Source: a virus
DNA length: 64,000 bases
Reading direction: 5' to 3' (one strand)
Virus record (IMG/VR): IMGVR_UViG_3300028610_002211
Span: 40,306-104,305 of that record
Part shown: piece by piece, positions 1 to 64,000 of the stretch
How positions within the stretch are numbered: the stretch's first letter is position 1
How the letters are laid out: every line of letters starts with the position of its first letter
Program-made: the position numbers and the translations under genes
Notes under the pieces: model-generated
What the model saw: the letters and a program-made list of their open reading frames with translations, nothing else
The model's database searches: none
What the model was told of the DNA's origin: nothing

Positions 1-491
1 GCGCAACCAAAGGCGCCGAAATCAGATCGAGGATTATCAGCGATGAAGACACCATAAAACCACTAAAATTAAAAGAAGAAAGCTACATCACACTGAGGGA
101 AGGCGCAAGGGCGTTCTATCAATTGATTGAGGATACCGTGCCAAGCTCCCCAGAACGGACTGAGGCGCTTAAAAAGGTTGAAGAGGCGTTGATGTGGGCA
201 AATACGGCTTTGTCGCGTTATATGGCCTTACAGTCGAGCCCGGGACGGTCTATGAAAAGAAATGAAGAGCTGTTTTTAGACTATAGAGGGGAAACCGGGC
301 TCGATTGGCGCAATTTCACATTGAATCCCCTGGCCAAAACGCAACCAAAACAAGTTTGTCTAGGTTGTAAAAAACACCCTTGCGAATGTAAATTTTCAAA
401 TCGCATATGGGATGAAAAACATTGCACGTGTGGATCGTTGCGTATCGGGATTAATGCTGAATGTCCAAACGAAGATTGTGATCAAAGATGA
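1..491 (+). CDS. Partial Acb2/Tad1-hairpin-like protein with C-terminal zinc-binding region
   Basis: The frame is open from the first bases of the window, so the true start is upstream; the first in-window candidates are TTG at 123 and ATG at 252. The middle of the protein (KKVEEALMWANTALSRY) matches the helical hairpin shared by phage Acb2 (anti-CBASS) and Tad1 (anti-Thoeris) cyclic-nucleotide sponges and is paralogous to the gene at 2494. A segment before it could be the extra N-terminal part of Tad1-like proteins. The last 40 residues hold CxxC, CxC and HCTC cysteine motifs, unusual for this family, suggesting a fusion or an internal start at 252 (MKRNEELF). Sponge function is inferred from the motif only. 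Confidence 0.6.
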   Translation, partial: ATKGAEIRSRIISDEDTIKPLKLKEESYITLREGARAFYQLIEDTVPSSPERTEALKKVEEALMWANTALSRYMALQSSPGRSMKRNEELFLDYRGETGLDWRNFTLNPLAKTQPKQVCLGCKKHPCECKFSNRIWDEKHCTCGSLRIGINAECPNEDCDQR

Positions 492-640
492 AGCCGAGCA
501 CGATACCAACCATTTTGAAGGCGTTGGCGGACAAGAAACAAGGTCCAATAGTTGCTGGTTACTTGATCGTGCTGATTATTGTTGTTTTTATCGAACTTAG
601 ACGAAAAAAGGCGAAAAATGGACAAAACACAAAAAAGTAA
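488..640 (+). CDS. Small single-pass membrane protein (50 aa)
   Basis: The ATG overlaps the previous stop as ATGA, implying translational coupling. About 20 polar residues (MKPSTIPTILKALADKKQGP) precede a clear transmembrane helix (residues 20-37, IVAGYLIVLIIVVFIEL), then a basic tail RRKKAK that would place the C-terminus in the cytoplasm. It overlaps the next gene by 23 bases. The function is unknown; a holin-type role cannot be excluded, but nothing specific supports it. Confidence 0.6.
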   Translation: MKPSTIPTILKALADKKQGPIVAGYLIVLIIVVFIELRRKKAKNGQNTKK

Positions 641-890
641 TCCATCAGTAACAGAGATTGTGAAAGATTGGTTGAAAGAACACGGCTTTGACGGGCTTTA
701 TAATGTTGATTCACAATGCGGTTGCGCGGTTGACGATTTTGCGCTTTGTGGTCAAATTTATTTAGACTGTCAAGCCGGTTATAAAGCTAAAATGGGTAGC
801 GATTCTGAAGACGATTATGGTATTGGTCCAGAAAAAGACCTGTGGTATTGGTCCACAAGAGCTCAAAAGGTAAAAACAAAAAAGAAATAA
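618..890 (+). CDS. Conserved phage protein, Cys-rich, 90 aa
   Basis: The start is the ATG at 618 (MDKTQKSNPSVTEIVKDWLKEHGFDGLYN), not the upstream TTG in frame. The sequence has the pattern EIVKxWLxEHGFDGLYN followed by CGCxxDDFxxCG and a further Cys (residues ~33-50), which I recognise as a small hypothetical protein common in many unrelated phages; a metal-binding role for the cysteines is inference. Its start overlaps the upstream membrane protein gene by 23 bases. Confidence 0.75.
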   Translation: MDKTQKSNPSVTEIVKDWLKEHGFDGLYNVDSQCGCAVDDFALCGQIYLDCQAGYKAKMGSDSEDDYGIGPEKDLWYWSTRAQKVKTKKK

Positions 891-901
891 GGGGTTGATT
901 T

Positions 902-1147
902 ATGCATTTAGAAACAAAGGAAGTGTCAGACAAAGTGATTGAGGGGTTCGAGCCGGTACCAGAGCGCCTTTCTGACGCTGCAAAACAGGTTTTGGATGGT
1001 TTCACCCGGGTAACCGCTACACGAGCAACACAAGGCGGTAGAGACCTTATAACTTGGGCCAAACACGAGCTAAAAACGAAAAAACACAAAAAGGCCAAGC
1101 GCAAGCAAAAAAAGCAATCGAAACGAAAAAACAGGTCGAAAAAATGA
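902..1147 (+). CDS. Hypothetical protein with highly basic tail (81 aa)
   Basis: Preceded by an AGGGG-like Shine-Dalgarno 11 bases after the previous stop. The first 55 residues are ordinary and partly helical; the last 25 are almost entirely Lys, Arg and Gln, which may bind nucleic acid. The stop overlaps the next start (ATGA at 1144). No family recognised. Confidence 0.65.
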   Translation: MHLETKEVSDKVIEGFEPVPERLSDAAKQVLDGFTRVTATRATQGGRDLITWAKHELKTKKHKKAKRKQKKQSKRKNRSKK

Positions 1148-1332
1148 AAAAAATTGATCTGATAAGAGCAAAAAGGCCGATAGGATCGATAAAACAACAT
1201 GAAATGTTGGCAGGCGGTTTGCAGTCCTTGGCAGATTTGATAATAATGCTCGCCAAAGGTCAAAGAACGGTTTGGATTTTAACGATAGTTAACTTTTTGT
1301 TGTTTATTTTACATTTTTACCACTTTCACTAA
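1144..1332 (+). CDS. Small membrane protein with C-terminal transmembrane helix (62 aa)
   Basis: The start at 1144 is chosen because it overlaps the previous stop as ATGA; the longer frame upstream lies inside the preceding gene. The last 20 residues (VWILTIVNFLLFILHFYHFH) form one hydrophobic helix ending in a His-rich tip, so it is likely tail-anchored in the inner membrane. The N-terminal 40 residues are basic. Function unknown. Confidence 0.6.
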   Translation: MKKIDLIRAKRPIGSIKQHEMLAGGLQSLADLIIMLAKGQRTVWILTIVNFLLFILHFYHFH

Positions 1333-1358
1333 ACGTTTTGAACAAAAAGAGCTCAAAA

Positions 1359-1673
1359 ATGACAAAAGAACCGAAAAAAGACCAATTTGAAGAAACGTTG
1401 TGTAAGGAGATAGTGAAAAAATTCGGTGAAGACTGGGCGGCAATAGAAGATCGATATTATGAACGGTTGCAAAGACAATTAATAGCATACGAAGATGAAA
1501 AAAAAGACAAATTGAAGATCGCGAGCCTTGAAAAGCGCGTTTTAGAGCTCGAATTAGCAATTGATCGACTTGCTAGAGCGACCGATGGAAATAATTGGGC
1601 GGGGGTGCCTCGCTATCGGGACCAAAAACACGAAAATGAAAAAAAAGACAAAAAACAAGAAAATAAAAGTTAA
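1359..1673 (+). CDS. Coiled-coil hypothetical protein (104 aa)
   Basis: The ATG at 1359 is preferred over TTG 1338. Heptad-like stretches between residues 20 and 80 (KIASLEKRVLELELAIDRLA) predict a coiled coil, and the C-terminus is Lys/Glu-rich. It overlaps the next gene (1636) by 38 bases. No family recognised. Confidence 0.55.
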   Translation: MTKEPKKDQFEETLCKEIVKKFGEDWAAIEDRYYERLQRQLIAYEDEKKDKLKIASLEKRVLELELAIDRLARATDGNNWAGVPRYRDQKHENEKKDKKQENKS

Positions 1674-1800
1674 AAAAAGCTTGGTTATCAAGTTTGAAGT
1701 GTCAGAAACAGAAGACGGCGGTGTAAATGGAACTATCAAGCTAGTTTATATTGATTACGACACTCAAAAGGATGAAAAACAATGCCTTCTTTCAAAATAA
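1636..1800 (+). CDS. Small basic hypothetical protein (54 aa)
   Basis: Starts inside the 3' end of the preceding gene with MKKKTKNKKIKVKK, then a beta-rich segment (SLVIKFEVSETEDGGVNGTIKLVYIDYD). It overlaps the next gene by 19 bases, fitting the overlapping-cistron style of this operon. Function unknown; the start is uncertain because no strong Shine-Dalgarno is seen. Confidence 0.45.
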   Translation: MKKKTKNKKIKVKKSLVIKFEVSETEDGGVNGTIKLVYIDYDTQKDEKQCLLSK

Positions 1801-1988
1801 CTCAAAAAACTGATAACGAATGGAACCTTCACGTAACGTTTATTATCGGTACCACGCAAATTTATGCGAGATATGTTGATAAAACTAAAACAGAAGTTGT
1901 TGCCAAAGCGCTAAATGGACTTAGGAACATGTGTGATAAAATAAGCGAGGTCCGAAGCCAGTTGTTATCAGAATATGACAAAGAATGA
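1782..1988 (+). CDS. Hypothetical protein (68 aa)
   Basis: ATG preceded by AAAGGATG. A short beta-rich N-terminal half (WNLHVTFIIGTTQIYARYV) is followed by a helix (ALNGLRNMCDKISEVRSQLL). Lies in a run of co-directional small genes. No family recognised. Confidence 0.55.
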   Translation: MPSFKITQKTDNEWNLHVTFIIGTTQIYARYVDKTKTEVVAKALNGLRNMCDKISEVRSQLLSEYDKE

Positions 1989-2017
1989 CCAAAAACCCCT
2001 AGAAAGGAAAAAACAAA

Positions 2018-2473
2018 ATGAAGGACTTGAGCGAAACAGATTTGAAAGAAAAACTGTTGGTTGGAACAAAGGCATATGTGTTGATAGAAAGTATAGACCC
2101 GTACGACATAGAAGCGGGCAAACTTGTCCAGTTGGACAAACTGACGGTTATGGGAGTGATTGTTTGCGACCGTTTAGAAGAGGAAACAAGGAGTCTTGTG
2201 ACGGATCGGGTGTTTACCACTTACAAAATAGCTCCAACTAGCTTAGAAGAAGCAAACAAACTTCCCAAACCAAACCCAAACGAAAAGGATTGGGACAAGC
2301 CGCTTGAATATGACGGTCCGATCGCTTGCACCGAACGGCAACTGTTAGAGATAATCGAAGATGAGTTTGTTGCGTTTGAAGCGTTTTATGCCGGTCTGGT
2401 TAACATGACCAGGGCTTATATAGCGCACAAAAAACACGCTTTAACTGAACAAGAGCTTTTTAACACTCTTTAA
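2018..2473 (+). CDS. Hypothetical protein (151 aa)
   Basis: Good AGAAAGGA Shine-Dalgarno. Acidic, mixed alpha/beta protein with no recognised domain; the N-terminal half (AYVLIESIDPYDIEAGKLVQLDKLTVMGVIV) reads as beta-rich. Its stop codon lies inside an inverted operator-like motif (TTTAACACTCTTTAAC, 2459-2474), so the end of the gene may double as a regulatory site. Confidence 0.7.
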   Translation: MKDLSETDLKEKLLVGTKAYVLIESIDPYDIEAGKLVQLDKLTVMGVIVCDRLEEETRSLVTDRVFTTYKIAPTSLEEANKLPKPNPNEKDWDKPLEYDGPIACTERQLLEIIEDEFVAFEAFYAGLVNMTRAYIAHKKHALTEQELFNTL

Positions 2474-2474
2474 C
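2459..2474 (-). promoter_or_regulatory. Operator-like motif, inverted copy 1
   Basis: Reads GTTAAAGAGTGTTAAA on the minus strand, close to the spacer of the dispersed promoter family (ATTAAGAGGTGTTAAG). It has no -35 or -10 of its own and sits across a stop codon in an intergenic gap. Comparable minus-strand copies are at 2938-2954, 3282-3297 and 3486-3501. Confidence 0.4.
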
Positions 2475-2493
2475 GCAAGAAAAGGAGAAAAAA

Positions 2494-2742
2494 ATGGGAT
2501 TTAACATTGAAAACAACTTTACTTACCACCCCCCAGGAAAATGGGACATTGAAGTTTATCAAAAGATCCGAGACAAGGCAAAAGAGTTTGCAGAGCTCAT
2601 TGAAAAGCTTTGTCCAGACTCGCGAGAACTATCAATAGCCTTTGGGAAGGTCGAAGAAGCGGTAATGTGGGCCAATGCGGCCCGAGCTCGTTACAAAGTA
2701 TCCCCGACCGGTCCGGAGCCTCACAAGGGAAAAAAACAATGA
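2494..2742 (+). CDS. Acb2-family cyclic-nucleotide sponge (anti-CBASS candidate)
   Basis: The protein is 82 aa with a strong AAAGGAG Shine-Dalgarno. Residues ~9-68 carry the family signature seen in phage Acb2 proteins: FTYHPPG, KAKEFAELIEKLCPDSRE and KVEEAVMWANAARARY, that is two antiparallel helices closed by an MWAN motif. Acb2 and the related Tad1 hairpin bind cyclic di- and trinucleotides, or ADP-ribose derivatives, and block CBASS or Thoeris signalling. Which signal this protein binds cannot be told from sequence. The stop overlaps the next ATG. A paralogous domain is encoded at the left end of the window. Confidence 0.85.
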   Translation: MGFNIENNFTYHPPGKWDIEVYQKIRDKAKEFAELIEKLCPDSRELSIAFGKVEEAVMWANAARARYKVSPTGPEPHKGKKQ

Positions 2743-2939
2743 AAAGACAGGTAAGAATATCCAAGAAAGAGGTAGAAGCGCTTCAAAATGACGGTTTAGA
2801 CAAACCACAAATGGAAGCGATAAGACTGGCCCGAGCTCGGGCGGGTTTGTGTCTGTACGATGCTGCAAGATTGATAAACGGTTATCGACGAAACGGCCAA
2901 ATGTCGATCATGGTATCATGGATGCGTAATGATGCGTGA
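2739..2939 (+). CDS. Small basic protein with L7/L12-like C-terminal motif (66 aa)
   Basis: Start overlaps the Acb2-like gene stop (ATGA), so the two are translationally coupled. The segment MEAIRLARARAGLCLYDAARLI resembles the IRxxRxxxGLxLxEA pattern of the ribosomal protein L7/L12 C-terminal domain, found in some small phage proteins; this is a weak resemblance. Role unknown; coupling suggests co-expression with the sponge. Confidence 0.6.
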   Translation: MKRQVRISKKEVEALQNDGLDKPQMEAIRLARARAGLCLYDAARLINGYRRNGQMSIMVSWMRNDA

Positions 2940-2954
2940 CACTCTTTAACACAT

Positions 2955-2974
2955 GTATAACGATCGAGTTATAC
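2955..2974. repeat. Inverted repeat in 5' leader
   Basis: Perfect 7-bp arms GTATAAC and GTTATAC separated by 6 bases, located 18 bases upstream of the gene at 2993. Could be an operator or an mRNA hairpin controlling that gene. Confidence 0.4.
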
Positions 2975-2992
2975 TCAGAAAGGAATTGTAAA

Positions 2993-3286
2993 ATGGGTGA
3001 ACGTTCAACGATAGTTTTAAACGATAAATGGTGTTGGGTCAATATAGAAATGAAGGATATAAAAAAGGGCGATATATTCCGATCACTAGAAGCGAACAAA
3101 ACACCAGTTTGGGGCGACGGTGCCTTTAAGAGCATTAGAACGTTTATCGCTCTTAAAGACGCAGAAATAAAAAAGGGTGTTGCCGGTGTCGTATCGGACG
3201 GGGTTCCGTGTGTGAATGAATACACACGAACATACATCGATATGGAAAACAACGAACACGCGTATAACGGCCGAACTATCCTTTAA
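2993..3286 (+). CDS. Hypothetical protein (97 aa)
   Basis: ATG 2993 follows AGAAAGGA and is preferred over the upstream frame start, which would overlap a perfect inverted repeat (GTATAAC 2955-2961 / GTTATAC 2968-2974). Pattern WVNIEMKDIKKGDIFRSLEANK suggests a small beta-barrel; DIKKGD is common in phage hypothetical proteins. Followed by an inverted operator-like motif. Confidence 0.65.
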   Translation: MGERSTIVLNDKWCWVNIEMKDIKKGDIFRSLEANKTPVWGDGAFKSIRTFIALKDAEIKKGVAGVVSDGVPCVNEYTRTYIDMENNEHAYNGRTIL

Positions 3287-3297
3287 CACGTTTTAAC
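3282..3297 (-). promoter_or_regulatory. Operator-like motif, inverted copies in early gaps
   Basis: Minus strand GTTAAAACGTGTTAAA. A near-identical site is at 3486-3501 and a third (GTTAAGCGTGTTTAA) at 3785-3799. All lie immediately after stop codons and just before the next Shine-Dalgarno. The placement resembles phage stoperators; that function is inferred. Confidence 0.4.
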
Positions 3298-3316
3298 GCA
3301 AAAAGGAGAAAAAACG

Positions 3317-3490
3317 ATGAAAAAAGTCAATATTTTGTTAACTTTTGAAGTTGATGACGATTGTGATACAACTGCATTAACAGATTGTATACGTTGCATG
3401 ACTGATGACTTCGATTACGAATTTATCAAAGAAGATACCGGTTCGAGTGCGACTTTATCCGGAATAAAAGAAGTTCAAAGTCTTCTTTAA
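3317..3490 (+). CDS. Small acidic hypothetical protein (57 aa)
   Basis: Strong AAAAAGGAG Shine-Dalgarno. MKKVNILLTFEVDDDCDTTALTDCIRCMTDDFDYEF: a beta strand then an acidic helix with three cysteines. Its stop codon is inside an inverted operator-like motif (3486-3501). No family recognised. Confidence 0.65.
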   Translation: MKKVNILLTFEVDDDCDTTALTDCIRCMTDDFDYEFIKEDTGSSATLSGIKEVQSLL

Positions 3491-3531
3491 CGTGTTTTAA
3501 CAACCACAGAAACAAAAAAAGGAGAAAAACG

Positions 3532-3798
3532 ATGAACGAAAGTAAAATGAAGCTTTTTTTAGTATCGGACAAACCGAAAGAACAGTTCAATAGTTCAAGA
3601 GACGATCACATAATCATTTTGGCAAAAACAGAAGAAAACGCACTAAAGCTCGCAAAAGAAGAAAATCCGGCTTTGTGTTTGAGAGGTAGTATTGCTGTAT
3701 TGGAAGATGAGAAACACGAAAGGATATTAGTATCCGTTAAATACAACAAGCATTATAATCCGCTGATTGGCGCGACAGCACTCCTTAAACACGCTTAA
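3532..3798 (+). CDS. Hypothetical protein (88 aa)
   Basis: Strong AAAAAAGGAG Shine-Dalgarno. Alternating strands and a helix (HIIILAKTEENALKLAKEENP) suggest a small alpha/beta fold. It is the last gene before the 0.9 kb control region, and its end overlaps an inverted operator-like motif (3785-3799). Confidence 0.65.
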   Translation: MNESKMKLFLVSDKPKEQFNSSRDDHIIILAKTEENALKLAKEENPALCLRGSIAVLEDEKHERILVSVKYNKHYNPLIGATALLKHA

Positions 3799-4052
3799 CA
3801 CGCGGTCGGTTATTCGAACACACACGAACACGCAGCAAAACACCCCCAGAACACCAACACATCCCCTAAAACGCTCGATTACACGCTAAGGTATACCCTA
3901 GCCTACCTAACGCTCCAACACGCTTACAGACACTTACAGACATGTTTAACGATATAACGACTTGTCTTTAATTTATGAGGGTGATTATTCTAGTCTTTTG
4001 AGTACAGGCATGTTGAAATTCCCCCTATATAGACAGCGCCTTAAAGGAATAC

Positions 4053-4069
4053 TTTAACACGCTAATTCA
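4053..4069 (-). promoter_or_regulatory. Operator-like motif, minus strand
   Basis: The minus strand reads TGAATTAGCGTGTTAAA, matching almost exactly the spacer of the promoters at 11366 and 11798 (TGAATTAAGCGTGTTAAA). A degenerate -35/-10 pair flanks it on the minus strand, but there is no gene downstream. Confidence 0.45.
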
Positions 4070-4422
4070 TATATCAGAAAATCTTTAAAACACTCAAAAA
4101 ACCCAAAAACCTCCAAATAGACTGAAAAAAAGGATCTGTTTCTCGTTCGAGTACTTAATTCAGATGTCGCCACAATCCCCCAAAAATCCCCCAAACAAAA
4201 AACCACACCAAGAGCACCATAGGGGTCACAAGAGCCATAACGATAACAACAGAGATAGTAACAGCCACATATACCTCTAATCGTCCCCAGAACACCCCTA
4301 GAATTCGGTATATGCCGATATACACGCATACACGTAGGCACGTGTAGAAGCGTAACAGAAAGCAGATGAGAGGACATACACGTGATATAGCGTTTAACGT
4401 AATTTAGATGTTTAAGAGGGAA

Positions 4423-4441
4423 TGAGTTAGAGCGTGTTAGA
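4423..4441 (+). promoter_or_regulatory. Operator-like motif, plus strand, no promoter
   Basis: TGAGTTAGAGCGTGTTAGA resembles the promoter-family spacer but lacks a TTGACA upstream. A related GAGTTAGAG word recurs at about 4466, 4719 and 5264, suggesting a cluster of binding sites. Confidence 0.4.
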
Positions 4442-4484
4442 GGGGATTAGTTAAACGGATTAAGGGAGTTAGAGTTGAAGAATA

Positions 4485-4520
4485 GATATAGCGACCGATA
4501 TAACGACCGATATAACGACC
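4485..4520. repeat. Three tandem 12-bp iterons
   Basis: GATATAGCGACC, GATATAACGACC, GATATAACGACC in direct tandem. A fourth isolated copy (GATATAACGAC) is at 3951. Iteron arrays of this type mark replication origins or partition sites in phages and plasmids; no initiator gene was recognised nearby. Confidence 0.6.
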
Positions 4521-4709
4521 CGTGATAGTTTCGAAAGGCGGCGCGCTCCCGACCTGGGAAAACTCAAAATCAGCAGCACACCTAAACAAGAAACGTACCA
4601 ATCCGAGGGGAGTTAAAGCCACGACCCCAGAAACCTTTAAACGGTTTAAACGCGTTTGTCCTCATACGCACATACACACATATAATACAAATCATTTGTC
4701 GCTTTTATC

Positions 4710-4738
4710 TTGACATATGAGTTAGAGGTGGTTATATT
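4710..4738 (+). promoter_or_regulatory. Sigma70-type promoter with operator-like spacer
   Basis: TTGACA (4710-4715), 17-bp spacer containing ATGAGTTAGAGGTGGT, and TATATT (4733-4738). This copy has canonical hexamers and shows how to align the more degenerate family members. Predicted transcription start is near 4745. Confidence 0.75.
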
Positions 4739-4786
4739 AGTAGTATGGCAAGAACAACAGCAATCGAATCGAAAGGAGTAACGGGA

Positions 4787-4987
4787 ATGAAAAGGGCCGT
4801 CTGCTGTAAGTGTCGGGTCATGCGCAACACTGACGAGATGGATCGGACTGTGGGGTGTTTGGGTCAAATCGTTTGGTTGTGTCAACGGTGCAGCAATGCA
4901 CAGCACAAAGAGCAAATTCGCGAAATCTTAATTGATGCTGAATCACAAGGTGTCGATATAGATAAGTGGAGACACCTGCTCGACTAA
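4787..4987 (+). CDS. Small zinc-ribbon protein (66 aa)
   Basis: The ATG at 4787 follows AAAGGAG; the earlier in-frame ATG at 4745 sits at the predicted transcription start and is probably not used. CCKCRVMRNTDEMD then CQRCSNAQ gives a CxxC...CxxC zinc ribbon (residues ~6-40), followed by a short helix. It has its own promoter and terminator, so it is a monocistronic unit. Function unknown; small zinc proteins of this type often modify host RNA polymerase or other host targets. Confidence 0.7.
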   Translation: MKRAVCCKCRVMRNTDEMDRTVGCLGQIVWLCQRCSNAQHKEQIREILIDAESQGVDIDKWRHLLD

Positions 4988-4995
4988 TCCCCAAC

Positions 4996-5022
4996 GGGGC
5001 GCGGGTTAAACCGCGCCCTACT
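4996..5022 (+). terminator. Rho-independent terminator-like hairpin
   Basis: GGGCGCGG...CCGCGCCC stem with a TTAA loop, 9 bases after the zinc-protein stop, followed by TACTTCTTT. It would end the monocistronic transcript started at 4745. Confidence 0.65.
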
Positions 5023-5614
5023 TCTTTAGTTCGAGTTAAAGCCGTCTTAAACCCGTTCTAACGCTCTAACTCTTTAACTCAACCCGTGGGTATTAACTAG
5101 GGTTAGAAAGGAGCACAGAAGGGCGTATAACGGCATCACAATCGATCCTACCCCCACTGGCAATCCGATGTGGGCCGGGGGGCGGTCTGGACCCATGTCT
5201 TACTGCCGCGCCCAACGCTCAACTTTTTCACCAAAAGCCGTTTTTAACCCATATAATCGAGTTAGAGACCTAACTATTTCACAAAAAATTTTTAACTCGC
5301 AAAGCCAAACTTTCCCAACATCTGAGTTAGACACTACCTAACGACTTAACGACTTAACGACCTAGCGACCCAACCGCCACCCCCCTTTTAACCAATGCCC
5401 ACCTACAAAACCACAGAATAACCCACAAGCCGCTTTAACACCCTAAGACAACCAACCCTATACCCAGATGTTAGAAAGGCACACACAAAGCCCTAATGCG
5501 ACTCCAGGCCTTCGGCCTACCTACGCGCTCGGGCGCGCGCGTGGGAAACGAAGAAAGGGAAACAAAAAAGCTTCCGGAGGTGCCGGGAGGGGGCGAAGAA
5601 AAGTGAGAAAAATG
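5023..5614. other. Non-coding region with iterons and GC-rich structured block
   Basis: No convincing gene. Contains operator-like words on both strands (5064-5090, 5264-5272, 5322-5332), a GC-rich block at 5140-5212 with several inverted repeats (for example CCCAC/GTGGG), an 8-bp tandem repeat at 5341-5372 and a tight AGGCC-TTC-GGCCT hairpin near 5500-5512. The frame at 5468-5689 has no Shine-Dalgarno and a random-looking composition. Confidence 0.45.
5341..5372. repeat. Four tandem 8-bp repeats
   Basis: ACGACTTA, ACGACTTA, ACGACCTA, GCGACCCA. They share the ACGAC core of the 12-bp iterons at 4485-4520, so both arrays may bind the same protein. Confidence 0.55.
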
Positions 5615-5643
5615 TTGACATATGAATTCGGTGTGTCCATACT
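5615..5643 (+). promoter_or_regulatory. Promoter for the 5.7-10.7 kb operon
   Basis: TTGACA (5615-5620), 17-bp spacer starting TATGAATTCGGTGTGT, and CATACT (5638-5643). The spacer keeps the ATGAATT and GTGT parts of the family motif. No terminator is seen until after 10663, so it may drive a long run of small genes. Confidence 0.65.
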
Positions 5644-5669
5644 TGAGAAAGCGAGGGGGGTTGAAAGGA

Positions 5670-5756
5670 ATGAGCCTATGGACGTTTAAGGAACTGGCTT
5701 GGTATAATGGGCGTTTAGATGGTTTGGTGTGGATACTTAAGAAGATGGTGGAGTGA
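5670..5756 (+). CDS. Possible 28-residue peptide
   Basis: ATG after GAAAGGA, encoding MSLWTFKELAWYNGRLDGLV and 8 more residues, stopping 4 bases before the next gene. It is the first translatable unit after the 5615 promoter. Aromatic and amphipathic; could be a leader peptide or a real micropeptide. Evidence is limited to the Shine-Dalgarno and position. Confidence 0.4.
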   Translation: MSLWTFKELAWYNGRLDGLVWILKKMVE

Positions 5757-5760
5757 AATA

Positions 5761-6138
5761 ATGGTTGAAGTAATTTCAAAAGGAAAACTCAAAGTCGTTT
5801 GTAAGGTTTGCAGTTCTTTGTTGTGTGCCGAATTTGGGGAAGCGCAAGTTCTCGATTCATACCCTACAACTTGGCGCATAAAGTGTCCGGTGTGTTTTAA
5901 TTGGGTCGTGTTGTCGGCCGTAGAATATGTAAAAGCGGTTATTGAACGATCCGAAGAGGCGAAGAAGGAACCCATACTTTTGTGTAACGCCAAAATGAGT
6001 CGTTGTAACCCAGAGTTTACAAAAAACGAAAAGTTATATATCGATGGTGAGAAGTTCATAGACGAAGACGATGAACTCGCAATCGAAAAACTTATAGAAG
6101 AAGACGAGAAAAAGGAGCAAGCCAATGAACAACGTTAA
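5761..6138 (+). CDS. Zinc-ribbon protein with acidic tail (125 aa)
   Basis: ATG 5761 follows GGTGGAG. VVCKVCSSLLCAEFG and IKCPVCFNWV form two CxxC knuckles (residues ~14-47), then a helical, very acidic C-terminus (DEDDELAIEKLIEEDEKKE). It overlaps the next gene by 14 bases. Likely a host-interaction or nucleic-acid-binding accessory protein, by general analogy only. Confidence 0.65.
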   Translation: MVEVISKGKLKVVCKVCSSLLCAEFGEAQVLDSYPTTWRIKCPVCFNWVVLSAVEYVKAVIERSEEAKKEPILLCNAKMSRCNPEFTKNEKLYIDGEKFIDEDDELAIEKLIEEDEKKEQANEQR

Positions 6139-6349
6139 AGAGATGATCGAGAAAATCAAAGCTGAAATCAAACGTAGTGAGAAGGAGAAAGCGGCGTTAC
6201 CCACTTGGAACAAGACTGAGTTATCACGGCGCGTTAATGCTCGTTTGGTTGGTAAGTTGAACGGATTGCGTTTTGCGTTGGACTTGTTGGAAGGGAAGAA
6301 AGAGGTTGACCCGAAAACGTTTACAGTTCCGAAAAATAGAGGTGACTGA
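6125..6349 (+). CDS. GKLNGLRFAL-family coiled-coil protein, copy 1 (74 aa)
   Basis: AAGGAGC Shine-Dalgarno. A charged helix (IEKIKAEIKRSEKEK) is followed by RLVGKLNGLRFALDLLEGK, a module repeated in the next gene (twice), at 6959 and at 15012. The pattern suggests a two-helix bundle or leucine-zipper-like dimer. Family and function unknown; ATGA coupling to the next gene. Confidence 0.65.
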   Translation: MNNVKEMIEKIKAEIKRSEKEKAALPTWNKTELSRRVNARLVGKLNGLRFALDLLEGKKEVDPKTFTVPKNRGD

Positions 6350-6684
6350 TGAACGAGGAAATCAAAGCTGAGATCAAACGTGTTGAGGAAAGGCAGGATA
6401 CGCATTCTATTCTTTCTGCTTGGAATAGATCCGAGTCATCATGGCGTATATCATGGCGTATTACTGCGGCGCATTTAATTGGTGAGTTGAACGGGTTGCG
6501 TTTTGCGTTGGGTTTGCTACAAGGAAAAATCGAGGAAATCGAGACCGAGATCAAACGTGTTGAGAAAAAACAAAGTGACAATTTTGCCTTTTCATCATGG
6601 CGCATCGTTGCTCGTTTAAAGGGTAAGTTGAACGGGTTACGTTTTACGTTAGATTTGTTGAAAGGAAAAGGGGATGAACGATAA
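6349..6684 (+). CDS. GKLNGLRFAL-family protein with two tandem modules (111 aa)
   Basis: Encodes two copies of the same module: residues ~3-60 (EIKAEIKRVEE ... IGELNGLRFALGLLQGK) and ~62-108 (EIETEIKRVEKK ... LKGKLNGLRFTLDLLKGK). It evidently arose by internal duplication of the gene before it. DNA identity between modules is also high, which makes this locus prone to recombination. Confidence 0.65.
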   Translation: MNEEIKAEIKRVEERQDTHSILSAWNRSESSWRISWRITAAHLIGELNGLRFALGLLQGKIEEIETEIKRVEKKQSDNFAFSSWRIVARLKGKLNGLRFTLDLLKGKGDER

Positions 6685-6955
6685 GCAATGTGAAGAATTC
6701 AGAAGGTTAGCAGAAGAAAGCTCGATGTCAATTGGTGGAATGGATGGTGTGAATGACTGCGAAAATATGCTTTTAAAGTTCATGACTCCGGAGTTTATTA
6801 TTGGATACTCGAAGTGGAAAGAAAAGCGTGATAGGTTGGTGAAAGTCGCAAGAGAAAAGCTGTTGACAGAAGGGAAAGAACGAAGGCAAACGCGCGATCC
6901 ACCAAAATTTAATCGTCCGAAGATAAGACCACAAAAAGAAGGAAGGAAAGAGTGA
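6674..6955 (+). CDS. Hypothetical protein with basic C-terminus (93 aa)
   Basis: AAAGGAAAAGGGG precedes the ATG, and the gene overlaps the previous one by 11 bases. Helical N-terminal half, then a Lys/Arg/Pro-rich tail (RDPPKFNRPKIRPQKEGRKE) that looks disordered. No family recognised. Confidence 0.6.
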   Translation: MNDKQCEEFRRLAEESSMSIGGMDGVNDCENMLLKFMTPEFIIGYSKWKEKRDRLVKVAREKLLTEGKERRQTRDPPKFNRPKIRPQKEGRKE

Positions 6956-6958
6956 CTG

Positions 6959-7264
6959 ATGGTTGAATATAAAAAGGTAGAGTGTTTATGTGGGGAAATG
7001 ATACACACTAGCGTTTGGGGGACGTGGGTTGATGACCAGTGGTTTTGTGGAGAATGTCTAGTTAAAGCAGTTAGTAAAAACAAAAAAACAATCACCAAAA
7101 TCGAAGAAGAGATAATTGGTATTGAGGAAAGTTTGTTAATCACTCAAAACAACGGAACAAGAAACTTAAGAGAACACGAAAACAAAATCAAGTTGGTTGG
7201 GTTTGGGAAAGGTGAATTAAGAGGGTTGCGTTTTGCTTTAGGGTTGTTGAAAAGTGAAAAATAG
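6959..7264 (+). CDS. Zinc knuckle fused to GKLNGLRFAL-like module (101 aa)
   Basis: Residues ~8-33 contain CLCGEM and WFCGECL, a CxC...CxxC metal site; the remainder ends in FGKGELRGLRFALGLLKSEK, the same C-terminal helix as the 6125/6349 proteins. This is therefore a domain fusion within the local paralogue family. Function unknown. Confidence 0.65.
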   Translation: MVEYKKVECLCGEMIHTSVWGTWVDDQWFCGECLVKAVSKNKKTITKIEEEIIGIEESLLITQNNGTRNLREHENKIKLVGFGKGELRGLRFALGLLKSEK

Positions 7265-7291
7265 TTGACCTGAAAACGAAAGGTGGAAGGG

Positions 7292-7576
7292 ATGAACATT
7301 GAACAAGGACTTCAACGTTTAAAAGAATTGTACGGGAATCCGGGAACTTTGTTCTTGGGTGATGCTACAGGTTCACGAGCTCGACTCACTCCGGGTCAAC
7401 AAGTGGCAATCCTCATTGATGGTCCTTACCTAATAGGTACGGTTCAACGTCATCGTACACAGCGCGGGAAAATGATGATTAAGTACCACGATGGACGAAG
7501 AAATTGGATAATCTCACCTGACAAAAACCAGGTGTTGATCGAATGGTATGATCAAATGGTAAAAAGAAAGGTGTAA
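7292..7576 (+). CDS. Hypothetical protein, beta-barrel-like (94 aa)
   Basis: ATG 7292 follows GGTGGAAGGG. After a short helix, the segment LTPGQQVAILIDGPYLIGTVQRHRTQRGKMMIKYHDGRRNWIIS reads as a five-strand SH3/Tudor-like barrel. No family recognised. Confidence 0.6.
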   Translation: MNIEQGLQRLKELYGNPGTLFLGDATGSRARLTPGQQVAILIDGPYLIGTVQRHRTQRGKMMIKYHDGRRNWIISPDKNQVLIEWYDQMVKRKV

Positions 7577-7583
7577 AAACTAA

Positions 7584-7772
7584 TTGACCCGAAAACGAAA
7601 AAAGGGTTGTAAGCACGATCACAGCGTTAAGGTGAACGGCGTTTGCTGGGCGTGCTTAAAAAAGGGGTTAATGGTTTGCTTGTGTTTGGGGTGTGGGCAC
7701 AAGTGGAAAGAAAAACCAGGCCCAACCGAGTGCCCAGAATGCGCCGGATTCTATGTCAAAAAGGGGTGGTAA
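7584..7772 (+). CDS. Double zinc-ribbon protein (62 aa)
   Basis: A TTG start is assumed, since no ATG is available upstream of the Cys motifs. CWACLKK, CLCLGCGHKW and CPECAG provide about seven cysteines plus His (KHDHSVK), consistent with one or two zinc ribbons. The C-terminal KKGW is followed 2 bases later by the next gene. Confidence 0.55.
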   Translation: MTRKRKKGCKHDHSVKVNGVCWACLKKGLMVCLCLGCGHKWKEKPGPTECPECAGFYVKKGW

Positions 7773-7774
7773 GA

Positions 7775-8290
7775 ATGAGATGGGAAAATATATCTTTGTT
7801 GGATGAACCAATTGAATCTAAATTAGTTTTGTCTAAAGCCGAAACAAAAGTTTTGAAAAGAGCATATGATCTTTTAAGTAAAATTAAAAACAAATTAGAA
7901 GAAACTTACGGTGAAGATAAGGCCGAAAAAATACCATCTTGCGAACCTTGGATTTATGCAGAATCTTGGTTTAGATGTGCAATTGACGATTTGAGAGTTG
8001 ATGGAATTAAATTTCCGTTAAAGGATAATAAAAACCTCGTTTTCATTCCAAAACGAGTGAGACTTGGGTTTGAAATGAGAGAATTACCATTTAACCAAAA
8101 GCAGTTTATTGAAGTGACCGGATACATTGAAGGTGGTGACACATTAGACGCTTGCGTGTTTTGCGATTATTCGCGTGATAAGGAGTTTATCGAAAAAGGT
8201 TGCTCAATTGTCAAACTCGTTTGCGCGTTTTATCATCATCAGAGTTTTGAGGTTTCGTCAATCGGTTGTTGTCGAAAGTTCAGAGGATAA
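7775..8290 (+). CDS. Hypothetical protein (171 aa)
   Basis: The ATG at 7775 follows GGGGTGGTAAGA; the longer upstream frame overlaps the zinc-ribbon gene and is not used. Mixed alpha/beta protein with several cysteines (CVFCDYSR; SIGCCRKFRG at the C-terminus). No family recognised. Confidence 0.65.
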   Translation: MRWENISLLDEPIESKLVLSKAETKVLKRAYDLLSKIKNKLEETYGEDKAEKIPSCEPWIYAESWFRCAIDDLRVDGIKFPLKDNKNLVFIPKRVRLGFEMRELPFNQKQFIEVTGYIEGGDTLDACVFCDYSRDKEFIEKGCSIVKLVCAFYHHQSFEVSSIGCCRKFRG

Positions 8291-8292
8291 AA

Positions 8293-8463
8293 ATGAGCAA
8301 GTATTACGTTTATTTGATAGCAAAAAAGCCGGGTTTTTTTCGTCGTTTGTTCAAGTTGCGCGGTAAAACATCAACCGTAATGAGTGACAATCCGGTTAAA
8401 CCAAAATTACCGAAAGGATATATCTTCTTTTCACTTATCGGTGAAGTGAGGGATAATGAGTAA
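8293..8463 (+). CDS. Small basic hypothetical protein (56 aa)
   Basis: Begins MSKYYVYLIAKKPGFFRRLFKLRGK with ATG 3 bases after the previous stop and an AGAGGAT Shine-Dalgarno inside the previous gene. Aromatic N-terminus, net positive. Function unknown. Confidence 0.5.
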   Translation: MSKYYVYLIAKKPGFFRRLFKLRGKTSTVMSDNPVKPKLPKGYIFFSLIGEVRDNE

Positions 8464-8511
8464 AATTGACGAAAGCGTAAAAGACTCTACGTCAAAAAAG
8501 GATGGTAAGAA

Positions 8512-8964
8512 ATGACACGTTTAGTGGAAACGTTGCTCGATATGTTAAGAACTGTCGAAAGAGTTTGGCCCGAGCTTGGCAAAACGGCCGAATGGTTTCA
8601 AGGGTATAAAGACGGGATCGAAGTGTCGATCCAAACGATCAAAACTAAATATAGAGAACGGGCGATGAGTCTGCAAAACGCCACTGATTTGCAGCGCGAA
8701 CAGTTAGTTGCAGCTCCACAAAAATACGATGTACTAGGCAACCTCAAAGACAAAGAGAAGCGGATAGCACGCGGGTTTGTTGATATTGGCGATTTGAGAA
8801 TCGGCGACGTTGTCCAGTTTTATCAATACGGATCGCTATTTGTTGACGAAATCGGTTGTTTTACCTGGTTGGTTATTCACTTGCCGGTTAGGGGAGCTGT
8901 TCAACTATCCCGATTGCACTTTGACGCTTTAAAGAACCGCACTACAGACGAAAGACGGGGATAA
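8512..8964 (+). CDS. Hypothetical protein (150 aa)
   Basis: GGATGGTAAG precedes the ATG; the same junction sequence precedes the gene at 7775, so this start region looks duplicated. N-terminal half helical (TLLDMLRTVERVWPELGK), C-terminal half beta-rich (DLRIGDVVQFYQYGSLFVDEIG). It overlaps the next gene by one base (TAATG). Confidence 0.6.
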   Translation: MTRLVETLLDMLRTVERVWPELGKTAEWFQGYKDGIEVSIQTIKTKYRERAMSLQNATDLQREQLVAAPQKYDVLGNLKDKEKRIARGFVDIGDLRIGDVVQFYQYGSLFVDEIGCFTWLVIHLPVRGAVQLSRLHFDALKNRTTDERRG

Positions 8965-9425
8965 TGAAATCCATACAACCATTATGGTGTTTACAATTAC
9001 CTCTTCAACAACAATCCGTTTTGTTTTTGGCTTCTAGGGGGCCGGATGGAATTGACAAGGCTCACCCCTGTAAAGATGTTCAGCGCGCGTATAGAGCTAC
9101 GGTATTGATTGGAGCCAAACAGGGTAGGTTGTTACATTGGGGTGAATGTGGTGATGGTTTTATAAGTTTAGATCTTTTTAGCGACGATAAAAAATGGTCT
9201 CAAGTTTGCAATCGGTTTTTTCCATTTGTCGACAGTCTTCCCCATCATTATTATATGCATCTTTTATATGGAGTTGAAATACTTGGATATAAACACCCTG
9301 ACATACGATTCAAAAATCGGTGGAATGACTTTTACAAACGAGGAATAGAGGAATTACACTTAATGCCGGAGTCCGAACTTCAAATGGAATTGCGCCTTAA
9401 TGATTGGGATCAAAAATGGTGGTAA
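8964..9425 (+). CDS. Conserved phage protein, SRGPDGxxKxHP family (153 aa)
   Basis: Contains VLFLASRGPDGIDKAHPCKDVQR, SLPHHYYMHLLYGVEILGYKHPD and LHLMPESELQMELRL, motifs I recognise from a hypothetical protein widespread in phages of many hosts. Conserved His residues around SLPHHYYMHLLYG could bind metal. Biochemical role is not known to me. Confidence 0.75.
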   Translation: MKSIQPLWCLQLPLQQQSVLFLASRGPDGIDKAHPCKDVQRAYRATVLIGAKQGRLLHWGECGDGFISLDLFSDDKKWSQVCNRFFPFVDSLPHHYYMHLLYGVEILGYKHPDIRFKNRWNDFYKRGIEELHLMPESELQMELRLNDWDQKWW

Positions 9426-9443
9426 TTTTAAAAAGGAGACAGA

Positions 9444-9752
9444 ATGAAAAGTGAAAAAAGAAGACGACTTTATAAAGGCGATTCTGTAACAATGATGTTA
9501 GGAGAAATGGGTTATACCGAAAGATGTTGTTCAAATTGCCTTTGTTTTGAAATCGAAGAAGACGAAGAAGAAGAAGAAAGCGATTTGGGTTGGTGTAAAG
9601 CCAATCGGATTTGGCTTCAGATAGATAGCAAAGGGCGCGGTTGTTGCGAAATACACACTAAAAAAAACCCTAATCCAAGCGAAACAAGATCCCAAAAAGG
9701 TGAAAAAATGAAGTGTCCAGATTTGAGCCCGCCCGGCATGAGGGTAAGTTGA
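9444..9752 (+). CDS. Cys-rich protein with acidic linker (102 aa)
   Basis: AAAGGAG Shine-Dalgarno. RCCSNCLCFEIEEDEEEEESDLGWCKAN and GRGCCEIH form a CC..C..C...C...CC pattern of the kind seen in phage zinc-binding proteins. The C-terminal 15 residues (MKCPDLSPPGMRVS) begin at an ATG with its own AAAGGTG at 9708, suggesting that the end of this frame is the truncated start of another gene joined by recombination. Confidence 0.55.
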   Translation: MKSEKRRRLYKGDSVTMMLGEMGYTERCCSNCLCFEIEEDEEEEESDLGWCKANRIWLQIDSKGRGCCEIHTKKNPNPSETRSQKGEKMKCPDLSPPGMRVS

Positions 9753-9982
9753 ACGGGTTATGTGAATACTGCGAAAAGCCGATCGGCGCTAATCGCGTAT
9801 CGCGTGATGGTTTTGATTTTTGTTCGGCGAAATGTTCGGAACAATCCCGCGATTCTGATACTTGCGAACATTGCGGGAAATCAATCGACGGTGAACCGGT
9901 TATTTTTCGTTCCCCTGTCCACGCTCCTTTGTTTTTTTGTTCTGTTACTTGTCAACAAAAATTTGCCGAAGAAAAACGATGA
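9713..9982 (+). CDS. Two-unit zinc-finger protein (89 aa)
   Basis: Two repeats of CEYCEKPIG...FDFCSAKC and CEHCGKSIDG...FFCSVTC, a MYM/TRASH-like zinc motif. The start is uncertain: GTG 9713 or, more likely, TTG 9749 (GAGGG just upstream). The DNA around 9742-9760 shares a 19-base identity with the GKLNGLR coding segment at 6624, so its 5' end looks like a recombination joint. Overlaps the next gene (ATGA). Confidence 0.6.
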   Translation: MSRFEPARHEGKLNGLCEYCEKPIGANRVSRDGFDFCSAKCSEQSRDSDTCEHCGKSIDGEPVIFRSPVHAPLFFCSVTCQQKFAEEKR

Positions 9983-10188
9983 AAGTCAAAATCCACATAA
10001 CGCGTGGAAGGTTTATTGAACTAAGCGACGATCTTTCATGGGAGATCTTCATTATGCGCGCCGCTCAAGTTGTGAAAACGAAAAGACACGAACAAGGATT
10101 ACAACATACTGTAACCCTTGATTGGATAGCTAACATGTTTGGGTTTGACAATTGGGCGTTGTTAACGAAAAATAGAAAGACGAAATAA
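9979..10188 (+). CDS. Hypothetical protein (69 aa)
   Basis: ATGA overlap with the zinc-finger gene. Basic helical protein; the C-terminal part TLDWIANMFGFDNWALLTKNRK may contain a short helix-turn-helix, but the match is weak. TAATG coupling to the next gene. Confidence 0.55.
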   Translation: MKVKIHITRGRFIELSDDLSWEIFIMRAAQVVKTKRHEQGLQHTVTLDWIANMFGFDNWALLTKNRKTK

Positions 10189-10394
10189 TGAGTCAATACC
10201 AAAAAAAATTGTTCACCGTTGTTGTCGAACAAAGGCAAAGGCTTGAAATCGAAGTAGAGGCGTTTGATGCGCGCGGTGCGCGCGGGCAAATCCAAGACAA
10301 GGGTGTAGTCGAATATGAGAAACATCGGCCAGACTGGCGCCTTGTGGGGGCGCCTGAGTTGATTGTGGTAAACACCTATGAGACGAAAAAATGA
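10188..10394 (+). CDS. Hypothetical protein (68 aa)
   Basis: Starts by TAATG overlap and ends by ATGA overlap. Beta-rich sequence (KLFTVVVEQRQRLEIEVEAFDARGARGQI) typical of small phage proteins that modulate others; no family assigned. Confidence 0.55.
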   Translation: MSQYQKKLFTVVVEQRQRLEIEVEAFDARGARGQIQDKGVVEYEKHRPDWRLVGAPELIVVNTYETKK

Positions 10395-10663
10395 TTTATC
10401 AAAATCGAGACTTAATCATGAGTGCCTTGTATGGCGCAGCGCTTTTTGTAGGTGGCAAGCCCAATCCTGCTACCCTTGCCCGGGTTATGGTCGTTCAACG
10501 GTCGCAAGTTGGACGCTGGATTGGGGGCGAAGCGGTTCCTAATCAACGTAATCTCGATCAACTTAATTTACTTTGTAAGTTTTGGAAAAATCACTTGTTA
10601 GAAGTCAAGAAATTAAGAGACGATCTTGATGTGGTTTTGCTACTAGACCGTTTGAAGCGGTAA
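10391..10663 (+). CDS. Helix-turn-helix DNA-binding protein (90 aa)
   Basis: Residues ~25-57 (NPATLARVMVVQRSQVGRWIGGEAVPNQRNLDQL) fit a Cro/CI-type HTH: the helix ATLARVM, the turn VVQ and the recognition helix RSQVGRWIGG. The remainder is a short helical tail. It is the last gene of the 5.7-10.7 kb operon and sits directly upstream of the first promoter-leader cassette, which makes it the best local candidate for the regulator of those promoters. That link is positional inference. Confidence 0.6.
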   Translation: MIYQNRDLIMSALYGAALFVGGKPNPATLARVMVVQRSQVGRWIGGEAVPNQRNLDQLNLLCKFWKNHLLEVKKLRDDLDVVLLLDRLKR

Positions 10664-10707
10664 CGAATCCCCTAAATAATTTTTTTAAAATAAAAGTGAG
10701 AATTTTC

Positions 10708-10736
10708 TTGACATCTGAATTAAGAGGTGTTAAGCT
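10708..10736 (+). promoter_or_regulatory. Promoter-leader cassette 1
   Basis: TTGACA, 17-bp spacer (TCTGAATTAAGAGGTGT) and extended -10 TAAGCT (10731-10736). Transcription should start near 10743, and the mRNA leader reads GCGCAACACAAAACACGGGAG before the ATG at 10779. The 45 bases upstream of and including the -35 nearly repeat at 16940. Confidence 0.7.
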
Positions 10737-10778
10737 TATAATATGAACAGCGCAACACAAAACACGGGAGCAAGCAAA

Positions 10779-10949
10779 ATGAACACGGTAACACACAGCG
10801 AAATCAAAAATGAAATTTGTGCCCAAACCCCCCGTTTTGTAGTGGCCAAAGTTGCCGGGCGCTTTGTTCAATTCACGATCCGCAGTAACGGCCAATGGAT
10901 CGAAAAAGGCAAAAAAATCGGGCTCGGGCTCGAATTGGTTTGGAGCTAA
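10779..10949 (+). CDS. Small hypothetical protein (56 aa)
   Basis: Real start taken as ATG 10779 after GGGAG in the conserved leader; the in-frame ATG at 10743 lies at the transcription start. Beta-rich protein (RFVVAKVAGRFVQFTIRSNGQW). First gene of a three-gene unit with 10954 and 11151. Function unknown. Confidence 0.6.
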   Translation: MNTVTHSEIKNEICAQTPRFVVAKVAGRFVQFTIRSNGQWIEKGKKIGLGLELVWS

Positions 10950-10953
10950 AACG

Positions 10954-11154
10954 ATGAAAAACGAAAGCGTAAAAGTCACCAAAGACGTTGAAATCATACC
11001 TTGCGCGGGCAAGTGGTATGCTCACGTTATAGGTTCGCGCAAACACAACATTGGTCATCTTTGGAGTCGTCCGGTTGCACGCAAGCGCGCGATCGAAATT
11101 CAAAGTGAGATCGACGAAGGACTTATCAAAATCGTTCAACAAGGTGTAAAATGA
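10954..11154 (+). CDS. Small basic hypothetical protein (66 aa)
   Basis: ATG 5 bases after the previous stop with GGAGC upstream. Sequence VEIIPCAGKWYAHVIGSRKHNIGHLWSRPVARKRAIEI suggests a compact alpha/beta domain. ATGA overlap with 11151. Confidence 0.55.
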   Translation: MKNESVKVTKDVEIIPCAGKWYAHVIGSRKHNIGHLWSRPVARKRAIEIQSEIDEGLIKIVQQGVK

Positions 11155-11333
11155 AAACTGAAACCGATAAAGAAATCAACAAGAAGAAGGTTGCAAGGTT
11201 GCGCGAAGAAATGGCCGAACTATACAAGAAGTACACGAAGATGCAAAACGGTCCTGAACGCGAAAAACTTTGGCGCAAAGAGCGGGCATTGTTAGAGGAA
11301 ATACACGGATTAGAACAACATTTGTCTTTTTAG
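11151..11333 (+). CDS. Coiled-coil protein (60 aa)
   Basis: Nearly all helical and charged: KKKVARLREEMAELYKKYTK then EREKLWRKERALLEEIHGLE, a likely two-helix coiled coil. Translationally coupled to 10954. Function unknown. Confidence 0.6.
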   Translation: MKTETDKEINKKKVARLREEMAELYKKYTKMQNGPEREKLWRKERALLEEIHGLEQHLSF

Positions 11334-11365
11334 GGTGATCTTCAAAAATAAATGTCACTTTTTTC

Positions 11366-11393
11366 TTGACTTCTGAATTAAGCGTGTTAAACT
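11366..11393 (+). promoter_or_regulatory. Promoter-leader cassette 2
   Basis: TTGACT, 16-bp spacer TCTGAATTAAGCGTGT, -10 TAAACT (11388-11393). More than 60 bases, from AAATAAATGTCAC through the leader GAGCGCAACACA, are identical to cassette 3 at 11798, showing recent duplication. Confidence 0.7.
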
Positions 11394-11432
11394 TATAATA
11401 TGAGCGCAACACAAAACACAGGGGACAAGGCA

Positions 11433-11783
11433 ATGAAAAGTCAAATCGAGAAAAAAAGTCGCGAAATCAAAAGTCTTTTTGAGACCAGCACTGTTTCAAT
11501 TACTATCGCACAAGGGAGTATTTATTTTTCGATTTGGGACAACAGAAAAGAAGATCGCGAAGAAATGGCAATCGTCAAAGCGAAAGCGGTTAAGTGGATT
11601 ATGGAAAACGACGATCGCAAATGGTTGCATGCGAAATCTCGCGGTTATCGTGTTTGGTGGTGGGGCGGAAACCAAACACGCAATATGGGTTTGCGTTGTG
11701 GTATTAAAACCAAATTGACAGACGCTGAGCACCAAGCTGTTGTCGCTGGACCGGATGCGTGGCGCGCGATACAGGAAAAATAA
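11433..11783 (+). CDS. Hypothetical protein (116 aa)
   Basis: Start after AGGGG in the conserved leader. N-terminal beta-rich segment (VSITIAQGSIYFSIWDN), then a long basic helix (EEMAIVKAKAVKWIMEN) and a Trp/Gly-rich loop (YRVWWWGGNQTRNMG). Monocistronic between two promoter cassettes. No family recognised. Confidence 0.6.
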   Translation: MKSQIEKKSREIKSLFETSTVSITIAQGSIYFSIWDNRKEDREEMAIVKAKAVKWIMENDDRKWLHAKSRGYRVWWWGGNQTRNMGLRCGIKTKLTDAEHQAVVAGPDAWRAIQEK

Positions 11784-11797
11784 ATGTCACTTTTTTC

Positions 11798-11825
11798 TTG
11801 ACTTCTGAATTAAGCGTGTTAAACT
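11798..11825 (+). promoter_or_regulatory. Promoter-leader cassette 3
   Basis: Same as cassette 2: TTGACT, TCTGAATTAAGCGTGT, TAAACT. The leader carries ACACACAAAGGAGCAAGC before the ATG at 11862. Confidence 0.7.
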
Positions 11826-11861
11826 TATAATATGAGCGCAACACACAAAGGAGCAAGCAAA

Positions 11862-12125
11862 ATGTTTGGACAAAACAGAATTGAAATAGTCAAAGAGACC
11901 CGTGATGATGGAACCGGCGCTTTTGAACGTTTGACCGATTCAGCGTTTTACTCGGTTAATCCCGAGCGTTGGACTAATGAAGCCGGGCGCCGATCTTGTC
12001 AGTTGGTTCTTTACTTCGAGATCCCGAGCGGGACAAAAGTTCCTGTGTTGGTAGCCGAACAAGATGATAGCTTTGGCCGGGCGCAGCTGTGGGCGCATGT
12101 CGCCGAATGTACCGCGCTAAGGTAA
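11862..12125 (+). CDS. Hypothetical protein (87 aa)
   Basis: Start chosen after AAAGGAG in the leader. Acidic, beta-rich (SCQLVLYFEIPSGTKVPVLVAEQDD) with a C-terminal AQLWAHVAECTALR helix. Monocistronic; a hairpin follows 18 bases after the stop. Confidence 0.6.
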   Translation: MFGQNRIEIVKETRDDGTGAFERLTDSAFYSVNPERWTNEAGRRSCQLVLYFEIPSGTKVPVLVAEQDDSFGRAQLWAHVAECTALR

Positions 12126-12143
12126 ACCTTAACCCCCAATTTT

Positions 12144-12163
12144 GGGCGCCTTACGGGGCGCCC
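12144..12163 (+). terminator. GC-rich hairpin, probable terminator
   Basis: GGGCGCC loop GGCGCCC, 7 bp or more. The nearest T-run (CTTTTTTC, 12185) is about 20 bases downstream, so intrinsic termination may be weak. Confidence 0.45.
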
Positions 12164-12192
12164 AGGGGCGTCTCGATTGTCTAACTTTTTTC

Positions 12193-12221
12193 TTGACATG
12201 TAAAATGGCTTGGTTCATAAT
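12193..12221 (+). promoter_or_regulatory. Promoter without the operator motif
   Basis: TTGACA, 17-bp spacer, CATAAT. Unlike its neighbours, the spacer (TGTAAAATGGCTTGGTT) lacks TGAATTA...GTGTTAA and the leader lacks GCGCAACAC, so the operon from 12238 may be regulated differently. Confidence 0.65.
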
Positions 12222-12237
12222 TGAGACAGGGTGAAAA

Positions 12238-12444
12238 ATGGCTAGTATTTTAGATCTCAGAATCTGTTTAGAAAAAGATGGTTGGGCGTTATACGATCCG
12301 AGCACAAAACAACATATTGAGCGCGGTTTAGACGAAAATGGTTTGATTGATCTCTATGGAAAAACGTTTGAACGTGTGGCGCGTGAAAGTGTAAGAATCG
12401 CGATCGAAAAAGCAAAAAAACAGTATTTAAAGGACACAAACTAA
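12238..12444 (+). CDS. Hypothetical protein (68 aa)
   Basis: AGGGTG Shine-Dalgarno. MASILDLRICLEKDGWALYDPSTKQHIERG, then a helical C-terminus. First of a run of closely spaced genes up to 14630. Function unknown. Confidence 0.6.
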   Translation: MASILDLRICLEKDGWALYDPSTKQHIERGLDENGLIDLYGKTFERVARESVRIAIEKAKKQYLKDTN

Positions 12445-12678
12445 ATGGGTTATCGAATTTACGATCTAGGTGTTTTGCCAAATGAGTTTTTACCTGAATT
12501 TGTTGCCGCTTTTTGCGATCAAAAACACAAAGGCGATCTACTTTTGGTTCACCCGATAAAAAATAACACCGAAAAACTTTTGATGATAAAATGTAAAAAG
12601 AGTCGTTTGGTATGTTATGCTAGTTGGCTCGATGGTTGGAAAACTGCAAAAGGGTTAATGGGGTTATCTCCCAAATGA
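12445..12678 (+). CDS. Hypothetical protein (77 aa)
   Basis: Starts directly after the previous stop. Alpha/beta protein (EFVAAFCDQKHKGDLLLVHPIKNNTEKLLMIKCKKSRLVCYASWLD). ATGA overlap with the next gene. No family recognised. Confidence 0.55.
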   Translation: MGYRIYDLGVLPNEFLPEFVAAFCDQKHKGDLLLVHPIKNNTEKLLMIKCKKSRLVCYASWLDGWKTAKGLMGLSPK

Positions 12679-13010
12679 CCAAAATTGATTTTCTAAAAGT
12701 GTTTGTCACCAGAGAAAGAATTTATCGTTCGAATTCACATTATAGGGGCGATTTGAGAGCTATTAAACACGCGGTATTATTAAACGGGTGGACGATACCG
12801 ATCCAAATGTTAACGGCGCTCAAAAAGATTCTACCGGACTCCACACAAGTAATTATACACAATCCGCTTTGTGGTTTTGATATTGCGTTAGAGTTTAGAT
12901 ATGAAAGTGGTCAAATGAATGAAAGTGGTCGAATAACATTTTATAAAAGCTTTGTTGATGAGAAAAGTTACTTTTATAGCGATCCAAAATCAAATTTGGT
13001 GGATAAATAG
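12675..13010 (+). CDS. Hypothetical protein (111 aa)
   Basis: Start by ATGA overlap at 12675. Mixed alpha/beta: LRAIKHAVLLNGWTIPIQMLTALKKILPDS, then strands. No family recognised. Confidence 0.55.
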   Translation: MTKIDFLKVFVTRERIYRSNSHYRGDLRAIKHAVLLNGWTIPIQMLTALKKILPDSTQVIIHNPLCGFDIALEFRYESGQMNESGRITFYKSFVDEKSYFYSDPKSNLVDK

Positions 13011-13023
13011 GAGCGATAAAGAG

Positions 13024-13200
13024 ATGAAGTTAAAAGATTTTACAGTGATACAAGTTTGGGGGGTTGATAAAAATGACAAAATTTTTATTTTAGCTCAAAT
13101 TATCCCACAAGACGACGAAAGAACAATTATCGATTTGAAGAAAATCGTTGAATCATTTAAACCTAAATCAAAAGAAGAAATGGAGTTTTTGAGAAAATGA
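13024..13200 (+). CDS. Hypothetical protein (58 aa)
   Basis: ATG 13024 after AGGAGCGATAAAGAG. Short strands (FTVIQVWGVDKNDKIFILAQII) then a helix. ATGA overlap with the next gene. Confidence 0.55.
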   Translation: MKLKDFTVIQVWGVDKNDKIFILAQIIPQDDERTIIDLKKIVESFKPKSKEEMEFLRK

Positions 13201-13670
13201 TTTTTACAACTTTGAAAAGCGCTTTCGAAAAGTCACCAAAAATAGAGAGGCCTGAAACAATCGCTTTGCTATCTGGGGTTGATTGTTTTGTAATTATTGC
13301 AAATCGCGTTTGGTTAAAAACCGTTGGTGAATTTTCGATCTGTGATCATAATTGGAAATCTTGGGTTAAAGATAGTTTGCCAATGGCGTATTGTGATGAT
13401 GAACTTGACGATTGTGACGATTTGGTATTGAGCAGTTGCAACTTTTTGGTATTGCCAAACGAAAAACGTAAATTGGCCCAAAGACAATTGGATCGAATTT
13501 GGCGTAATATCCCAAAGCCACAAAAACCAGGTTCTGTTAATTTGCCGGTTGCTCTAAAGTGTGGTGAATGTAATGATCCATTATCTGGTACCGTCTATTT
13601 TTTAAAAGGCGAAGAACCGGAGTTTGTGATTTTTGTTGAGCGTTGTCGTTGTAACGATAACGACGAATAA
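13197..13670 (+). CDS. Hypothetical protein with C-terminal zinc motif (157 aa)
   Basis: The N-terminal 120 residues are not recognised (acidic stretch YCDDELDDCDDLVLS in the middle). The C-terminal segment LKCGECNDPLSGTVYFLKGEEPEFVIFVERCRC has a CxxC...CxC pattern, a small zinc ribbon. Translationally coupled to 13024. Confidence 0.6.
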   Translation: MIFTTLKSAFEKSPKIERPETIALLSGVDCFVIIANRVWLKTVGEFSICDHNWKSWVKDSLPMAYCDDELDDCDDLVLSSCNFLVLPNEKRKLAQRQLDRIWRNIPKPQKPGSVNLPVALKCGECNDPLSGTVYFLKGEEPEFVIFVERCRCNDNDE

Positions 13671-13686
13671 ACAGAGGAGCAAAAAA

Positions 13687-14049
13687 ATGACTATAGAAGC
13701 AATCGAAAAACTACACCTTTCACAAAAATTGACACGGGAAGAAATCGATTTTGCAAAAGAGGTTGCAAGGGTGAAGCGGTGTTACTCTGATTGTTTGAAA
13801 GCTGCAATGTCAAATAAAGGTTGGAAACTCGATCCAATCAAAAGTCAGTTCACTTTACAAAAGAAGAAAAAAAATAAGAATTTTATTGATGTTGATGTTT
13901 TGAACGGGATAACAAACCCACAAAGCGGCAAAGTTTTGGTTGAAGCTGGGTTTATCGATCAACGGATTTGGGATCTTGCTCAATATGCTTTTTTAAGTAT
14001 TCCATCGTGGGACAGGTTTTTTGGATCTATTGCCGCCGCACTTAGGTAA
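13687..14049 (+). CDS. Hypothetical protein (120 aa)
   Basis: AGAGGAGC Shine-Dalgarno. Helical N-terminal half (EEIDFAKEVARVKRCYSDCLKAAM), Lys-rich centre and a short C-terminal domain (VLVEAGFIDQRIWDLAQYAFL). No family recognised. Confidence 0.6.
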   Translation: MTIEAIEKLHLSQKLTREEIDFAKEVARVKRCYSDCLKAAMSNKGWKLDPIKSQFTLQKKKKNKNFIDVDVLNGITNPQSGKVLVEAGFIDQRIWDLAQYAFLSIPSWDRFFGSIAAALR

Positions 14050-14053
14050 AAAA

Positions 14054-14314
14054 ATGGATCCGAAAAAACTTGACATAACATTGAGCTTTAAAGGTAGTGC
14101 TGCAAACGGTGGGACAAAGATAACCGGGCGCGATAACATCATTGCTTGGATGGCAGAATGCAAAACAATCCTCGACAAACTCGATCAGATAACCAACGAT
14201 CACGATCTCGCTGCTTTCTTCGGTGTTCTTTGCGAGTTTGAATTTACCGATTTTAGAAATGAACTTGAGCGAGCGTTTAAAGCCTGCAAAAATGTTTTAG
14301 AAAGCCCATTTTAG
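14054..14314 (+). CDS. Hypothetical protein (86 aa)
   Basis: Starts 5 bases after the previous stop. Strand (LDITLSFKGSAANGG) followed by two helices (IAWMAECKTILDKLDQI; ELERAFKACKNVL). No family recognised. Confidence 0.55.
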   Translation: MDPKKLDITLSFKGSAANGGTKITGRDNIIAWMAECKTILDKLDQITNDHDLAAFFGVLCEFEFTDFRNELERAFKACKNVLESPF

Positions 14315-14327
14315 AAAGGGGTTGTAA

Positions 14328-14630
14328 ATGGATAGTGAATCGATTGCAACTTTGATTGCAGGATTTTTTATGGGTGGATTTTTTGGAGTTTGTTTGACCG
14401 CGCTTTGGCTTAAAACGAAAAGCGGTTTTGCTTCGTTGTCTTTGTCTTTCAAACCGAAAGACAAAAAACAAGTTCCCACCCTTTTTTCTCCGGTTACTAG
14501 TTGCAGACATTGCGGATCGAATAATATTTTAATCGAACAAGCAAAAGGTTTGTACCGCTGCGAACATTGTTTTTTCTTGGGTCGCTTGTTTGTTGATCCT
14601 ACAACCGGAGAACCCCGCAAATTTTCCTGA
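14328..14630 (+). CDS. Membrane-anchored zinc-ribbon protein (100 aa)
   Basis: AAAGGGG Shine-Dalgarno. An N-terminal transmembrane helix (residues ~5-27, IATLIAGFFMGGFFGVCLTALWL) is followed by a linker and a CRHCGSN...YRCEHCFF zinc ribbon (residues ~58-84). The ribbon should face the cytoplasm. This combination hints at a membrane-tethered adaptor; function unknown. Confidence 0.65.
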   Translation: MDSESIATLIAGFFMGGFFGVCLTALWLKTKSGFASLSLSFKPKDKKQVPTLFSPVTSCRHCGSNNILIEQAKGLYRCEHCFFLGRLFVDPTTGEPRKFS

Positions 14631-14642
14631 AAGGAGTTTTTA

Positions 14643-14886
14643 ATGATTCCAACATACACAGAAATCGATCTTGAACCTTGGCTTGGCGCTTCGGGCGTTG
14701 AACGCTTCTCAACGTTAGACACACTACAAGGCTATTTCGAGCCCGAAAACCTCAAAGCAATCCTTGGGCCCGGATGTTGACCTTGAAAGGGCACAGCTGG
14801 CTTGTGAGCAAGCTACAACGCAATGGAAACAGCAACACGAAGACGATCCGTGCAGTTCTTGCCCGGTTGGGCGTTGGATGTCATAA
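14643..14886 (+). pseudogene. Frameshifted small gene with C-terminal CxxC
   Basis: ATG 14643 with AAAGGAG starts a frame (MIPTYTEIDLEPWLGASG...) that stops at 14780 after 45 residues. Coding character continues in the +1 frame (LGPDVDLERAQLACEQ... ending DDPCSSCPVGRWMS) to a stop at 14886. The switch lies near CTTGGGCCCGGA at about 14761-14772. Joined, the protein would be about 80 aa. This is either an indel mutation or assembly error, or a +1 frameshift site. Confidence 0.5.
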
Positions 14887-14943
14887 AAGAACCGATCAAA
14901 ACCAGGTTGTAAAAATTATTTTAAAATAAATGTCGTTTTTTTC

Positions 14944-14972
14944 TTGACATCTGAATTAAGGGGTGTTAAGTT
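14944..14972 (+). promoter_or_regulatory. Promoter-leader cassette 4
   Basis: TTGACA, 17-bp spacer TCTGAATTAAGGGGTGT, -10 TAAGTT; leader AACAGCGCAACACACAAAGG before the ATG at 15012. Confidence 0.7.
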
Positions 14973-15011
14973 TATAGTATGAACAGCGCAACACACAAAG
15001 GAGCCAAGACA

Positions 15012-15188
15012 ATGAAAAGCGAAGAAATGATAGCCAAAATTGAAAGTGAAAAGAGGGAAGTTAATCGGCGCCTTAAGGATTACGATCTGGCGCAAACTAC
15101 ACCAAATAATTTGACAATCAGGGTGATAAGCCGTTTAAAAGGCAAGTTGTCTGGATTAGAGTTTGCCTTAAAACTGTTGAAAAAATAA
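15012..15188 (+). CDS. GKLNGLRFAL-family coiled-coil protein, distant copy (58 aa)
   Basis: AAAGGAG in the conserved leader. MIAKIESEKREVNRRL then RLKGKLSGLEFALKLLKK, clearly related to the 6125/6349 proteins although 9 kb away and under a different promoter. Start at 15012 rather than at the leader ATG 14979. Confidence 0.65.
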   Translation: MKSEEMIAKIESEKREVNRRLKDYDLAQTTPNNLTIRVISRLKGKLSGLEFALKLLKK

Positions 15189-15206
15189 ATGAAAGAGGCA
15201 AGCAAA

Positions 15207-15431
15207 ATGAAAATCCAAATCGCTAGTTTATACGCAAACGAGAAAAACAAAAAAAAGGCCGATCGGATCAAAAAGGCACTACAAGGAAAAACGTCTTTTA
15301 ATTTGCAAGTGTCGGCGGTCAACAAGGGTGGAAACCTCATTATCACAGTTTCGAGTAGCTTTGCCGAAAACATGGTTGAATTGGCTGAGATGGTTATGAC
15401 TCTTCTTGTTGACTTGATCGACGGTGAATAA
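15207..15431 (+). CDS. Hypothetical protein (74 aa)
   Basis: The start is preceded by GAGGCAAGCAAA, the 3' part of the conserved leader, here without a promoter. KIQIASLYANEKNKKKADRIKKAL, then strands and a C-terminal hydrophobic helix (MVELAEMVMTLLVDLI). No family recognised. Confidence 0.55.
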   Translation: MKIQIASLYANEKNKKKADRIKKALQGKTSFNLQVSAVNKGGNLIITVSSSFAENMVELAEMVMTLLVDLIDGE

Positions 15432-15432
15432 A

Positions 15433-16710
15433 ATGAAAAACGTAACACAAGAAAGAAAAATTTTTTGGTACAATCGTTTCGATTTTTTGGCGGTAGCAAT
15501 TCTTTTTTGGGCCACTATCAAAAAGAGCGCTTTCAACAATGCGCGCTTGGTTTTCAACGGCGAAACCCGCGTTGTTAGGGGTCGGACCGAATATTCACCC
15601 AACATCACAGAATACGGTTTTGAAGTTGTTTGCGACATCAACGATCATATCGAAATCCCTGGACACCGCTTTGTTGGAATCGCCGTAAACAAAGGACCGG
15701 GTTGGATCGTTACCAACTTCACTGACGATTTCAAATTCACCAAAGAGGTTGTTGACTCTTTGGATCCACAACGTTGTGATATGTGCGGACACAAAAGAGA
15801 CCGGGTTCGTTTGATGATTCTCGAAAACACCGATACCAAAGAGCTTGTGATCGTGGGTGGCAGCTGCGCAAAGAATTTTCGCAACGTCAATCTTGAAGAC
15901 TTGGTCCGCAAAATGACAATTTTCTCAAGCAACTTTGGCTGTATGGACCCTGATGAATTGGGCGGTTTTGGCGGCGGCGGTCGTAGAATTTTGGATTTGG
16001 TTGAGTCGATCGCGGTTGGCGAATTGTTGATCTCTCGACTCGGGTACACCTCAAGAAAAAAAGCAGATATAGGAATGACTTATGCTACTTCAGATTTGAT
16101 CGCCGATTATTTCGCGAGCAAGGGTAAGTCTTACAAATCCATCAAAGCCGTTATGGACCGCTCAAGGTTAGACCTTGCTCAGCGCATTAAAGAGCTTACA
16201 AACGGCGGTCTGAAGGCGCTTAGGGCTCATTTCGAGCGCGCTAACGAGCGCCGTTGGTCTGAATTCAACAGCAACATGGTTGTTTGGTTGTCTTGTAAAG
16301 AAGACGTTCCGCTTGGTGTCGCTGCTTACCTCGCTTTTGTCAACCTCGAAGGCGCCAAAGAATCGGACCGGACCGATCAGAAAGTTGCCGGCTTCGACGG
16401 TGCACCGATCAAAAAAATGTCAGATTTCGGTTGGTTCAAAGTGGTAAACGTTAGAGCAAAGGAGAATGATTACACTGGTAACACTGATTTTTGTTTCACT
16501 TGTTTGAACGCCGATTCACAAAAACTTTGGTTCAAGGTTGGCGAGAATAGCGTTGCAAATAAAGCTTATGATCAAGTTGTCTCGGGTGATGGGGTTAACC
16601 AAGATCAAGAGATCTGGATCGATGTTCGTGGCAAATTGACCCGAAGCAAAAGTGAAATTGCTTTTGCTTCGCACATCAAATTCAAAAAAGTTGAAATCCG
16701 CACAATCTAA
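15433..16710 (+). CDS. Large accessory protein with treble-clef-like CxxC/GxxC motif (425 aa)
   Basis: Residues ~115-150 read CDMCGHKRDRVRLMIL...LVIVGGSCAKNF, a CxxCGxxRxR...GGxCxxNF motif found in hypothetical proteins of many phages and mobile elements; two Cys pairs probably bind zinc. A Gly-rich loop follows (GGFGGGGRRILDL), then a helical middle and a C-terminal beta-rich part (EIWIDVRGKLTRSKSEIAFASHIKFKK) that may be an OB-like fold. A role in nucleic acid binding is plausible but unproven. A strong terminator follows. Confidence 0.65.
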   Translation: MKNVTQERKIFWYNRFDFLAVAILFWATIKKSAFNNARLVFNGETRVVRGRTEYSPNITEYGFEVVCDINDHIEIPGHRFVGIAVNKGPGWIVTNFTDDFKFTKEVVDSLDPQRCDMCGHKRDRVRLMILENTDTKELVIVGGSCAKNFRNVNLEDLVRKMTIFSSNFGCMDPDELGGFGGGGRRILDLVESIAVGELLISRLGYTSRKKADIGMTYATSDLIADYFASKGKSYKSIKAVMDRSRLDLAQRIKELTNGGLKALRAHFERANERRWSEFNSNMVVWLSCKEDVPLGVAAYLAFVNLEGAKESDRTDQKVAGFDGAPIKKMSDFGWFKVVNVRAKENDYTGNTDFCFTCLNADSQKLWFKVGENSVANKAYDQVVSGDGVNQDQEIWIDVRGKLTRSKSEIAFASHIKFKKVEIRTI

Positions 16711-16727
16711 ACAATTTCGAAAAGCAA

Positions 16728-16757
16728 ACAAAGGGTGCGGGAAACCGCGCTCTTTGT
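16728..16757 (+). terminator. Strong rho-independent terminator
   Basis: 13-bp stem (two G-U pairs) ACAAAGGGTGCGG - GAAA - CCGCGCTCTTTGT, starting 18 bases after the 425-aa protein gene and followed by CTTTGC. The GAAA tetraloop supports an RNA hairpin. Confidence 0.7.
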
Positions 16758-16773
16758 CTTTGCAGAATGTCCA

Positions 16774-16922
16774 GGGCGCCCTTGTGCGCGCGCCCGCGCG
16801 CGGGCGCATACTCGGGCAAGGGTTAAACACAACGGCCGTTAGAACGGCGCACAAAGGTTCTGAGAAGGAAGTGAGATAAACAGATCCTAAAGGATAATAT
16901 CTAAATTGCAATCTGCGTGCCA
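16774..16922. repeat. Hairpin element A plus conserved block, copy 1
   Basis: CCTTGTGCGC at 16779-16788 pairs imperfectly with GCGCACAAAGG at about 16849, around an 18-bp perfect palindrome GCGCCCGCGCGCGGGCGC (16790-16807). A conserved block (ATAAACAGATCCTAAAGGAT onward, 16876-16922) follows and recurs at 17648 in nearly identical form. No gene lies in 16711-16997. Confidence 0.55.
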
Positions 16923-16963
16923 AAGGAAAAATAATTTTTTTTAAAATAAAAGTGAGAATTTTC

Positions 16964-16991
16964 TTGACATCTGAATTAGCTGTGTTAAGTT
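16964..16991 (+). promoter_or_regulatory. Promoter-leader cassette 5
   Basis: TTGACA, 16-bp spacer TCTGAATTAGCTGTGT, -10 TAAGTT. The leader is GAGCGCAACAATAAGGAGC before ATG 17025. The upstream 25 bases match cassette 1. Confidence 0.7.
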
Positions 16992-17024
16992 TATAATATG
17001 AGCGCAACAATAAGGAGCAAGACA

Positions 17025-17171
17025 ATGAACGTTAAAATGAAAAAAGGAGAAACAGGTTATTTCAAGGGTGACAAAATACAATTCACCGGAAAAGAAGAAG
17101 TTCTTTACGGTGGGCTTTTCGATGAGTTTGTTTATCTCGAAGGTTATAAAAAAGCAGCTAAAAAAGCATAA
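17025..17171 (+). CDS. Small hypothetical protein (48 aa)
   Basis: TAAGGAGC Shine-Dalgarno in the leader. MNVKMKKGETGYFKGDKIQFTGKEEVLYGGLFDEFVYLEGYKKAAKKA: a short beta domain with a Lys-rich tail, resembling small modulator proteins. Followed by a second leader copy for 17192. Confidence 0.6.
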   Translation: MNVKMKKGETGYFKGDKIQFTGKEEVLYGGLFDEFVYLEGYKKAAKKA

Positions 17172-17191
17172 TGCACAAAGGAGCAAGTAAA

Positions 17192-17512
17192 ATGAACACC
17201 ACTAACAATAATAAAAATACTGTCGAAGAAAAAAGAACAACAATCGAGGTTTTCGACCCTAAAAAATTCGATCACAACCAAAGGTGGTTTCAACCGATCA
17301 ACAATTTTGCTTTTCTTGGACAAGCTTCCGGTATGGCGCTCGCTCACGATCCGATTTATAGGGATAGTCTATGGGCCGAAACAGTACCGCACCCTAATTT
17401 TTTGCGCGATGTCGAGAGAAAATTTCCCGGTCATGTGTTGGTTTATGATGATATGGGTCATGGACGCGATTGGATTCTCTCGATCAAAGGTTCTATTCCT
17501 TCGAACGAATAG
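17192..17512 (+). CDS. Hypothetical protein (106 aa)
   Basis: Start after CACAAAGGAGCAAGTAAA, a leader copy without promoter. After an Asn/Lys-rich N-terminus, the body (FAFLGQASGMALAHDPIYRDSLWAETVPHP ... HVLVYDDMGHGRDWI) looks globular. The stop is 1 base before the large inverted repeat of element B. No family recognised. Confidence 0.6.
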   Translation: MNTTNNNKNTVEEKRTTIEVFDPKKFDHNQRWFQPINNFAFLGQASGMALAHDPIYRDSLWAETVPHPNFLRDVERKFPGHVLVYDDMGHGRDWILSIKGSIPSNE

Positions 17513-17513
17513 C

Positions 17514-17697
17514 GTTCAACGCCCTTGTGCGCGCCCCTGTGGTAACTTTTGTTTGTCTCCTGTGTTGCGCTAACCATGGGGATTTGAGTCGAACAGGAGC
17601 GCGCACAAGGGTGTTGAACCCGTTCAACAGCTTCAATGAACCTGCCAAAATAAACAGATCCTAAAGGATAATATCTAAATTGCAATTCACGTGCCAA
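17514..17697. repeat. Hairpin element B plus conserved block, copy 2
   Basis: Arms of 21 bases with one mismatch: GTTCAACGCCCTTGTGCGCG (17514) and GCGCACAAGGGTGTTGAAC (ending 17619), enclosing nested CTCCTGT/ACAGGAG arms. The outer heptamers GTTCAAC and GTTGAAC fit the RYYYAAC/GTTRRRY pattern of integron attC sites, and the element sits directly after a stop codon. The conserved block (17648-17695) follows, then a promoter cassette. Confidence 0.55.
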
Positions 17698-17738
17698 GAA
17701 AAAAACCACTTCTGTTTAATTTAAATGTCGTTTTTCGG

Positions 17739-17766
17739 TTGACATCTAAATTAGAATGATTAAGCT
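17739..17766 (+). promoter_or_regulatory. Promoter-leader cassette 6
   Basis: TTGACA, 16-bp spacer TCTAAATTAGAATGAT, -10 TAAGCT; leader GAGCGCAACACAAAACACGG before ATG 17807. Upstream TTTAAATGTCGTTTTTCGG is shared with the promoter at 19406. Confidence 0.7.
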
Positions 17767-17806
17767 TTATAGTATGAGCGCAACACAAAACACGGGAGAA
17801 AACAAA

Positions 17807-17995
17807 ATGACAAAAATCGAAATGGCTCAGTATATTGTTGAGGTCTTGTATCAGTTGGACCACGTACCTGCCCGAGATCACATCCATGTCCAGCGAATAG
17901 CTCGCAGGCCGAAGGTTGCCTTGGAGAATTTGTACGAAAGAGCTTTCGTGGTCGAAGAAGAGCTGAAGGCGAAAAAAACCATAGCTAGCCTGTAA
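17807..17995 (+). CDS. Small helical protein (62 aa)
   Basis: Start after GGGAG. MTKIEMAQYIVEVLYQLDHVPARDHIHVQRIARRPKVALENLYERA: mostly helical, with a possible helix-turn-helix (residues 25-45), weakly supported. Co-transcribed with 18043. Confidence 0.55.
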   Translation: MTKIEMAQYIVEVLYQLDHVPARDHIHVQRIARRPKVALENLYERAFVVEEELKAKKTIASL

Positions 17996-18042
17996 ACCAA
18001 AACTGCAAACGGGGGGGGTAACACTCCCCGAAAGGGTGTCCG

Positions 18043-18393
18043 ATGAACGACAAAATAAAAAAAATACTGTTCGAATTGTCGGCCGATTTCACTTTGGCTG
18101 GTATCCAACAAGGGCGCAAATCGTTACACGAGGATAAAGCGCTTTGCCTCAAGGTTTCGAAATTACGAAACGCGATCGATCTTTTGTCACTCCAAAGAGC
18201 GCAACTTGCGCGTTGTTGGGAAGGTGTTTCGATTACTTCTATCGTTGAAACGGTCAAAGAATGTTTGGGCGCAGCGCTTGAATTGGGATCTTTTTTGGGT
18301 AATAACTACCCCGCCGAGTATATCGAAATCGAGTTGCATGGTACAAAATACGTCGAAAAATGTTGGGCCTTGATTGGCGTTTTGTCCGTTTAA
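18043..18393 (+). CDS. Helical hypothetical protein (116 aa)
   Basis: AAAGGGTG Shine-Dalgarno. Mostly alpha-helical with LCLKVSKLRNAIDLLSLQRAQLARC in the centre. Last gene of its transcript; terminator follows at 18415. No family recognised. Confidence 0.6.
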   Translation: MNDKIKKILFELSADFTLAGIQQGRKSLHEDKALCLKVSKLRNAIDLLSLQRAQLARCWEGVSITSIVETVKECLGAALELGSFLGNNYPAEYIEIELHGTKYVEKCWALIGVLSV

Positions 18394-18414
18394 AATCGTA
18401 TTTCATCCCGGTTT

Positions 18415-18444
18415 AAAGGTGTTTCGAAAGGGGCGCCTTTTTTT
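18415..18444 (+). terminator. Rho-independent terminator
   Basis: AAAGGTG / CGCCTTT stem followed by a run of seven T, 21 bases after the stop at 18393. Confidence 0.65.
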
Positions 18445-18449
18445 ATTTC

Positions 18450-18802
18450 TGTGTAATTCACAAGTCAGGATAATCTTTGGCACGTAAATTGCTACGCGTG
18501 TTGTAAATATTATCCTTTAGAATCTGTCCATCCGTTTCGGCGTCCGAATTAACCGCTTATTTTTGTTGGCGTTAGGCTTTGTGTTTGAAAACGAGTTCAA
18601 GGGCCTTGTGCGCCTTCTCAAGGCGTTTTAACGGGTCAACCTATACCAGGGGTTGAGTTAAAAAAACGGTCGTTAAAACGCCTTGTGGATATCTTGTGTT
18701 TAATTCACATGTTGATAAATAGTTTGGAATGAATATTGCAACGCGCGCTTGTTTACATTTAGAATCTGTACATCCGCTTCAACCTTCGATATAAATTGCG
18801 TT
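18450..18802. repeat. Hairpin element C flanked by two inverted copies of the conserved block
   Basis: No gene in this stretch. Blocks 3 (about 18450-18545) and 4 (about 18700-18790) are direct repeats of each other and read in the opposite orientation to copies 1 and 2 (shared words TAATTCACA, TTTAGAATCTGT, CATCCG). Between them is a perfect 15-bp inverted repeat, CAAGGCGTTTTAACG (18619-18633) and CGTTAAAACGCCTTG (18671-18685), with inner TCAACC/GGTTGA arms, so the region can fold as one long hairpin. Confidence 0.55.
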
Positions 18803-18831
18803 TTGACTTTTTAGTTAAAGAGTGTTAAAAC
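18803..18831 (+). promoter_or_regulatory. Promoter of the HNH gene
   Basis: TTGACT, 17-bp spacer TTTTAGTTAAAGAGTGT, -10 TAAAAC. The spacer has the same GTTAAAGAGTGTTAAA motif as the isolated operator sites. Predicted start is at or next to the ATG at 18838, implying a leaderless mRNA. Confidence 0.6.
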
Positions 18832-18837
18832 CTGTTC

Positions 18838-19338
18838 ATGAAAATTCTAAGACGAAAAAACATAAAAAGCTTTCCGGGTTATCAAATTTCAAACTTTGGA
18901 ACAGTTAGGAGAGAAGTTTATAAATTGTACGGGATTAAGGAAACGAGGATATTTCCTCATATCAATAATGGTTATCAAATTGCCAATTTAAAAAGCGAAT
19001 CTGGGGAGCAAAAGAAAGTGCCTATTCACAAACTTGTTGCAAAAGCTTTCGTTTCCGGCTGGTTTGAGGGCGCAATTGTTGATCATATCGACGAGAATAA
19101 GCAGAATAATTTTTTCAAAAATCTTCGCTGGGTAACTCATCGCTTTAATTCCTCTCGACGTAAGCGCGATCTGCCTTTGAATGTTTCAAAATTTCGAAAT
19201 CGAAATAGTTATATTGTTCGAGTTTATTTCGGTGGTGAAATCGTTTATTTGGGCTCATATAAGACGGTTGAAGAAGCTTCGAGGGTTGCTGAAAGGGCGC
19301 GCAAGCAAGCGGAAAAAGGGGAAAAACCAACTCGTTAA
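18838..19338 (+). CDS. HNH homing endonuclease with NUMOD4 and AP2-like domains (166 aa)
   Basis: NUMOD4-like N-terminus (FPGYQISNFGTVRRE, residues ~13-27), HNH_3 core with PIHKLVAKAFV and VDHIDENKQNNFFKNLRWVTH (residues ~61-102; the catalytic His is in DHID and the metal-binding Asn and His follow), and a C-terminal AP2-like strand repeat (YIVRVYFGGEIVYLGSYKTVEEA). It makes site-specific DNA breaks that promote its own spread. No Shine-Dalgarno is seen and the promoter predicts a leaderless transcript. It stands next to repeat elements A-C. Confidence 0.9.
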   Translation: MKILRRKNIKSFPGYQISNFGTVRREVYKLYGIKETRIFPHINNGYQIANLKSESGEQKKVPIHKLVAKAFVSGWFEGAIVDHIDENKQNNFFKNLRWVTHRFNSSRRKRDLPLNVSKFRNRNSYIVRVYFGGEIVYLGSYKTVEEASRVAERARKQAEKGEKPTR

Positions 19339-19405
19339 TTTTTTTAGTTTCGGCGAAGCTAAATCAGAGGGTTAAAATTCTTCTAATTTAAATGTCGTTT
19401 TTCGG

Positions 19406-19434
19406 TTGACTTCTGAATTAAACAGGTATACAAT
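19406..19434 (+). promoter_or_regulatory. Promoter of the 19471 gene
   Basis: TTGACT, 17-bp spacer TCTGAATTAAACAGGTA, -10 TACAAT. It shares the upstream 20 bases with cassette 6 but has a different leader (no GCGCAACAC), with GGAGG before ATG 19471. Confidence 0.7.
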
Positions 19435-19470
19435 CAAACAAGAGGTGTTCGACTAAATGGAGGTGTTTAA

Positions 19471-19863
19471 ATGGCAAGGGTTAAAATAATCGACTTTGAC
19501 GCGTTGCGCAGCGCGATCGAAGATTTCAAAGCGGGGTTGCTCGAATTTGCCGAAAATGGGGGTGATTTAAACAAGCTTGTTAAAAATTCAGAAATGGTAT
19601 TGAACCGTTTGACCGGCGAAGAAATGGAAATCTGTATTGTTGTCCAGCACGAAAAAACCCCACAACCAGAATTTGCGATTGTGAAAGGCGCTGTTTATCG
19701 TCAATCAAAGCGGGGCAAAACACACCTATTTCTTTTGACTGGGCACCGTGGCAAGGCGTTTTGTGGAGTCTCGATTGTTGATACAAGCCTTGTTTTATCT
19801 CCAAACGTAGCGGATATTTGCTCCGATTGTGCTTTAGCTGTTAACGATTTAGATGATATTTAA
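19471..19863 (+). CDS. Hypothetical protein with C-terminal Cys pair (130 aa)
   Basis: GGAGGTG Shine-Dalgarno. Helical N-terminus (ALRSAIEDFKAGLLEFAE), then a beta-rich half (KTHLFLLTGHRGKAFCGVSIVD) and CSDC near the end. His, Cys and CxxC may form a metal site; the layout resembles small phage proteins of unknown function. Confidence 0.6.
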   Translation: MARVKIIDFDALRSAIEDFKAGLLEFAENGGDLNKLVKNSEMVLNRLTGEEMEICIVVQHEKTPQPEFAIVKGAVYRQSKRGKTHLFLLTGHRGKAFCGVSIVDTSLVLSPNVADICSDCALAVNDLDDI

Positions 19864-19901
19864 CAGTTTTTATTTTCATATATCTGTATTTTCTTAACAT
19901 A

Positions 19902-19924
19902 TGTTTCACATTTCACGTGAAACA
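19902..19924. promoter_or_regulatory. parS-like ParB-binding site
   Basis: The 16-mer at 19909-19924, CATTTCACGTGAAACA, differs from the universal bacterial parS consensus TGTTTCACGTGAAACA only in the first two bases. An extra half-site TGTTTCAC lies immediately upstream (19902-19909). It sits 5 bases upstream of the -35 of the 19976 gene. No ParA or ParB gene is visible in this window. Confidence 0.65.
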
Positions 19925-19928
19925 TTTC

Positions 19929-19956
19929 TTGATTTATAAATTGGATTGTGTAAAGC
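19929..19956 (+). promoter_or_regulatory. Promoter of the 19976 gene
   Basis: TTGATT, 16-bp spacer, -10 TAAAGC within TGTGTAAAGCTCACAAAATG, which resembles the family -10 region (GTGTTAAGCTTATAATATG). The parS-like site abuts it upstream. Confidence 0.5.
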
Positions 19957-19975
19957 TCACAAAATGGAGGTATCA

Positions 19976-20434
19976 ATGAACGAAAACAGAAAAACAAAAG
20001 AAAAGTCAGAAGATAGCGGGGCGCCCGAACAGGTCGAAAATGAGCTCAAAAAAGAAGAACCATCGTTTACACCAAACGAAATTTTGGAACCGCTTGGGTT
20101 TGTTGAACAACAATTGACCGATGATCAGAGTAATTTGCTCGCTTTTTTTCAATTAACACTGTACGAAAAACCGCGAAAAATCGATCTTGACGCGTCTGTA
20201 ACAGCTGGATTTGACGAAAATGGGACTTATCTTTTAGTTTTTGATTTTGAGATTACGGTATTTATTGACGTTTGTGATGTTCATATCGGGTCTTATGACA
20301 TTATTTTAGACTACGAAAACAGAAATAAGTTTGCCATAATCTTTAAAGCCATTGTAACCTTTTTGTCACAATCGGCAAAACTCTATGTTGCAACACAGGC
20401 TTTACTTGACGAGAAAAAAGAAAAACCAAACTAA
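19976..20434 (+). CDS. Hypothetical protein with acidic N-terminus (152 aa)
   Basis: ATG 19976 after GGAGG. The first 45 residues are Lys/Glu-rich and probably disordered; the remainder is a beta-rich domain (GTYLLVFDFEITVFIDVCDVHIGSYDIILDY) with a C-terminal helix. Two bases of the leader ATG 19964 lie near the transcription start. Probably co-transcribed with the DUF2786 gene. Confidence 0.6.
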   Translation: MNENRKTKEKSEDSGAPEQVENELKKEEPSFTPNEILEPLGFVEQQLTDDQSNLLAFFQLTLYEKPRKIDLDASVTAGFDENGTYLLVFDFEITVFIDVCDVHIGSYDIILDYENRNKFAIIFKAIVTFLSQSAKLYVATQALLDEKKEKPN

Positions 20435-20450
20435 GCAAGGAAGACGGCCG

Positions 20451-21179
20451 ATGAGTGAGAAGCTTTTGAAACGGGTTGCGGCACTGTTCGCCTTATCCGA
20501 TAACAACCCGAGCCCAGAAGAGGCACAAAGCGCCCTAGAGCAAGCCAGGGCGCTGTTGCAAAAGCACAACCTTACAATGATTGATGTTGAGTCTGTCGAG
20601 GATCACAAAGGGGCTCAGGGCGGTTACAGCGAAACAGCGACGGTTGGAGAAAAGATCGCCCAATGGAAAAAATCTGTTGCCGCTGTTGTTGCCGAATATT
20701 TAGATATAAAAGTTGTTACTAGAAAATATGTGCGTAAAAGAGATGTTAGTTTTTTGTTTTATGGTTTGGTGTTAAACACCGAAATCGCGATCGGTATTTT
20801 TTTATCTTTATTGAGACAAATTGAAACAATGACAAAAAATTACCATGGTAAAGGTCATTACGCAAAAAGCGTATATCGCCAGGGCATTTTATACGGTTTG
20901 GATCAACGTTTGGAAATTTTGAAAATTAGACAAAATTCAAAATGTACTGCGTTGGCTATTTGCTCTAACAAAGTTGCAGATAATTGGATGGAAAACGAGG
21001 GTATAAAAGTTGAACGAGCGAGGGTAAAAACCAAAAAAGAAAAAACGAAAGAGCAACAACGTAAAGATCGAAATCTTTTTGGTTGGGATCGTCAACTCCA
21101 TTTTTCAAGGGGTTTGAGCGATTCTTATTCATTGGTTTTAGAGAAAGTGTTAGACGGTAAAACAAAAGAAGAAAGTTGA
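20451..21179 (+). CDS. DUF2786-domain protein (242 aa)
   Basis: The N-terminal 45 residues (LLKRVAALFALSDNNPSPEEAQSALEQARALLQKHNLTMIDVE) are a clear DUF2786 domain; the remainder matches the region usually found C-terminal to it in phage and bacterial proteins. The molecular role of the family is unknown; it is often carried by phages and mobile elements. The C-terminal part is very basic (RARVKTKKEKTKEQQRKDR). The true start is 20451 (MSEKLLKR); the upstream frame is a shadow of the preceding gene. Confidence 0.85.
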   Translation: MSEKLLKRVAALFALSDNNPSPEEAQSALEQARALLQKHNLTMIDVESVEDHKGAQGGYSETATVGEKIAQWKKSVAAVVAEYLDIKVVTRKYVRKRDVSFLFYGLVLNTEIAIGIFLSLLRQIETMTKNYHGKGHYAKSVYRQGILYGLDQRLEILKIRQNSKCTALAICSNKVADNWMENEGIKVERARVKTKKEKTKEQQRKDRNLFGWDRQLHFSRGLSDSYSLVLEKVLDGKTKEES

Positions 21180-21217
21180 AAAAATTGTATCTTGTAAATT
21201 AGGGAGATAAAACAAAA

Positions 21218-21484
21218 ATGAAAAAGAATATCGAGATTGAAAAATTCAGAAAACACGTCGAGAATACGTATAAACGCCAACCAACGGGTTGTGGTGGTTC
21301 TTTCGGAGAGATCCTATGTTTCGAAATACACGATCAACCCGTTAACTCCAGAATGAGAGCTAAGTCATTCAATGACGGATATACTACAGGACTAACTTTT
21401 ACTGAGCTAGCAGCAAAATGGGGAATATCCGTTAGCTTTCTGGGTGAGCTAATTCGAGACCATTGTATTAAAATGGAATCGTAA
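21218..21484 (+). CDS. Possible HTH protein (88 aa)
   Basis: AGGGAG Shine-Dalgarno. The C-terminal segment TFTELAAKWGISVSFLGELIRDHC fits a helix-turn-helix (ELAAKWG-IS-VSFLGELI). The N-terminal half is basic. Terminators follow. Possibly a small regulator; moderately supported. Confidence 0.55.
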   Translation: MKKNIEIEKFRKHVENTYKRQPTGCGGSFGEILCFEIHDQPVNSRMRAKSFNDGYTTGLTFTELAAKWGISVSFLGELIRDHCIKMES

Positions 21485-21555
21485 TTGTTATTTCCCTGCG
21501 TCGTTTAATCTTTTACATTCACTACACAACGAATGACACCCTCCATCAATATAAA

Positions 21556-21580
21556 AAGGGGAGGCTAAACGCCTCCCCTT
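21556..21580 (+). terminator. Rho-independent terminator
   Basis: Perfect 10-bp stem AAGGGGAGGC - TAAAC - GCCTCCCCTT. Confidence 0.7.
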
Positions 21581-21680
21581 ACTTGTATCGTGCCCGGGAC
21601 GCACCCAAGCTGTCTTTTACAAAACAATGGTGTATCAGATACTCTATTTTGTCAATAGAAAAATGAATAGCCCAAAAGCA

Positions 21681-21716
21681 CAAAAGCCTTGGGTGACACA
21701 ACACCCAAGGCTTTTG
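21681..21716. terminator. Bidirectional terminator
   Basis: Perfect 15-bp stem CAAAAGCCTTGGGTG - 6-base loop - CACCCAAGGCTTTTG with A and T tracts on both sides of the GC core. It isolates the accessory genes to the left from the tmk region. Confidence 0.75.
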
Positions 21717-21805
21717 AATTGGCGGGTACATTTCAGACACACCAAAGATACAGTAGGAAATATACCGCAGGTGTCGCCAATTTTCAAGTAAAAAATATAA
21801 CTTTT

Positions 21806-21834
21806 TTGACTTTTGTTTTAGGGTCGGATAACAT
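21806..21834 (+). promoter_or_regulatory. Promoter upstream of tmk
   Basis: TTGACT, 17-bp spacer TTTGTTTTAGGGTCGGA, -10 TAACAT. The next start codon with a good Shine-Dalgarno is 280 bases away, so this promoter may serve a non-coding RNA and/or tmk. Confidence 0.6.
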
Positions 21835-21839
21835 CAAAT

Positions 21840-22096
21840 CATGACCAGAGTCCAAGGTCAATCGCTAGTTGTCTTTACGCGCTCTCATACGGGCGCTCAA
21901 GAGACGTTTTTCACAAATGTACACTTGACTTCAACCTTTTATATGTGGCGTGCTATCCCCTTGCCAGACACCTGAGAAGCGTATGAAACAAAACCCGTTA
22001 TAAAAACAGTGACGTGTTTCGAGCACTGTTCAAAAAAATATTTTTTTCGAAAACTGACAGTGAGGGACGACGGCTCTAAAAGGGCCGTCGTTTTTT
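21840..22096 (+). ncRNA. Candidate structured non-coding RNA
   Basis: Runs from the 21806 promoter to a terminator. No frame with a Shine-Dalgarno. Paired segments include GTCT/AGAC plus GCGC/GCGC arms around 21872-21915, CACTGT/ACAGTG arms (22024-22061) enclosing the 16-bp palindrome AAAAAAATATTTTTTT, and a final ACGACGGC/GCCGTCGT hairpin. Supported by promoter, structure and terminator only. Confidence 0.4.
22067..22096 (+). terminator. Terminator or attenuator just before tmk
   Basis: ACGACGGC - 9-base loop - GCCGTCGT, then six T. It ends 17 bases before the tmk start codon, so tmk needs readthrough from the left or antitermination. Confidence 0.75.
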
Positions 22097-22112
22097 ATAA
22101 AAGGGGTGAAAA

Positions 22113-22742
22113 ATGGTAAGGGGGAAATTTATTGTTTTAGAGGGGGCAGACGGGGCGGGGACAACGACGATTGCGAATTATTTAACGGATAAACTAGAAA
22201 CTAAATTTGGCAAAAGGTCTGTTGTGTTAACTCATGAACCATCAGATTTTGATACTGGTGTTTTTATTCGTGAAATTTTACGAAGTGAAAAAACGGTTTC
22301 GCAAGGTTTGGCAATGGCTTATCTGTTTATTGCGGATCGTATCGATCACACAAAACGCCGAATTATTCCAGCGCTCGAAGCTGGCAAAATGGTTGTTTGT
22401 GATCGTTATTACTTTTCAACTCTGGTTTATCAATCTGTCAAAGACGATTTTTCAAGTTCATGGAAAGAGTTAGAGGGTTTATCTCCTTTAATGCGGGGGC
22501 ATATAGAGCCGGATTTATCTTTGCTTTTGGATTGTAGAATTGACACTTTGCGAGATAGGCGTGAAAATCGAAATGAAGTAAAAGAGATTTATGAAAACGA
22601 TGGTTATCAAAAGATAGTTGTTGATCTTTATCGTGCTTTGTTTTCTAGGTATAGATATAATTCCGAGATGATTGACGCCGAAGAAAGTCTTATTTCCGTA
22701 AAGGCTAAAACGTGGGCAGTGACTAAAGAACTTTTTTCTTGA
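22113..22742 (+). CDS. tmk: Thymidylate kinase
   Basis: Phosphorylates dTMP to dTDP with ATP, supplying dTTP for phage DNA synthesis. P-loop GADGAGTTT (residues 11-19); the K to T change in GxxGxGKTT is a known variant of this family (GxDGxGTTT). DR motif VVCDRYYFSTLVYQ (residues ~92-105), and an Arg-rich LID segment DRRENRNEVKE. At 209 aa it is of normal length. AAAGGGG Shine-Dalgarno; preceded by a terminator-like hairpin. The only nucleotide-metabolism gene seen in the window. Confidence 0.92.
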   Translation: MVRGKFIVLEGADGAGTTTIANYLTDKLETKFGKRSVVLTHEPSDFDTGVFIREILRSEKTVSQGLAMAYLFIADRIDHTKRRIIPALEAGKMVVCDRYYFSTLVYQSVKDDFSSSWKELEGLSPLMRGHIEPDLSLLLDCRIDTLRDRRENRNEVKEIYENDGYQKIVVDLYRALFSRYRYNSEMIDAEESLISVKAKTWAVTKELFS

Positions 22743-22767
22743 CTTGTGAAATAGAATCTGATAAAAT
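22739..22767 (+). promoter_or_regulatory. Promoter of the 22776 gene
   Basis: TTGACT (overlapping the tmk stop), 17-bp spacer TGTGAAATAGAATCTGA, -10 TAAAAT. Predicted start is 1-2 bases before the ATG at 22776, so the mRNA is probably leaderless. Confidence 0.65.
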
Positions 22768-22775
22768 CCCTTCCA

Positions 22776-23003
22776 ATGTCTAAAAACATTAAGAGAATTT
22801 ACTGTGTTGACTGTGCTTTTTGTCTTGTCGAACAGGGAAAAAAGCAAGTTATTTATACTTGCCGTTGCCGAGAAAGCGAGAAATACGATAAATGTGTTGA
22901 TCCTTGGGATACGTGTACGCAATTCAAACAACGAGTTTGTACAATGTGCCATGTTGAAGGTTTGAAAAACCCTTGTCCACTTTTACACGGTGGAGAAAGT
23001 TAG
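22776..23003 (+). CDS. Cys-rich zinc protein, leaderless (75 aa)
   Basis: Nine cysteines: CVDCAFCL, CRCRE, CVDPWDTC and CTMCHVEGLKNPCP, a double zinc-binding layout common in small phage proteins. No Shine-Dalgarno is present upstream and the promoter ends 8 bases before the ATG. Function unknown. Confidence 0.65.
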   Translation: MSKNIKRIYCVDCAFCLVEQGKKQVIYTCRCRESEKYDKCVDPWDTCTQFKQRVCTMCHVEGLKNPCPLLHGGES

Positions 23004-23012
23004 AGGTTTGTT

Positions 23013-23234
23013 TTGGAAACTAATTCAAAAATATTTTGTGATAACGAAAAACACAGAATTACAAAAACCGCAAATGGCAAATTTAAAGTTTACGACAAAG
23101 AGAAAAAGACAACGATCGGTGAATTTGACACTTTGCGAAAAGCAACAAATTCAACAAAGGTTGTCGAGGAAACTGAGATTAAGCCCGAATGGGTTGAACC
23201 CAAACCGCCGAAGAAAAAACCAAAAAGAAGATAA
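23013..23234 (+). CDS. Small basic protein (73 aa)
   Basis: TTG start after TTAGAGGT. A beta-rich half (HRITKTANGKFKVYDKEKKTTIGEFDTLRKA) is followed by a Pro/Lys-rich disordered tail (EPKPPKKKPKRR). Probably co-transcribed with the zinc protein. Confidence 0.5.
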   Translation: METNSKIFCDNEKHRITKTANGKFKVYDKEKKTTIGEFDTLRKATNSTKVVEETEIKPEWVEPKPPKKKPKRR

Positions 23235-23268
23235 AAGTAATTTGTTGACTTCTGAATTAGAAATTTTA

Positions 23269-23297
23269 TTGACTTGTAATCGAAACCGATCTATATT
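23269..23297 (+). promoter_or_regulatory. Promoter of a candidate small RNA
   Basis: TTGACT, 17-bp spacer TGTAATCGAAACCGATC, -10 TATATT. A second family-like TTGACTTCTGAATTAGA sits 24 bases upstream (23245) without a clear -10. Confidence 0.6.
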
Positions 23298-23303
23298 GGA
23301 TCT

Positions 23304-23386
23304 GTTACAGAAAGCCATTTTGTGAAAAAACCTCCTACTAGCCCGGTTAACGCCGGGCACTATCAAGAGGTTTCGTGATTTTTATT
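23304..23386 (+). ncRNA. Candidate small RNA (about 80 nt)
   Basis: Starts about 7 bases after the TATATT. It folds as a nested hairpin: outer AAACCTC (23328-23334) with GAGGTTT (23367-23373), inner GCCCGG (23341-23346) with CCGGGC (23353-23358), followed by GTGATTTTTATT, which would terminate transcription. The unpaired 5' part contains no start codon with a Shine-Dalgarno. The CCTCCT stretch mimics the 16S anti-Shine-Dalgarno. Confidence 0.45.
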
Positions 23387-23408
23387 GACTTCTGAAATCG
23401 AGGGGAAA

Positions 23409-23681
23409 ATGCAAATTGATCTATTTGAACGAATCAAATCTGTTTTGATACAGAAAGGTTGGCAGTATTACCGAAATGAGGATATGTGGACCACTGAAAA
23501 AACGTTAACGTTTGAAAGTGTCGCTGTAACAAATGAAGCTTTGATCTCGATTATGAATACAGACAGCCCTGGCTTAATTGGTCTCTTTTTCACCTATATA
23601 TTGAAAAAACCAGATGTGTTAAAAGATATTTTTGATCTTTTACCAAATAGTTTTTTTAACGAAAATTGGATCCAAGCATAA
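23409..23681 (+). CDS. Hypothetical protein (90 aa)
   Basis: ATG 23409 after GAGGGG. The in-frame TTG at 23385 is the -35 of a degenerate promoter copy (TTGACTTCTGAAAT), not a start. MQIDLFERIKSVLIQKGWQYYRNEDMWTTEKTLTFESVAV, then helices. Function unknown. Confidence 0.6.
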   Translation: MQIDLFERIKSVLIQKGWQYYRNEDMWTTEKTLTFESVAVTNEALISIMNTDSPGLIGLFFTYILKKPDVLKDIFDLLPNSFFNENWIQA

Positions 23682-23721
23682 AAAAATTTTATAACTTGTG
23701 AATCAGGTTGGAGGTAAAACC

Positions 23722-23982
23722 GTGGTAATCGATACAAAAGAAATGATGTTGGCGCGTTTGCGTGAAAGTTTGCGCGATTATGGAATCAGACACAAAACCG
23801 GGCGAGAATTAACCGATGGTGAAATCTTGCAAGTTTGCGATTTTTTTTGTACCGGATTCACTTTGTTAGCCGATAAATTCCAGTCAATATCGGACGAAGT
23901 TGCGATAATTTTCTCAACCATCGGCTCCAGTTTTAACGATCTTGGCCTTGTAGTTGATGAGAAAAACAGGAAAGCAAATTAA
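23722..23982 (+). CDS. Hypothetical helical protein (86 aa)
   Basis: GTG 23722 follows GGAGG with correct spacing. KEMMLARLRESLRDYGIRHKTGRELTDGEILQVCDFFC then a hydrophobic helical stretch. A degenerate promoter copy (ACTTGTGAATCAGG) precedes it. No family recognised. Confidence 0.55.
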   Translation: MVIDTKEMMLARLRESLRDYGIRHKTGRELTDGEILQVCDFFCTGFTLLADKFQSISDEVAIIFSTIGSSFNDLGLVVDEKNRKAN

Positions 23983-24025
23983 ACGCTAAATACAAAGTGG
24001 TTAAAAAATCAGAATCGTTTTTGGT

Positions 24026-24457
24026 TTGGGTTTGATCGCTGTGAAAAAAAAGAAAAGTAAAACACGTAGAATATTGCTTGGTGGTGATATTGTAGAAACA
24101 ACTTTACCACCAAAATATATTCTTGGAGAATACGACAAGAAAAATGGTATCTGGTACTATTGTCTGAAAGGCTCAATTTTCACAAAACATATTGACTGTA
24201 GAATACGCGTTGTGATTTCTCGTTATACAATCGATCAAATAAACGGCAAATTAGACCTTCAAAAACAGTTTGGAAAACCACCAAATTTTCACACTGAATT
24301 GAAGCGCTATAAGTTCAAAAATTTCAAAGCAACCATCGGCCCGGTTGTTGAGTTGAAGGCGATAGATTCTGTTGATGAATGGCTCGATTATCTTGATAAT
24401 GAGCTTACAAACGATGAATTTAAAATAGCTCGTTTACGTGAAATCTTGACCCATTAG
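24026..24457 (+). CDS. Hypothetical protein (143 aa)
   Basis: Start uncertain: TTG 24026 or GTG 24041. Basic N-terminus (KKKKSKTRR), then a beta-rich body (KYILGEYDKKNGIWYYCLKGSIFTKHIDCRIRVVIS) and an acidic helical end. No family recognised. Confidence 0.5.
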   Translation: MGLIAVKKKKSKTRRILLGGDIVETTLPPKYILGEYDKKNGIWYYCLKGSIFTKHIDCRIRVVISRYTIDQINGKLDLQKQFGKPPNFHTELKRYKFKNFKATIGPVVELKAIDSVDEWLDYLDNELTNDEFKIARLREILTH

Positions 24458-24583
24458 ACATTTATTTCTGGTCTCGAAGCAATTTCTAATCATCTGAATT
24501 GGTAAAGTGTTGAAATTGTTGTACGTTTTTTGCATTTTTGTAACGTTTTTTCTACTAAATTAAATTACGAAAACAGTTTTTTC

Positions 24584-24611
24584 TTTACTTTTGAAATAAA
24601 ACTGTTATCTT
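24584..24611 (+). promoter_or_regulatory. Promoter of the 24635 gene
   Basis: TTTACT, 16-bp spacer TTTGAAATAAAACTGT, -10 TATCTT. Degenerate member of the family (TGAAATAAAACTGTTA in place of TGAATTAAGCGTGTTA). It is the last clear early-type promoter before the late genes. Confidence 0.5.
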
Positions 24612-24634
24612 TAGTAGTAGAAAGGAGGCGCGAA

Positions 24635-24820
24635 ATGCGTTCTGAAAAAGAAAAAGATACTGATTTAATGACTTTCCGAGCCATTTTTGCGCTCGAAGTT
24701 GGCGGGGGTAGAATCGAGATCAAAGCTAAAAACAAAAAAGGAGCTTGGGAAATATTGAAGAAAATAGAGCCTAAAGCTTTCTTAATGATCAAAAGTTTTG
24801 AAGAAATCGGTTGTTGCTAA
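24635..24820 (+). CDS. Small hypothetical protein (61 aa)
   Basis: AAAGGAGG Shine-Dalgarno. DLMTFRAIFALEVGGGRIEIKAKNKKGAWEILKKIEPKAFLMIKSF: a beta-beta-alpha-beta unit. TAATG coupling to the next gene. Confidence 0.6.
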   Translation: MRSEKEKDTDLMTFRAIFALEVGGGRIEIKAKNKKGAWEILKKIEPKAFLMIKSFEEIGCC

Positions 24821-25080
24821 TGGTGCAAGATCATCACAAAATTAAAATAACGTTAAAGCGTGTTTTGGCGGGCGAGAAAGGTTCGAAGTGTCTTTCGCTT
24901 TCTGCCTTTACCGGTGGTGTATATCCCGAAGATGGTATTGTTATCACGGCAGGGACCGGCGTTGTTACTCAAAGTTGTTACCTTCCAAATTCTGATCTTC
25001 AAGCGGTGTTAATTCTCAAACCCGGGGAAATAATGACCGCTAAAAGCTGGGATACTACCCCCATACCACCAAAAAAATGA
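24820..25080 (+). CDS. Small beta-rich protein (86 aa)
   Basis: Start by TAATG overlap. Strand-rich sequence with Gly turns (GIVITAGTGVVTQSCYLPNSDLQAVLILKPGEIM). Located just before the packaging genes; perhaps virion-related. ATGA overlap with the next gene. Confidence 0.55.
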   Translation: MVQDHHKIKITLKRVLAGEKGSKCLSLSAFTGGVYPEDGIVITAGTGVVTQSCYLPNSDLQAVLILKPGEIMTAKSWDTTPIPPKK

Positions 25081-25727
25081 AACTGAAAAAGAAAGAGGCA
25101 ATCGAGACCGTTTCGACTTTTCTTGAATTGGTCATTCAGGGCAAGTCGATTGAAGACATTTCAGATGAAATGGGTTACGATATTTCTGAGCTTTCGTTTT
25201 TACAAAGTCGTTTGCTCGAAATGAAAACCTTCGAGTTACAAGGCAAACCGGTTGAACATGTATATGTTGAATACATGATTGAACAATTGAAAAATGTTCA
25301 CACTTTAAACAGCTTGATAGAAAAATTTGACGGCAATTCGAGAAATCTTGCGGCGGTTGTTGCGGCGGTTCGGTTGCGCTCCGATATTCACGATCGTATT
25401 ATGGAAAAAGGTCAAGCTTGTGGAGTGATCCGAAAAGTTCCTGAACGGAAAGAATCTTTACACGGTTTGGTTATTGCCGAGTTAACAGCCGACGATTTAC
25501 GTGAAACCATTGTTAAACAGTATCGAAAACTTGCGAAATATACAACGGGAAAAACTGAAACTATGGCCCAATTAAGGGTTCCAAAAAACTTGCATTATGG
25601 GCCTACGGTTGAAATATCAGACGATAAAGAAGGCGAAGAAGAAGAGATAAACCCAAAGCGCAAAGCTGTGTTAAAAAAGAAAAAAAAGAAGAAGAAAAAA
25701 CGAAAGGGTGATCAAGATGAAGTGTGA
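25077..25727 (+). CDS. Candidate terminase small subunit (216 aa)
   Basis: An N-terminal helical region (IEDISDEMGYDISELSFLQSRLLEM) could be an HTH. The middle AAVVAAVRLRSDIHDRIMEKGQACGVIRKVPER followed by IAELTADDLRETIVKQYRKLAKY matches the oligomerisation region of small terminase proteins I know from other myoviruses. The C-terminus is acidic then poly-Lys (KKKKKKKKKRKGDQDEV). It lies 2.6 kb upstream of terL with the lysis genes between. Assignment is by pattern and position. Confidence 0.5.
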   Translation: MKLKKKEAIETVSTFLELVIQGKSIEDISDEMGYDISELSFLQSRLLEMKTFELQGKPVEHVYVEYMIEQLKNVHTLNSLIEKFDGNSRNLAAVVAAVRLRSDIHDRIMEKGQACGVIRKVPERKESLHGLVIAELTADDLRETIVKQYRKLAKYTTGKTETMAQLRVPKNLHYGPTVEISDDKEGEEEEINPKRKAVLKKKKKKKKKRKGDQDEV

Positions 25728-26571
25728 GGCTTTCAACCTGTCGGGCGATTCTTTTGATCCAACAATGGCTTTTATTTTTGGGCGTTGTGCCTATGACATC
25801 GGGACACGGGTTGTTACTTGGGATGAAAAACAAGGTTATGACGGTTATAAGCGGCCGCTGCGAATTAAAACGCGACCAAACGGGGTAGATAACATCAAAC
25901 AGCTGTTGATTCATCACGCAGGCCAAGACAGACGCGACCCAGGCACTATGTACGGCGTTTTATGGGACCAACGTAGGCTATCGGTCCACTTTGGATTAGA
26001 CGAGTTTGCAAGGTCTGTGGGAAGCCTCGAAGCGGGGCCGATTATTTGGCAATTTGTTGATTGTGATTGGCTCACAAAACACGCGGGCGGAATGGACCCA
26101 ACTTCGATCGGGATCGAGGTGTGCCACTTCCCTTGCGCTTGGAAGGGCAAAAATGGCGATCCGGGCTATTATTCACCAAAAAACAACCTCAAAAAAAACA
26201 ACATGCCTCATGAAATTATCGAACAACTGGTATATTCAAAATACCGCAAGGTGTTTGCCTTTACAGAAGGTGTCACAGACGCTTTGGCGCGCCTTTATGC
26301 GGGATGTTGGGTTGCCATAGGGCATCAACGAAAAGGCGGCTTCGAGGGGGCTTATGGGCGTGCTCCGGTGTTTCCTCGGGGTAAGTATGGCCATATCCCG
26401 CTTGGAGTTATCAAAGAATCTAAAAATTGGGTTGGGTTGATCACTCATCGCCAATGTTCAAAGAACAAATGGGACCCGGGTGGGCTTGATCATGAAAAAT
26501 TTGAAAATCTAGTTGCAGATTATTACAATTCTTTTCGTCAAGGTTTGCCCCGTTCGTTGTTACGTTACTAA
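25717..26571 (+). CDS. Endolysin, N-acetylmuramoyl-L-alanine amidase type (284 aa)
   Basis: Amidase_2 (PGRP) fold: LLIHHAGQD (first zinc His, residues ~66-69), SVHFGLD (substrate loop), and TSIGIEVCHFP (~130-140). It should cleave the bond between muramic acid and L-Ala in peptidoglycan at lysis. No signal peptide, so it needs a holin or another route out. The start ATG 25717 (MKCEAFN) follows AAAGGGTG and overlaps the previous gene. The C-terminal part is not a recognised wall-binding domain. Confidence 0.85.
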   Translation: MKCEAFNLSGDSFDPTMAFIFGRCAYDIGTRVVTWDEKQGYDGYKRPLRIKTRPNGVDNIKQLLIHHAGQDRRDPGTMYGVLWDQRRLSVHFGLDEFARSVGSLEAGPIIWQFVDCDWLTKHAGGMDPTSIGIEVCHFPCAWKGKNGDPGYYSPKNNLKKNNMPHEIIEQLVYSKYRKVFAFTEGVTDALARLYAGCWVAIGHQRKGGFEGAYGRAPVFPRGKYGHIPLGVIKESKNWVGLITHRQCSKNKWDPGGLDHEKFENLVADYYNSFRQGLPRSLLRY

Positions 26572-26597
26572 AACCACAAAAAGGGAAGGTGGACAAA

Positions 26598-27458
26598 ATG
26601 TTAAGAACGTTTATTGCGGTTCTATGTTTTTTGATTTTGCCAAGTTGCGAAAACGAAAAACCAATTACTTACAAATCAAATTTAAAAGTAGAAGAAGATT
26701 TTGATTTTTCGTTTGAATGGTTGGACACCGAACAAGAAACCAATTCAAGTTTATTTGAAGAAGTTTGTTTTGAAGAAACTTTTAACAAAACTCAGAAGGC
26801 AAAAAACCAAAAAGCAGAATTCACTTTGGATGAAATAAAAGTAATTGGGCGCGCGGTTGCCGGTGTTTCGAAGTGGAAAAAGAGGTATGGTGTTTGGTGG
26901 GAATGTGGAAAAGCTTACGAGACAGACGAAGAAATTGAGAACTTGGCTCTTTTATATGTTGTTCAAATTTTTAGAAGTGTAAAAAACATTAGTGACGAAA
27001 GCTTTAAATTGAATCCGTGGGGAATGTTAGGGCTTGTTGCAAATGAGTCGTTTTTTGATCGTTGTGCGCTTGGTTTATATCCAAGAAAAAAAGCTTATGA
27101 ACTTGGTATTATCAAAAAGCGGAAAGCGTGTATTTCTCATACTGAAAAGGAGATTTTGACGGCGGTTAATCACCCAAAAATGAGAAAATATTTTTATAGA
27201 ACTGGTTTCGATCTTGGTGTTGGTCAAATGTTGTCTCGTTTTTACAGCGAAGAACAATCGTATGAAAAACAAATTGAATTGGTTTACGGATGTAATGAAA
27301 CAGCGCGCGAACTTCGAAACCGGGCGTTTTGGACGCGATCTAAAAACGGGCCGTCAAAAGAGCCGTGGTTATTTTGGCGGGGTAGCGCAACGCCGTGGTA
27401 TGCGGCAAAAATTCGTCGTTGGGCTCAAAGGTTTGGGGCACGTAAAGACGAGATATAA
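26598..27458 (+). CDS. Lipoprotein lytic transglycosylase-like protein (286 aa)
   Basis: ATG 26598 after AAGGGAAGGTGG gives MLRTFIAVLCFLILPSC: a lipoprotein signal peptide with lipobox LPSC, so it is exported and lipidated. The C-terminal domain has LGLVANESFFDRCALGLYP (candidate catalytic Glu in NES) and GFDLGVGQMLSRFY (GVGQ as in SLT domains), consistent with a soluble lytic transglycosylase fold. Next to the endolysin it may complete the lysis cassette, or act on the wall from the outer membrane. No holin is recognised nearby. Confidence 0.7.
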   Translation: MLRTFIAVLCFLILPSCENEKPITYKSNLKVEEDFDFSFEWLDTEQETNSSLFEEVCFEETFNKTQKAKNQKAEFTLDEIKVIGRAVAGVSKWKKRYGVWWECGKAYETDEEIENLALLYVVQIFRSVKNISDESFKLNPWGMLGLVANESFFDRCALGLYPRKKAYELGIIKKRKACISHTEKEILTAVNHPKMRKYFYRTGFDLGVGQMLSRFYSEEQSYEKQIELVYGCNETARELRNRAFWTRSKNGPSKEPWLFWRGSATPWYAAKIRRWAQRFGARKDEI

Positions 27459-27525
27459 TCTGTTTTTCATCTAAAACTAGATCTTTCACAAAAAATCGTA
27501 TAGAATTTTATTGTCATTTGTTTTT

Positions 27526-27560
27526 CAACCTGCCCCAGTGGCCAAAAAGGTTGCAGGTTG
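27526..27560 (+). promoter_or_regulatory. Leader hairpin before the late virion genes
   Basis: CAACCTGC (27526-27533) pairs with GCAGGTTG (27553-27560) in the 158-base gap between the transglycosylase and the first virion-type gene. Upstream, TATAGAATTTTATTG (27500) is a poor promoter candidate. It may be an attenuator or processing site for late mRNA. Confidence 0.35.
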
Positions 27561-27616
27561 GCGTCACTGTTCGGGCGTCCAACTGTCAAGGGCAATTACA
27601 CAAAGGAAGGTGTAAA

Positions 27617-27916
27617 ATGAGCAGTGGAGTATCAAGAGTAGCGGTAGGTTCTATCAAAGGGACAGGCGCGGATTTGAACGTGAGAACGGTAACGTTCAAA
27701 CCAAAGGTTGTTGAATTGCTCAACATTGGCGGGCTTGCGACCGGAAAATGGGTCAAAGGTATGGCCGATGATAGCGCGCTCAAAGCGGTCACGGCCGGGA
27801 CCATATCATTGGTCACTTCGGACGGTATCACCCCGTTGTCAGACGGCTTCACAATCGGCGCAGACACTGATCTGAATGTCGATGGTGAGTTGATCCGTTA
27901 CGTGGCATACGAGTAA
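27617..27916 (+). CDS. Small structural protein, possible head decoration (99 aa)
   Basis: AAGGAAGG Shine-Dalgarno; start at MSSGVSRVAVG. Beta-rich, Gly/Ala/Thr-rich, with the segment GFTIGADTDLNVDGELIRYVAYE seen at the C-terminus of small phage virion proteins. The position just upstream of terL fits a decoration or accessory head protein. Function not proven. Confidence 0.55.
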   Translation: MSSGVSRVAVGSIKGTGADLNVRTVTFKPKVVELLNIGGLATGKWVKGMADDSALKAVTAGTISLVTSDGITPLSDGFTIGADTDLNVDGELIRYVAYE

Positions 27917-27943
27917 AAACCGGTTCGCGAAAGGCGGTGAGAA

Positions 27944-28309
27944 ATGCCTATATCTATCGACAAAACGCCGAATTATGTTTTGTACAGAGAGGGCCTTGCG
28001 GCGGTTGATGCTGTCTTTGACAAAATCGACAAGGGCATTCACACGAGCCACTATCAAACGGCGCTGATTCAAGTTGTGCCAACCGCAACAGCTAACCCAA
28101 CTGTTGAAGTTCGTTGGTGGTCGGCAGGTGCAAGCTTGTTTGTAAAAGAACATACCGCGATCGTTAAAGCGGGGATTGGTGCTGGTATTCCGTATGAATT
28201 CACGGTCTCTTGTCACGGGCGGATCATGATGGTAGCTGTCAATGTTCTTGCGGCCGGTTCGGCGAAAATCTACGTTTGCGGATCTGAATTCTTACCAAAC
28301 ACCTATTAA
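27944..28309 (+). CDS. Small beta-rich virion-type protein (121 aa)
   Basis: AAAGGCGG Shine-Dalgarno. Strands dominate (TALIQVVPTATANPTVEVRWWSAGASLFVKEH ... RIMMVAVNVLAAGSAKIYVCGSEF). Paired with the preceding gene and followed directly by terL. Probably a structural or accessory capsid protein. Confidence 0.5.
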   Translation: MPISIDKTPNYVLYREGLAAVDAVFDKIDKGIHTSHYQTALIQVVPTATANPTVEVRWWSAGASLFVKEHTAIVKAGIGAGIPYEFTVSCHGRIMMVAVNVLAAGSAKIYVCGSEFLPNTY

Positions 28310-28315
28310 CAAAAA

Positions 28316-29824
28316 ATGTTGTTATTAGACTCCACAACTTCGTTGGATCAAGGTAGGTCTGACGAGAGTTTACCAGTCGTTGGAAAAAAGCGTTTAAAGA
28401 GGGCTGAAAAATCGGAATTGATCGAGATTTATGAACAATCGATCACGACTGAAAACGCTTGGTTGAAAAAACAAATAGTTGATAATGATCGGATTGACTT
28501 ACTTGCAACCGAGATTTTGGGATATGAAGTAAAACCTTTACATCTTGCTTTGTTACAATTTCAGTTTTTACATCCCGAAAATTTACAATTGGTATACAGA
28601 GGCAGCGGCAAAAGCACGATGTGTACCGTTACAAAAGCGATTCACTTGTTGTTGAAAAACTCAAATCTTAGAATCTTAATCGCTTCAAAAACTACCACTA
28701 ACGCAATGGCGTTTTTAAAAGAAATTAAAACCCATTTTGCACAAAATGAAAAACTGACTGAAGTTTTTGGCCCGTATTATGACCAAAAACTTACAACAAA
28801 ATGGGATGAAAAAGAGATCGAAGTTTTACCTAGAACTAAATTTACAAAAGAAGCTTCTGTAACGTGTGTTGGCGTTGATGGTACAATTGTTTCTAAACAT
28901 TATGACGTGTTGATCTCCGACGACTTGGTTGACGAATCGAATTCACGAACCGATCATATGAGAAGAAAAACACAGACGTTTTATTATCAGACATTAGAAC
29001 CAACTTTAGAGGCGCCCGATCCTTCAGTCCCTCATAGAGGCGAACACCATAAACAAGGGACACGTTTTCACTATGATGATCTTTATGGTCATCTTATAGC
29101 AAACGAGCTTAAAAACCATCACCAAATTATTAAAGCTTTAAACGAAAAAGGCCAAAGTCCGTGGCCAGAAAAACACCCACCGGAGTGGTTTTTAGAAAAG
29201 CTTAAAAAATCCGGTTTGATAATTTTCGGGGCGCAATACCTTTGCGATACCGAAGCGATGAAAGGCAAGGTTTTTCAATATGATGATTGTCAAGTAATCG
29301 AAGACGAAGAAATACCGAAAGAATTACAAATTTATATGGGTATTGATTTGGCGATTGGCGAAAAAGAAGAACATGATAATTTTGTAATTGTGGTTATTGG
29401 TATTGATACAAACTATAACTATTATATCTTGGATTTCTATGAAGGTAAAATCAGATTTAGCGTTCAAACGAAAAAAATCAGAAAGTATTATAAAAAATGG
29501 GATCCAATAAAAACACTTATTGAAACAAATGCCTATCAAGATGCGCAATACCAAAATTTAAAAGACGAAGATAAAACACTTAGGATAAAACCGAAAAAAC
29601 AAACGAAAGACAAAATAACACGGGCTTGGAAACGATCGGCCGATTTCGACGATAAACGCGTATTTTTCAAGAAAACTGGGAAATCACACATTGCAGTTGA
29701 AAGACTTGTGCTTTTCCCAGATGCAAAGGGTTCAAGAGATTTTTTTGATGCATTAGATCTTGCATTTAAAGCGGCAAACACCAAAAAGAAAAGACGCAGA
29801 CCCAAAGAACCGAGTTTAATTTAA
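28316..29824 (+). CDS. terL: Terminase large subunit
   Basis: DNA-packaging motor, 502 aa, of usual size. Walker A YRGSGKST (residues ~94-101), Walker B YDVLISDDLVDESN (~197-210), and the RNase H-like nuclease domain beginning YMGIDLAIGEKEEHDN (~341-356), whose Asp residues bind metal. It cuts and translocates the genome into the prohead through the portal encoded next. The start ATG follows only AACAAAAA, so translation may be weak, as is usual for a protein needed in few copies. Confidence 0.93.
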   Translation: MLLLDSTTSLDQGRSDESLPVVGKKRLKRAEKSELIEIYEQSITTENAWLKKQIVDNDRIDLLATEILGYEVKPLHLALLQFQFLHPENLQLVYRGSGKSTMCTVTKAIHLLLKNSNLRILIASKTTTNAMAFLKEIKTHFAQNEKLTEVFGPYYDQKLTTKWDEKEIEVLPRTKFTKEASVTCVGVDGTIVSKHYDVLISDDLVDESNSRTDHMRRKTQTFYYQTLEPTLEAPDPSVPHRGEHHKQGTRFHYDDLYGHLIANELKNHHQIIKALNEKGQSPWPEKHPPEWFLEKLKKSGLIIFGAQYLCDTEAMKGKVFQYDDCQVIEDEEIPKELQIYMGIDLAIGEKEEHDNFVIVVIGIDTNYNYYILDFYEGKIRFSVQTKKIRKYYKKWDPIKTLIETNAYQDAQYQNLKDEDKTLRIKPKKQTKDKITRAWKRSADFDDKRVFFKKTGKSHIAVERLVLFPDAKGSRDFFDALDLAFKAANTKKKRRRPKEPSLI

Positions 29825-29833
29825 GGTGAAAAA

Positions 29834-31636
29834 ATGGAAAAGAATACAACAAAGAAGACAGAAGAAACAAGCGATCGAACGGTTGATAGTAACGAAGTAA
29901 ACAAAAGCGCATTAAGAGCAATTAGAGCTCGTGTTGTCGAAGTGAGAAAGTCGACCAATGATGTTAAAGATGGTAAATCGAAAAAAGCAGACGATGATCC
30001 ACTTTATCAATTGGGCGAAAGTGGCAGAATTCTGGAAATGCCTTTTGACGCGCTTAGTTTAACCTTGTTGCTTGAACATAGTGGCGAATTGTCTCAATGT
30101 ATTGAGGCAATGGAGATCAATATTGAAAGTTTTGGCCACAGGTTTATTCCCAGAACGAAAAACAATCTTGATGTTAAATTACCCGATTCACTCAAAGAAG
30201 AAATGAAAAAAGAGCGCGTTCGTCTTGAAAACTTTTTTGCAAATTGCACGTTTGAGTCTTTTGTCAATTTTAGACGAAGGCGGAGAAAAGATCTTGAATC
30301 GACTGGAAATTGTTTTTTTGAAGTTGTGCGCGGCGCTTCTGGCGACATACAGAGTTTTGTACATATACCGGCTTATCAAGTTCGACTTGGTAGACAAGAT
30401 AAAGATTTAGTAAAAACTATAAGGCCAGCTTATCAATTGCAATTAGATGGTTCTGTTGAAATTGTGAAGTTGACAGAATGGAGAAGGTTTAGAACATATG
30501 TTCAATCGAGATTATCAAGGCGCCAGAATTTAGACATTATACCGGGCGATCGGATTCGATGGTTTAAAGAATTTGGTGATGAAAGGGTTTACGAGGCTGA
30601 AACCGGTCATCCACAAAGCGAAGTGGACGAAACAATTCCGTGGGAAAAACAAGCAAACGAAATGATCCATGTTGATTTATACTCGGCCAGAAGTCCGTAT
30701 GGTTTACCGCGTTACATTGGAAATTTGCTTTCAATTTTTGGAGATCGAGCGGCCGAAGAAATCAACTATGTCACTTTCAAAAACAACAATATACCTTCGA
30801 TGGTTATTTTATGCTCAAATGGACAATTGACGCAAGGTTCAGTTGAAAGAATCGAAAGTTTTGTTGAAAGCCAAGTTCAAGGATCTGATAACTACAGCAA
30901 ATTTTTGATCGTCGAAGCTGAGGGTGATTTAGAAGGTGAAGACGGGAATCAAATAAAACTCGAAATCAAACCGTTAACTGAAGATCAACATACAGACGCG
31001 TTGTTTCAAACTTATTCGAAAAATAGCAAAGATAATGTTCGGCGCTCTTTCCGTTTACCTCCAATTTTGGTTGGTCATACTGCGGATTATAACAAAGCAA
31101 CAGCGGATACAAGTAGACGGCTAGCAGATGAACAGATTTTTGCGCCCGAGCGCGACGAATTTGACACGTTGATGAACCGGCTGATTTTTCCAGTGTTGGG
31201 GATCCTTTATCACAAATACAAGTCAAATTCACCAAACACAACCGATAATGAACAGCTTGTTAAAATGCTTGCTACTTCAGAAAAGACGGGCGGTATGACC
31301 CCGTTTATTGCACGGTTTATATTAGAAGGTATTTTGGGCCAAGATTTACCACCTTTCACGGAAAAATTCGATCAACATATGCCGTTTTCTTTGTTAATGG
31401 CCGAAGCTGTAAAAAACAAAGCCGATCCGACCGAACCCGGGCAACAAGTAACCGCGATCAAAAGCGACGGTACGGTTGACGGTGACGTTTTGATAACGCT
31501 TTTAAAAAAGGTTTTGGGCCCGAAGGATCCGTTAATTGAGCATTTAACATCTCTTCAATCTGAAATTGAAAAACAGTGGTCCGCTGATTTAGATGAAGAT
31601 CACGATCACGACGAAGAAGACGAAGACAACGAATAA
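29834..31636 (+). CDS. Portal protein (PBSX/SPP1-like, 600 aa)
   Basis: Dodecameric portal at the unique capsid vertex. Motifs in order: a head-proximal region LEHSGELSQCIEAMEINIESFGH, VHIPAYQVRLGRQ, WFKEFGDERVYEAETG, MIHVDLYSARSPYGLPRYIG, EINYVTFKNNNIPSMVIL and SFRLPPILVGHTADYNKATAD, all typical of the phage portal family with an NNxxP turn. The C-terminus is strongly acidic (DEDHDHDEEDEDNE). AAGGTG Shine-Dalgarno. Confidence 0.93.
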   Translation: MEKNTTKKTEETSDRTVDSNEVNKSALRAIRARVVEVRKSTNDVKDGKSKKADDDPLYQLGESGRILEMPFDALSLTLLLEHSGELSQCIEAMEINIESFGHRFIPRTKNNLDVKLPDSLKEEMKKERVRLENFFANCTFESFVNFRRRRRKDLESTGNCFFEVVRGASGDIQSFVHIPAYQVRLGRQDKDLVKTIRPAYQLQLDGSVEIVKLTEWRRFRTYVQSRLSRRQNLDIIPGDRIRWFKEFGDERVYEAETGHPQSEVDETIPWEKQANEMIHVDLYSARSPYGLPRYIGNLLSIFGDRAAEEINYVTFKNNNIPSMVILCSNGQLTQGSVERIESFVESQVQGSDNYSKFLIVEAEGDLEGEDGNQIKLEIKPLTEDQHTDALFQTYSKNSKDNVRRSFRLPPILVGHTADYNKATADTSRRLADEQIFAPERDEFDTLMNRLIFPVLGILYHKYKSNSPNTTDNEQLVKMLATSEKTGGMTPFIARFILEGILGQDLPPFTEKFDQHMPFSLLMAEAVKNKADPTEPGQQVTAIKSDGTVDGDVLITLLKKVLGPKDPLIEHLTSLQSEIEKQWSADLDEDHDHDEEDEDNE

Positions 31637-33506
31637 ATTGACGGCGCTTCAAACATATACGCGCTTGGTAAAAGTCGATTCTGTTATTGCCAAGGTCGCG
31701 AAAATTTCAGAAGTCACCCAAATTGGGCGCGGTGAAAAACGAACCCGTTCTTTTATGCAGAGCGCTTGGCAGAAAAGAGCCAAAGAAGCCACTGAAAAAG
31801 CTATTCAACTTGCCAAAAAATTAGAGAAACCTGAAAAAATTGCGGCGGCAATTGACGCAATAATGGAGCAATGGAAAACAGATGTTTTACCAGTATTTAT
31901 ATCCGAGTTTTCGCTTGCCTATCGTTTGGGGCGTGAAGTCGGTTACAAAAAAGCAACAAGGCAGATCAAAGGTTCGCTTCGTTACGGATTGCCAAAAGAA
32001 ACACCCGTTACAAAAGCAAAGGCGCCGGTTGAGTTATTACCATCCTTTGACATTATCGATCGAGAAAATTTAAAGGCGCTCACTAATCACCAAGTTTTTT
32101 GGATCGGCGATTTTTACAAAAAAGGCGTTTCCCAACAAATAGCGGCAACAACCAAAGATGTGATGGCAAGGTGGGGTGAAGGCGCTACAATTGCCGGGCG
32201 CCGGATGGGGCAGAAAATCAGTGAAAATTTTGCCCATGTTCGTTTACCAAGCGGTTTTGTGGGGACTCCAAAACAATATTTCAGCGGGTTGACAGCAAAC
32301 GCTTTCACTGTGGGCCGTGTTCACGGTCAAATGCGTTCTTTTGCTGAGATAGGTATCAAGACTTATACAATCAGTAACCCGGTCGATAAGCGCACCTGTA
32401 AACGTTGTGCTCACTTAAACGATAAACGCTTCACTACAAAACAAGGTGTTGACGCTATGCACGCGGAACTTTCGGCAAAGTCGAAAGCCGGTGTTAAAGC
32501 GGTTCACCCTTGGCTTTCGTTGGGTGAAATTCAAAAAATTTCACCAAAGCCAGGTTTTGTTGGGGGTGCGGCGGGCGTCAAAGATGCAAAGGCTTTGTCC
32601 GAAGCCGGGCAAGCTTTGCCGCCATTTCACTTTAAATGCCGTTGTACGGTCGATATAGCGATCGACTCGATGTCATACAGTAATCTAGTACCGTTAACAC
32701 CACCGACCGCTAGGAAGCCTTCTAGACCCCTTGAGCTTAAACCACCAAAAGCGAGAATCGCAACATTGAGAGATCGGATCGGCCAACTATTGCGAACTTC
32801 GATAATTCGCAAAACATCTTTTACCCATGTTGAAGGTGAAAAGTTTGCGTTTTTAGAAATGCAATCGATACAACCGGGGGGCAAAAAAGCAATAACTGCT
32901 CTTTGGAAAACAGCGGGAACTGAAAAAGCCGAATCTTCGTTTTATCGTTTAGATCGAGAATTGGGTGGAAAAACAATTGTCCCGCCAACAATAGCCAGGG
33001 ATCCCGGCTTGGGATCTGGTGTTGGTACACTTCAACATTTTGAAAAACGTTGGAAGGTTACCGATAAAATTACAGACGCCCAGAAACAAAGAATTCGTTT
33101 ACTAGATTTTGTTTCTGGTAACAGCCAAAGAAGAAAAGGGAATATCTTAAAAACTGGCGCTGGTATAGCTGTTGTGAATAACGACGGTGGTTTTAAATCG
33201 GTAACTCCAAAAAAATATTACTACCCAACTTCGGATAAATTGAAAGATTTGAGCGCAACCGATGTAAAAAAATTGAAGAAAATCGGTTTGAAAAGAATTG
33301 CCGAAATCTTAGAACAAGAGGGCATTTCTAAAAAAGCCGCAAGATTAACACTTTTACGGGCGAAATTGGTAATCGATAAGCCCAAACTTTTAACCAAAAA
33401 GAAGACAAAAACCCTTTGGAATGACCTAGAAAACAACCCCAAAAAACACTTAAAGTCTAAAGATGTTAAGAAGATAGATACCATTTTAGATACAATTTAC
33501 AAGTAG
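31593..33506 (+). CDS. MuF-like minor head protein with C-terminal kinase-like domain (up to 637 aa)
   Basis: The start is uncertain: ATG 31593 inside the portal gene, or TTG 31638 just after its stop. Residues ~40-360 match Mu gpF/SPP1 gp7-type head morphogenesis proteins, with the zinc cluster TCKRCAHLND (~268) and FHFKCRC (~345) and GxxG-rich linkers. After a Pro-rich hinge, residues ~425-540 look like a GASK/PI3K-like kinase: AESSFYRLDRELGGKTIVPPT, RIRLLDFVSGNSQRRKGNIL and AVVNNDGGF. The usual GNxDRHxGN catalytic Asp is Gln here, so it may be a pseudokinase or a changed enzyme. The remaining ~100 residues are helical and basic. Confidence 0.8.
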   Translation: MKITITTKKTKTTNKLTALQTYTRLVKVDSVIAKVAKISEVTQIGRGEKRTRSFMQSAWQKRAKEATEKAIQLAKKLEKPEKIAAAIDAIMEQWKTDVLPVFISEFSLAYRLGREVGYKKATRQIKGSLRYGLPKETPVTKAKAPVELLPSFDIIDRENLKALTNHQVFWIGDFYKKGVSQQIAATTKDVMARWGEGATIAGRRMGQKISENFAHVRLPSGFVGTPKQYFSGLTANAFTVGRVHGQMRSFAEIGIKTYTISNPVDKRTCKRCAHLNDKRFTTKQGVDAMHAELSAKSKAGVKAVHPWLSLGEIQKISPKPGFVGGAAGVKDAKALSEAGQALPPFHFKCRCTVDIAIDSMSYSNLVPLTPPTARKPSRPLELKPPKARIATLRDRIGQLLRTSIIRKTSFTHVEGEKFAFLEMQSIQPGGKKAITALWKTAGTEKAESSFYRLDRELGGKTIVPPTIARDPGLGSGVGTLQHFEKRWKVTDKITDAQKQRIRLLDFVSGNSQRRKGNILKTGAGIAVVNNDGGFKSVTPKKYYYPTSDKLKDLSATDVKKLKKIGLKRIAEILEQEGISKKAARLTLLRAKLVIDKPKLLTKKKTKTLWNDLENNPKKHLKSKDVKKIDTILDTIYK

Positions 33507-33595
33507 CAGAATAGATCTATTTTACAGGCTTCTTTTCATTTCTCACAACTTTTATACTAATATCTAAATTAGAGTGTATTTTTCGAGGTTGAAAC

Positions 33596-34120
33596 ATGCC
33601 ACGTAGAGCGATGACAGCACAAAAATACGAACAATTAAAAGCTGAAAAACAGATCATTCCGGTTGAAAGTGATGAACCGAAAGAGCCGGTTGCAATCGCC
33701 AAAAATACAGAAGAAGCGGTTTCAGTAATTAAGGCATATGTCAAACTTGTAAAGTTAGCAAAAGAAGAACAAAAAGTTACCGGCGTTGTTTTAGAGCCGA
33801 ATGTTTTTGACACGCAAAAAACGACTATTAGTGATGAAGTAATCCGAAAAGCGGCACATGGCTTTTTAGCTGGCTTCAATATAACAACCAAACTTGGTGT
33901 CCAACATAAAGATTTCAAAAAACCGTTTGAACTTTGCGAATCATATATTGCGCCGATCGATTTTGCGTTAGGTGATAAAACGATCAAAAAAGGATCATGG
34001 GTTGTAATCCTAAAAATTCTAAGCAAGAAAATTTGGGACAGGATTAAAAAGGGCGAAATCACCGGTTTTTCAATCGGCGGAAAAGCCAAAATCAAAAAAC
34101 TCAAAAAAGAGGCTGCATAA
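33596..34120 (+). CDS. XkdF-like prohead protease (174 aa)
   Basis: VTGVVLEPNVFDTQKTTISDEVIRKAAHGFL, LGVQHKDFKKPFELCESYIAP, GSWVVILKI and IKKGEITGFSIGG follow the XkdF putative serine protease pattern; His of QHKD and Ser of GFSIGG are the candidate catalytic pair. It would cleave scaffold and capsid during maturation. The usual C-terminal EVxSLVDRPAN segment is split off into the next gene. A degenerate promoter-family motif (ATATCTAAATTAGAGTGT) is just upstream at 33560. Confidence 0.75.
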   Translation: MPRRAMTAQKYEQLKAEKQIIPVESDEPKEPVAIAKNTEEAVSVIKAYVKLVKLAKEEQKVTGVVLEPNVFDTQKTTISDEVIRKAAHGFLAGFNITTKLGVQHKDFKKPFELCESYIAPIDFALGDKTIKKGSWVVILKILSKKIWDRIKKGEITGFSIGGKAKIKKLKKEAA

Positions 34121-34121
34121 A

Positions 34122-35033
34122 ATGACCGAAGAAGTGGCTTTAGAAAAGGCGGAAAGTGTTGGTGTTGAACATGAATACACCGATTTGGAAGTTAACGAAA
34201 TTTCAGTGGTAGATAGGCCAGCAAATCAAAAAGAATTTGCTGTAATCAAATGCGTTGGAAACAGCGCAACACAAAAAGGAGTGGAACCAATGGCCGATCA
34301 AGTAGCGAAATCTACAGAAGAGGCTGCTAATGTCGAAGTGGTTCCTGTCGAAGTGGCCAAGAACGATGATGACTCGGCCATGGAGCAGGCGCTTGAAAAC
34401 CTCGACACTATTTCGAAATCGATTGCGGGGTTAGCCGCTCAAGTCGAAGACGAAGAAGGCGGCAAAACCGAAACCGAAACAGAGGCGGAAAAGGCCGCCA
34501 AAAAAGAAACACCGGCAACGATCTTTGCCAACGCGTTGAAGGCAACCGGCGTTAAAGGCGAAGCGCTCAAAACCGCGCTCAAAAAGTACGAAAAAGTTTG
34601 TGCTTGTGGTTCGGCGACGGTTCAAAAGACCGAAACCAAAACCGAAACCGAAGGCGCCGAAACCGAAACCGAAGGGGACAACGATTTCATGGGGAATCTT
34701 GCGGCGGCGGTTACTAAAGCCAAGGTGTTGACCCCGAAACGGCTTGCGGCGTTAAAAGCGTTGCAAGAACAGTTGGCCAAGATGATCGGTGAAATGGAAG
34801 GAATCCCTCATTCCAAATCACCGAAAACCAAGGTTCCGAAAAACGCAAGTTTCGGCGCAAGCGGTCTAAGCACGATCACAAAAAGCTTCGAAACCATATC
34901 GACGGCGCTGAAAACGCTAACTGGTCGAATCGAACAGATCGAAAACACCCGTCAAGGATCGAAAAGCCTTGGCGAAAGCGGCACTGTAACAACAAAAAAG
35001 GCGGATAAAGATCTTTGGGACAACGTTCTGTAA
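34122..35033 (+). CDS. Protease C-terminal segment fused to scaffold (303 aa)
   Basis: Residues 20-43 (TDLEVNEISVVDRPANQKEFAVIK) are the piece normally at the C-terminus of XkdF-type proteases. The remainder is a long, charged, Thr/Glu-rich and helical protein typical of scaffolds (ETETEAEKAAKKETP; KTETKTETEGAETETEG; LKALQEQLAKMIGEME). It lies between protease and capsid genes, where scaffolds are usually encoded. An internal start at 34290 would release the scaffold alone. Confidence 0.7.
   Translation: MTEEVALEKAESVGVEHEYTDLEVNEISVVDRPANQKEFAVIKCVGNSATQKGVEPMADQVAKSTEEAANVEVVPVEVAKNDDDSAMEQALENLDTISKSIAGLAAQVEDEEGGKTETETEAEKAAKKETPATIFANALKATGVKGEALKTALKKYEKVCACGSATVQKTETKTETEGAETETEGDNDFMGNLAAAVTKAKVLTPKRLAALKALQEQLAKMIGEMEGIPHSKSPKTKVPKNASFGASGLSTITKSFETISTALKTLTGRIEQIENTRQGSKSLGESGTVTTKKADKDLWDNVL
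34290..35033 (+). CDS. Probable internally initiated scaffold protein (247 aa)
   Basis: In-frame ATG (MADQVAKSTEEAANVEV) preceded at the right distance by AAGGAG (34276-34281) and by ACAGCGCAACACAAA, the conserved leader otherwise found behind the early promoter cassettes. A nested scaffold made from an internal start is known for lambda Nu3 and many other phages. Expected to fill the prohead and be removed by the protease. Confidence 0.6.
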   Translation: MADQVAKSTEEAANVEVVPVEVAKNDDDSAMEQALENLDTISKSIAGLAAQVEDEEGGKTETETEAEKAAKKETPATIFANALKATGVKGEALKTALKKYEKVCACGSATVQKTETKTETEGAETETEGDNDFMGNLAAAVTKAKVLTPKRLAALKALQEQLAKMIGEMEGIPHSKSPKTKVPKNASFGASGLSTITKSFETISTALKTLTGRIEQIENTRQGSKSLGESGTVTTKKADKDLWDNVL

Positions 35034-35079
35034 AAGAATCGTCCTAGACACCTTTTAACGTAATAGGAGAAAACACAAA

Positions 35080-36288
35080 ATGGGCAATATCGTAAATGAG
35101 GAATTAGTGCACGAAGAAGTGCAAAAAGCTATTACCGCCGCTGATGATCTCGCAACGGGTGGTAAACTCAACGCCGCGCAAAGCGATCGTTTCATCGATT
35201 ATGTGATCGATGAAACGGTTTTGAAACAAAACGCGCGGACCGTGCGATTCCGCAACGAAACGCTAAACATCGACAAAATCGGAATCGGCAGACGAGCGGC
35301 CGTTCCAAAGGTCGAAGCAAAGGATCCGGGTGTTCGACGCGGGATCACAACTTCGCAAGTTCCTTTGACCCCTTCAGAGGTGATGGTGCCAATTGAGATC
35401 TCGGATAATTTCCGGGAGTTGAACATCGAAGGCGACAACGTAACGGATACCATCATCCGTTTATTCGCCACCCAACTGGCCAACGATCTCGAAGAACTCT
35501 ATTTGATCGGTGATACGGTCGGTCCGGCAGTGCTCGAAGGTGACATTGTCGACAGCGGTTCAACAACGTTGTACATCAAAGATTCTTATCTGGCGTTGCA
35601 GAACGGTTGGCAAAAACTCGCAGACGGCGGACACCTCGTTGACGCACTCGGTTTGAACATTGGTGCAAGCGTGTTTTCGCAAGCGCTGCGAGCAATGCCG
35701 ACCAAGTTCCGCAGAAACAGAAAAAATCTACGCTTCTTCATGAGCCCGGATCTGGCTCAACTCTACGCTGAAAAGCTTTCGACCCGTGCGACCAAAGGCG
35801 GCGACGATGCAATGGCTGGAATGATTATCACACCTTTCGGTGTGCCGATCGTCGAAGTTCCGTTGTGGGATTTCCAACCAAAACAGGTCGAACATGTCGC
35901 ATTGCCGGGCACAACGGTTGTGGCGCTGAAATACAAGAACATCGTTGATGTTGTTGTGTTGCCTGAAACACTCGACGATACCCCCACAACGCCTTTCATC
36001 TCGGGAACTGATTACACCCTAGATGCGGCGGCCGGGACGATTGCGCGTGACGGTGGGGGTTCTATCGGCGACGGGGACACGGTCAAGGTGACCTACGGGG
36101 CGAGCCCGCAAATAATGCTCACCCACATGAACAACTTCATTGTCGGGATCGGGCGTGATGTTCGGATCGAGAAAGACCGCGACATCTACAAAACGGTCGA
36201 TCAATACGCGATCACGGCGAAAGTAGCGGTCCAAATCGAAGAAGTCGACGCGATCGTGAAGGTGTACAACATTGGCACGGGCGTTTAA
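35080..36288 (+). CDS. Major capsid protein, HK97 fold (402 aa)
   Basis: Helical N-terminal arm, E-loop region (RGITTSQVPLTPSEVMVPIEISDNF), spine helix (TIIRLFATQLANDLEELYLIGD), A-domain with FRRNRKNLRFFMSPDLAQLYAEKL, and C-terminal IGIGRDVRIEKDRDIYKTVDQYAITAKVAVQIEEVDAIVKV. An extra beta insert (residues ~303-345, ISGTDYTLDAAAGTIARDGG) sits late in the sequence. ATAGGAG Shine-Dalgarno. The codon pattern is richer in GC than in neighbouring genes, in line with high expression. Confidence 0.9.
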   Translation: MGNIVNEELVHEEVQKAITAADDLATGGKLNAAQSDRFIDYVIDETVLKQNARTVRFRNETLNIDKIGIGRRAAVPKVEAKDPGVRRGITTSQVPLTPSEVMVPIEISDNFRELNIEGDNVTDTIIRLFATQLANDLEELYLIGDTVGPAVLEGDIVDSGSTTLYIKDSYLALQNGWQKLADGGHLVDALGLNIGASVFSQALRAMPTKFRRNRKNLRFFMSPDLAQLYAEKLSTRATKGGDDAMAGMIITPFGVPIVEVPLWDFQPKQVEHVALPGTTVVALKYKNIVDVVVLPETLDDTPTTPFISGTDYTLDAAAGTIARDGGGSIGDGDTVKVTYGASPQIMLTHMNNFIVGIGRDVRIEKDRDIYKTVDQYAITAKVAVQIEEVDAIVKVYNIGTGV

Positions 36289-36385
36289 GTAACCGGCGCC
36301 ATTGCCAAGCTTTAACAGAAGGATAGATAAACAGAGAAAACAAGCCGCTGATTGATTACAAGGGCGGCGCAAGAAAGGCGAAAAA

Positions 36386-36724
36386 ATGCCAAGGGCAAAA
36401 TGTGTATTAACAAGAGGGCCGAGAACCCACACTGTTAAAAACAGGACATTTAAACGAGGCGAATCGCAAACCCTCACAACCGATCACGAAATCAATTACT
36501 ACAGATCAACCTACGGATTCACGGTCACAATGTTGGAAGGGGACAAGAAGGAAAAGACCGCGAAGAAAACGAAAAAGCGAATCTTCACCGAAGAAGAGTT
36601 GTTTGCGAAGAAAAAAACCAAGTTGGTTACCATGGCTGAAAAACACCAAGTTCTTTTGACCGGTAGGGAAAAGAAACCCGAATTGGTCGAAGCGATTTTA
36701 GCCGCTCAAGACTTCGAGGATTAA
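36386..36724 (+). CDS. Small head protein with C-terminal HeH/SAP-like motif (112 aa)
   Basis: Basic N-terminal beta segment (MPRAKCVLTRGPRTHTVKNRTFKRGESQTLTTDHEINYYRSTYGF), Lys-rich linker, then KTKLVTMAEKHQVLLTGREKKPELVEAILAAQ, which resembles the HeH/LEM or SAP two-helix motif seen in proteins encoded just after the capsid gene. Possible head-completion role. Confidence 0.55.
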   Translation: MPRAKCVLTRGPRTHTVKNRTFKRGESQTLTTDHEINYYRSTYGFTVTMLEGDKKEKTAKKTKKRIFTEEELFAKKKTKLVTMAEKHQVLLTGREKKPELVEAILAAQDFED

Positions 36725-36728
36725 AAAA

Positions 36729-37037
36729 ATGAAACAAGTGACAACGCGTCAAGTTTCGCCTTTTCAAATCGAATTCCCGAAGACGAAAAAAGTTAAGGAT
36801 AAAAAAGATCCGGTAAAGTTCGAAAGAACAAAAGACGGTGCCCTACATTTTCGTCCGGGGACGGTTGTGATTTTGACTGATGACGAGTATGATTTTCTGC
36901 AAAAAGACATATCTCAAAACAGAAAATTCATATTTCAAGGCGAGGTGAAAGAGCCGAAAAAAGCGAAATGGCCAACACCAACAACGCCAACAACGCCAAA
37001 AGCACAAGAGCCGAAAAAGGCGAAGAAGAAAAGTTAA
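36729..37037 (+). CDS. Hypothetical virion-region protein with Pro/Thr/Lys tail (102 aa)
   Basis: Globular N-terminal 75 residues (TRQVSPFQIEFPKTKKV ... FRPGTVVILTDDEYDFLQKDI), then a disordered (TPT)n and KKAKKK tail. Lies between capsid and neck-related genes; probably a minor virion protein. Confidence 0.5.
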   Translation: MKQVTTRQVSPFQIEFPKTKKVKDKKDPVKFERTKDGALHFRPGTVVILTDDEYDFLQKDISQNRKFIFQGEVKEPKKAKWPTPTTPTTPKAQEPKKAKKKS

Positions 37038-37058
37038 TTCAACCAAGCGGCAAAAACC

Positions 37059-37541
37059 TTGCTTGGTGTTTCCCAATGGGGTGCCGTGTTTAAGATTCAC
37101 ACCAAAGATGGTAGAACCGTGATTGTCGACCCAAAAAAAGATCACGGTGCAAAAGAGCTGTTGAAACAGTTCGAAAGTCAATTTTATCAAAATACAGTAA
37201 CTGGTATTTCTCTTCTTAGAGAATGTGGTGGGCAAGCTCGTTGCCCGATTTGTAAACGGTCAAATTTGGTCTGTAATAGTTGTGGTAATTCGTTTAGTAA
37301 TCACAAGTGTTCGACCGGTGTTCAATATTCAATTTCAAGGCCAAAAGATTGTAGACGAATTCATTTTGCTCCAACTGTTGTTAAACCAGATCAAAATGCG
37401 GGGAACAAAGGGGGTGAGCGGGTAACTGTTTTTGTCGATGGGTTTAAAATCGATTTAATGGCGCACAATAATCAACCGGCTTTACGGGTTACAGTGGCAA
37501 AAACTGGCGCTCTGAGATATAATCCAGTTGATAAAGGTTAA
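37059..37541 (+). CDS. Hypothetical protein with zinc cluster (160 aa)
   Basis: A TTG start is assumed. The N-terminal part contains WGAVFKIHTKDGRTVIVDPKKDHGAKELLKQF; the middle holds CPICKRSNLVCNSCGNSFSNHKC (residues ~62-84), a CxxC...CxxC...HxC zinc site; the C-terminal part is strand-rich. Position in the structural operon suggests a virion or assembly role. Confidence 0.5.
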   Translation: MLGVSQWGAVFKIHTKDGRTVIVDPKKDHGAKELLKQFESQFYQNTVTGISLLRECGGQARCPICKRSNLVCNSCGNSFSNHKCSTGVQYSISRPKDCRRIHFAPTVVKPDQNAGNKGGERVTVFVDGFKIDLMAHNNQPALRVTVAKTGALRYNPVDKG

Positions 37542-37543
37542 TT

Positions 37544-38110
37544 TTGGCAACTAGTTTACAAAGGTTAAAACAGATAGCAAAGCCGGATAGCTTTGACGAT
37601 CAAAAAAGCGCTGCGCAAATTGCAAATTCAGAAAACAATTCTGTAGATTTGGCAGAATTTGCCGAAGCGCTATTGTCACAGTTTAAACGGATCATCCATG
37701 GGAATCAATCGGGCAACTGGTTTGACGATCCAACTTCTGTTTTTGGCGGCGATGCTTCGTTATTTTCATTATTCCAATCGGCAAGCCCGGAAATACAAGT
37801 CGATTTACAAGACAACAACATTGAAATAATTGTTGTTGGCGACAAAACAGTTTTCCGAAAAATAATCTGGAATTATTCTTTTGAACTACCGATTGGTGAT
37901 AAAGCTTTAACCGGATGTTTCGTTTTTAATCACAATGGCACAAATGTTGATTTAGATAATCACTATTCGTACATACCGCCAGAAATCACAGGTGTAACTT
38001 TCAACGCATCGATAGTCGGAAACGATATTCGATTAACCGTAACAACAAACGGCGTTGGGGAACACCCAAAACTAAGGTATCGTGCCGTGACCATAAAGCT
38101 TGCGGCGTAA
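37544..38110 (+). CDS. Structural protein, fibre-associated type (188 aa)
   Basis: TTG start 2 bases after the previous stop. EFAEALLSQFKRIIHGNQSGNWFDDP is a helix-plus-NW motif I recognise at the N-terminus of small virion proteins encoded ahead of tail fibres; the C-terminal half is beta-rich with an Ig-like look (ITGVTFNASIVGNDIRLTVTTNG). Confidence 0.55.
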   Translation: MATSLQRLKQIAKPDSFDDQKSAAQIANSENNSVDLAEFAEALLSQFKRIIHGNQSGNWFDDPTSVFGGDASLFSLFQSASPEIQVDLQDNNIEIIVVGDKTVFRKIIWNYSFELPIGDKALTGCFVFNHNGTNVDLDNHYSYIPPEITGVTFNASIVGNDIRLTVTTNGVGEHPKLRYRAVTIKLAA

Positions 38111-38128
38111 AAACGGAGGTAATAGAAA

Positions 38129-38938
38129 ATGACATCAAAGAATTATGGTCTAATCGGCGTTGGATCAATAGTCCAATATGGTAAAGTCGGACCGAAACTA
38201 AAAAACAACTCGGGTATTTTCGAACACAGAAATACTGCCGATGATGACTTTGTTATTGCTCGTGGCGCACACCCAATTGGTGATAACGACTTTGTCACCA
38301 AATATTATTTGGAAACGCGGGCGGATGTCATCGTTACCGGACAAATTGATGGCGGTTCTCCACCTTCACCCACGACCTTGGGGCGGATCTTCATTTGTAC
38401 CACAACGGGCGGCGCGTTCACTCTCAAATATCTGTACCGTGACACGGGCGCAGCATGGGTTGAAATCGTTCCTGTTGAAGGTATGCGTATCAGTGTAACA
38501 GACGCATTGACGGGCGGTACAGACGAGTATGAAGCCGATCACTTGTACATGTGGGATGATGATGGTTCAGTATGGATCGATCTGGGACCGGCACCGTCGT
38601 CTTCTGAAATTATTAAAGCGGCGGCTTTGGCGTTTGACTATCAAGATACGGGCGTCAATTTGATCAAAAACGTTCCCAACGGTTGTACGTTGACAAAAAC
38701 AAAACTCAATGTGACACAAACTTTCGATGGAACAACGCCAGTTGCAAAAATCGGCGATACTTCGGACGACGATCGCCATATGGAAGAAACCGAAAACGAT
38801 TTGGAAGTTGTTGGGTTATATGTCACAGAAAACATGTACCTGTATGGTGCTGCAACCGATGTTGACATAACAGTAACAGTCGGAGGTACACCAACACAAG
38901 GGACGGCGCGGGCGTTGATCGAATACGCGTTACCGTAA
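38129..38938 (+). CDS. Tail fibre or fibre-adaptor protein (269 aa)
   Basis: ACGGAGG Shine-Dalgarno. Contains HRNTADDDFVIARGAHPIGDNDFVTKYYLE, a connector motif common in phage fibre N-terminal regions, then repeated beta segments (YMWDDDGSVWIDLG) and a C-terminal strand domain. First gene of a five-gene fibre module. Confidence 0.6.
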   Translation: MTSKNYGLIGVGSIVQYGKVGPKLKNNSGIFEHRNTADDDFVIARGAHPIGDNDFVTKYYLETRADVIVTGQIDGGSPPSPTTLGRIFICTTTGGAFTLKYLYRDTGAAWVEIVPVEGMRISVTDALTGGTDEYEADHLYMWDDDGSVWIDLGPAPSSSEIIKAAALAFDYQDTGVNLIKNVPNGCTLTKTKLNVTQTFDGTTPVAKIGDTSDDDRHMEETENDLEVVGLYVTENMYLYGAATDVDITVTVGGTPTQGTARALIEYALP

Positions 38939-38957
38939 ACTGAAGAAGGTGTTTTAA

Positions 38958-39239
38958 ATGGGTGATTACAAAGCGGGCAATCTCAAAGGTACGTTAAAAG
39001 ACAACTTTGAGGTTGGGGATGGTGCTGAATACGGGATCGATCGCGTTGGAGATCATTTGCGCGTTAAGGATGTTGAGATGGGTGCTCAGCGAATTTCTGA
39101 CTTGATGGGGTGGCATTTGGTGGAATCCGGACAAACGAGAACAGTTCCAGCTAATTTTACTCATACTGTATCCGATATAACGATTGAGGAAGGTGGCACT
39201 TTAGTCATCGAGGAAGGTGGCGTTTTAGCGATATTGTGA
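38958..39239 (+). CDS. Small fibre-module protein (93 aa)
   Basis: AAGGTG Shine-Dalgarno. LKDNFEVGDGAEYGIDRVGDHLRVKD, and a C-terminal repeat TIEEGGTLVIEEGGVLAIL that looks like one beta-helix rung or a trimerisation tip. Coupled to the next short gene by GTGA overlap. Confidence 0.6.
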   Translation: MGDYKAGNLKGTLKDNFEVGDGAEYGIDRVGDHLRVKDVEMGAQRISDLMGWHLVESGQTRTVPANFTHTVSDITIEEGGTLVIEEGGVLAIL

Positions 39240-39355
39240 CGAATGGCCAAGGGAAGGTGCGGAGTGGGAACATTCCGAGCACCTACGGCACAGATAGGCA
39301 TATCGTTACGGATGTTTATCGAGATTTCGTGAATGTAGAAAATGATGAGGTGTAA
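39236..39355 (+). CDS. Small fibre-module protein, GTG start (39 aa)
   Basis: The GTG overlaps the previous stop (GTGA), and the product is MTNGQGKVRSGNIPSTYGTDRHIVTDVYRDFVNVENDEV. It ends 2 bases before the next fibre gene. The composition resembles short structural pieces encoded next to fibres. Supported by coupling and exact packing between neighbours. Confidence 0.55.
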   Translation: MTNGQGKVRSGNIPSTYGTDRHIVTDVYRDFVNVENDEV

Positions 39356-39357
39356 TT

Positions 39358-40491
39358 TTGACACACCATAAATATTTGAGTCGATTAACAAGTCACCCAG
39401 TAACGCCCGCTACAGGTGTGGATCTCATATATACATTAAGCACTAACGGGCACCTGTATGTCAAAAACACTTTTGGCACTTTCGATTTAACGACCGCAGT
39501 TGGGTTAGCCCACAATGATCTTTCAAACATTCAAGGAGGTGGAGCGAGCGAACGTCAGCATATGACGACAGCACAACACGCCAAGGCCACACAGAACGCT
39601 TCTGGGTCTCAGGATGGGTTGTTGAGTCAGGCTGATTGGTCGGCGTTTGACGGGAAATCCGATTATGCCGATCCTTTGACTACCGATGGTGATATTCTCA
39701 TTCGGGATACAATTACGAAACGGCTGGCTAAAGGGTCAGATGACCAGATATTGACGCTTGCGAGTGGATTACCTTCGTGGGAGGATGCAGCCGCCGAGAG
39801 TGCGTTTTCTATGGACTGTGTTGTGGGGCTGCTGGCCACGTGGATATCGGACACAACGCTGAGAATCGTACCAGGGAAGTGTCGCAGTGATGATGATACT
39901 TTCAATATGGTCTTAGGTAGTAATCGAGACGCTGTGATTACAGCATCTGGGGCCGGTGGGCTCGATACGGGTTCGGAAAGTAGTTCTACCGGATATTACT
40001 TGTGGCTCATCTACGATACAACGGGTGAGACCTATGCAGCCATGCTGAGTGAGAGCGCTACCTCCCCAACAATGCCGGGCAACTACGACAAGAAGAGGCT
40101 TGTCGGATATACCTTCAATGATTCATCGAGCAATCTTCTTGACTTCAAAATGTTCGGTGATGGCTGCGTTCGGTTTGTGCATTACAATGAACCGAGACAA
40201 ACGGTATTACGCCTTTTAAATGGTGGAACTGCAACTAGTTGGACTGATGTCGATTGTAGTACTTTGGTACCGATTAATGCTGTTTCGGTTAATTTACACA
40301 TGCAACATTCGACATCTAGTTTGGGTTATGTTCGTCCAAATGGTATGAGTAGTTTGACCGGAGGAGTTTCATTTGTTTTTGCAGGAAATGAAAATACTGT
40401 TGAGCTTGGAATAGATGACCAAACGATTGAGTATGATACAGGCGGAGGAAGCCTTATTTTGGATTTAGCCGGGTATAGGGTGTTGATTTAA
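39358..40491 (+). CDS. Tail fibre protein 1 (377 aa)
   Basis: TTG start. N-terminal attachment segment (DLIYTLSTNGHLYVKNTFGTFDLT) shared with the next gene, then a linker HNDLSNIQGGGASERQHMT and the widespread fibre module DPLTTDGDILIRDTITKRLAKG...LASGLPSW (residues ~101-142), followed by a unique beta-rich C-terminus (GGLDTGSESSSTGYYLWLIYDT), probably the receptor-binding tip. Confidence 0.75.
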   Translation: MTHHKYLSRLTSHPVTPATGVDLIYTLSTNGHLYVKNTFGTFDLTTAVGLAHNDLSNIQGGGASERQHMTTAQHAKATQNASGSQDGLLSQADWSAFDGKSDYADPLTTDGDILIRDTITKRLAKGSDDQILTLASGLPSWEDAAAESAFSMDCVVGLLATWISDTTLRIVPGKCRSDDDTFNMVLGSNRDAVITASGAGGLDTGSESSSTGYYLWLIYDTTGETYAAMLSESATSPTMPGNYDKKRLVGYTFNDSSSNLLDFKMFGDGCVRFVHYNEPRQTVLRLLNGGTATSWTDVDCSTLVPINAVSVNLHMQHSTSSLGYVRPNGMSSLTGGVSFVFAGNENTVELGIDDQTIEYDTGGGSLILDLAGYRVLI

Positions 40492-42473
40492 TGACATTTC
40501 TGCATAATATGTCTATAGTGGGTGCTCATCCATCTTCACCACCGACCGGTGACTACAATTTGTACGTTTTATCCACCAACGGGCATTATTATCTCCAATC
40601 ATCAACAGAGATTATCGATTTAACAGATGCAGGGGTGAGTTTTGTTACTGATACTAATGAGCCAACGGGGCATATTGATAATAGCGATAGCACCATTTCA
40701 TTTGTGAATGGAACACGAACTTTCACGATACAACCGGCAGTATCTAGTTTTTCGTATTACGAGTCCGGGACGAAATACACTAAAACAACAGCGCAGAATG
40801 TTGTTATAGACGACACGGAGGGGATACACTTCATCTATTTCGACGGTGCGACGTTGACGGCGGTAGCGAATCCTACAGATTCGCAGATTGAAATTATCTA
40901 CAAGATCAAGGCGCTTTGTACGATTCTTTATTGGGATGCAGACAACGATGAACAGATTCTTTTTGGTGAGGAGCGACACGGCTGTGTGATGGATGGCGAG
41001 ACGCATTATTTTTTGCATGCCATAATGGGTACACAGTATCGGTCAGGGGCAGCGTTGAATTCGCTTGTAACAGAGGGCAACGGTAGTTCAAATACACACG
41101 CACAGTTTGGTGTTGATGCCGGGATAATAGCCGATGAGGACCTTGTAATCACATTGGCGGCTGTGACATCGACAACGGGGCTTCCGGTGTACTACAAGTC
41201 CGGGGCGTCAGGATATTGGAGACGTGATTTCAATTCTGGTTTTAGTATTATTACGGCTGGGACGGGCCGGGCGGCGTACAATGAGTGGACTGGTAGTACA
41301 TGGCAGAAAACTGAGATAACAAATACTAAATTTGCATGTCTTCATGTGTTTGCGGTTAACGATATAACATACCCCTATATAGTAATTATGGGACAAGAGG
41401 AGTACTCAACTAAGATAGGAGCGCAAGCGGGAGCACGAGTAGAAATTGATACGCTGGTTACGTCTGGGATGCCGTTTGTGGAGTTCAAGCCAATTGCTAC
41501 GGTTCTCATACAGACGAGCGATTCATATGGTAATGATGTACAGACCAGAACCAGGGAAGTTGAGAGCGGTGTTGATTATGTTGATTGGCGAGTATCCGAG
41601 TTTTCATCGGCGGGGTCGGTGACATCAGATCATAATAACTTGAGTGGTTTGCAGGGTGGTCAGGGCGGGGAATACTACCATCTGACTGAGAGCGAACATA
41701 CGGGACTTTTTATAGACCCATTGACGACAAACGGTGATATTATCATCAGGGACACGACTACAAAGAGGCTGGCAGTTGGTAACGCTGGCGAGGTTCTGTC
41801 GTTGGTCTCCGGTTTGCCGAGTTGGCAGCCATCGTTTGGAGCAGATCCGAAAAAATGGGTTGTTTTCAAAGAGGATTTCATCGGTGCTCGGCTTAACGAT
41901 CATGTTTGGTCACCGTATTCATCCGGGACTGGTAGTTCGATTAATATTCGCACACCTACGGGGGAAAATGGCGTTGTGTATTTAACGGCGGGTCCATCGA
42001 GCGGACGGTATTCGGAGATGGATTTCTATAACACCGGATTGAGTGACGAGGGGCGCAATTTCAGTATGCGGCGGAATCTCGTTATGAAGTTTCGGATTAA
42101 GTGTTCGAGCACATCATCGATATTGGCTCATTGTGGTGTGCTCTTCGGAACAGATATTTTTATTCGATTTACGGCCGATTCAGCTAATGCAAATTTCCAT
42201 TTGCAGACGAGCATATCGGCGGGGACAAATGATTCGGTCAGTACAAGCATCGCATTGGATACGGTTTGGCACGATGTTGAGATCCGTTGTGTGTATGCGT
42301 CTGGGGTTTATTGTTATTTAGACGGATCTTTGGTTGCCTCGATTACCAATTTGAGCCGACTGCCAACAACACAATACGGGTTTGGTTATATTAGGTGTCA
42401 AGCAAAAACGACATCGTCGAAGTCTCTTGACGTGGATTACTACCACGCAATTCAAAAGCGAAATGATGCATAA
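40491..42473 (+). CDS. Tail fibre protein 2 with lectin-like C-terminus (660 aa)
   Basis: TAATG overlap with fibre 1. Same N-terminal attachment piece (GDYNLYVLSTNGHYYLQS), a long beta-rich shaft, then HNNLSGLQGGQGGEYYHLTE and DPLTTNGDIIIRDTTTKRLAVG...VSGLPSW (residues ~385-450), and a C-terminal concanavalin/LamG-like sandwich (WHDVEIRCVYASGVYCYLDGSLVASI), which may bind glycans. Paralogue of fibre 1 by shared modules. Confidence 0.75.
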   Translation: MTFLHNMSIVGAHPSSPPTGDYNLYVLSTNGHYYLQSSTEIIDLTDAGVSFVTDTNEPTGHIDNSDSTISFVNGTRTFTIQPAVSSFSYYESGTKYTKTTAQNVVIDDTEGIHFIYFDGATLTAVANPTDSQIEIIYKIKALCTILYWDADNDEQILFGEERHGCVMDGETHYFLHAIMGTQYRSGAALNSLVTEGNGSSNTHAQFGVDAGIIADEDLVITLAAVTSTTGLPVYYKSGASGYWRRDFNSGFSIITAGTGRAAYNEWTGSTWQKTEITNTKFACLHVFAVNDITYPYIVIMGQEEYSTKIGAQAGARVEIDTLVTSGMPFVEFKPIATVLIQTSDSYGNDVQTRTREVESGVDYVDWRVSEFSSAGSVTSDHNNLSGLQGGQGGEYYHLTESEHTGLFIDPLTTNGDIIIRDTTTKRLAVGNAGEVLSLVSGLPSWQPSFGADPKKWVVFKEDFIGARLNDHVWSPYSSGTGSSINIRTPTGENGVVYLTAGPSSGRYSEMDFYNTGLSDEGRNFSMRRNLVMKFRIKCSSTSSILAHCGVLFGTDIFIRFTADSANANFHLQTSISAGTNDSVSTSIALDTVWHDVEIRCVYASGVYCYLDGSLVASITNLSRLPTTQYGFGYIRCQAKTTSSKSLDVDYYHAIQKRNDA

Positions 42474-42484
42474 GAGGTGATGAG

Positions 42485-43903
42485 ATGGTCAAAATACCGT
42501 ATCAAATTTTGGTTCTAAAAAGTGTTACCAATTTAAAGCAGGTTATTGCAGGCGGCTACACCAATGCCGGGATCAATGATTGGGATCCTGAGTTGGTCGA
42601 AGTGGTTGAGACTCCACAGATTATTCCGTGGGATTTGAAAAATTGGATTGTGTACTGGGATACTGACGCGGTTAAGTATGCTAAGGGTGAGAAGATAGTC
42701 TTGAAGAGTTCAGAGATTACCGATTTTGTGAACGCTAATGCGATTGTCACGGACCCGCATACCGGACTCGTTGGGCCATTCGATCTCATGCAAATAATGG
42801 CCAACCGCAAAGAGCTCCACAACGATTCTGATAGCCCGTTGTACGAGCCGGGCTTTGCCCCTTTGCTCGGGGCCAGTGGGTCGGTACAAAACTTGATTGA
42901 CATTCATGGAAAACTTGGTTGGCACCAACAACAAATCACCGAAGCGCGTTATAGCAAACCGGAAAGTATGCTTATCTATTACGGCTATTTGAACGCGTTC
43001 AATTCAGATACTAACACAAATAACGGCTGGGATAACCAAAAAGTTGCAAAAGAATTCTCAAAATATAACATTTTAGTTTTTGGCAATGCTGTTGCAGGTC
43101 CACTTCATCCCGATTATGCAAACGCTCAAATTATTGTTGCGAGAATTAAACAACTCAACCCAGCAACACAAATTTTCGGTTATGTTGATACAACGAAAAC
43201 ACAAGAGAATTTCGAAAATGATGTTGATGATTGGGTGGATTTGGGCGCAACTGGTATTTTTATGGATCGCGCTGGTTACGATTTTGGAATCGATAGGGCC
43301 GGTTTTAATGCTCGGGTCAATTACGTTCACGGTGAAGGTTTGAACGTAATAGCTAATTGTTGGAATCAAGACAACGTTTATGGGTTGGCCGAAGATCCTA
43401 CTTACCCAAATGTCACTTTTAACCCGAGTGAACTCGATTCAAGCTTGACCCATCTCGATTATTACTTGTTAGAATCGGCGCCGATTAACACAGACGCTTA
43501 TACAGGTACAGGAGGCTACCAGAGCGCTTCAGATTGGGCCATAAGGGGCGTAAAGGCGATCGAGCATAGGGCGGCCAACGGTCCAAGAGTCGCGGCTTGT
43601 GGCATCATTGACGACAACCATGTAAGTGGTCAGGATTTGTTCAATTTTGGGTTTGTTGCGGCCTATATGTTTTCGCTCGAAGCTTTCGGGACTAGTCACA
43701 GTCTTTACGGCGCCGGTTTAGAACCTTATTCAAAATGGTGGAATCGGCCGTCTATTTCGGGCCTTGGAAATTGCAGTTGGTTAAACCCGTCCGTTCAGGT
43801 AGATAACCCGGATACAGACGTATGGTTAAGGTCTACCCAATTTGGCCGGTTGTGGGTTGATTTTTCAAGCGGGGGGCAATTAAGCGGGATAGAAACGTGG
43901 TAA
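42485..43903 (+). CDS. Receptor-binding spike with TIM-barrel glycosidase-like domain (472 aa)
   Basis: The N-terminal ~155 residues include ITDFVNANAIVTDPHTGLVGPFDLMQ, a virion-attachment type. Residues ~165-470 match a glycosidase-like barrel family found in phage tail spikes: MLIYYGYLNAFNSDTNTNNGWD, IFGYVDTTKTQENF, GATGIFMDRAGYDFG, VIANCWNQDNVYGL and ACGIIDDNHVSG; acidic residues in FMDRAGYD are candidate catalytic groups. It probably binds or cuts a surface polysaccharide. Confidence 0.7.
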   Translation: MVKIPYQILVLKSVTNLKQVIAGGYTNAGINDWDPELVEVVETPQIIPWDLKNWIVYWDTDAVKYAKGEKIVLKSSEITDFVNANAIVTDPHTGLVGPFDLMQIMANRKELHNDSDSPLYEPGFAPLLGASGSVQNLIDIHGKLGWHQQQITEARYSKPESMLIYYGYLNAFNSDTNTNNGWDNQKVAKEFSKYNILVFGNAVAGPLHPDYANAQIIVARIKQLNPATQIFGYVDTTKTQENFENDVDDWVDLGATGIFMDRAGYDFGIDRAGFNARVNYVHGEGLNVIANCWNQDNVYGLAEDPTYPNVTFNPSELDSSLTHLDYYLLESAPINTDAYTGTGGYQSASDWAIRGVKAIEHRAANGPRVAACGIIDDNHVSGQDLFNFGFVAAYMFSLEAFGTSHSLYGAGLEPYSKWWNRPSISGLGNCSWLNPSVQVDNPDTDVWLRSTQFGRLWVDFSSGGQLSGIETW

Positions 43904-43907
43904 AAAA

Positions 43908-44429
43908 TTGTCTGACAATGACTACAACTACAAAAAGATAGATCATGAGTTTCGCGATCTTAGAAAAGACAAGGCTTCTGTTGATTGGGTTAAAGCCAAG
44001 TGTGAACCGATCGATAGATCAATTGTGGACTTATGGGCCGCTGTCAATGAGGCCAAGGTTCATAAGTGTAAAAAGGAGGACCAATTGAAAGCTTTAGAGC
44101 AAATGCCGGGCATGCAACGCGATCTTGGCTCGTGGAAATTTTTTCGTAATTTGTTTATTGGGGTGATTGGTACTATTTTAATAGTTGTCATTTCCGCAAT
44201 TGTCGCTTTTGCAAATGTTCAAGCCGATACTGAAAGAACAAAAGAAGATCTAAAAGAACAAAAAAGAAATTATGTTTCTTTTAAACACGATTTAAACCAG
44301 ATAAAAACCCAGGGCACTGTTCAACGACAACAAAAGGCTGATTTAGAAGAAATAAAAACTTCGTTAAAGTCGCTTGTAAAAATTCAGGAAGCGGCGGCCA
44401 AAGAAAAAAAGAAAAAACGAAAAAGGTGA
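43908..44429 (+). CDS. Coiled-coil protein with one transmembrane helix (173 aa)
   Basis: TTG start assumed. Residues ~78-101 (FFRNLFIGVIGTILIVVISAIVAF) form one membrane helix; helical coiled coils flank it, and the C-terminus is very basic (KEKKKKRKR). The layout is seen in phage proteins annotated as holin-like or superinfection-related; location between fibre and neck genes gives no clear hint. Confidence 0.55.
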   Translation: MSDNDYNYKKIDHEFRDLRKDKASVDWVKAKCEPIDRSIVDLWAAVNEAKVHKCKKEDQLKALEQMPGMQRDLGSWKFFRNLFIGVIGTILIVVISAIVAFANVQADTERTKEDLKEQKRNYVSFKHDLNQIKTQGTVQRQQKADLEEIKTSLKSLVKIQEAAAKEKKKKRKR

Positions 44430-44433
44430 TCTG

Positions 44434-44736
44434 TTGGCTTTATATAATTCAAAACTTGTTCCTTTGATTGGTACGGTTGACAGTGCCAACAAAGGGTTTT
44501 CTACACCAACAAGGTTTGTTGCGGGTTCTATCAAAGCTATGATTAATGGGCAAGTTTATGAACCAAGTGACGATAATTATGGTTGGGCGGAAACAAGTGA
44601 TCAATCTATCGAGTTTACAAATCCGCCTTGGGTTGGTGATGTTTTACAAGCGTTTTACCTAGATTTGGATAGTGAAGGTATTTCGTTGCAAAATGTTGTT
44701 GGGACTCCATTTGATCCAAGCGGCGTTTTACCATGA
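44434..44736 (+). CDS. Small virion protein (100 aa)
   Basis: TTG start after AAAGGTGATCTG. Short beta-rich protein (TPTRFVAGSIKAMINGQVYEPSDDNYGWAETSDQSIEFTNPPWVGDVLQAFY), a pattern of small phage appendage proteins. Six bases after the membrane protein stop. Confidence 0.55.
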   Translation: MALYNSKLVPLIGTVDSANKGFSTPTRFVAGSIKAMINGQVYEPSDDNYGWAETSDQSIEFTNPPWVGDVLQAFYLDLDSEGISLQNVVGTPFDPSGVLP

Positions 44737-44745
44737 GGTGAAGGT

Positions 44746-45348
44746 ATGCCTTTTCCAAACGAACACGCAGCAAGACAAACCGATCCAAAACAATACGATT
44801 CTTTTCGAAGGGGTCAACCAAAAGGATTCCCAAGTGGAGTTTTTACGATTTATGGGATCAAAAGCGGAAAGTCAAAAATACAATCAATTCGCTTTAAATC
44901 GAACAAATGGACCGTCGAAGAAGCGAAAAAATGGTTGAAAAAAAACAAATTTAAAACGGCCGTTGAACCGGCTTCAAAACGGAAAGGTGTAAAAAAAATG
45001 GAAAACGCAATTGTTCACAAAGCGACTATAAATTTGATGGGTAGCGAATCAGTTTCTGATTATACCAGGAAAATAAACAGAGCTGGTCAAGATTATCTTT
45101 TTCAGAATCTGAATTTACCAAAAAAAGATTCGTGGATCTATATGCGCGAAGTTTACTCCGATAGCGCTGTTTTTACCGTTTCAAAAAGCGGTGAAGGATC
45201 AAAGCTCTATGGTGTTACGTTTACACGTGATAAAGCCGGGGCTTTTTCGTTTTCATCGCCGATCGAAGTTGAACAATTTACACAATATCGCCCGGTTAAA
45301 ACCAGTGTTGTTGTTACAAAGGTGTTGAAAAAGACTTTGTGGGGATAA
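44746..45348 (+). CDS. Phage protein with FPNEHxxR domain (200 aa)
   Basis: The N-terminal ~85 residues (MPFPNEHAARQTDPKQYDSF ... YGIKSGKSKIQSIRFKSNKWTVEEAKKWL) form a domain I know from various phage structural and protease-region proteins. The C-terminal half starts at an in-frame ATG (44998) with its own AAAGGTG and is strand-rich (SWIYMREVYSDSAVFTVSKSGEGSKLYGVTFT), so a shorter product of 116 aa is possible. Function unknown. Confidence 0.6.
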   Translation: MPFPNEHAARQTDPKQYDSFRRGQPKGFPSGVFTIYGIKSGKSKIQSIRFKSNKWTVEEAKKWLKKNKFKTAVEPASKRKGVKKMENAIVHKATINLMGSESVSDYTRKINRAGQDYLFQNLNLPKKDSWIYMREVYSDSAVFTVSKSGEGSKLYGVTFTRDKAGAFSFSSPIEVEQFTQYRPVKTSVVVTKVLKKTLWG

Positions 45349-45393
45349 AGTCAACCGTATTGTTGTATTTAGAAAGAAAGTAGAAGGTAAATT

Positions 45394-46494
45394 ATGGCCG
45401 GTCTTGCTAGGGGAGAAGAAAATCAACCGTCGAAAATAAATTGGTTCATTCTAGTGAGCGGCGTTAACACAGACGCGTTTGAAATTGGTTTTCGAATTTT
45501 CGACATTGTAGGTGGTTTGCCAGGCACACAAGTGTTTCCCGTTGCGGGTTACGAGGATGTCACCAACGCGCCCGGAAAATTCGGAGTAGGGTCTTACTAT
45601 GCCTATGACAATGGAGCGGGCACAGGGTACACCCCAGAGCTTACAGCGAGCGTAGGGACTCATCGGATTGAGTGGCGTTGGAAGATTTCAGCGGGCGCAG
45701 CATATCAGGCAGGTCACGAAGACTTCGAGGTTTTGGTTGAATCGGCGGGCGGTTCTACTGATACATATTGTTCGATCTTAGACATACGTAACGAAGGGTT
45801 AACCGATCCACCTTATTCAGATGCACAAATTTTGTCTTATATCGAGATTTGGCAAAGTTTTCTCGATCGGGCTTGTCGTCAATGGTTCAACCCTCGAACA
45901 ATGATAATCGAGTTTGATGGGACTGATTCAGACGCAATTCATTTTGGTGTTCCGATTATTACGATTGAATATCTCCAAATCAATGAACGCGGGGTTGATC
46001 TCGAAGTCGAATATTACAAAGTTTATAGTGATCGGAACATGTTTCAGGATCGACAAAATCCAAGAATCAAACTTGTGAACAATCGCGATCGGCGGGATAT
46101 TTTTACAGCGCCGATGGGCGGGCGATTGATTTTCAAGAAAGGACGTAAAAACCAAATCGTAAAAGGAACGTTTGGTTATGTCGAGGCGGACAGTTCAACG
46201 CCAAAATTAATCAAACGAGCTTTAACAAAATTGGTCATCGAAAAATTGACAGCACCGATTTATGTACCACCGGGTGAAGTTGGCGGCGGAAGCGCTACAC
46301 CGCCAATTCTAGGCAACCTTTTGGAAGAATGGACTGATGGCCATAGAATGAAATACACTGCGCCAGGAGGCGACACAAAGCCTGTAGCGGCCGGTTTTAG
46401 GGGTATCACCAATGATCCGGAAATTTTAATGATTATCAAATTGTTTAAGGCTCCAATTGGAATCGCAACACCGGCGAATTTTAGCCACAAATAG
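45394..46494 (+). CDS. Head-tail connector with N-terminal Ig-like domain (366 aa)
   Basis: Residues ~15-115 are Ig-like (NTDAFEIGFRIFDIVGGLPGTQVFP ... HRIEWRWKISAGAAYQAGHEDFEVLVES). Residues ~120 onward (LDIRNEGLTDPPYSDAQILSYIEIWQSFLDRACRQWFNPRTMIIEFDG) fit gp6-type adaptor proteins that bind below the portal. Order in the operon (connector, stopper, tail completion, terminator) supports this. AGAAAGTAGAAGG precedes the ATG. Confidence 0.65.
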   Translation: MAGLARGEENQPSKINWFILVSGVNTDAFEIGFRIFDIVGGLPGTQVFPVAGYEDVTNAPGKFGVGSYYAYDNGAGTGYTPELTASVGTHRIEWRWKISAGAAYQAGHEDFEVLVESAGGSTDTYCSILDIRNEGLTDPPYSDAQILSYIEIWQSFLDRACRQWFNPRTMIIEFDGTDSDAIHFGVPIITIEYLQINERGVDLEVEYYKVYSDRNMFQDRQNPRIKLVNNRDRRDIFTAPMGGRLIFKKGRKNQIVKGTFGYVEADSSTPKLIKRALTKLVIEKLTAPIYVPPGEVGGGSATPPILGNLLEEWTDGHRMKYTAPGGDTKPVAAGFRGITNDPEILMIIKLFKAPIGIATPANFSHK

Positions 46495-46504
46495 AGGGTG
46501 AAAA

Positions 46505-46912
46505 ATGGTAATTCCAAATTTACAACACCCGGTTCCAATTGACGTTGTTTCACTTGATTTAGCAAACACAATTCAAGACGACAAACATAGAGAGGCAGTT
46601 CAACAAACGACAACAACCACGACATTAGGTGTGCCTGGACAAGTCAAATGGTATGCCGAAGAAATGGAAATTGACGCGGGCGGGCGCAAAGTCAAGGCAA
46701 CCGGTTATGTGTTGTTTCGTTATCTCGATTTAACAGCAAGAAGCGTAACGTTAAAATTCAATAGTCGGTTTACAAAAATCGGGAATATAACTGGTTTAGT
46801 CTATGTCGTTAATTTGGCACCAATAGGTCATTATTCCGATCAAGGCGGGGCGACAATGGTTAAAGCGTTTTTTAACGATCGACAACCGGCGGCGGGCGGA
46901 TTTGATCTTTAA
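46505..46912 (+). CDS. Head closure / stopper candidate (135 aa)
   Basis: AGAGGGTG Shine-Dalgarno. Beta-rich with VPGQVKWYAEEMEIDAGGRKVKATGYVLFRYLDL and a loop-rich end; small size and position match the stopper (gp16-like) that seals the head after packaging. One-base overlap with the next gene. Confidence 0.55.
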   Translation: MVIPNLQHPVPIDVVSLDLANTIQDDKHREAVQQTTTTTTLGVPGQVKWYAEEMEIDAGGRKVKATGYVLFRYLDLTARSVTLKFNSRFTKIGNITGLVYVVNLAPIGHYSDQGGATMVKAFFNDRQPAAGGFDL

Positions 46913-47547
46913 TGGGGTGGTTTTTTAAAAAAACAAAAGATTGGAAAAAGTTTGAAAGGGCGTTTGGCAGAAGATCTAGAAAAATTATCAAAAAACATAT
47001 GATGCGTGCGACCCTTTTAAACGGAAAAATTTTAGAAAAGAAAATTAGACAATTGATTCAAGAGGGAAAATTTTTAGCAAATGCGCCATTAACCGAAGCG
47101 ATTAAACGAGATAACAAACCTTTGGTAGGTGTCGAGACTGGCGCTCAACTTTTTAAAGCGATAACGTCAAAAGCAATGTCAGGTGATACACCGTTTAAAA
47201 GCGCTGTTTTTGTTGGCGTGTTACGATCAAACGAATTTTATAACGTTGCTCGCACAATTCACGATGGAAAGACGATCGCGGTAACAGAAAGAATGCGCGG
47301 GTTGTTTTTGGGGCTTTCGTTAGCGAGTCAAGGTAAAATCGATAGGTCTCAACTTTCAAAAAGAGGGCGAGATCTTTTCGATTACATGAATAAGGGTTGG
47401 AAACCTCTTAGAAAGAGCACAACACGGATTGTCATACCACCAAGAGAGTTTATTGATGATGTGTTTAAAGATGGTTCGGCAAAAAAATTAGCAATAAAAA
47501 ATTGGCAACAAGCGTTACAAGCGGCGTTTAGAGAAATGGCGAGATAA
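46912..47547 (+). CDS. Tail completion protein, Mu gpG / HK97 gp10-like (211 aa)
   Basis: Basic helical N-terminus (FERAFGRRSRKIIKKHMMRATLLNGKILEKKIRQLI), APLTEAIKRDNKPLVGVETGAQLFKAIT, and IPPREFIDDVF near the C-terminus, all typical of virion morphogenesis / tail completion proteins that join tail to head. TAATG couplings on both sides. Confidence 0.7.
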   Translation: MGWFFKKTKDWKKFERAFGRRSRKIIKKHMMRATLLNGKILEKKIRQLIQEGKFLANAPLTEAIKRDNKPLVGVETGAQLFKAITSKAMSGDTPFKSAVFVGVLRSNEFYNVARTIHDGKTIAVTERMRGLFLGLSLASQGKIDRSQLSKRGRDLFDYMNKGWKPLRKSTTRIVIPPREFIDDVFKDGSAKKLAIKNWQQALQAAFREMAR

Positions 47548-48782
47548 TGAGAACGAAAAAGATCATAAAACGGTTTATCTTCGAAAACAAAAATCGCGAA
47601 AAAATAACCCTTGGCCCGGGCACTCGTTTACCGCCGGAAGAAAACAATTTGCAATTGTTGTTAACTAGTGGAGGTTATTCAACAGACTCAGACTTGTTTG
47701 TAAAAACAGAGGTGTTCAACCCGAAAAGCGTTGTTACGTTTACCGGTTTTGACGTTTATGCAGATCACCAAGTCGATTTCGAGAAAACGCCTTATTCTAG
47801 TTTGGGTTTTCGTTTAAGTGATGGGGCAAACGAATTTTTTTGGAATGGATCAAGCTGGGAAATAAATGTTGTTGATTGGAATACCGAGGATGAAGTTTCG
47901 GCGAATATTGCGGATTATCCAACTACATCTAAAAAATTACAAATTGTTATAAATCTTGTGACGATAAACGCCAGTTATACGCCAGTTGTGAACGAAATTC
48001 GAGTTTTATACAAATCGATTATCGATTTTCAAGATGATCTGATTTATAATTCAATAGTACCAGCTTTAAGAACTATTAATCCGATCGCTGATTTTCCAAT
48101 TTTGATGACTTCGACAACCGACCAAATCGACTTAAACGATTTTCCGTTACAGACACCTTATAAAATAGTTGATGTTGATAGTTGTTTTAACTACACAGAC
48201 GATCCGGAAAAAGCAACAGATATTTTTTCGAGTTATAATACAGGAACAAAGGTAATTACGTTAACAGGTGCGGTTGATAGTGGGAAAACAGTTTGGATTA
48301 AGTTCATTTACGAGCCAATTGTTGCGGTAGCGACAGATCAAGAATATGCCGAAGTTTCTGAAATTCCAGCGATCCATATTTTGAACATTGATACACTTAG
48401 AAATATGTTAGTAAAAAACACAACGGCGGTCAGAAACAAAGGGGCCGGAACTGCGGTAAAATTGACCAGATTGAGGCAAAAAACCTTTGAATTTACGGTT
48501 GCGGTTTTAACTTCTTCACAGGTAGATCAACAGCGTTTGCAAGACAAAATAAGGGACTTCTTTGAAAACAATATTACTATTAATTTTAGTGGGTTAGATG
48601 TCGAACACACAATGTATATAAGTGACGACTTTTCAACCCAAACAGGAATAAAAGATCTAGCGACTTACACAGGCATTTTTAGGTTTGTCGTCAAGGACGT
48701 TGTATTCTATATAAAGACACAGGATTTATACACTGTTCAACAGTTTTTAATCACTGGTGATTTGGACGTAACTGTAAACTAG
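47547..48782 (+). CDS. Neck or tail terminator candidate (411 aa)
   Basis: The C-terminal ~220 residues (FQDDLIYNSIVPALRTINPIADFPILM ... QKTFEFTVAVLTSSQVDQQRLQDKIRDFF) look like a phage tail terminator (gpU-like) fold, preceded by ~190 residues of extra beta-rich sequence. It lies just before the sheath, where the terminator is normally encoded. Its last 40 bases are duplicated downstream. Confidence 0.5.
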   Translation: MRTKKIIKRFIFENKNREKITLGPGTRLPPEENNLQLLLTSGGYSTDSDLFVKTEVFNPKSVVTFTGFDVYADHQVDFEKTPYSSLGFRLSDGANEFFWNGSSWEINVVDWNTEDEVSANIADYPTTSKKLQIVINLVTINASYTPVVNEIRVLYKSIIDFQDDLIYNSIVPALRTINPIADFPILMTSTTDQIDLNDFPLQTPYKIVDVDSCFNYTDDPEKATDIFSSYNTGTKVITLTGAVDSGKTVWIKFIYEPIVAVATDQEYAEVSEIPAIHILNIDTLRNMLVKNTTAVRNKGAGTAVKLTRLRQKTFEFTVAVLTSSQVDQQRLQDKIRDFFENNITINFSGLDVEHTMYISDDFSTQTGIKDLATYTGIFRFVVKDVVFYIKTQDLYTVQQFLITGDLDVTVN

Positions 48783-48884
48783 AAGGAGAAAAAAAATGAC
48801 TCGACGATATGGCAGTTTTTAATCACTGGTGATTTGGACGTAACTGTAAACTAGAAGGAGAAAAAAATGACTCAACGACGTTAT
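48741..48884. repeat. 72-bp tandem duplication at the sheath start
   Basis: Two near-identical units beginning CAGTTTTTAATCACTGGTGA (48741 and 48813) cover the 3' end of the upstream gene, its stop, the AGAAGGAG Shine-Dalgarno and the first codons of the sheath. They differ by one A in the poly-A and a few bases after the ATG. Confidence 0.9.
48796..48822 (+). CDS. Vestigial 8-codon minicistron (duplicate sheath start)
   Basis: The first unit of the duplication has AAGGAG and ATG, encoding MTRRYGSF then stop, where the sheath begins MTQRRYGP. It has a full Shine-Dalgarno and so could be translated as an upstream mini-ORF. Confidence 0.5.
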   Translation: MTRRYGSF

Positions 48885-51155
48885 GGCCCGACACGTGGCG
48901 CGGGCGTAGCTGTGATTGAGAAAGAGGGCGATAAAACGATCGAACCCGCTGCATTGGGTTGGGCCGGTTACGCCGGACTTCTCGAAAAAGGCCCGGTTAG
49001 TGAGTTGATCGAGTGTCAAAATGCAACAGCGTTTTTCAAAAAATGCGGTTCGTATATTGATGACAGCTTGCTTCCCGATTCTTGCCGCAGCTACTACAGG
49101 TTAGCAAATGGCGCCGGAGGGCTTTTCCTAATTCGCGTTACAGACGGGAATGAAGCGCAAGCCGAGGTAACGCTTTATGCTCGTTATTTCGAAACATTGA
49201 CGCCAATGGGAAAATGCAAAGCGCACAACGGTGGTCGGTGGGGCGGAAAAGAACAAGTCTTTTCGGGTGATGTTGCCGATGTTGCCGACATCACAGAAAC
49301 GACAATCACAACCGGCGAAACGGGTTGGAAAACCGATCAATGGAAAGGTGGGATTGTTGAACTCGAAGGGGTCGCAAACAAACAATATCCGATCGTCGGT
49401 AATACATCGGCCGGTGTGATCACGGTTGCGTCCGATCAAACGATGGATACCGATCTGGACGTGGGAACGGAAACGCGGTATTACCTCACTTTGGAAAATG
49501 AGACGAAAGCGGTTTCAATTCTGATTGGTGATGGTGAAGAAAAACCAGATGAAGAATTTTCACTTTCGGTTTTCGTCGATGGTGACTTTGTCAAAAAGTA
49601 CGGTAACCTTTCAACAGATCCAACGAGTGGCCGTTATTGGGTGTCAGTGATCAACAACGATGACGGCAATGACGAAATCGAAGTTGAAGATCTTTGGACC
49701 GGGGCACACACCGCAAGTATTCGACCGGCGAACATTTACGGAAAAACGGACGGCGTTCCGACAATAACGGTTTTAACGGCACACATTAGCGATTTCACCA
49801 TTAATTCGCCTGCTGGAGGTGATCCAACGTTTGCTTTAGGCACAACAACAGATGTGTTCAAACCGCAAGTTATCACGGTAACAATGATAGATGCAACAAC
49901 GGGGGACGTTGTGTCTGACAGATTTGGCGCTTTCACGGGGATTTTAACCCTTGGGGTAGAATTTATTCCAGATAACAAATGGGCGCCACCGTTTACCGTT
50001 ACGGTGGGCACAAATCCTTTGGAAGCAGCTGAAACCTTGGTCATTGCTTACAAGCCGTTTGTTGCCAATTCTTTGATCGGCGGCTATCTGTATCCAGACA
50101 AGGCAAACTCAAAACTTGAAAAATACAGGATTGTTGACAACGATCACAAAACAATCACTGTTGCACCCGGTTCGGATTTGACGGTTTCGGGCGACGATGA
50201 AGACGAATTCATGGTTGAATCGGCGCTTGAATTGGCGGGCGGAATTGACGGCAATGCAGACGTTGCAGACGCAAGCTACACAACACAGGCGTGGGATACC
50301 GGTTTGAGTCCGTTCAATCGGTTGTTTGGACGCGGTATGGGCATTGTCAAAATGGCAACGCCGGGTGTTATATCGACCGCAGTTGAAAAGGCGGGCGTTG
50401 CTTATGCCGAAGCGAAAAATCACCAATACCGCTACGAAATCCCGGATTCGGTTGTCACAGAATCGGGCGCGATCGGGCATATCAACGATATTCTCGGACG
50501 AAACGATTTCGCGGTTGTAAGTTTTCCATCTTTTTCATGGGTTGCCGATCCGTTAGGCAACGGTGAAGGCAAGCGAAAATTGGTTTCGAGCACGGGAATG
50601 GTTCACGGTAGAGAAGCGCGGATCGCGGGCGACTTCGACGGTTACCACAAGGCCGAAGCCGGGACCACTGCGACGTTGCCCGAAATCTTGGCGTTACCAA
50701 CTGGTGAAGCAATTCTTGACGAAGAACAGCTCAACCCGGTTGGGATTGGCATTATCAAGAAAAAGAAGGGCAACTACATCTTGTGGGGCGATCGGACTTT
50801 GTTTCTTGATCCGACTTGGAAATGGAAACATCAACGCGAACAAATGTCATGGTACGAACACATTTTGGCCGAAAACTTTGACTGGATTGTGTTCGCGATC
50901 AACGATACCGACGAATGGACAAACGCCAGAACGGCTTTGATCGCGCTTTTCCTGAAAGAGTGGAGACCAAAAAGAGCGATCCGGGGTGACACTTTCGCCG
51001 ATGCTGCGATCATCAAAGTTGATTCCGAAATCAACACCGACGCAACAATGGCGGGGGGTGATTTGAACGCGTCTGTTGCGTTGCGATTGGCAGACACGAT
51101 CGAAAGGTTCATTATCACAATCGGCAAACAGGGCATTTTTGATAGCGTTGGTTAA
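48867..51155 (+). CDS. Tail sheath protein (762 aa)
   Basis: The contractile sheath. N-terminal PTRGAGVAVIEKEGDKTIEPAALGWAGYAGLLEKGPV and SYYRLANGAGGLFLIRVTDG; C-terminal core with FAVVSFPSFSWV, GIIKKKKGNYILWGDRTLFLD, WYEHILAENFDWIVFAINDTDEW and the strongly conserved FLKEWRPKRAIRGDTFADAAIIKVDSEINT. It is longer than many sheaths because of inserted surface domains in the middle (residues ~130-430). AGAAGGAG Shine-Dalgarno, second copy of the duplication. Confidence 0.93.
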   Translation: MTQRRYGPTRGAGVAVIEKEGDKTIEPAALGWAGYAGLLEKGPVSELIECQNATAFFKKCGSYIDDSLLPDSCRSYYRLANGAGGLFLIRVTDGNEAQAEVTLYARYFETLTPMGKCKAHNGGRWGGKEQVFSGDVADVADITETTITTGETGWKTDQWKGGIVELEGVANKQYPIVGNTSAGVITVASDQTMDTDLDVGTETRYYLTLENETKAVSILIGDGEEKPDEEFSLSVFVDGDFVKKYGNLSTDPTSGRYWVSVINNDDGNDEIEVEDLWTGAHTASIRPANIYGKTDGVPTITVLTAHISDFTINSPAGGDPTFALGTTTDVFKPQVITVTMIDATTGDVVSDRFGAFTGILTLGVEFIPDNKWAPPFTVTVGTNPLEAAETLVIAYKPFVANSLIGGYLYPDKANSKLEKYRIVDNDHKTITVAPGSDLTVSGDDEDEFMVESALELAGGIDGNADVADASYTTQAWDTGLSPFNRLFGRGMGIVKMATPGVISTAVEKAGVAYAEAKNHQYRYEIPDSVVTESGAIGHINDILGRNDFAVVSFPSFSWVADPLGNGEGKRKLVSSTGMVHGREARIAGDFDGYHKAEAGTTATLPEILALPTGEAILDEEQLNPVGIGIIKKKKGNYILWGDRTLFLDPTWKWKHQREQMSWYEHILAENFDWIVFAINDTDEWTNARTALIALFLKEWRPKRAIRGDTFADAAIIKVDSEINTDATMAGGDLNASVALRLADTIERFIITIGKQGIFDSVG

Positions 51156-51214
51156 CCCGATCATTGGCTAATAAAATTGCCAAGGTGGTTTTTTAAAAAG
51201 GAGAAAAAAAGACA

Positions 51215-51436
51215 ATGACCACGACAATAAAAAAGAGTATTGGCGATGCCGGGGCCGGGGTTGACCAATCGCACGGGGCGGACACACTTTACGATGCAGT
51301 GAAAGCGCTTGCAACGGACTTGCAAGCTGTGATCGTTGCGCTCAACCAGCTGTTAACGGATTACAACGCCGAAACCGCAGCAGATCACACGACAAGTTCG
51401 GCTACCGCTGTAACGCAAACCTACGAAATCGAATAA
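51215..51436 (+). CDS. Small tail protein between sheath and tube (73 aa)
   Basis: AAAGGAG Shine-Dalgarno. GADTLYDAVKALATDLQAVIVALNQLLTDYNAET is one long helix within a Thr/Ala-rich protein. Conserved as a short helical protein in many phages; exact role unknown. Confidence 0.6.
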   Translation: MTTTIKKSIGDAGAGVDQSHGADTLYDAVKALATDLQAVIVALNQLLTDYNAETAADHTTSSATAVTQTYEIE

Positions 51437-51464
51437 ATGTGATTGCTTGAAAGGAGTTATCTAA

Positions 51465-51914
51465 ATGACTATGAAAGGTTCATTGCAAAACGATCACATT
51501 GCAAAAAACAACTCTACGTTGAGAGTGGTCGGGTTGCCAGTTGATCTAACCATTGTGACCCATGGGGCGATCGAAGAAGAACTAAAAATGGTTGATTTGC
51601 CGGACAACACCAAAGCAAGTGGCGGCGATACCAACCCAGTTGAATTCGATTTTTCTATCCCCATGCATCATGGGAAAGAAGAAGCGGCTTGTGAAGCTTG
51701 GTATCTTGAAGGCAAAGGCCCGGTATTACCAACCTACAAAAAACCGGCTACGTTGGTATACAAGTCGATTTCGGGCGCTTTCGAGAGAAACTTTGCGCTC
51801 GAAGGGTGCTTTATCATCAAACGTAGTTTGCCCGAAGGTGATATGTCGGATGACGGCGAAATGCAGGTAACAACCTGGACATTGAGCGCCGATAACATTT
51901 TGCCATTAGTGTAG
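51465..51914 (+). CDS. Tail tube protein (149 aa)
   Basis: GAAAGGAG Shine-Dalgarno. Size, position after the sheath, and a beta-rich pattern (IVTHGAIEEELKMVDLPDNTKASGGDTNPVEFDFSIPMHHGKEEAACEAWYLEGKG) match tube proteins of contractile tails (P2 FII / T4 gp19 fold). It forms the inner tube through which DNA passes. Confidence 0.8.
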   Translation: MTMKGSLQNDHIAKNNSTLRVVGLPVDLTIVTHGAIEEELKMVDLPDNTKASGGDTNPVEFDFSIPMHHGKEEAACEAWYLEGKGPVLPTYKKPATLVYKSISGAFERNFALEGCFIIKRSLPEGDMSDDGEMQVTTWTLSADNILPLV

Positions 51915-51972
51915 AAACCAAAAACCGGCGGTTGGGCTTAACATAGCTCTAAGCAAATGGAGGTGAACCGCA

Positions 51973-52815
51973 ATGTCTGACAAAGACACCAAGAAAGAAA
52001 TTGGCGTTAAAGGTTCTTTCAAAACTAAAACGTTGAAAGAGCTTGGCCCTAATTTGCCACTAGGGATCAAAACCGAATCTGGCGTTTTTGAAAAAACGAT
52101 CGAGTTAAAGCGTTGGACAATGAAACAAGAAAAGGAGTTGGGCGCAATTCGCGAAGACAACCCACAAGCGAAAATGGGTCAATATGTGTCTATGGTTTTG
52201 GCGCACATGTGCACAAGACTTGGCCCGTATAATTTCGATGGAATGGACAATGTCAAAAAACTTTTGAAAATTTCGCAAATGCATAGTGGCGATGTTTTTT
52301 ACGCCTATTGTTGGTTGCGTTATAAGTCGCTTGGCAAAGATCTCGGGTTGGATTTGACTTGTGGGCGTTGCGATCAAGAGTTTGTTTGGAACGCCGATAT
52401 GGAAACATTAGAGGTGAATTGCTCTGATACCCTCGAAGCGTTTTTGTGGAAACATGAATTTTCGGATCCGTTCGAAATTCGTGGTAATATGTGCAACGGT
52501 TTTGTTTTTCAGCCAAGCCGTTGGAACACTTACGAAACAATGAATGACGCTGATTTCGGCGGGATCGGCGTTATCAAAGAAAAAATGATCCTTGGGAGTT
52601 TCCACAATTTAGTTGACAGTGGGGAACCAATCGCTTTGGCAGAAAGCGAAATTGAAGATCTTGGAAAACTAGATCTCGAAACTTGCGTTAGAGGAATCGA
52701 AGATGAAAGGCTTGGTCCAGATATGTCAGTATCTGTTAAACACAGTTGCAGATATGAATTTATACATCCGATTCGATGGGGTTTTGATGATTTTTTCGGC
52801 GTTTCTTCCCGTTAA
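51973..52815 (+). CDS. Tail assembly chaperone, upstream frame (280 aa)
   Basis: Between tube and tape measure, where the G/GT-type chaperones lie. N-terminal helical part (FEKTIELKRWTMKQEKELGAIREDNP), then LTCGRCDQEFVWNADMETLEVNC (zinc-binding CxxC) and a C-terminal HPIRWGFDDFFGVSSR. Near its end is the slippery heptamer T TTT TTC at 52791-52797; a -1 slip fuses it to the next frame, giving a product of about 344 aa. Confidence 0.8.
   Translation: MSDKDTKKEIGVKGSFKTKTLKELGPNLPLGIKTESGVFEKTIELKRWTMKQEKELGAIREDNPQAKMGQYVSMVLAHMCTRLGPYNFDGMDNVKKLLKISQMHSGDVFYAYCWLRYKSLGKDLGLDLTCGRCDQEFVWNADMETLEVNCSDTLEAFLWKHEFSDPFEIRGNMCNGFVFQPSRWNTYETMNDADFGGIGVIKEKMILGSFHNLVDSGEPIALAESEIEDLGKLDLETCVRGIEDERLGPDMSVSVKHSCRYEFIHPIRWGFDDFFGVSSR
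52791..52797 (+). promoter_or_regulatory. Programmed -1 frameshift slippery site
   Basis: T TTT TTC in frame with the upstream gene (codons GAT TTT TTC GGC), an ideal X XXY YYZ heptamer. It is 16 bases before the upstream stop, and the downstream frame is open for 69 codons up to the tape measure gene. Confidence 0.75.
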
Positions 52816-53006
52816 GTTCACTTAATGACTTACGGGAACAGGCGTTTGCTTTAACGTATTGTATTAAATCGATGGGTTATGATGCTGTTGAGAATATGAC
52901 TAGAGCCGATCGAGAGTGGTTTTTGAGGCGTTTGAATAGACAGTTAAAACAAGAACACGAAGAAATGAAAAAAGCAGCTAATAAAACCAAAAAAGGTAAA
53001 CGTTAG
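52794..53006 (+). CDS. Tail assembly chaperone, downstream (-1) frame extension
   Basis: Continues from the slip as RRFFPLSSLNDLREQAFALTYCIKSMGYDAVENMTRADREWFLRRLNRQLKQEHEEMKK and ends 2 bases before the tape measure start. It has no good start of its own. The pattern of DREWFLRRLNRQL fits the T extension that binds the tape measure protein. Only a fraction of ribosomes should make the fusion. Confidence 0.75.
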   Translation, partial: FRRFFPLSSLNDLREQAFALTYCIKSMGYDAVENMTRADREWFLRRLNRQLKQEHEEMKKAANKTKKGKR

Positions 53007-53008
53007 AA

Positions 53009-55768
53009 ATGGCACTTGAAAAAGTCGGACTTGGCGCGATCGTAACATCTGACACGAAGCAGTATGTTGATGCTATGGGACGGGCTCGCGATGCAAACGG
53101 CCGTTTTGTCGCGGGCGCCGGTAAGGTTCCGCCTCCACTTGGGAGAATTGGCGCAGCGGCAACAAGGGTTGCAGCTAAATTAAGGGGTATGGCACAAGGC
53201 GTTGCACGCGGCGGTCGAATGATCGGCGCGGGTATGCGTGATATGGGGCTTGGGTTGGCTCCTCTTTCCCTTGGGTTAGGGGCCGCTGTTGCACAAGCGG
53301 CCAAATTTGAGAAGCGCATGAGCGGGGTTGGTGCCGTCTCACGAGCGAACAAAGAAGATATGGCCGCGATGAGTAAAGAAGCGCGGCGTATGGGGATCGT
53401 GTCTGTTTTTTCCGCTTCGCAAGCGGCCGAAGGTATGGAAAATCTTGCCCGAGCGGGCGCCAAACCACACCAAATAATTGCTGGTTTGGGTGGGGTTATG
53501 AATGCAGCGGCCGCAGACGGTATCACCCTGTCCCAGAGCGCCGATATTGTGGCAAGGGTTACCAAGGGTATGGGTCTGGAATGGAGCCAAGCGGGACACA
53601 TTGCAGACACTTTAGCGTTGGCCAGCGCAAGCGCTAACACAAATATTTTGGCACTTGGTGAAGCGTTTATTTATGGTGTTTCCACTTCAAAAGCGATGGG
53701 CGTTTCATTAGAACAAACAACGGCGATTTTTGCGAAATTGGCTGATGCTGGTTTACGTGGATCAATGGGTGGGACTGCTTATGCAAATATGATGACAAAG
53801 CTTGCCAAACCAACGTCAAAATCAATCAAATTACTGAAGAAATGGGATATCAAGTTAGAGACTAGTAAAGGCAAATTGCGCAAGGTCGCTGATATTGTCG
53901 GTGATTTTAGCGAAAAACTTTCGAAGTTAAAATCCGTTACACGACGACAAGCAATTGCGCAAGAAGTTTTTGGTCGAAGGGGTTCACGCGCTTACACTGC
54001 TTTGGCAAACGCTGGTAGAGAGGCAACGTTAGAGTTAGAGGATAGGCTTGTCGCATCTTCAGAAAAAGGCGGCGCGGCGCTTGAAATGGCAAGACGCCGA
54101 TTAGACAATTTTTCCGGTTCAATGACTTTGTTGAAAAGTTCGTTAGAAGGGCTTTCGATCGGGCTTTTTCAACCAATGTTAAAACCGCTTGCAACTTCAG
54201 TTAGACAATTCACTGAAGGTTTTAATAAAGTCTTAATGGCTTTGAATGATATAAACGATTTTTGGGCGGAAAACCCGGATGCAACAGGATTTCCAACAGA
54301 GTCTTTAGAAAAATACGGGAAAACGGTTTCACAAATCGCGCTTGGTTTAAGGGATGCGGTCGACGCTGTCGGTGATGCATGGGATTGGGTTACGAAAAAA
54401 GTTAAAGCGGCTGGTAAGTGGTTCGGGGCAACTTTTGGCGGGGCCACGATGAGAAAAATTATCAAAATCGGAACCTTGATCTTAATAGCCGGGGCCGCTT
54501 TGGCACCTTTGATCCTTAGTTTGGCAATGGCCAAATTTGTGATCGGTGGTTTGATTTCTGTTATCGGCGGTGTTGCAACAATTATCGGCGCTGTGTTTTG
54601 GCCTTTATTGGCTGTTATCGGCGGCATTATCATAGCTTTTCAATTTCTAAAAAAAGAAAACGAGTCGTTTTTACAAACTGCAAGTCGAGTTTGGGGCAAT
54701 ATAAAAATATGGATCTTAGATGTTTGGGAAAACGCTTTGAAACCAATGTGGGCTGGAATCAAAGGCGCCCTGATCCCGGCTATTGAAGAATGGGGCGGCC
54801 TTTGGCAGGAAATTGTCGGCGAAATAAAAACTGTTTTTTCCGAACTTTATCGTGAGTTATTTGGTGGAAACGAAAACACAAAAATCAGTTGGCTTGAAGT
54901 TGGGAAAGTAATTGGCGCGGTTATTGGTGCGATCGGAACTACATTTCTATTTTTTGTTCGTTATATAATTCCATTGTTGGCCGGAATCGGGAAATATTTT
55001 TACAAGGTAGTAAATACAATTTGGGGTATTTGGAAATGGGCAATAACTCAAATCGCCGAAGGTTGGGCAAAACTTGCGCTAGGTATTGAAAAGGTTATAG
55101 AAGGTGACATTTTAGAAGGTTTAAAACGGATCGGACTTGGTCTTTTAGATTTTGTTTTGAAACCATTTCGGTTGCTTCTTGAATCTGCCTTAGCTTTGGG
55201 CGATGCTTTAAATATAGATGTTCCTGACAGTCTTAGAACATTTGCCGAAGAAGGTTTGACAGGGCTCGCTTTCGATATACCAGCAAAAGAAACAGAAAAA
55301 ACTTTTAAAACACGTGCCGAACAAATGGCAAGCTTTGGAATTGTTGAAACAGAGTTGGTTGTTAAACCGGGCGCTGATTTGGGCGGGCGTTTCGGGGAAG
55401 TGAAAACGGTTAAAGGTGAAAAGAGAAGGCGAGAAGAAGAAATCGATCAAATGCGGCGTGATATAGTCAATGCAAGGGAAGCGGCCGGGGCGGATTTAAA
55501 CCCGACTTCAATCGCAAAAGAACTTGCGGCGATGATGGCAAAGAAAGAAGCCGCAGCACAAGCGCCGATCGATGTCAAAGTTGAAAATTTACTCGAAGAT
55601 AAACGAACATTAGACATTAAAAATAATCTTTGTGTTTCTGGCGAAGATGTCAATTTAGCTTCTGGTAGACACAAAGTTGAATTACAAGAAAGAGCCGGTT
55701 TTAAATCAACACCGTGGCAAAAAAGAGCGATACTTGAACATGGTGCGGCGCCGGTTTCACGAGGGTAG
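53009..55768 (+). CDS. Tail tape measure protein, TP901 family (919 aa)
   Basis: N-terminal Gly/Ala-rich helices, then the TP901 core RANKEDMAAMSKEARRMGIVSVFSASQAAEGMENLARAG ... GGTAYANMMTKLAKPTSKS (residues ~115-275), a helical region and several transmembrane-like segments (~485-550 and ~630-665) used in genome injection. The length suggests a tail of roughly 130-140 nm on the usual relation of 0.15 nm per residue. Confidence 0.9.
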   Translation: MALEKVGLGAIVTSDTKQYVDAMGRARDANGRFVAGAGKVPPPLGRIGAAATRVAAKLRGMAQGVARGGRMIGAGMRDMGLGLAPLSLGLGAAVAQAAKFEKRMSGVGAVSRANKEDMAAMSKEARRMGIVSVFSASQAAEGMENLARAGAKPHQIIAGLGGVMNAAAADGITLSQSADIVARVTKGMGLEWSQAGHIADTLALASASANTNILALGEAFIYGVSTSKAMGVSLEQTTAIFAKLADAGLRGSMGGTAYANMMTKLAKPTSKSIKLLKKWDIKLETSKGKLRKVADIVGDFSEKLSKLKSVTRRQAIAQEVFGRRGSRAYTALANAGREATLELEDRLVASSEKGGAALEMARRRLDNFSGSMTLLKSSLEGLSIGLFQPMLKPLATSVRQFTEGFNKVLMALNDINDFWAENPDATGFPTESLEKYGKTVSQIALGLRDAVDAVGDAWDWVTKKVKAAGKWFGATFGGATMRKIIKIGTLILIAGAALAPLILSLAMAKFVIGGLISVIGGVATIIGAVFWPLLAVIGGIIIAFQFLKKENESFLQTASRVWGNIKIWILDVWENALKPMWAGIKGALIPAIEEWGGLWQEIVGEIKTVFSELYRELFGGNENTKISWLEVGKVIGAVIGAIGTTFLFFVRYIIPLLAGIGKYFYKVVNTIWGIWKWAITQIAEGWAKLALGIEKVIEGDILEGLKRIGLGLLDFVLKPFRLLLESALALGDALNIDVPDSLRTFAEEGLTGLAFDIPAKETEKTFKTRAEQMASFGIVETELVVKPGADLGGRFGEVKTVKGEKRRREEEIDQMRRDIVNAREAAGADLNPTSIAKELAAMMAKKEAAAQAPIDVKVENLLEDKRTLDIKNNLCVSGEDVNLASGRHKVELQERAGFKSTPWQKRAILEHGAAPVSRG

Positions 55769-55771
55769 AAA

Positions 55772-56542
55772 ATGGGCTTGTTAGACACTTTATTTTCAGG
55801 ACGATCGTTTTTTATCAAAAACGAAGATGAGCCGAATGCGGAAATCCAAGGTCAATTTCCAGCGCAAGAAGTTCAAAAAACGGTTGGTTCAAAATATTCA
55901 ACTGGCGCGGCTCTTAATCAAGACATCCCTTTTAGACAGTATATTTCTGGAGAAATCGATACAATCACGTTTAACGCGGTGTTTTTTAAACACGATATGC
56001 TTTTTGGTGAACCTGAGAAGGCCGTTGCATTGTTGGAAAGTTGGGTTAAACGCAATAAAGATTTAGCACGGCCACCCATTTGTTCTTTTTCAGTTGGTGA
56101 CGGCCATATTTCAATGGGTTCGTGTACGATCGATAAAGTCCAAGAAACGTTTTTACAACCAACGTTTTTGGGTAAAATGCACCATGTAACATGTGCAATA
56201 ACTTTATCGAGGTATCAAGCTTACAGTCTCGAAGGCGAAGAAGCGGGCGAGACTCGTTACCATAGAGCGAAAGATCGAGAATATTATGAAATGTTATCTT
56301 GGCGCGAATATAGATCGGCTGAAATGGGTGACATTATCCGCAAAAGACACCCTGAAAAACCAAATTTGCAAGTTGGTGATATTGTCAAATTACCATCCAT
56401 TGAAGCGATAAGAACAGAAAGGATTGAACAAACGAGCGAAACTTTTAAAACCGCTTTTGGAAAAAGAGAAACCCCACAAAGAACATTGCGGTTATACATG
56501 TTTGAACGAAGAAACGAGTCTTATGTGAGTCATTTAATATAA
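55772..56542 (+). CDS. Baseplate LysM-type tail protein (256 aa)
   Basis: N-terminal region with TGAALNQDIPFRQYISGEIDTITFNAVFF; C-terminal YRSAEMGDIIRKRHPEKPNLQVGDIVKLPSIEAI resembles a LysM-like repeat. Proteins of this type (XkdP / P2 gpX / T4 gp53-like) link tail tube and baseplate hub. Overlaps the hub gene by one base. Confidence 0.75.
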   Translation: MGLLDTLFSGRSFFIKNEDEPNAEIQGQFPAQEVQKTVGSKYSTGAALNQDIPFRQYISGEIDTITFNAVFFKHDMLFGEPEKAVALLESWVKRNKDLARPPICSFSVGDGHISMGSCTIDKVQETFLQPTFLGKMHHVTCAITLSRYQAYSLEGEEAGETRYHRAKDREYYEMLSWREYRSAEMGDIIRKRHPEKPNLQVGDIVKLPSIEAIRTERIEQTSETFKTAFGKRETPQRTLRLYMFERRNESYVSHLI

Positions 56543-57699
56543 TGGTTGATGTTCCAAATCTTGGCGGCGGCGGTGTTAATGAAGCCACTTTTGCGCCGAA
56601 GTTTTCAATAGCTGTTGCTGGCACGGTAGTTGACGACAACATAAAACCGTTTGTTCGTTATGTTGATTATGAAAGTACCGATGGAATGGCAGATGTGTTT
56701 CATCTTCGTTGTGTAAATCCAGAAAGCGTTATTTCAAACGCGAAAATTTTTCAACCTGGAAATGAAGCTTCTTTGTTTGGCGGTTACAAAGAGCCGTTGA
56801 CTCATATTGGACGAACAATAATACAAAAAGCGATCCCATTTTTTCCTGAATCTGGCGAACCAACTTTGTCAGTTATCGGTTATACAAAAGATTCTGTTTT
56901 GGGAGACAATTCGCCAGAAAAATCAAAACAGCGTCGTTTTGCAGATCACAAATACAGTGATGCAGTGCGCGAAATTGCAACGCGCTATGGCATGGAAATT
57001 AAAATCAATCCTACACCGGATAAACCGCACGATTTTATACAACGTGTTGGTGTTTCAGATTATGAATTTGTTCAAGGTTTAGCTAATACGACTGGTTATA
57101 CTTTTTGGGTTGATGGTGATGAAAAAGGCGTTTGGACTTTGCATTTTCGCGATCCTGACACATTGGTTGAACAAGATAAGAAATATACATTTAGGTATAA
57201 CGATGGTGATAACTCGTCTTTATTGAGTTTTAGACCTGAATTACTGATAAAAGGCTCAAAAACAAAAATCAAAGTTGTTGTCAAGGACAGAAAAAACGGC
57301 AAGGTGATAAAGGTTGAGGTTGAAGAAGAAAATAACGCGGCACCGGATATTGAAGTTTTAGGTGATCCGGATTCTGAAGTTAATGGCGAATTTACAAGCG
57401 GTAGTGACATAAAACTTTTCTTCGGCAACTTTTCTTTTGATGTTATTTCGGGTAAACGGTTTAAAGATGAAGAAGAAGCAAGATTTTGGGCTGAACAATG
57501 GTTTAGAAAAACAAGAGAAAATTTTGTCATGGCTTCTGGTAGTTGTATTGGGACCGAAACTTTAATGGCGCGTCAAAAACACAAGATCGAGAACACGTCG
57601 AAACCTTATGACGGTGAATATTATTTTAGTAAAGTTAAACATATTTTTGGGGAAAACGGATATAAGTGCAATTTTAGTTGTCGAAGGTTGGTACCATGA
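56542..57699 (+). CDS. Baseplate hub, late control D family (385 aa)
   Basis: gpD/gp27-like: FSIAVAGTVVDDNIKPFVRYVDYESTDGMADVFHLRCVNPE (first barrel), KYSDAVREIATRYGMEIKINPTPDKPHDFIQRVGVSDYEFVQGLANTTGYTFWVDG (typical YEFVQGLA), and a C-terminal domain with ARFWAEQWFRKTRENFVMASGSCIGT. Connects tube and spike. Stop overlaps the spike start (ATGA). Confidence 0.85.
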   Translation: MVDVPNLGGGGVNEATFAPKFSIAVAGTVVDDNIKPFVRYVDYESTDGMADVFHLRCVNPESVISNAKIFQPGNEASLFGGYKEPLTHIGRTIIQKAIPFFPESGEPTLSVIGYTKDSVLGDNSPEKSKQRRFADHKYSDAVREIATRYGMEIKINPTPDKPHDFIQRVGVSDYEFVQGLANTTGYTFWVDGDEKGVWTLHFRDPDTLVEQDKKYTFRYNDGDNSSLLSFRPELLIKGSKTKIKVVVKDRKNGKVIKVEVEEENNAAPDIEVLGDPDSEVNGEFTSGSDIKLFFGNFSFDVISGKRFKDEEEARFWAEQWFRKTRENFVMASGSCIGTETLMARQKHKIENTSKPYDGEYYFSKVKHIFGENGYKCNFSCRRLVP

Positions 57700-58559
57700 C
57701 AATTGACAAATATGATGCAACAGTGATGACCAACAACGATCCGGAAAAAAGGGGACGGATAAAGGTTGCTTGTGTTGATTTGTTGGGCGATGAAGAAACG
57801 GAGATTCCGCAATGGGTAACTCCAAATTTAGAGTGGGGTTGGTTCATTGTTCCAGATCCGGGCGAAATTGTCCAAATCGAGGTTTTAACAGGTGATGGAC
57901 AAGACGAAAGTTTTGGTCAATCTTCGGTCGAAAACATGCAATTGCGTTGGTCAAAACGGGCTTGGACCGATGAAGAAGTTGAGGGCGGCGAACCAAGGCC
58001 GATAAACGAAGAATTCAAAACGAATTACGGAAAACGGCGTGGATTTGCAACGCCTAACGGACACATTCTTCTTTTTGATGATACGGATGGGAGTCAAAAA
58101 ATAAGTCTGACTTGGAAACAAAAAGACAGTTATAGTTATATTGCATTTGACGAAAAGGGAAATATAACGATCGCAAATAAAAACGGATCGATGTTACACC
58201 TTGACGCTGAAAACGGCGCAACGACACTTGTTGAAGAACATGGCAATTATTTGACAATGAGCGAAAACGGCCTAAGTATGGTCGATAAAAGCGGAAATAT
58301 CGTTGAACTAAAAGACGGTGTTATCCAAATTATAAGCCAAGGTAATGTTGTTGTAATGGGTAATGATGCTTCGCTTGAAACGGGCACCGTTCACCTTTTA
58401 CAAGGGGCAACCGAAAAAATAATCAAAGGAGATACGTTTAGAGATTCGGTTTATGATTTACATATGCACCCAAGTGCTTTTGGCCCAACGGGTGTTCCTA
58501 CTCATTTAATGAGTATTATTTTAAACTGTTTGAGTCAAAACGGATTTATTGGTGACTAA
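57696..58559 (+). CDS. Baseplate spike, gpV/gp45-like OB fold (287 aa)
   Basis: OB-fold N-terminus (MTNNDPEKRGRIKVACVDLLGDEETEIPQWVTPNLEWGWFIVPDPGEIVQIEV, residues ~11-65), a linker, then a beta-helix of short repeats (GNITIANKNGSMLHLDAENGATTLVEEHGNYLTMSENGLSMVDKSGNIVELKDG). Trimeric needle that punctures the envelope. The C-terminus LHMHPSAFGPTGVPT has His residues that may bind a metal at the tip. Start at 57696 by ATGA overlap. Confidence 0.85.
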   Translation: MTIDKYDATVMTNNDPEKRGRIKVACVDLLGDEETEIPQWVTPNLEWGWFIVPDPGEIVQIEVLTGDGQDESFGQSSVENMQLRWSKRAWTDEEVEGGEPRPINEEFKTNYGKRRGFATPNGHILLFDDTDGSQKISLTWKQKDSYSYIAFDEKGNITIANKNGSMLHLDAENGATTLVEEHGNYLTMSENGLSMVDKSGNIVELKDGVIQIISQGNVVVMGNDASLETGTVHLLQGATEKIIKGDTFRDSVYDLHMHPSAFGPTGVPTHLMSIILNCLSQNGFIGD

Positions 58560-58857
58560 ATGCAATTTCCCAGCATTGCCAAGTTTGAGCTTGCCGATTC
58601 CGGGGATCGGAATACCTTCACCTCCGAGTTTGCCGATTCCGCCAATTTTGCCCCCAGGGGCGCCGGATTTGCCAAGTTTGAGCTTGCCGATTCCCGGAAT
58701 CGGTATCCCATCGGTCCCGAGCTTGCCGATTCCGCCAATTTTGCCCCCAGGGGCGCCGGATTTGCCGTCTCTAGGCCTTCCTATCCCTGGGGTAGGATTA
58801 CCATCGATCCCGAGTTTACCGGGTTCGCCTGGCTTCCCAGCGTGCCCTATTGATTGA
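58549..58857 (+). CDS. Proline-rich repeat protein next to spike (102 aa)
   Basis: TTG 58549 or GTG 58552 start, overlapping the spike gene end. Almost three copies of a 31-residue Pro repeat (LPSLSLPIPGIGIPSPPSLP, then IPPILPPGAPD), about 93 bp per unit, ending GSPGFPACPID. Likely a polyproline-II rod. Other frames over this DNA are also open (plus-strand 58560-58853 and a collagen-like minus frame), so frame choice rests on similarity to Pro-rich proteins encoded beside phage spikes. Confidence 0.6.
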   Translation: MVTKCNFPALPSLSLPIPGIGIPSPPSLPIPPILPPGAPDLPSLSLPIPGIGIPSVPSLPIPPILPPGAPDLPSLGLPIPGVGLPSIPSLPGSPGFPACPID

Positions 58858-58863
58858 GGTGTT

Positions 58864-59355
58864 ATGGTCTTACTTGCAAACAAATTAGCGACTGAACTCG
58901 AAGCTATGGCGCCAGTGGCAACCGAGGTTGAAGGGATCGATAATTTTGCAACAGCTTTTGAAAATTATTTTGCCGATTCCGTGGTAACGGCGATACCGGC
59001 AAACCCAAATTCTTTGACAAACTCGACAAGCGCCCTGAAAGCCGCTATGCCGGGCGCAAATGTTGACGCGGCCGCCGCTATTCAAGCGGGAATTATCGCG
59101 TTCTGGGGGCAAGTGGCGGTTGATTTCGTGCTAATTTGGACAACGGCGCCGGTTTTGATCGCGGTTGTACCGCCAACCGGGCTTGGCGGAATAGCGGCGG
59201 CGCTTAATCCTGTGTTTGTGAGCAACAAAGACGCGGCGCTTGGATTGCCAGCGGCGGCGGCTCAAATCGCAGTCGCTTTACATCCAATACAGTTGGGCGG
59301 AATAGCAACATTAGGGCCACCGCCGCCAAGTGGGACACCCGTTCCGATATTGTGA
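58864..59355 (+). CDS. Ala-rich tail/baseplate protein (163 aa)
   Basis: GAGGTG Shine-Dalgarno. Helical N-terminal half, then a hydrophobic Ala/Pro/Gly-rich half (VDFVLIWTTAPVLIAVVPPTGLGGIAAALNPVFVSNKDAALGLPAAAAQIAVALHPIQLGG). Found in this position in other contractile-tailed phages, to my recollection; function unknown. Confidence 0.55.
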   Translation: MVLLANKLATELEAMAPVATEVEGIDNFATAFENYFADSVVTAIPANPNSLTNSTSALKAAMPGANVDAAAAIQAGIIAFWGQVAVDFVLIWTTAPVLIAVVPPTGLGGIAAALNPVFVSNKDAALGLPAAAAQIAVALHPIQLGGIATLGPPPPSGTPVPIL

Positions 59356-59365
59356 GGTTGACATT

Positions 59366-59749
59366 ATGCCAAAGGGTTTAAAAATACCATTTCAAGCCAG
59401 CGCAACGGGCGGAATTTCAACGATTGAAGGCGACGAGAACGATAGACAAGTGATTTCAGCATATCTTTCAGACGGTGATAACGAAAACGCGTTTCAACAA
59501 AACATAACTCTTGGTATCGATATGATTTTTGATATTGCCGATCCTTTGATGCGATCAAGGGTTTTTACACGGATTATAAGACTGTTTGAATTTTTGGAGA
59601 CTCAAAAAAGGTTTAAGCTTTTGTCAGATACGGTACAATGGGATGAAACAGATATTGCTAATGGTAACATGATTTTAAGTTTTAGGTATTTGAATTTAGA
59701 AAGTGATCAACCGCAAACTTATGAACAAAAATTTAGTTCAGGAGTGTAA
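59366..59749 (+). CDS. Baseplate wedge protein, gp25-like (127 aa)
   Basis: Start MPKGLKIPFQ after GAGGTTGAC. SAYLSDGDNENAFQQNITLGIDMIFDIADPLMRSRVFTRIIRLFEFL and ILSFRYLNLES match the size and topology of gp25/gpW-like wedge proteins that nucleate sheath polymerisation. Next to the J-like wedge gene. Confidence 0.65.
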   Translation: MPKGLKIPFQASATGGISTIEGDENDRQVISAYLSDGDNENAFQQNITLGIDMIFDIADPLMRSRVFTRIIRLFEFLETQKRFKLLSDTVQWDETDIANGNMILSFRYLNLESDQPQTYEQKFSSGV

Positions 59750-59752
59750 AAA

Positions 59753-61909
59753 ATGACCACGATAACGATCCCAGATTTTAACTATGCGTCTTTTTATTAC
59801 GCTCAAATTCTCGAAGCGTTGATCGTATATAAACGGATCAATTTGCCAGAATTGACAGAAGAGTCTGACGTTGAACCGTCGATCCAATTAATGCGTATGA
59901 TGGCGTTAGTTGGACATTTGAATAATACCTTAATGGATACTTTGGCAAATGAAAATACTTTACCAACTGCAAAGATAGCTGAAAACGTTCGAAACATGTT
60001 GCGTTTAATTGATTATGAAATGTCTCCTGCAACACCTGCCCAAGTTGATGTTGTTTATGAGTTGAGTTTGATTTTGACAACGGCCGTCGAAATAATCACT
60101 GAACGGGCGCAAGTAGCAACAAAGAAAACAACAACTTTGGAACCGGTTTATTTTGAAGCGTTAGAAGGTTTGACCGTTGATCGAACAGATCAACACAGTC
60201 ACGTTTTGGCCGAAGAAGCGGGCGCTTTTACAGACTTCACAACGCTTGCAAATAGCGCTGTGACGCCCGGCGATGATTGGCAACCCTGGGTTACACCGGA
60301 AGCAAAAGACGCTATTTATTGGGGTCATAAGCACGCTATGTGGACGAAATTGTCAGTAACTTTGACAAGTGGGCTTTCTGGTATAAACGGCGTTTATGAG
60401 TTTTACGACGGTAATTTTAGAAAAATTTCTCCAACAAGTGTAACGAATTTGGGTGCAACTCTTGAATTAAACGTGAATTCTTTGTTAGGGACAGCGGACA
60501 GGAGAACAACACTTGTTAGAATTCAGTTGAATACAACAACAGCTTACGAAGACGTTTATAGTACTTGGAACGGTTCATACAACATTGCTACAACAACCGG
60601 GCTATTAGGTCAGTCTTCACCTTCAACGGACGTGGATGACTATACGATCGGCTCTGATTGGACTGAGCTTGACGTTACCGATACAGGTCCAGAATTCCAA
60701 TCACCTTCACAAGAGATAAGTTATGATCTACCACAAACGCTTTCACAAGATTGGGCACTAGCAACAATCGATGGAAAAACCGCTTATTGGTTTCGTTATA
60801 GAATCATTTCGGTTGCAGCGCCAACGGTGATGGTTTTTCAACAAACTAGAATGGACGGCGGAAAACAATATCTTTTGAGATCTACAACACAAGGTAGAAC
60901 AATTATTGAAAACCCGCTTGGTTCTTCTATCGGTTTGGAAGGTCAAACTTTTCTAACTGCAAAAGAACATTTTCTTTGGAATAGCGAAACTTTAACGGTT
61001 GATGGTGATATTTGGGTGCGGGTTGACAACTTTTTAGCTAGTGAAAGTGGTTCGAAACATTATGTGATTAAACTTGGCGAAAATGACAAAGCAACGGTTG
61101 TTTTTGGTGGTGATGGCAAAGGGTTAATTCCCCCAGTTGGCGCGGGGAATATCGCAATTACTTATCGCTATGGTGCCGAAACAAACGGCAATGTTGGTTA
61201 TGAAGCAATTTCAATCGATAAAACTGGTTTGAGTTTTATCAACAAAATTTGGAATCCACGGGGCGCAACCGGTTGGAAAGAAGCCGAAGGGGCAACCGAA
61301 GAATCACTAGAAATTGTAAAAATTGAAGGCCCGGCTTCGATCAGAGTTAAAGACGTTGCAATTAGTCCTGATGATGTTGTTTATTTGGCAGAAAATTTTA
61401 TCGATAGCGCGGGCGCTTCGTCGTTTAGTAGGGCAAAAGCGATTGAAGAGGGTTTTGGCCCAAAAACGATTGAATTGGTTGTTGTTGCAGCGGGCGGCGG
61501 GCTCGCTTCTAGTGCTCAATTAGCGGCACTTGATTTGTACTTTAATGGAGATCAATTTGCAAATCCACCGGTTGAAAAACACTTGGTTGCAAATCAAGAA
61601 GTAACATCAACGAATTACGCACAAAAAGCGATCGATGTTACAGCAACGGTTTATGGTAATGTGACACAAGCGGTTGTTGAAAATCGTTTATCTCAAATTT
61701 TACAACCGGAAGCAAAAGATGAAGATGGGATAAACTATCTTTGGGATTTTGGTGAAACTATTCACCCTTCAAGATTGAATTCTGAGATTTTCGGGATCGA
61801 TAGTTCGATAACAAAAGTTGTTATTACAACACCTTTTGGTGATGTTGGTTTACAAGGTAGAGAATTGCCGATCGCTGGTACTTTGAATATTACGGTTATA
61901 ACACCGTAA
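59753..61909 (+). CDS. Baseplate wedge protein, J/gp6-like (718 aa)
   Basis: N-terminal arm (SDVEPSIQLMRMMALVGHLNNTLMDTLANENTLPTAKIAENVRNMLRLIDYEMSPATPAQ, residues ~40-100) and the conserved core GENDKATVVFGGDGKGLIPPVGAGNIAITYRYGAETNGNVG are diagnostic for baseplate J / T4 gp6. Its middle has extra beta domains (residues ~150-370). Forms the inner ring of the baseplate. Confidence 0.85.
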   Translation: MTTITIPDFNYASFYYAQILEALIVYKRINLPELTEESDVEPSIQLMRMMALVGHLNNTLMDTLANENTLPTAKIAENVRNMLRLIDYEMSPATPAQVDVVYELSLILTTAVEIITERAQVATKKTTTLEPVYFEALEGLTVDRTDQHSHVLAEEAGAFTDFTTLANSAVTPGDDWQPWVTPEAKDAIYWGHKHAMWTKLSVTLTSGLSGINGVYEFYDGNFRKISPTSVTNLGATLELNVNSLLGTADRRTTLVRIQLNTTTAYEDVYSTWNGSYNIATTTGLLGQSSPSTDVDDYTIGSDWTELDVTDTGPEFQSPSQEISYDLPQTLSQDWALATIDGKTAYWFRYRIISVAAPTVMVFQQTRMDGGKQYLLRSTTQGRTIIENPLGSSIGLEGQTFLTAKEHFLWNSETLTVDGDIWVRVDNFLASESGSKHYVIKLGENDKATVVFGGDGKGLIPPVGAGNIAITYRYGAETNGNVGYEAISIDKTGLSFINKIWNPRGATGWKEAEGATEESLEIVKIEGPASIRVKDVAISPDDVVYLAENFIDSAGASSFSRAKAIEEGFGPKTIELVVVAAGGGLASSAQLAALDLYFNGDQFANPPVEKHLVANQEVTSTNYAQKAIDVTATVYGNVTQAVVENRLSQILQPEAKDEDGINYLWDFGETIHPSRLNSEIFGIDSSITKVVITTPFGDVGLQGRELPIAGTLNITVITP

Positions 61910-61919
61910 AGAGGTAGAA

Positions 61920-62342
61920 ATGACATTTTTTAACGCGATAAAAGGCGCAATCTTAGCCGATTATTTTGGCAGTTCCGCAACAAAAATGGGAACCCCAATT
62001 GAAATTGGTTTAAGTACAACAGAACCGAACGGTGATGGGACGGGAATAACAGAACCGGTTGGGGGAAGTTATGCGCGTATTTCTGTTGCAAACACTGACG
62101 CAGAATGGGATCTAAGTGTCGCGGGTGATTCTGTTGAAAATGTCAATGAACTTCAATTTCCACAAGCAACAGCGGGTTGGGGTGTTATTGGGTGGTTCGT
62201 TTTATATCAATCGGGAACACCAAAGTTTTTTGGACCGATAACAAACGCGGCCGGTGACTCGACTACAAAAAACGTTTTAACTGGTGACTATTTTTGGTTT
62301 ATTGTAAATGAATTAAAGATACAATTTCCACCAGTAGAATAG
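61920..62342 (+). CDS. Baseplate/tail-tip protein, paralogue 1 (140 aa)
   Basis: AGAGGTAG Shine-Dalgarno. IEIGLSTTEPNGDGTGITEPVGGSYARISV is a motif of phage tail-tip proteins (LSTTxP...EPxGGxYAR). Related to the next gene, consistent with tandem duplication. Confidence 0.6.
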   Translation: MTFFNAIKGAILADYFGSSATKMGTPIEIGLSTTEPNGDGTGITEPVGGSYARISVANTDAEWDLSVAGDSVENVNELQFPQATAGWGVIGWFVLYQSGTPKFFGPITNAAGDSTTKNVLTGDYFWFIVNELKIQFPPVE

Positions 62343-62352
62343 GGGCGTCGTA

Positions 62353-62793
62353 ATGTTTACGCTATACAACCAATGGGTGATTTTCGATACATTGTGGGGC
62401 GGATCGGCTCCAACCGTTAATATTAAAATCGGGTTAAGTTCAACCCCACCAAATATAGAAGGTGGAAATATCACAAATCCGGGCGGAAATTATGCGCCGG
62501 TCAGTTTGACAACCGATGACTTTTCAATGGTGGAGATCGGAAGTCCATTGACAGACGTTTATGTCAAAAACGATGATGCTATTGATTTTATCGAATCGGG
62601 TCCATCTACCCCTTGGGGCACGGTTTCACATTGGACTTTAGAAGTAGAGATTTCGCCCAGCGTTTTCGAGTTGTATGATTATGGGTTAATAACAAACAGA
62701 CTAACCGGTGCGCCAGAACCAAAAACAATTGGCACAGAAGACATTTTCTCTTTTGACCCTGATAAATTGATTTTCAGGTTTAAAAACACATAG
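62353..62793 (+). CDS. Baseplate/tail-tip protein, paralogue 2 (146 aa)
   Basis: IKIGLSSTPPNIEGGNITNPGGNYAPVSLTTDDFSM aligns with the same part of the 61920 protein (GLSTTEP...GGSYARISV). Divergent duplicate; the two may form a heteromer in the tail tip. Confidence 0.6.
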   Translation: MFTLYNQWVIFDTLWGGSAPTVNIKIGLSSTPPNIEGGNITNPGGNYAPVSLTTDDFSMVEIGSPLTDVYVKNDDAIDFIESGPSTPWGTVSHWTLEVEISPSVFELYDYGLITNRLTGAPEPKTIGTEDIFSFDPDKLIFRFKNT

Positions 62794-62800
62794 GCGAAAA

Positions 62801-63523
62801 ATGACTGGTCAAGTTATACAAGCGGGCGGAATTACAGATCCACAAGTCGAAACCGAATCATTGGGCGGCGGTGGCATCACTCATATGGTGAGAGGTAGGG
62901 TTGATCAAGAGCAAACCGCAATTGCTGTTTTTACAACTAAAGTCCAAGTTGTTTCACCAACCGGTGTTGTCAATATTGACAACCAACCTGTTTCTGTAGT
63001 TGTTTACTTTGACAGAAGGATGAAATACAATTCGGCTCTAATTGACTCGTCAAATTACACTATTACACCACCTGTGGACGGTGTTGGTGTTAATGTTTTG
63101 TTGGTAGAACCAGAAAACGAAGTTGATCCAACGTTCGTTACTTTACTCACAACCGAAATGACAGGGTTTAAATTATATACACTTTCTGTATTAGGGCCGA
63201 TCGGTTTTTTGGATCATGCTCCGATGGATGATACTCAGGCACCAACAAGTCTTTTTCCAGCTTTTGGAAATCCGATTGTCAATTCTGTTATCGCTTCAAG
63301 TAAAAACAGTTGGGTTGTTACTTTTAGTGAAGGGATGTTAGATAACGCTGCGATAAACGATACTGATTATTATGAATTTTTGGTTGAAAAGGGGGATCCT
63401 AGTCCGCCGTTGCAAGTTCGTTCTGTTTCATATATTGCAGCCGACAAGGTGCTTTTGGTAACAGATGATCAAGAACCGGGAAAACTTTACACTTTGCGCA
63501 TTCATGCAATGGGGCCGCCATAG
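62801..63523 (+). CDS. Tail-tip protein with Ig-like repeats (240 aa)
   Basis: Two Ig/SwmB-like halves: VVSPTGVVNIDNQPVSVVVYFDRRMKYNSALIDSSNYTI and NSVIASSKNSWVVTFSEGMLDNAAINDTDYYEFLV, both with the xFsxxM...xxNYxi pattern. N-terminal leader QVIQAGGITDPQVETESLGGGGITHMVRG. Probably a distal tail or fibre-attachment protein. Confidence 0.6.
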   Translation: MTGQVIQAGGITDPQVETESLGGGGITHMVRGRVDQEQTAIAVFTTKVQVVSPTGVVNIDNQPVSVVVYFDRRMKYNSALIDSSNYTITPPVDGVGVNVLLVEPENEVDPTFVTLLTTEMTGFKLYTLSVLGPIGFLDHAPMDDTQAPTSLFPAFGNPIVNSVIASSKNSWVVTFSEGMLDNAAINDTDYYEFLVEKGDPSPPLQVRSVSYIAADKVLLVTDDQEPGKLYTLRIHAMGPP

Positions 63524-63531
63524 GATAAAAA

Positions 63532-64000
63532 ATGCCAATACCACAAACTCAAGTTGTAGATTTCGCATATAACGTTTTAAATATCCCAAATTGGGAAAAC
63601 CAAGGGATCGGGTGGTCGGATCTTCCTACTGCCGAAGAATTAAATCTCGATATGTATCGGTTTATCATTGCTTCTATTAGAGATGAAGACCGAAAAAAGG
63701 GATTTCCGCTTAAACGCTTTTTGGAAGGTCCACAAGCAATTTGGGAAACAACACAAAGGCAAATTTTTCAAATACAAGATTTTTGGGATATATCGATCAA
63801 TTGTTGGTTGGACTGGAAATTTAACTAGGATTACCGAAGTACTCGACTTTGATGTATTGCGCCGGTTGATTTCTATTTCTGTTGTGCTTTGGAAAAAACG
63901 CGGACCAGAGGATGCACTTGTTGACGTAATAAGTCTTACAACACAAGCGCAATCGAGAATTTTTAATTGGTTTTATTATCGTTGGCTTTTAGATGTTGGT
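63532..64000 (+). CDS. Tail protein, interrupted by a frameshift and cut by window end
   Basis: The frame from ATG 63532 ends at TAG 63826-63828 (98 aa: MPIPQTQVVDFAYNVLNIPNW ...). The +1 frame then continues without a stop to the window end with clear family content: VGWTGNLTRITEVLDFDVLRRLISISVVLWKKRGPEDALVDVIS, typical of a P2 gpI-like tail protein. The shift must lie near the T-runs at 63765-63790. Either an error in a homopolymer or a real frameshift. Confidence 0.6.

Follow-up and report, generated by a model that had tools for sequence, protein, structure and literature searches.

A phage MuF-type head protein with a PI3K/GASK-like C-terminal domain that is predicted to be a pseudokinase

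Introduction

Minor head proteins of the MuF type are known both as components of the virion and as carriers of additional domains. A few copies of the gp7 protein of phage SPP1 enter the procapsid by way of the portal protein; assembly proceeds in the absence of gp7, and gp7-less virions have an infectivity of about 25% (PMC6316719). For toxins fused to SPP1 gp7-type proteins, delivery at infection has been proposed (PMC6316719), and most MuF toxins are accompanied by a small downstream ORF which probably encodes immunity (PMC5576092). The C-terminal domain of the MuF protein of phage Mu itself is an inactive PBECR domain (Iyer et al. 2017, PMC5512222).

Both cargo-bearing MuF proteins and phage PI3K-like domains have been described before, each on its own. 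A PI3K/GASK-like kinase as MuF cargo with a dedicated partner was found neither in a full-text literature search nor in the family libraries searched, and a pseudokinase of this type that has lost its predicted activity together with its partner is new. Here we describe such a protein, which is encoded in a window of 64,000 nucleotides corresponding to positions 40,306 to 104,305 of the IMG/VR virus record IMGVR_UViG_3300028610_002211 (104,305 bases), and compare its locus with those of related phages.

The gene, its neighbourhood, and the MuF head domain

The original prediction assigned a MuF head protein with a kinase-like C-terminal domain to the ORF at 31593-33506 of the plus strand. This ORF of 637 aa was confirmed, and the strings cited for it are all present in the given order: TCKRC (residues 268-272), FHFKCRC (345-351), ESSFYRLDRELG (447-458), VPPT (463-466), LLDFVSGNSQRRKGNIL (503-519), and AVVNNDGGF (526-534). 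An assembly error is unlikely, since IMG/VR contig 3300009788_000158 carries the entire gene, and IMG/VR contig 3300024265_000086 an 885-base part of it, without a single base difference. The gene order is portal, MuF-pseudokinase, S78/XkdF protease, scaffold-like gene, and capsid gene, the last being the gene at 35080-36288, which was taken as such from its match to a PHROG virion structural protein (1.7e-76). The features of the locus are compiled in Table 1.

Table 1 Features of the MuF-pseudokinase locus (positions refer to the window)
Feature	Position	Strand	Evidence
Portal protein gene, overlapping the MuF start	29834..31636	+	Pfam PF04860 5.7e-15; PHROG 1.5e-33
MuF-pseudokinase gene (predicted), 637 aa	31593..33506	+	ORF call; identical in two other IMG/VR contigs over the stretch they contain
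MuF/SPP1-gp7-like minor head domain, residues 1-365	31593..32687	+	PHROG, TIGR01641, Pfam, AF2
MuF zinc-type cluster, CKRC (269-272) to CRC (349-351)	32397..32645	+	Sequence
Proline/lysine-rich linker, near the start of which cargo-less relatives end	32688..32768	+	Comparison with L005
PI3K/GASK-like predicted pseudokinase domain and C-terminal helical tail, about residues 392-637	32766..33503	+	AF2, Foldseek against PDB, blastp
Lys439, beta3 ATP-site lysine, retained	32907..32909	+	Lys in 43/44 homologues
Glu447, alphaC glutamate, retained	32931..32933	+	Glu in 43/44 homologues
Gln512-Arg513-Arg514 replacing catalytic Asp-Arg-His	33126..33134	+	Asp 44/44 and His 44/44 in aligned homologues
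Asn517, metal-ligand Asn, retained	33141..33143	+	Alignment; column partly selected by search pattern
Asn529-Asn530-Asp531 replacing metal-binding Asp-x-Gly	33177..33185	+	Asp 44/44 and Gly 41/44 in homologues; columns unconstrained by searches
Short intergenic gap without ORF, where intact-kinase relatives have a partner of ~80 aa	33507..33595	+	Locus comparison
S78/XkdF head maturation protease gene	33596..34120	+	Pfam PF14550 7.1e-30

The N-terminal part of the 637-aa protein is, as judged by its sequence, a minor head domain of the MuF/SPP1-gp7 type. Residues 1-365 match PHROG minor head and head maturation families with E-values of 5e-9 to 1e-7 and family TIGR01641 (phageSPP1_gp7) with an E-value of 2.5e-8, which is under the family cut-off, as is the match of the window protein to Pfam Mu_F (0.0023); a homologue sharing 39% identity (L097) clears the Pfam Mu_F cut-off. 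The features of MuF proteins are present, namely a zinc-type cluster of the CxxC...CxC kind, in which C272, H346, C349, and R350 are invariant among 24 MuF relatives, and a gene located right after the portal gene and before those of head protease and capsid. The PHROG matches, the cluster, and the gene position thus bear out the original designation as a MuF head protein. The MuF part was modelled by AF2 with a pLDDT of 85, and a fold search of this part against the PDB gave no match.

Homology and predicted fold of the C-terminal domain

When used alone, the C-terminal domain retrieved nothing useful from Pfam, PHROGs, PDB sequences, and phage records, and the lack of a single-sequence match in Pfam, PHROGs, and the PDB is attributed to the strong divergence of the window protein. 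In blastp comparisons, the C-terminal 252 aa match MuF proteins of related phages (L269, 8e-30; L265, 9e-29; L262, 1e-18). Of a set of 47 sequences (46 homologues and the window protein), 44 matched the Pfam domain PI3_PI4_kinase, 11 Fam20C, and 8 MuF, and the family profile matched FAM20C, the pseudokinase FAM20A, and PI4K2 among PDB sequences. A motif scan of viral contigs returned 67 stretches, nearly all of them phage PI3K/GASK-like proteins. MuF-kinase fusions are present in L029, L007, and L026, and L025 has a portal-MuF-kinase fusion. In genome contigs, a search for related loci using the domain found none, and a pattern scan for the N/K/H/Q variant gave chance ORFs only.

The AF2 model of the kinase-like domain, based on a 45-sequence alignment, has a mean pLDDT of 89.1 and a pTM of 0.84, values obtained from a homologue alignment, with which a kinase fold would come out even for a destabilised protein. 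Foldseek searches with this model matched PI3K and PI4K structures in the PDB with a probability of 1.00. Against viral models, the hits were to phage proteins that are annotated either as portal or as PI3K/PI4K-domain proteins. The domain shows the characteristics of the superfamily, i.e., the kinase fold, the N-lobe Lys and Glu, and end-to-end homology to kinases with the motifs GNxDRHxxN ... DxG. By homology and predicted fold, it is a PI3K/GASK-like kinase domain, and the kinase type named in the original prediction is upheld by blastp (E 8e-30), by the Pfam matches of the homologues, and by AF2 and Foldseek; the structure prediction and fold search that had been proposed as a check returned a kinase fold and not an unrelated one.

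Variant scans also turned up a common tape-measure motif, LDxxxGNxQRNVGNY, which mimics the catalytic loop. By itself, this mimicry would allow the kinase resemblance to be a chance motif match; we regard that as next to inconceivable, since the homology to kinases extends end to end over 250 aa, the kinases of related phages occupy the same gene position, and the kinase fold is predicted with confidence. The chance match is refuted by blastp homology, AF2 fold, and Foldseek matches, and a relationship of the domain to tape-measure proteins is ruled out by the end-to-end homology.

The altered active site

In the 44 aligned homologues, which had been filtered for DRH, the catalytic Asp, the His following the Arg, and the metal-binding Asp are present without exception and 41 sequences have the Gly of DxG, the DxG columns having been free of constraint in all searches and the first scan having permitted D, E, H, or Q at position 512 and any residue at 514. 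The window protein has Gln512 for the catalytic Asp, Arg514 for the His, Asn529 for the metal-binding Asp, and Asp531 for the Gly, and its kinase domain is devoid of the glycine loop and of the RE arginine. Retained are Lys439, Glu447, Asp505, Gly509, Asn510, Arg513, Gly516, Asn517, and most scaffold positions, the conservation of Gly509, Asn510, Arg513, Gly516, and Asn517 being partly due to selection, as these residues belonged to the search patterns. Nine close homologues have 26 conserved columns, and the window protein agrees with them in 16. The domain has undergone at least three in-frame deletions and contains no stops and no frameshifts.

The altered catalytic motif of the original prediction is real with respect to the exchange of Asp for Gln512. 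The Asp within NNDGG, which had been read as that of DxG, was rejected, as the alignment places the DxG Asp two residues away at Asn529, and both catalytic acids are therefore changed. The kinases closest to the window domain (L269 and L265), whose phages have a 67-69% identical capsid protein, retain DDRHTQN and IDNG, and all five kinases found via the capsid gene without any kinase pattern (L269, L265, L262, L268, and L272) have DRH and IDNG. Since all other homologues, including these five, keep both Asp residues, the change is specific to the window phage; of the motifs expected to be conserved in homologues, the scaffold is conserved and the Asp-to-Gln change is unique. Viral-contig pattern scans for other Gln, Asn, Lys, or His variants gave no further degenerate kinase among the matches listed.

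From these residues we infer that the C-terminal domain is a pseudokinase which has lost its activity. An injected kinase that is active in spite of the altered motif could draw on the retained Lys, Glu, and Asn of the ATP site and on other members of the clade, which look active by sequence, but we consider it very improbable because the two acids universal in 44 homologues are gone, as are the catalytic-loop His, the Gly of the metal loop, and the partner gene described below. With these losses and that of the glycine loop, the working kinase or nucleotidyl transferase entertained in the original prediction is not sustained. A pseudokinase with another chemistry would bind a nucleotide via Lys439, Glu447, and Asn517 and catalyze AMP transfer or carboxylate activation in the manner of SelO and SidJ. 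SidJ shares the Gln in the position of the catalytic Asp and the Lys-Glu pair, and it has no kinase activity but glutamylates (PMC6858067). It requires its DFG Asp, however, as a D542A exchange abolishes auto-AMPylation (PMC6858067), and the corresponding position is Asn529 in the window protein, which makes a SidJ-like activity less likely. As the window domain also lacks the glycine loop and no homologue shares the Asp-to-Gln change, we judge this chemistry improbable.

Cargo domains of related MuF proteins

Relatives were gathered with portal and capsid alignments, resulting in about 35 loci (about 30 related phages). In this clade, the C-terminus of MuF is a swappable cargo slot that holds nothing, a kinase, an ADP-ribosyltransferase, an HExxH peptidase, or an acetyltransferase-like domain, in agreement with the original view of MuF proteins as carriers of exchangeable effector domains. 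No cargo follows the MuF zinc cluster in L005, L294, L097, L092, L266, and others. Intact kinases were found in L269, L265, L268, L272, and, with an additional ADP-ribosyltransferase recognized by Pfam, L262; L264 has an ADP-ribosyltransferase according to its sequence. HExxH-type peptidases (L261, L277, L284, and L094) and an acetyltransferase-like domain (L278) were assigned by eye. Mapping the six cargo labels onto the MuF tree takes 10 changes.

The supported sister of the window phage on this tree (100/99) is the cargo-less L005, whose MuF protein stops about 14 aa beyond the start of the window's linker and which has neither the kinase nor the partner gene. In the kinase tree, the window domain belongs to a supported set of nine (98/95) together with L269, L265, L262, L268, L121, L122, L124, and L125, within which its end branch is 2.16 vs 0.08-1.45 for the others; the end branch of the window MuF is average (0.62, median 0.63). 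GC and GC3 are 0.39 and 0.33 in the kinase domain vs 0.45 and 0.42 in the MuF part. The absence of kinase and partner in the sister, the long end branch, and the lower GC and GC3 would suit a relic, that is, a domain whose kinase function was recently lost along with the partner and which is now functionless and drifting to deletion. This reading, which we rate as rather unlikely but as the foremost alternative and one to be taken seriously, is opposed by the full-length open frame, in which every one of several deletions is in frame, by the retained scaffold residues, and by the identical intact frame that other contigs carry over the stretch they contain. The copies of the predicted pseudokinase found are identical only, so they offer no divergence by which present selection could be gauged.

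The small partner gene

In the relatives with intact kinases, a protein of ~80 aa is encoded between the MuF and S78 genes. An iterated profile built from six such partners matched 59 of 29,727 six-frame ORFs of the loci analysed, and all 59 are same-strand neighbours of a kinase ORF, in most cases with an overlap or a spacing of 4 bases and in one with a spacing of 308 bases. A detectable partner is present at 41 of 74 distinct kinase ORFs, and the family has no significant relative in Pfam, PHROGs, NCBIfam, PADLOC, or PDB sequences. This strict adjacency suggests that the partner could be an immunity protein or a regulator, and by analogy with the MuF toxins it probably restrains the kinase in the cell that makes the phage.

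A small ORF between MuF and S78 was present at all five intact-kinase loci with S78 in view, at all five loci with other cargo, and at none of 13 cargo-less loci (loci with an ordinary S78 gene, five with very long S78 genes being excluded), corresponding to a Fisher value of 9e-7 for small ORF vs cargo, uncorrected for relatedness. The putative small genes beside other cargoes differ from the kinase partner, and there is similarity between those of L261 and L277. The window phage is like the cargo-less loci, with 89 bp and no ORF between MuF and S78, and a search of the entire 104-kb contig with the partner profile, run without a positive control, was negative, in agreement with the local sequence. 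A toxin-immunity relation would be expected to lead to just such a joint loss of catalytic residues and partner gene.

Proposed origin and role

The explanation we favour, with somewhat more confidence than doubt, is that the domain is a disarmed but still folded cargo pseudokinase derived from an active cargo kinase, and that any action it has would proceed without phosphotransfer. The ancestral unit, which sister phages would still possess, may have consisted of a MuF head protein with a PI3K/GASK-like kinase and the adjacent small partner gene. Through its binding to the portal, MuF would bring the cargo into the procapsid in a small number of copies, and the cargo could then pass with the DNA into the next host. 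In the window phage, both catalytic acids are gone, as are the glycine loop and the partner gene, while scaffold and open frame are intact. An open frame with in-frame deletions and a kept scaffold suggests that the domain may still be of use, and its present action, if any, could be exerted by binding, as a decoy for a target or as a cap or stabiliser of portal or DNA.

Some observations speak against this explanation. Lys439, Glu447, and Asn517 are kept, as in pseudokinases with other chemistry. The whole domain is missing in the sister L005, which fits a relic equally well.

In a wider proposal, which we put forward tentatively as a possibility, phage heads would harbour an undescribed two-gene weapon, in which a PI3K/GASK-like kinase attached to MuF or portal is delivered with the DNA and checked by an inhibitor of ~80 aa, the window phage having a disarmed, non-catalytic effector, e.g., a decoy for the inhibitor or for a host target. 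The greatest novelty lies in the cassette of kinase and partner, and the window phage offers a natural loss-of-function case for the pair, which raises the direct question of whether the kinase is toxic and neutralised by the small protein. As a viral example, it likewise bears on the question why dead enzymes persist.

Comparison with known systems

The protein resembles the MuF polymorphic toxins (Jamet et al. 2017, PMC5576092; Zhang et al. 2012, PMC3482391) in having an N-terminal MuF domain and a variable C-terminal cargo, and in sister phages a small ORF lies right downstream of the cargo-bearing muf genes. It differs from them in that its cargo is a degenerate PI3K/GASK-like kinase, the word "kinase" being absent from the main text of PMC5576092, and in that the window phage has no downstream small ORF. 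Moreover, the toxin family described in 2017 came from temperate phages (PMC5576092), whereas no PF00589 integrase was found in the 104-kb contig of the window phage, which may be a fragment. With SPP1 gp7 (PMC6316719) it shares the order portal, MuF, protease/scaffold, and capsid as well as the weak TIGR01641 match, but it possesses an extra kinase-like domain of 270 aa. If SPP1 gp7 and the MuF toxins are taken as models, the kinase of the sister phages would be injected and its partner would be of the immunity type, and the window phage would have a disarmed form of this kinase.

Fold and motif order are those of the PI3K/PI4K and GASK (FAM20C, FAM20A) kinases; in contrast to these, the window domain lacks both catalytic acids and the glycine loop and is fused to a phage head protein. 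The nearest NCBIfam to the intact relatives is TIGR03843, the SCO1664 family (L269, E 2e-12), the match being far under the cut-off and the family by definition being without MuF fusion. SidJ (PMC6858067) is similar in its Gln at the catalytic Asp position and its retained Lys-Glu pair, a likeness seen at these residues, and dissimilar in keeping the DFG Asp. The MuF-C domain of phage Mu has an RNase-type fold instead of a kinase fold; it sets a precedent in that a MuF protein ends there in an enzyme domain that is no longer active.

A small protein family adjoining the kinases

Members of a family of proteins of about 80 amino acids, with a motif around PxDGxxFxxAL...AFSxSS, are in the fetched phage contigs invariably encoded beside a PI3K/GASK-like kinase. 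Pfam, PHROGs, NCBIfam and PADLOC hold no entry for this partner family, and it is undescribed; the members in the table are examples, and further ones exist. In two loci, kinase and partner genes alternate in tandem. A small ORF different from the kinase partner follows each MuF gene with an HExxH peptidase-like cargo in L261 and L277; the two ORFs are similar (36% over 39 aa), and cargo and ORF may form a second cargo-partner pair.

Coordinates of features in the window or within fetched viral-contig loci (L-numbers)
Feature	Location	Remark
Partner-family members, each beside a PI3K/GASK-like kinase gene	L269:2913-3158; L265:5953-6198; L268:6224-6475; L121:5772-6020; L029:5164-5439	L029 on (-)
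Tandem kinase-partner arrays	L046:2-6613; L063:1469-5159	
Small ORFs after MuF-HExxH cargo	L261:2271-2477; L277:4662-4865	
MuF with insertion	L272:3029-6055	
MuF with two cargo domains	L262:2837-5653	
Long post-MuF genes in cargo-less relatives	L095:4521-9002; L096:8247-10679; L097:8884-12195; L098:4681-6501	
Tail sheath and tape measure genes	window 48867-51155 and 53009-55768	
Thymidylate kinase-like gene	window 22113-22742	PHROG 761, 1e-34

Variation in MuF cargo

The MuF gene of L272 (same contig as L128) carries an insertion of about 300 aa within the zinc-cluster region, which terminates in ISNC ahead of CRTTVDI, is followed by an intact kinase and looks like a Hint/intein element. MuF of L262 bears two successive cargo domains, an intact kinase and then an ADP-ribosyltransferase (Pfam PF03496), a double cargo also present in L091 and L263. 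In several relatives with cargo-less MuF, the genes 3' of it code for long proteins that contain methyltransferase, Dam-type methyltransferase and DNA ligase domains, with a fusion to the S78 head maturation protease in L095; these post-MuF genes (L095-L098) are a second cargo slot.

Tail genes and a misleading motif

Since it encodes a tail sheath and a tape measure, the phage of the window has a contractile tail. Tape measure-like proteins of many phages (L144-L259) share LDxxxGNxQRNVGNY, a trap when reading by motif, as it resembles a degenerate kinase catalytic loop.
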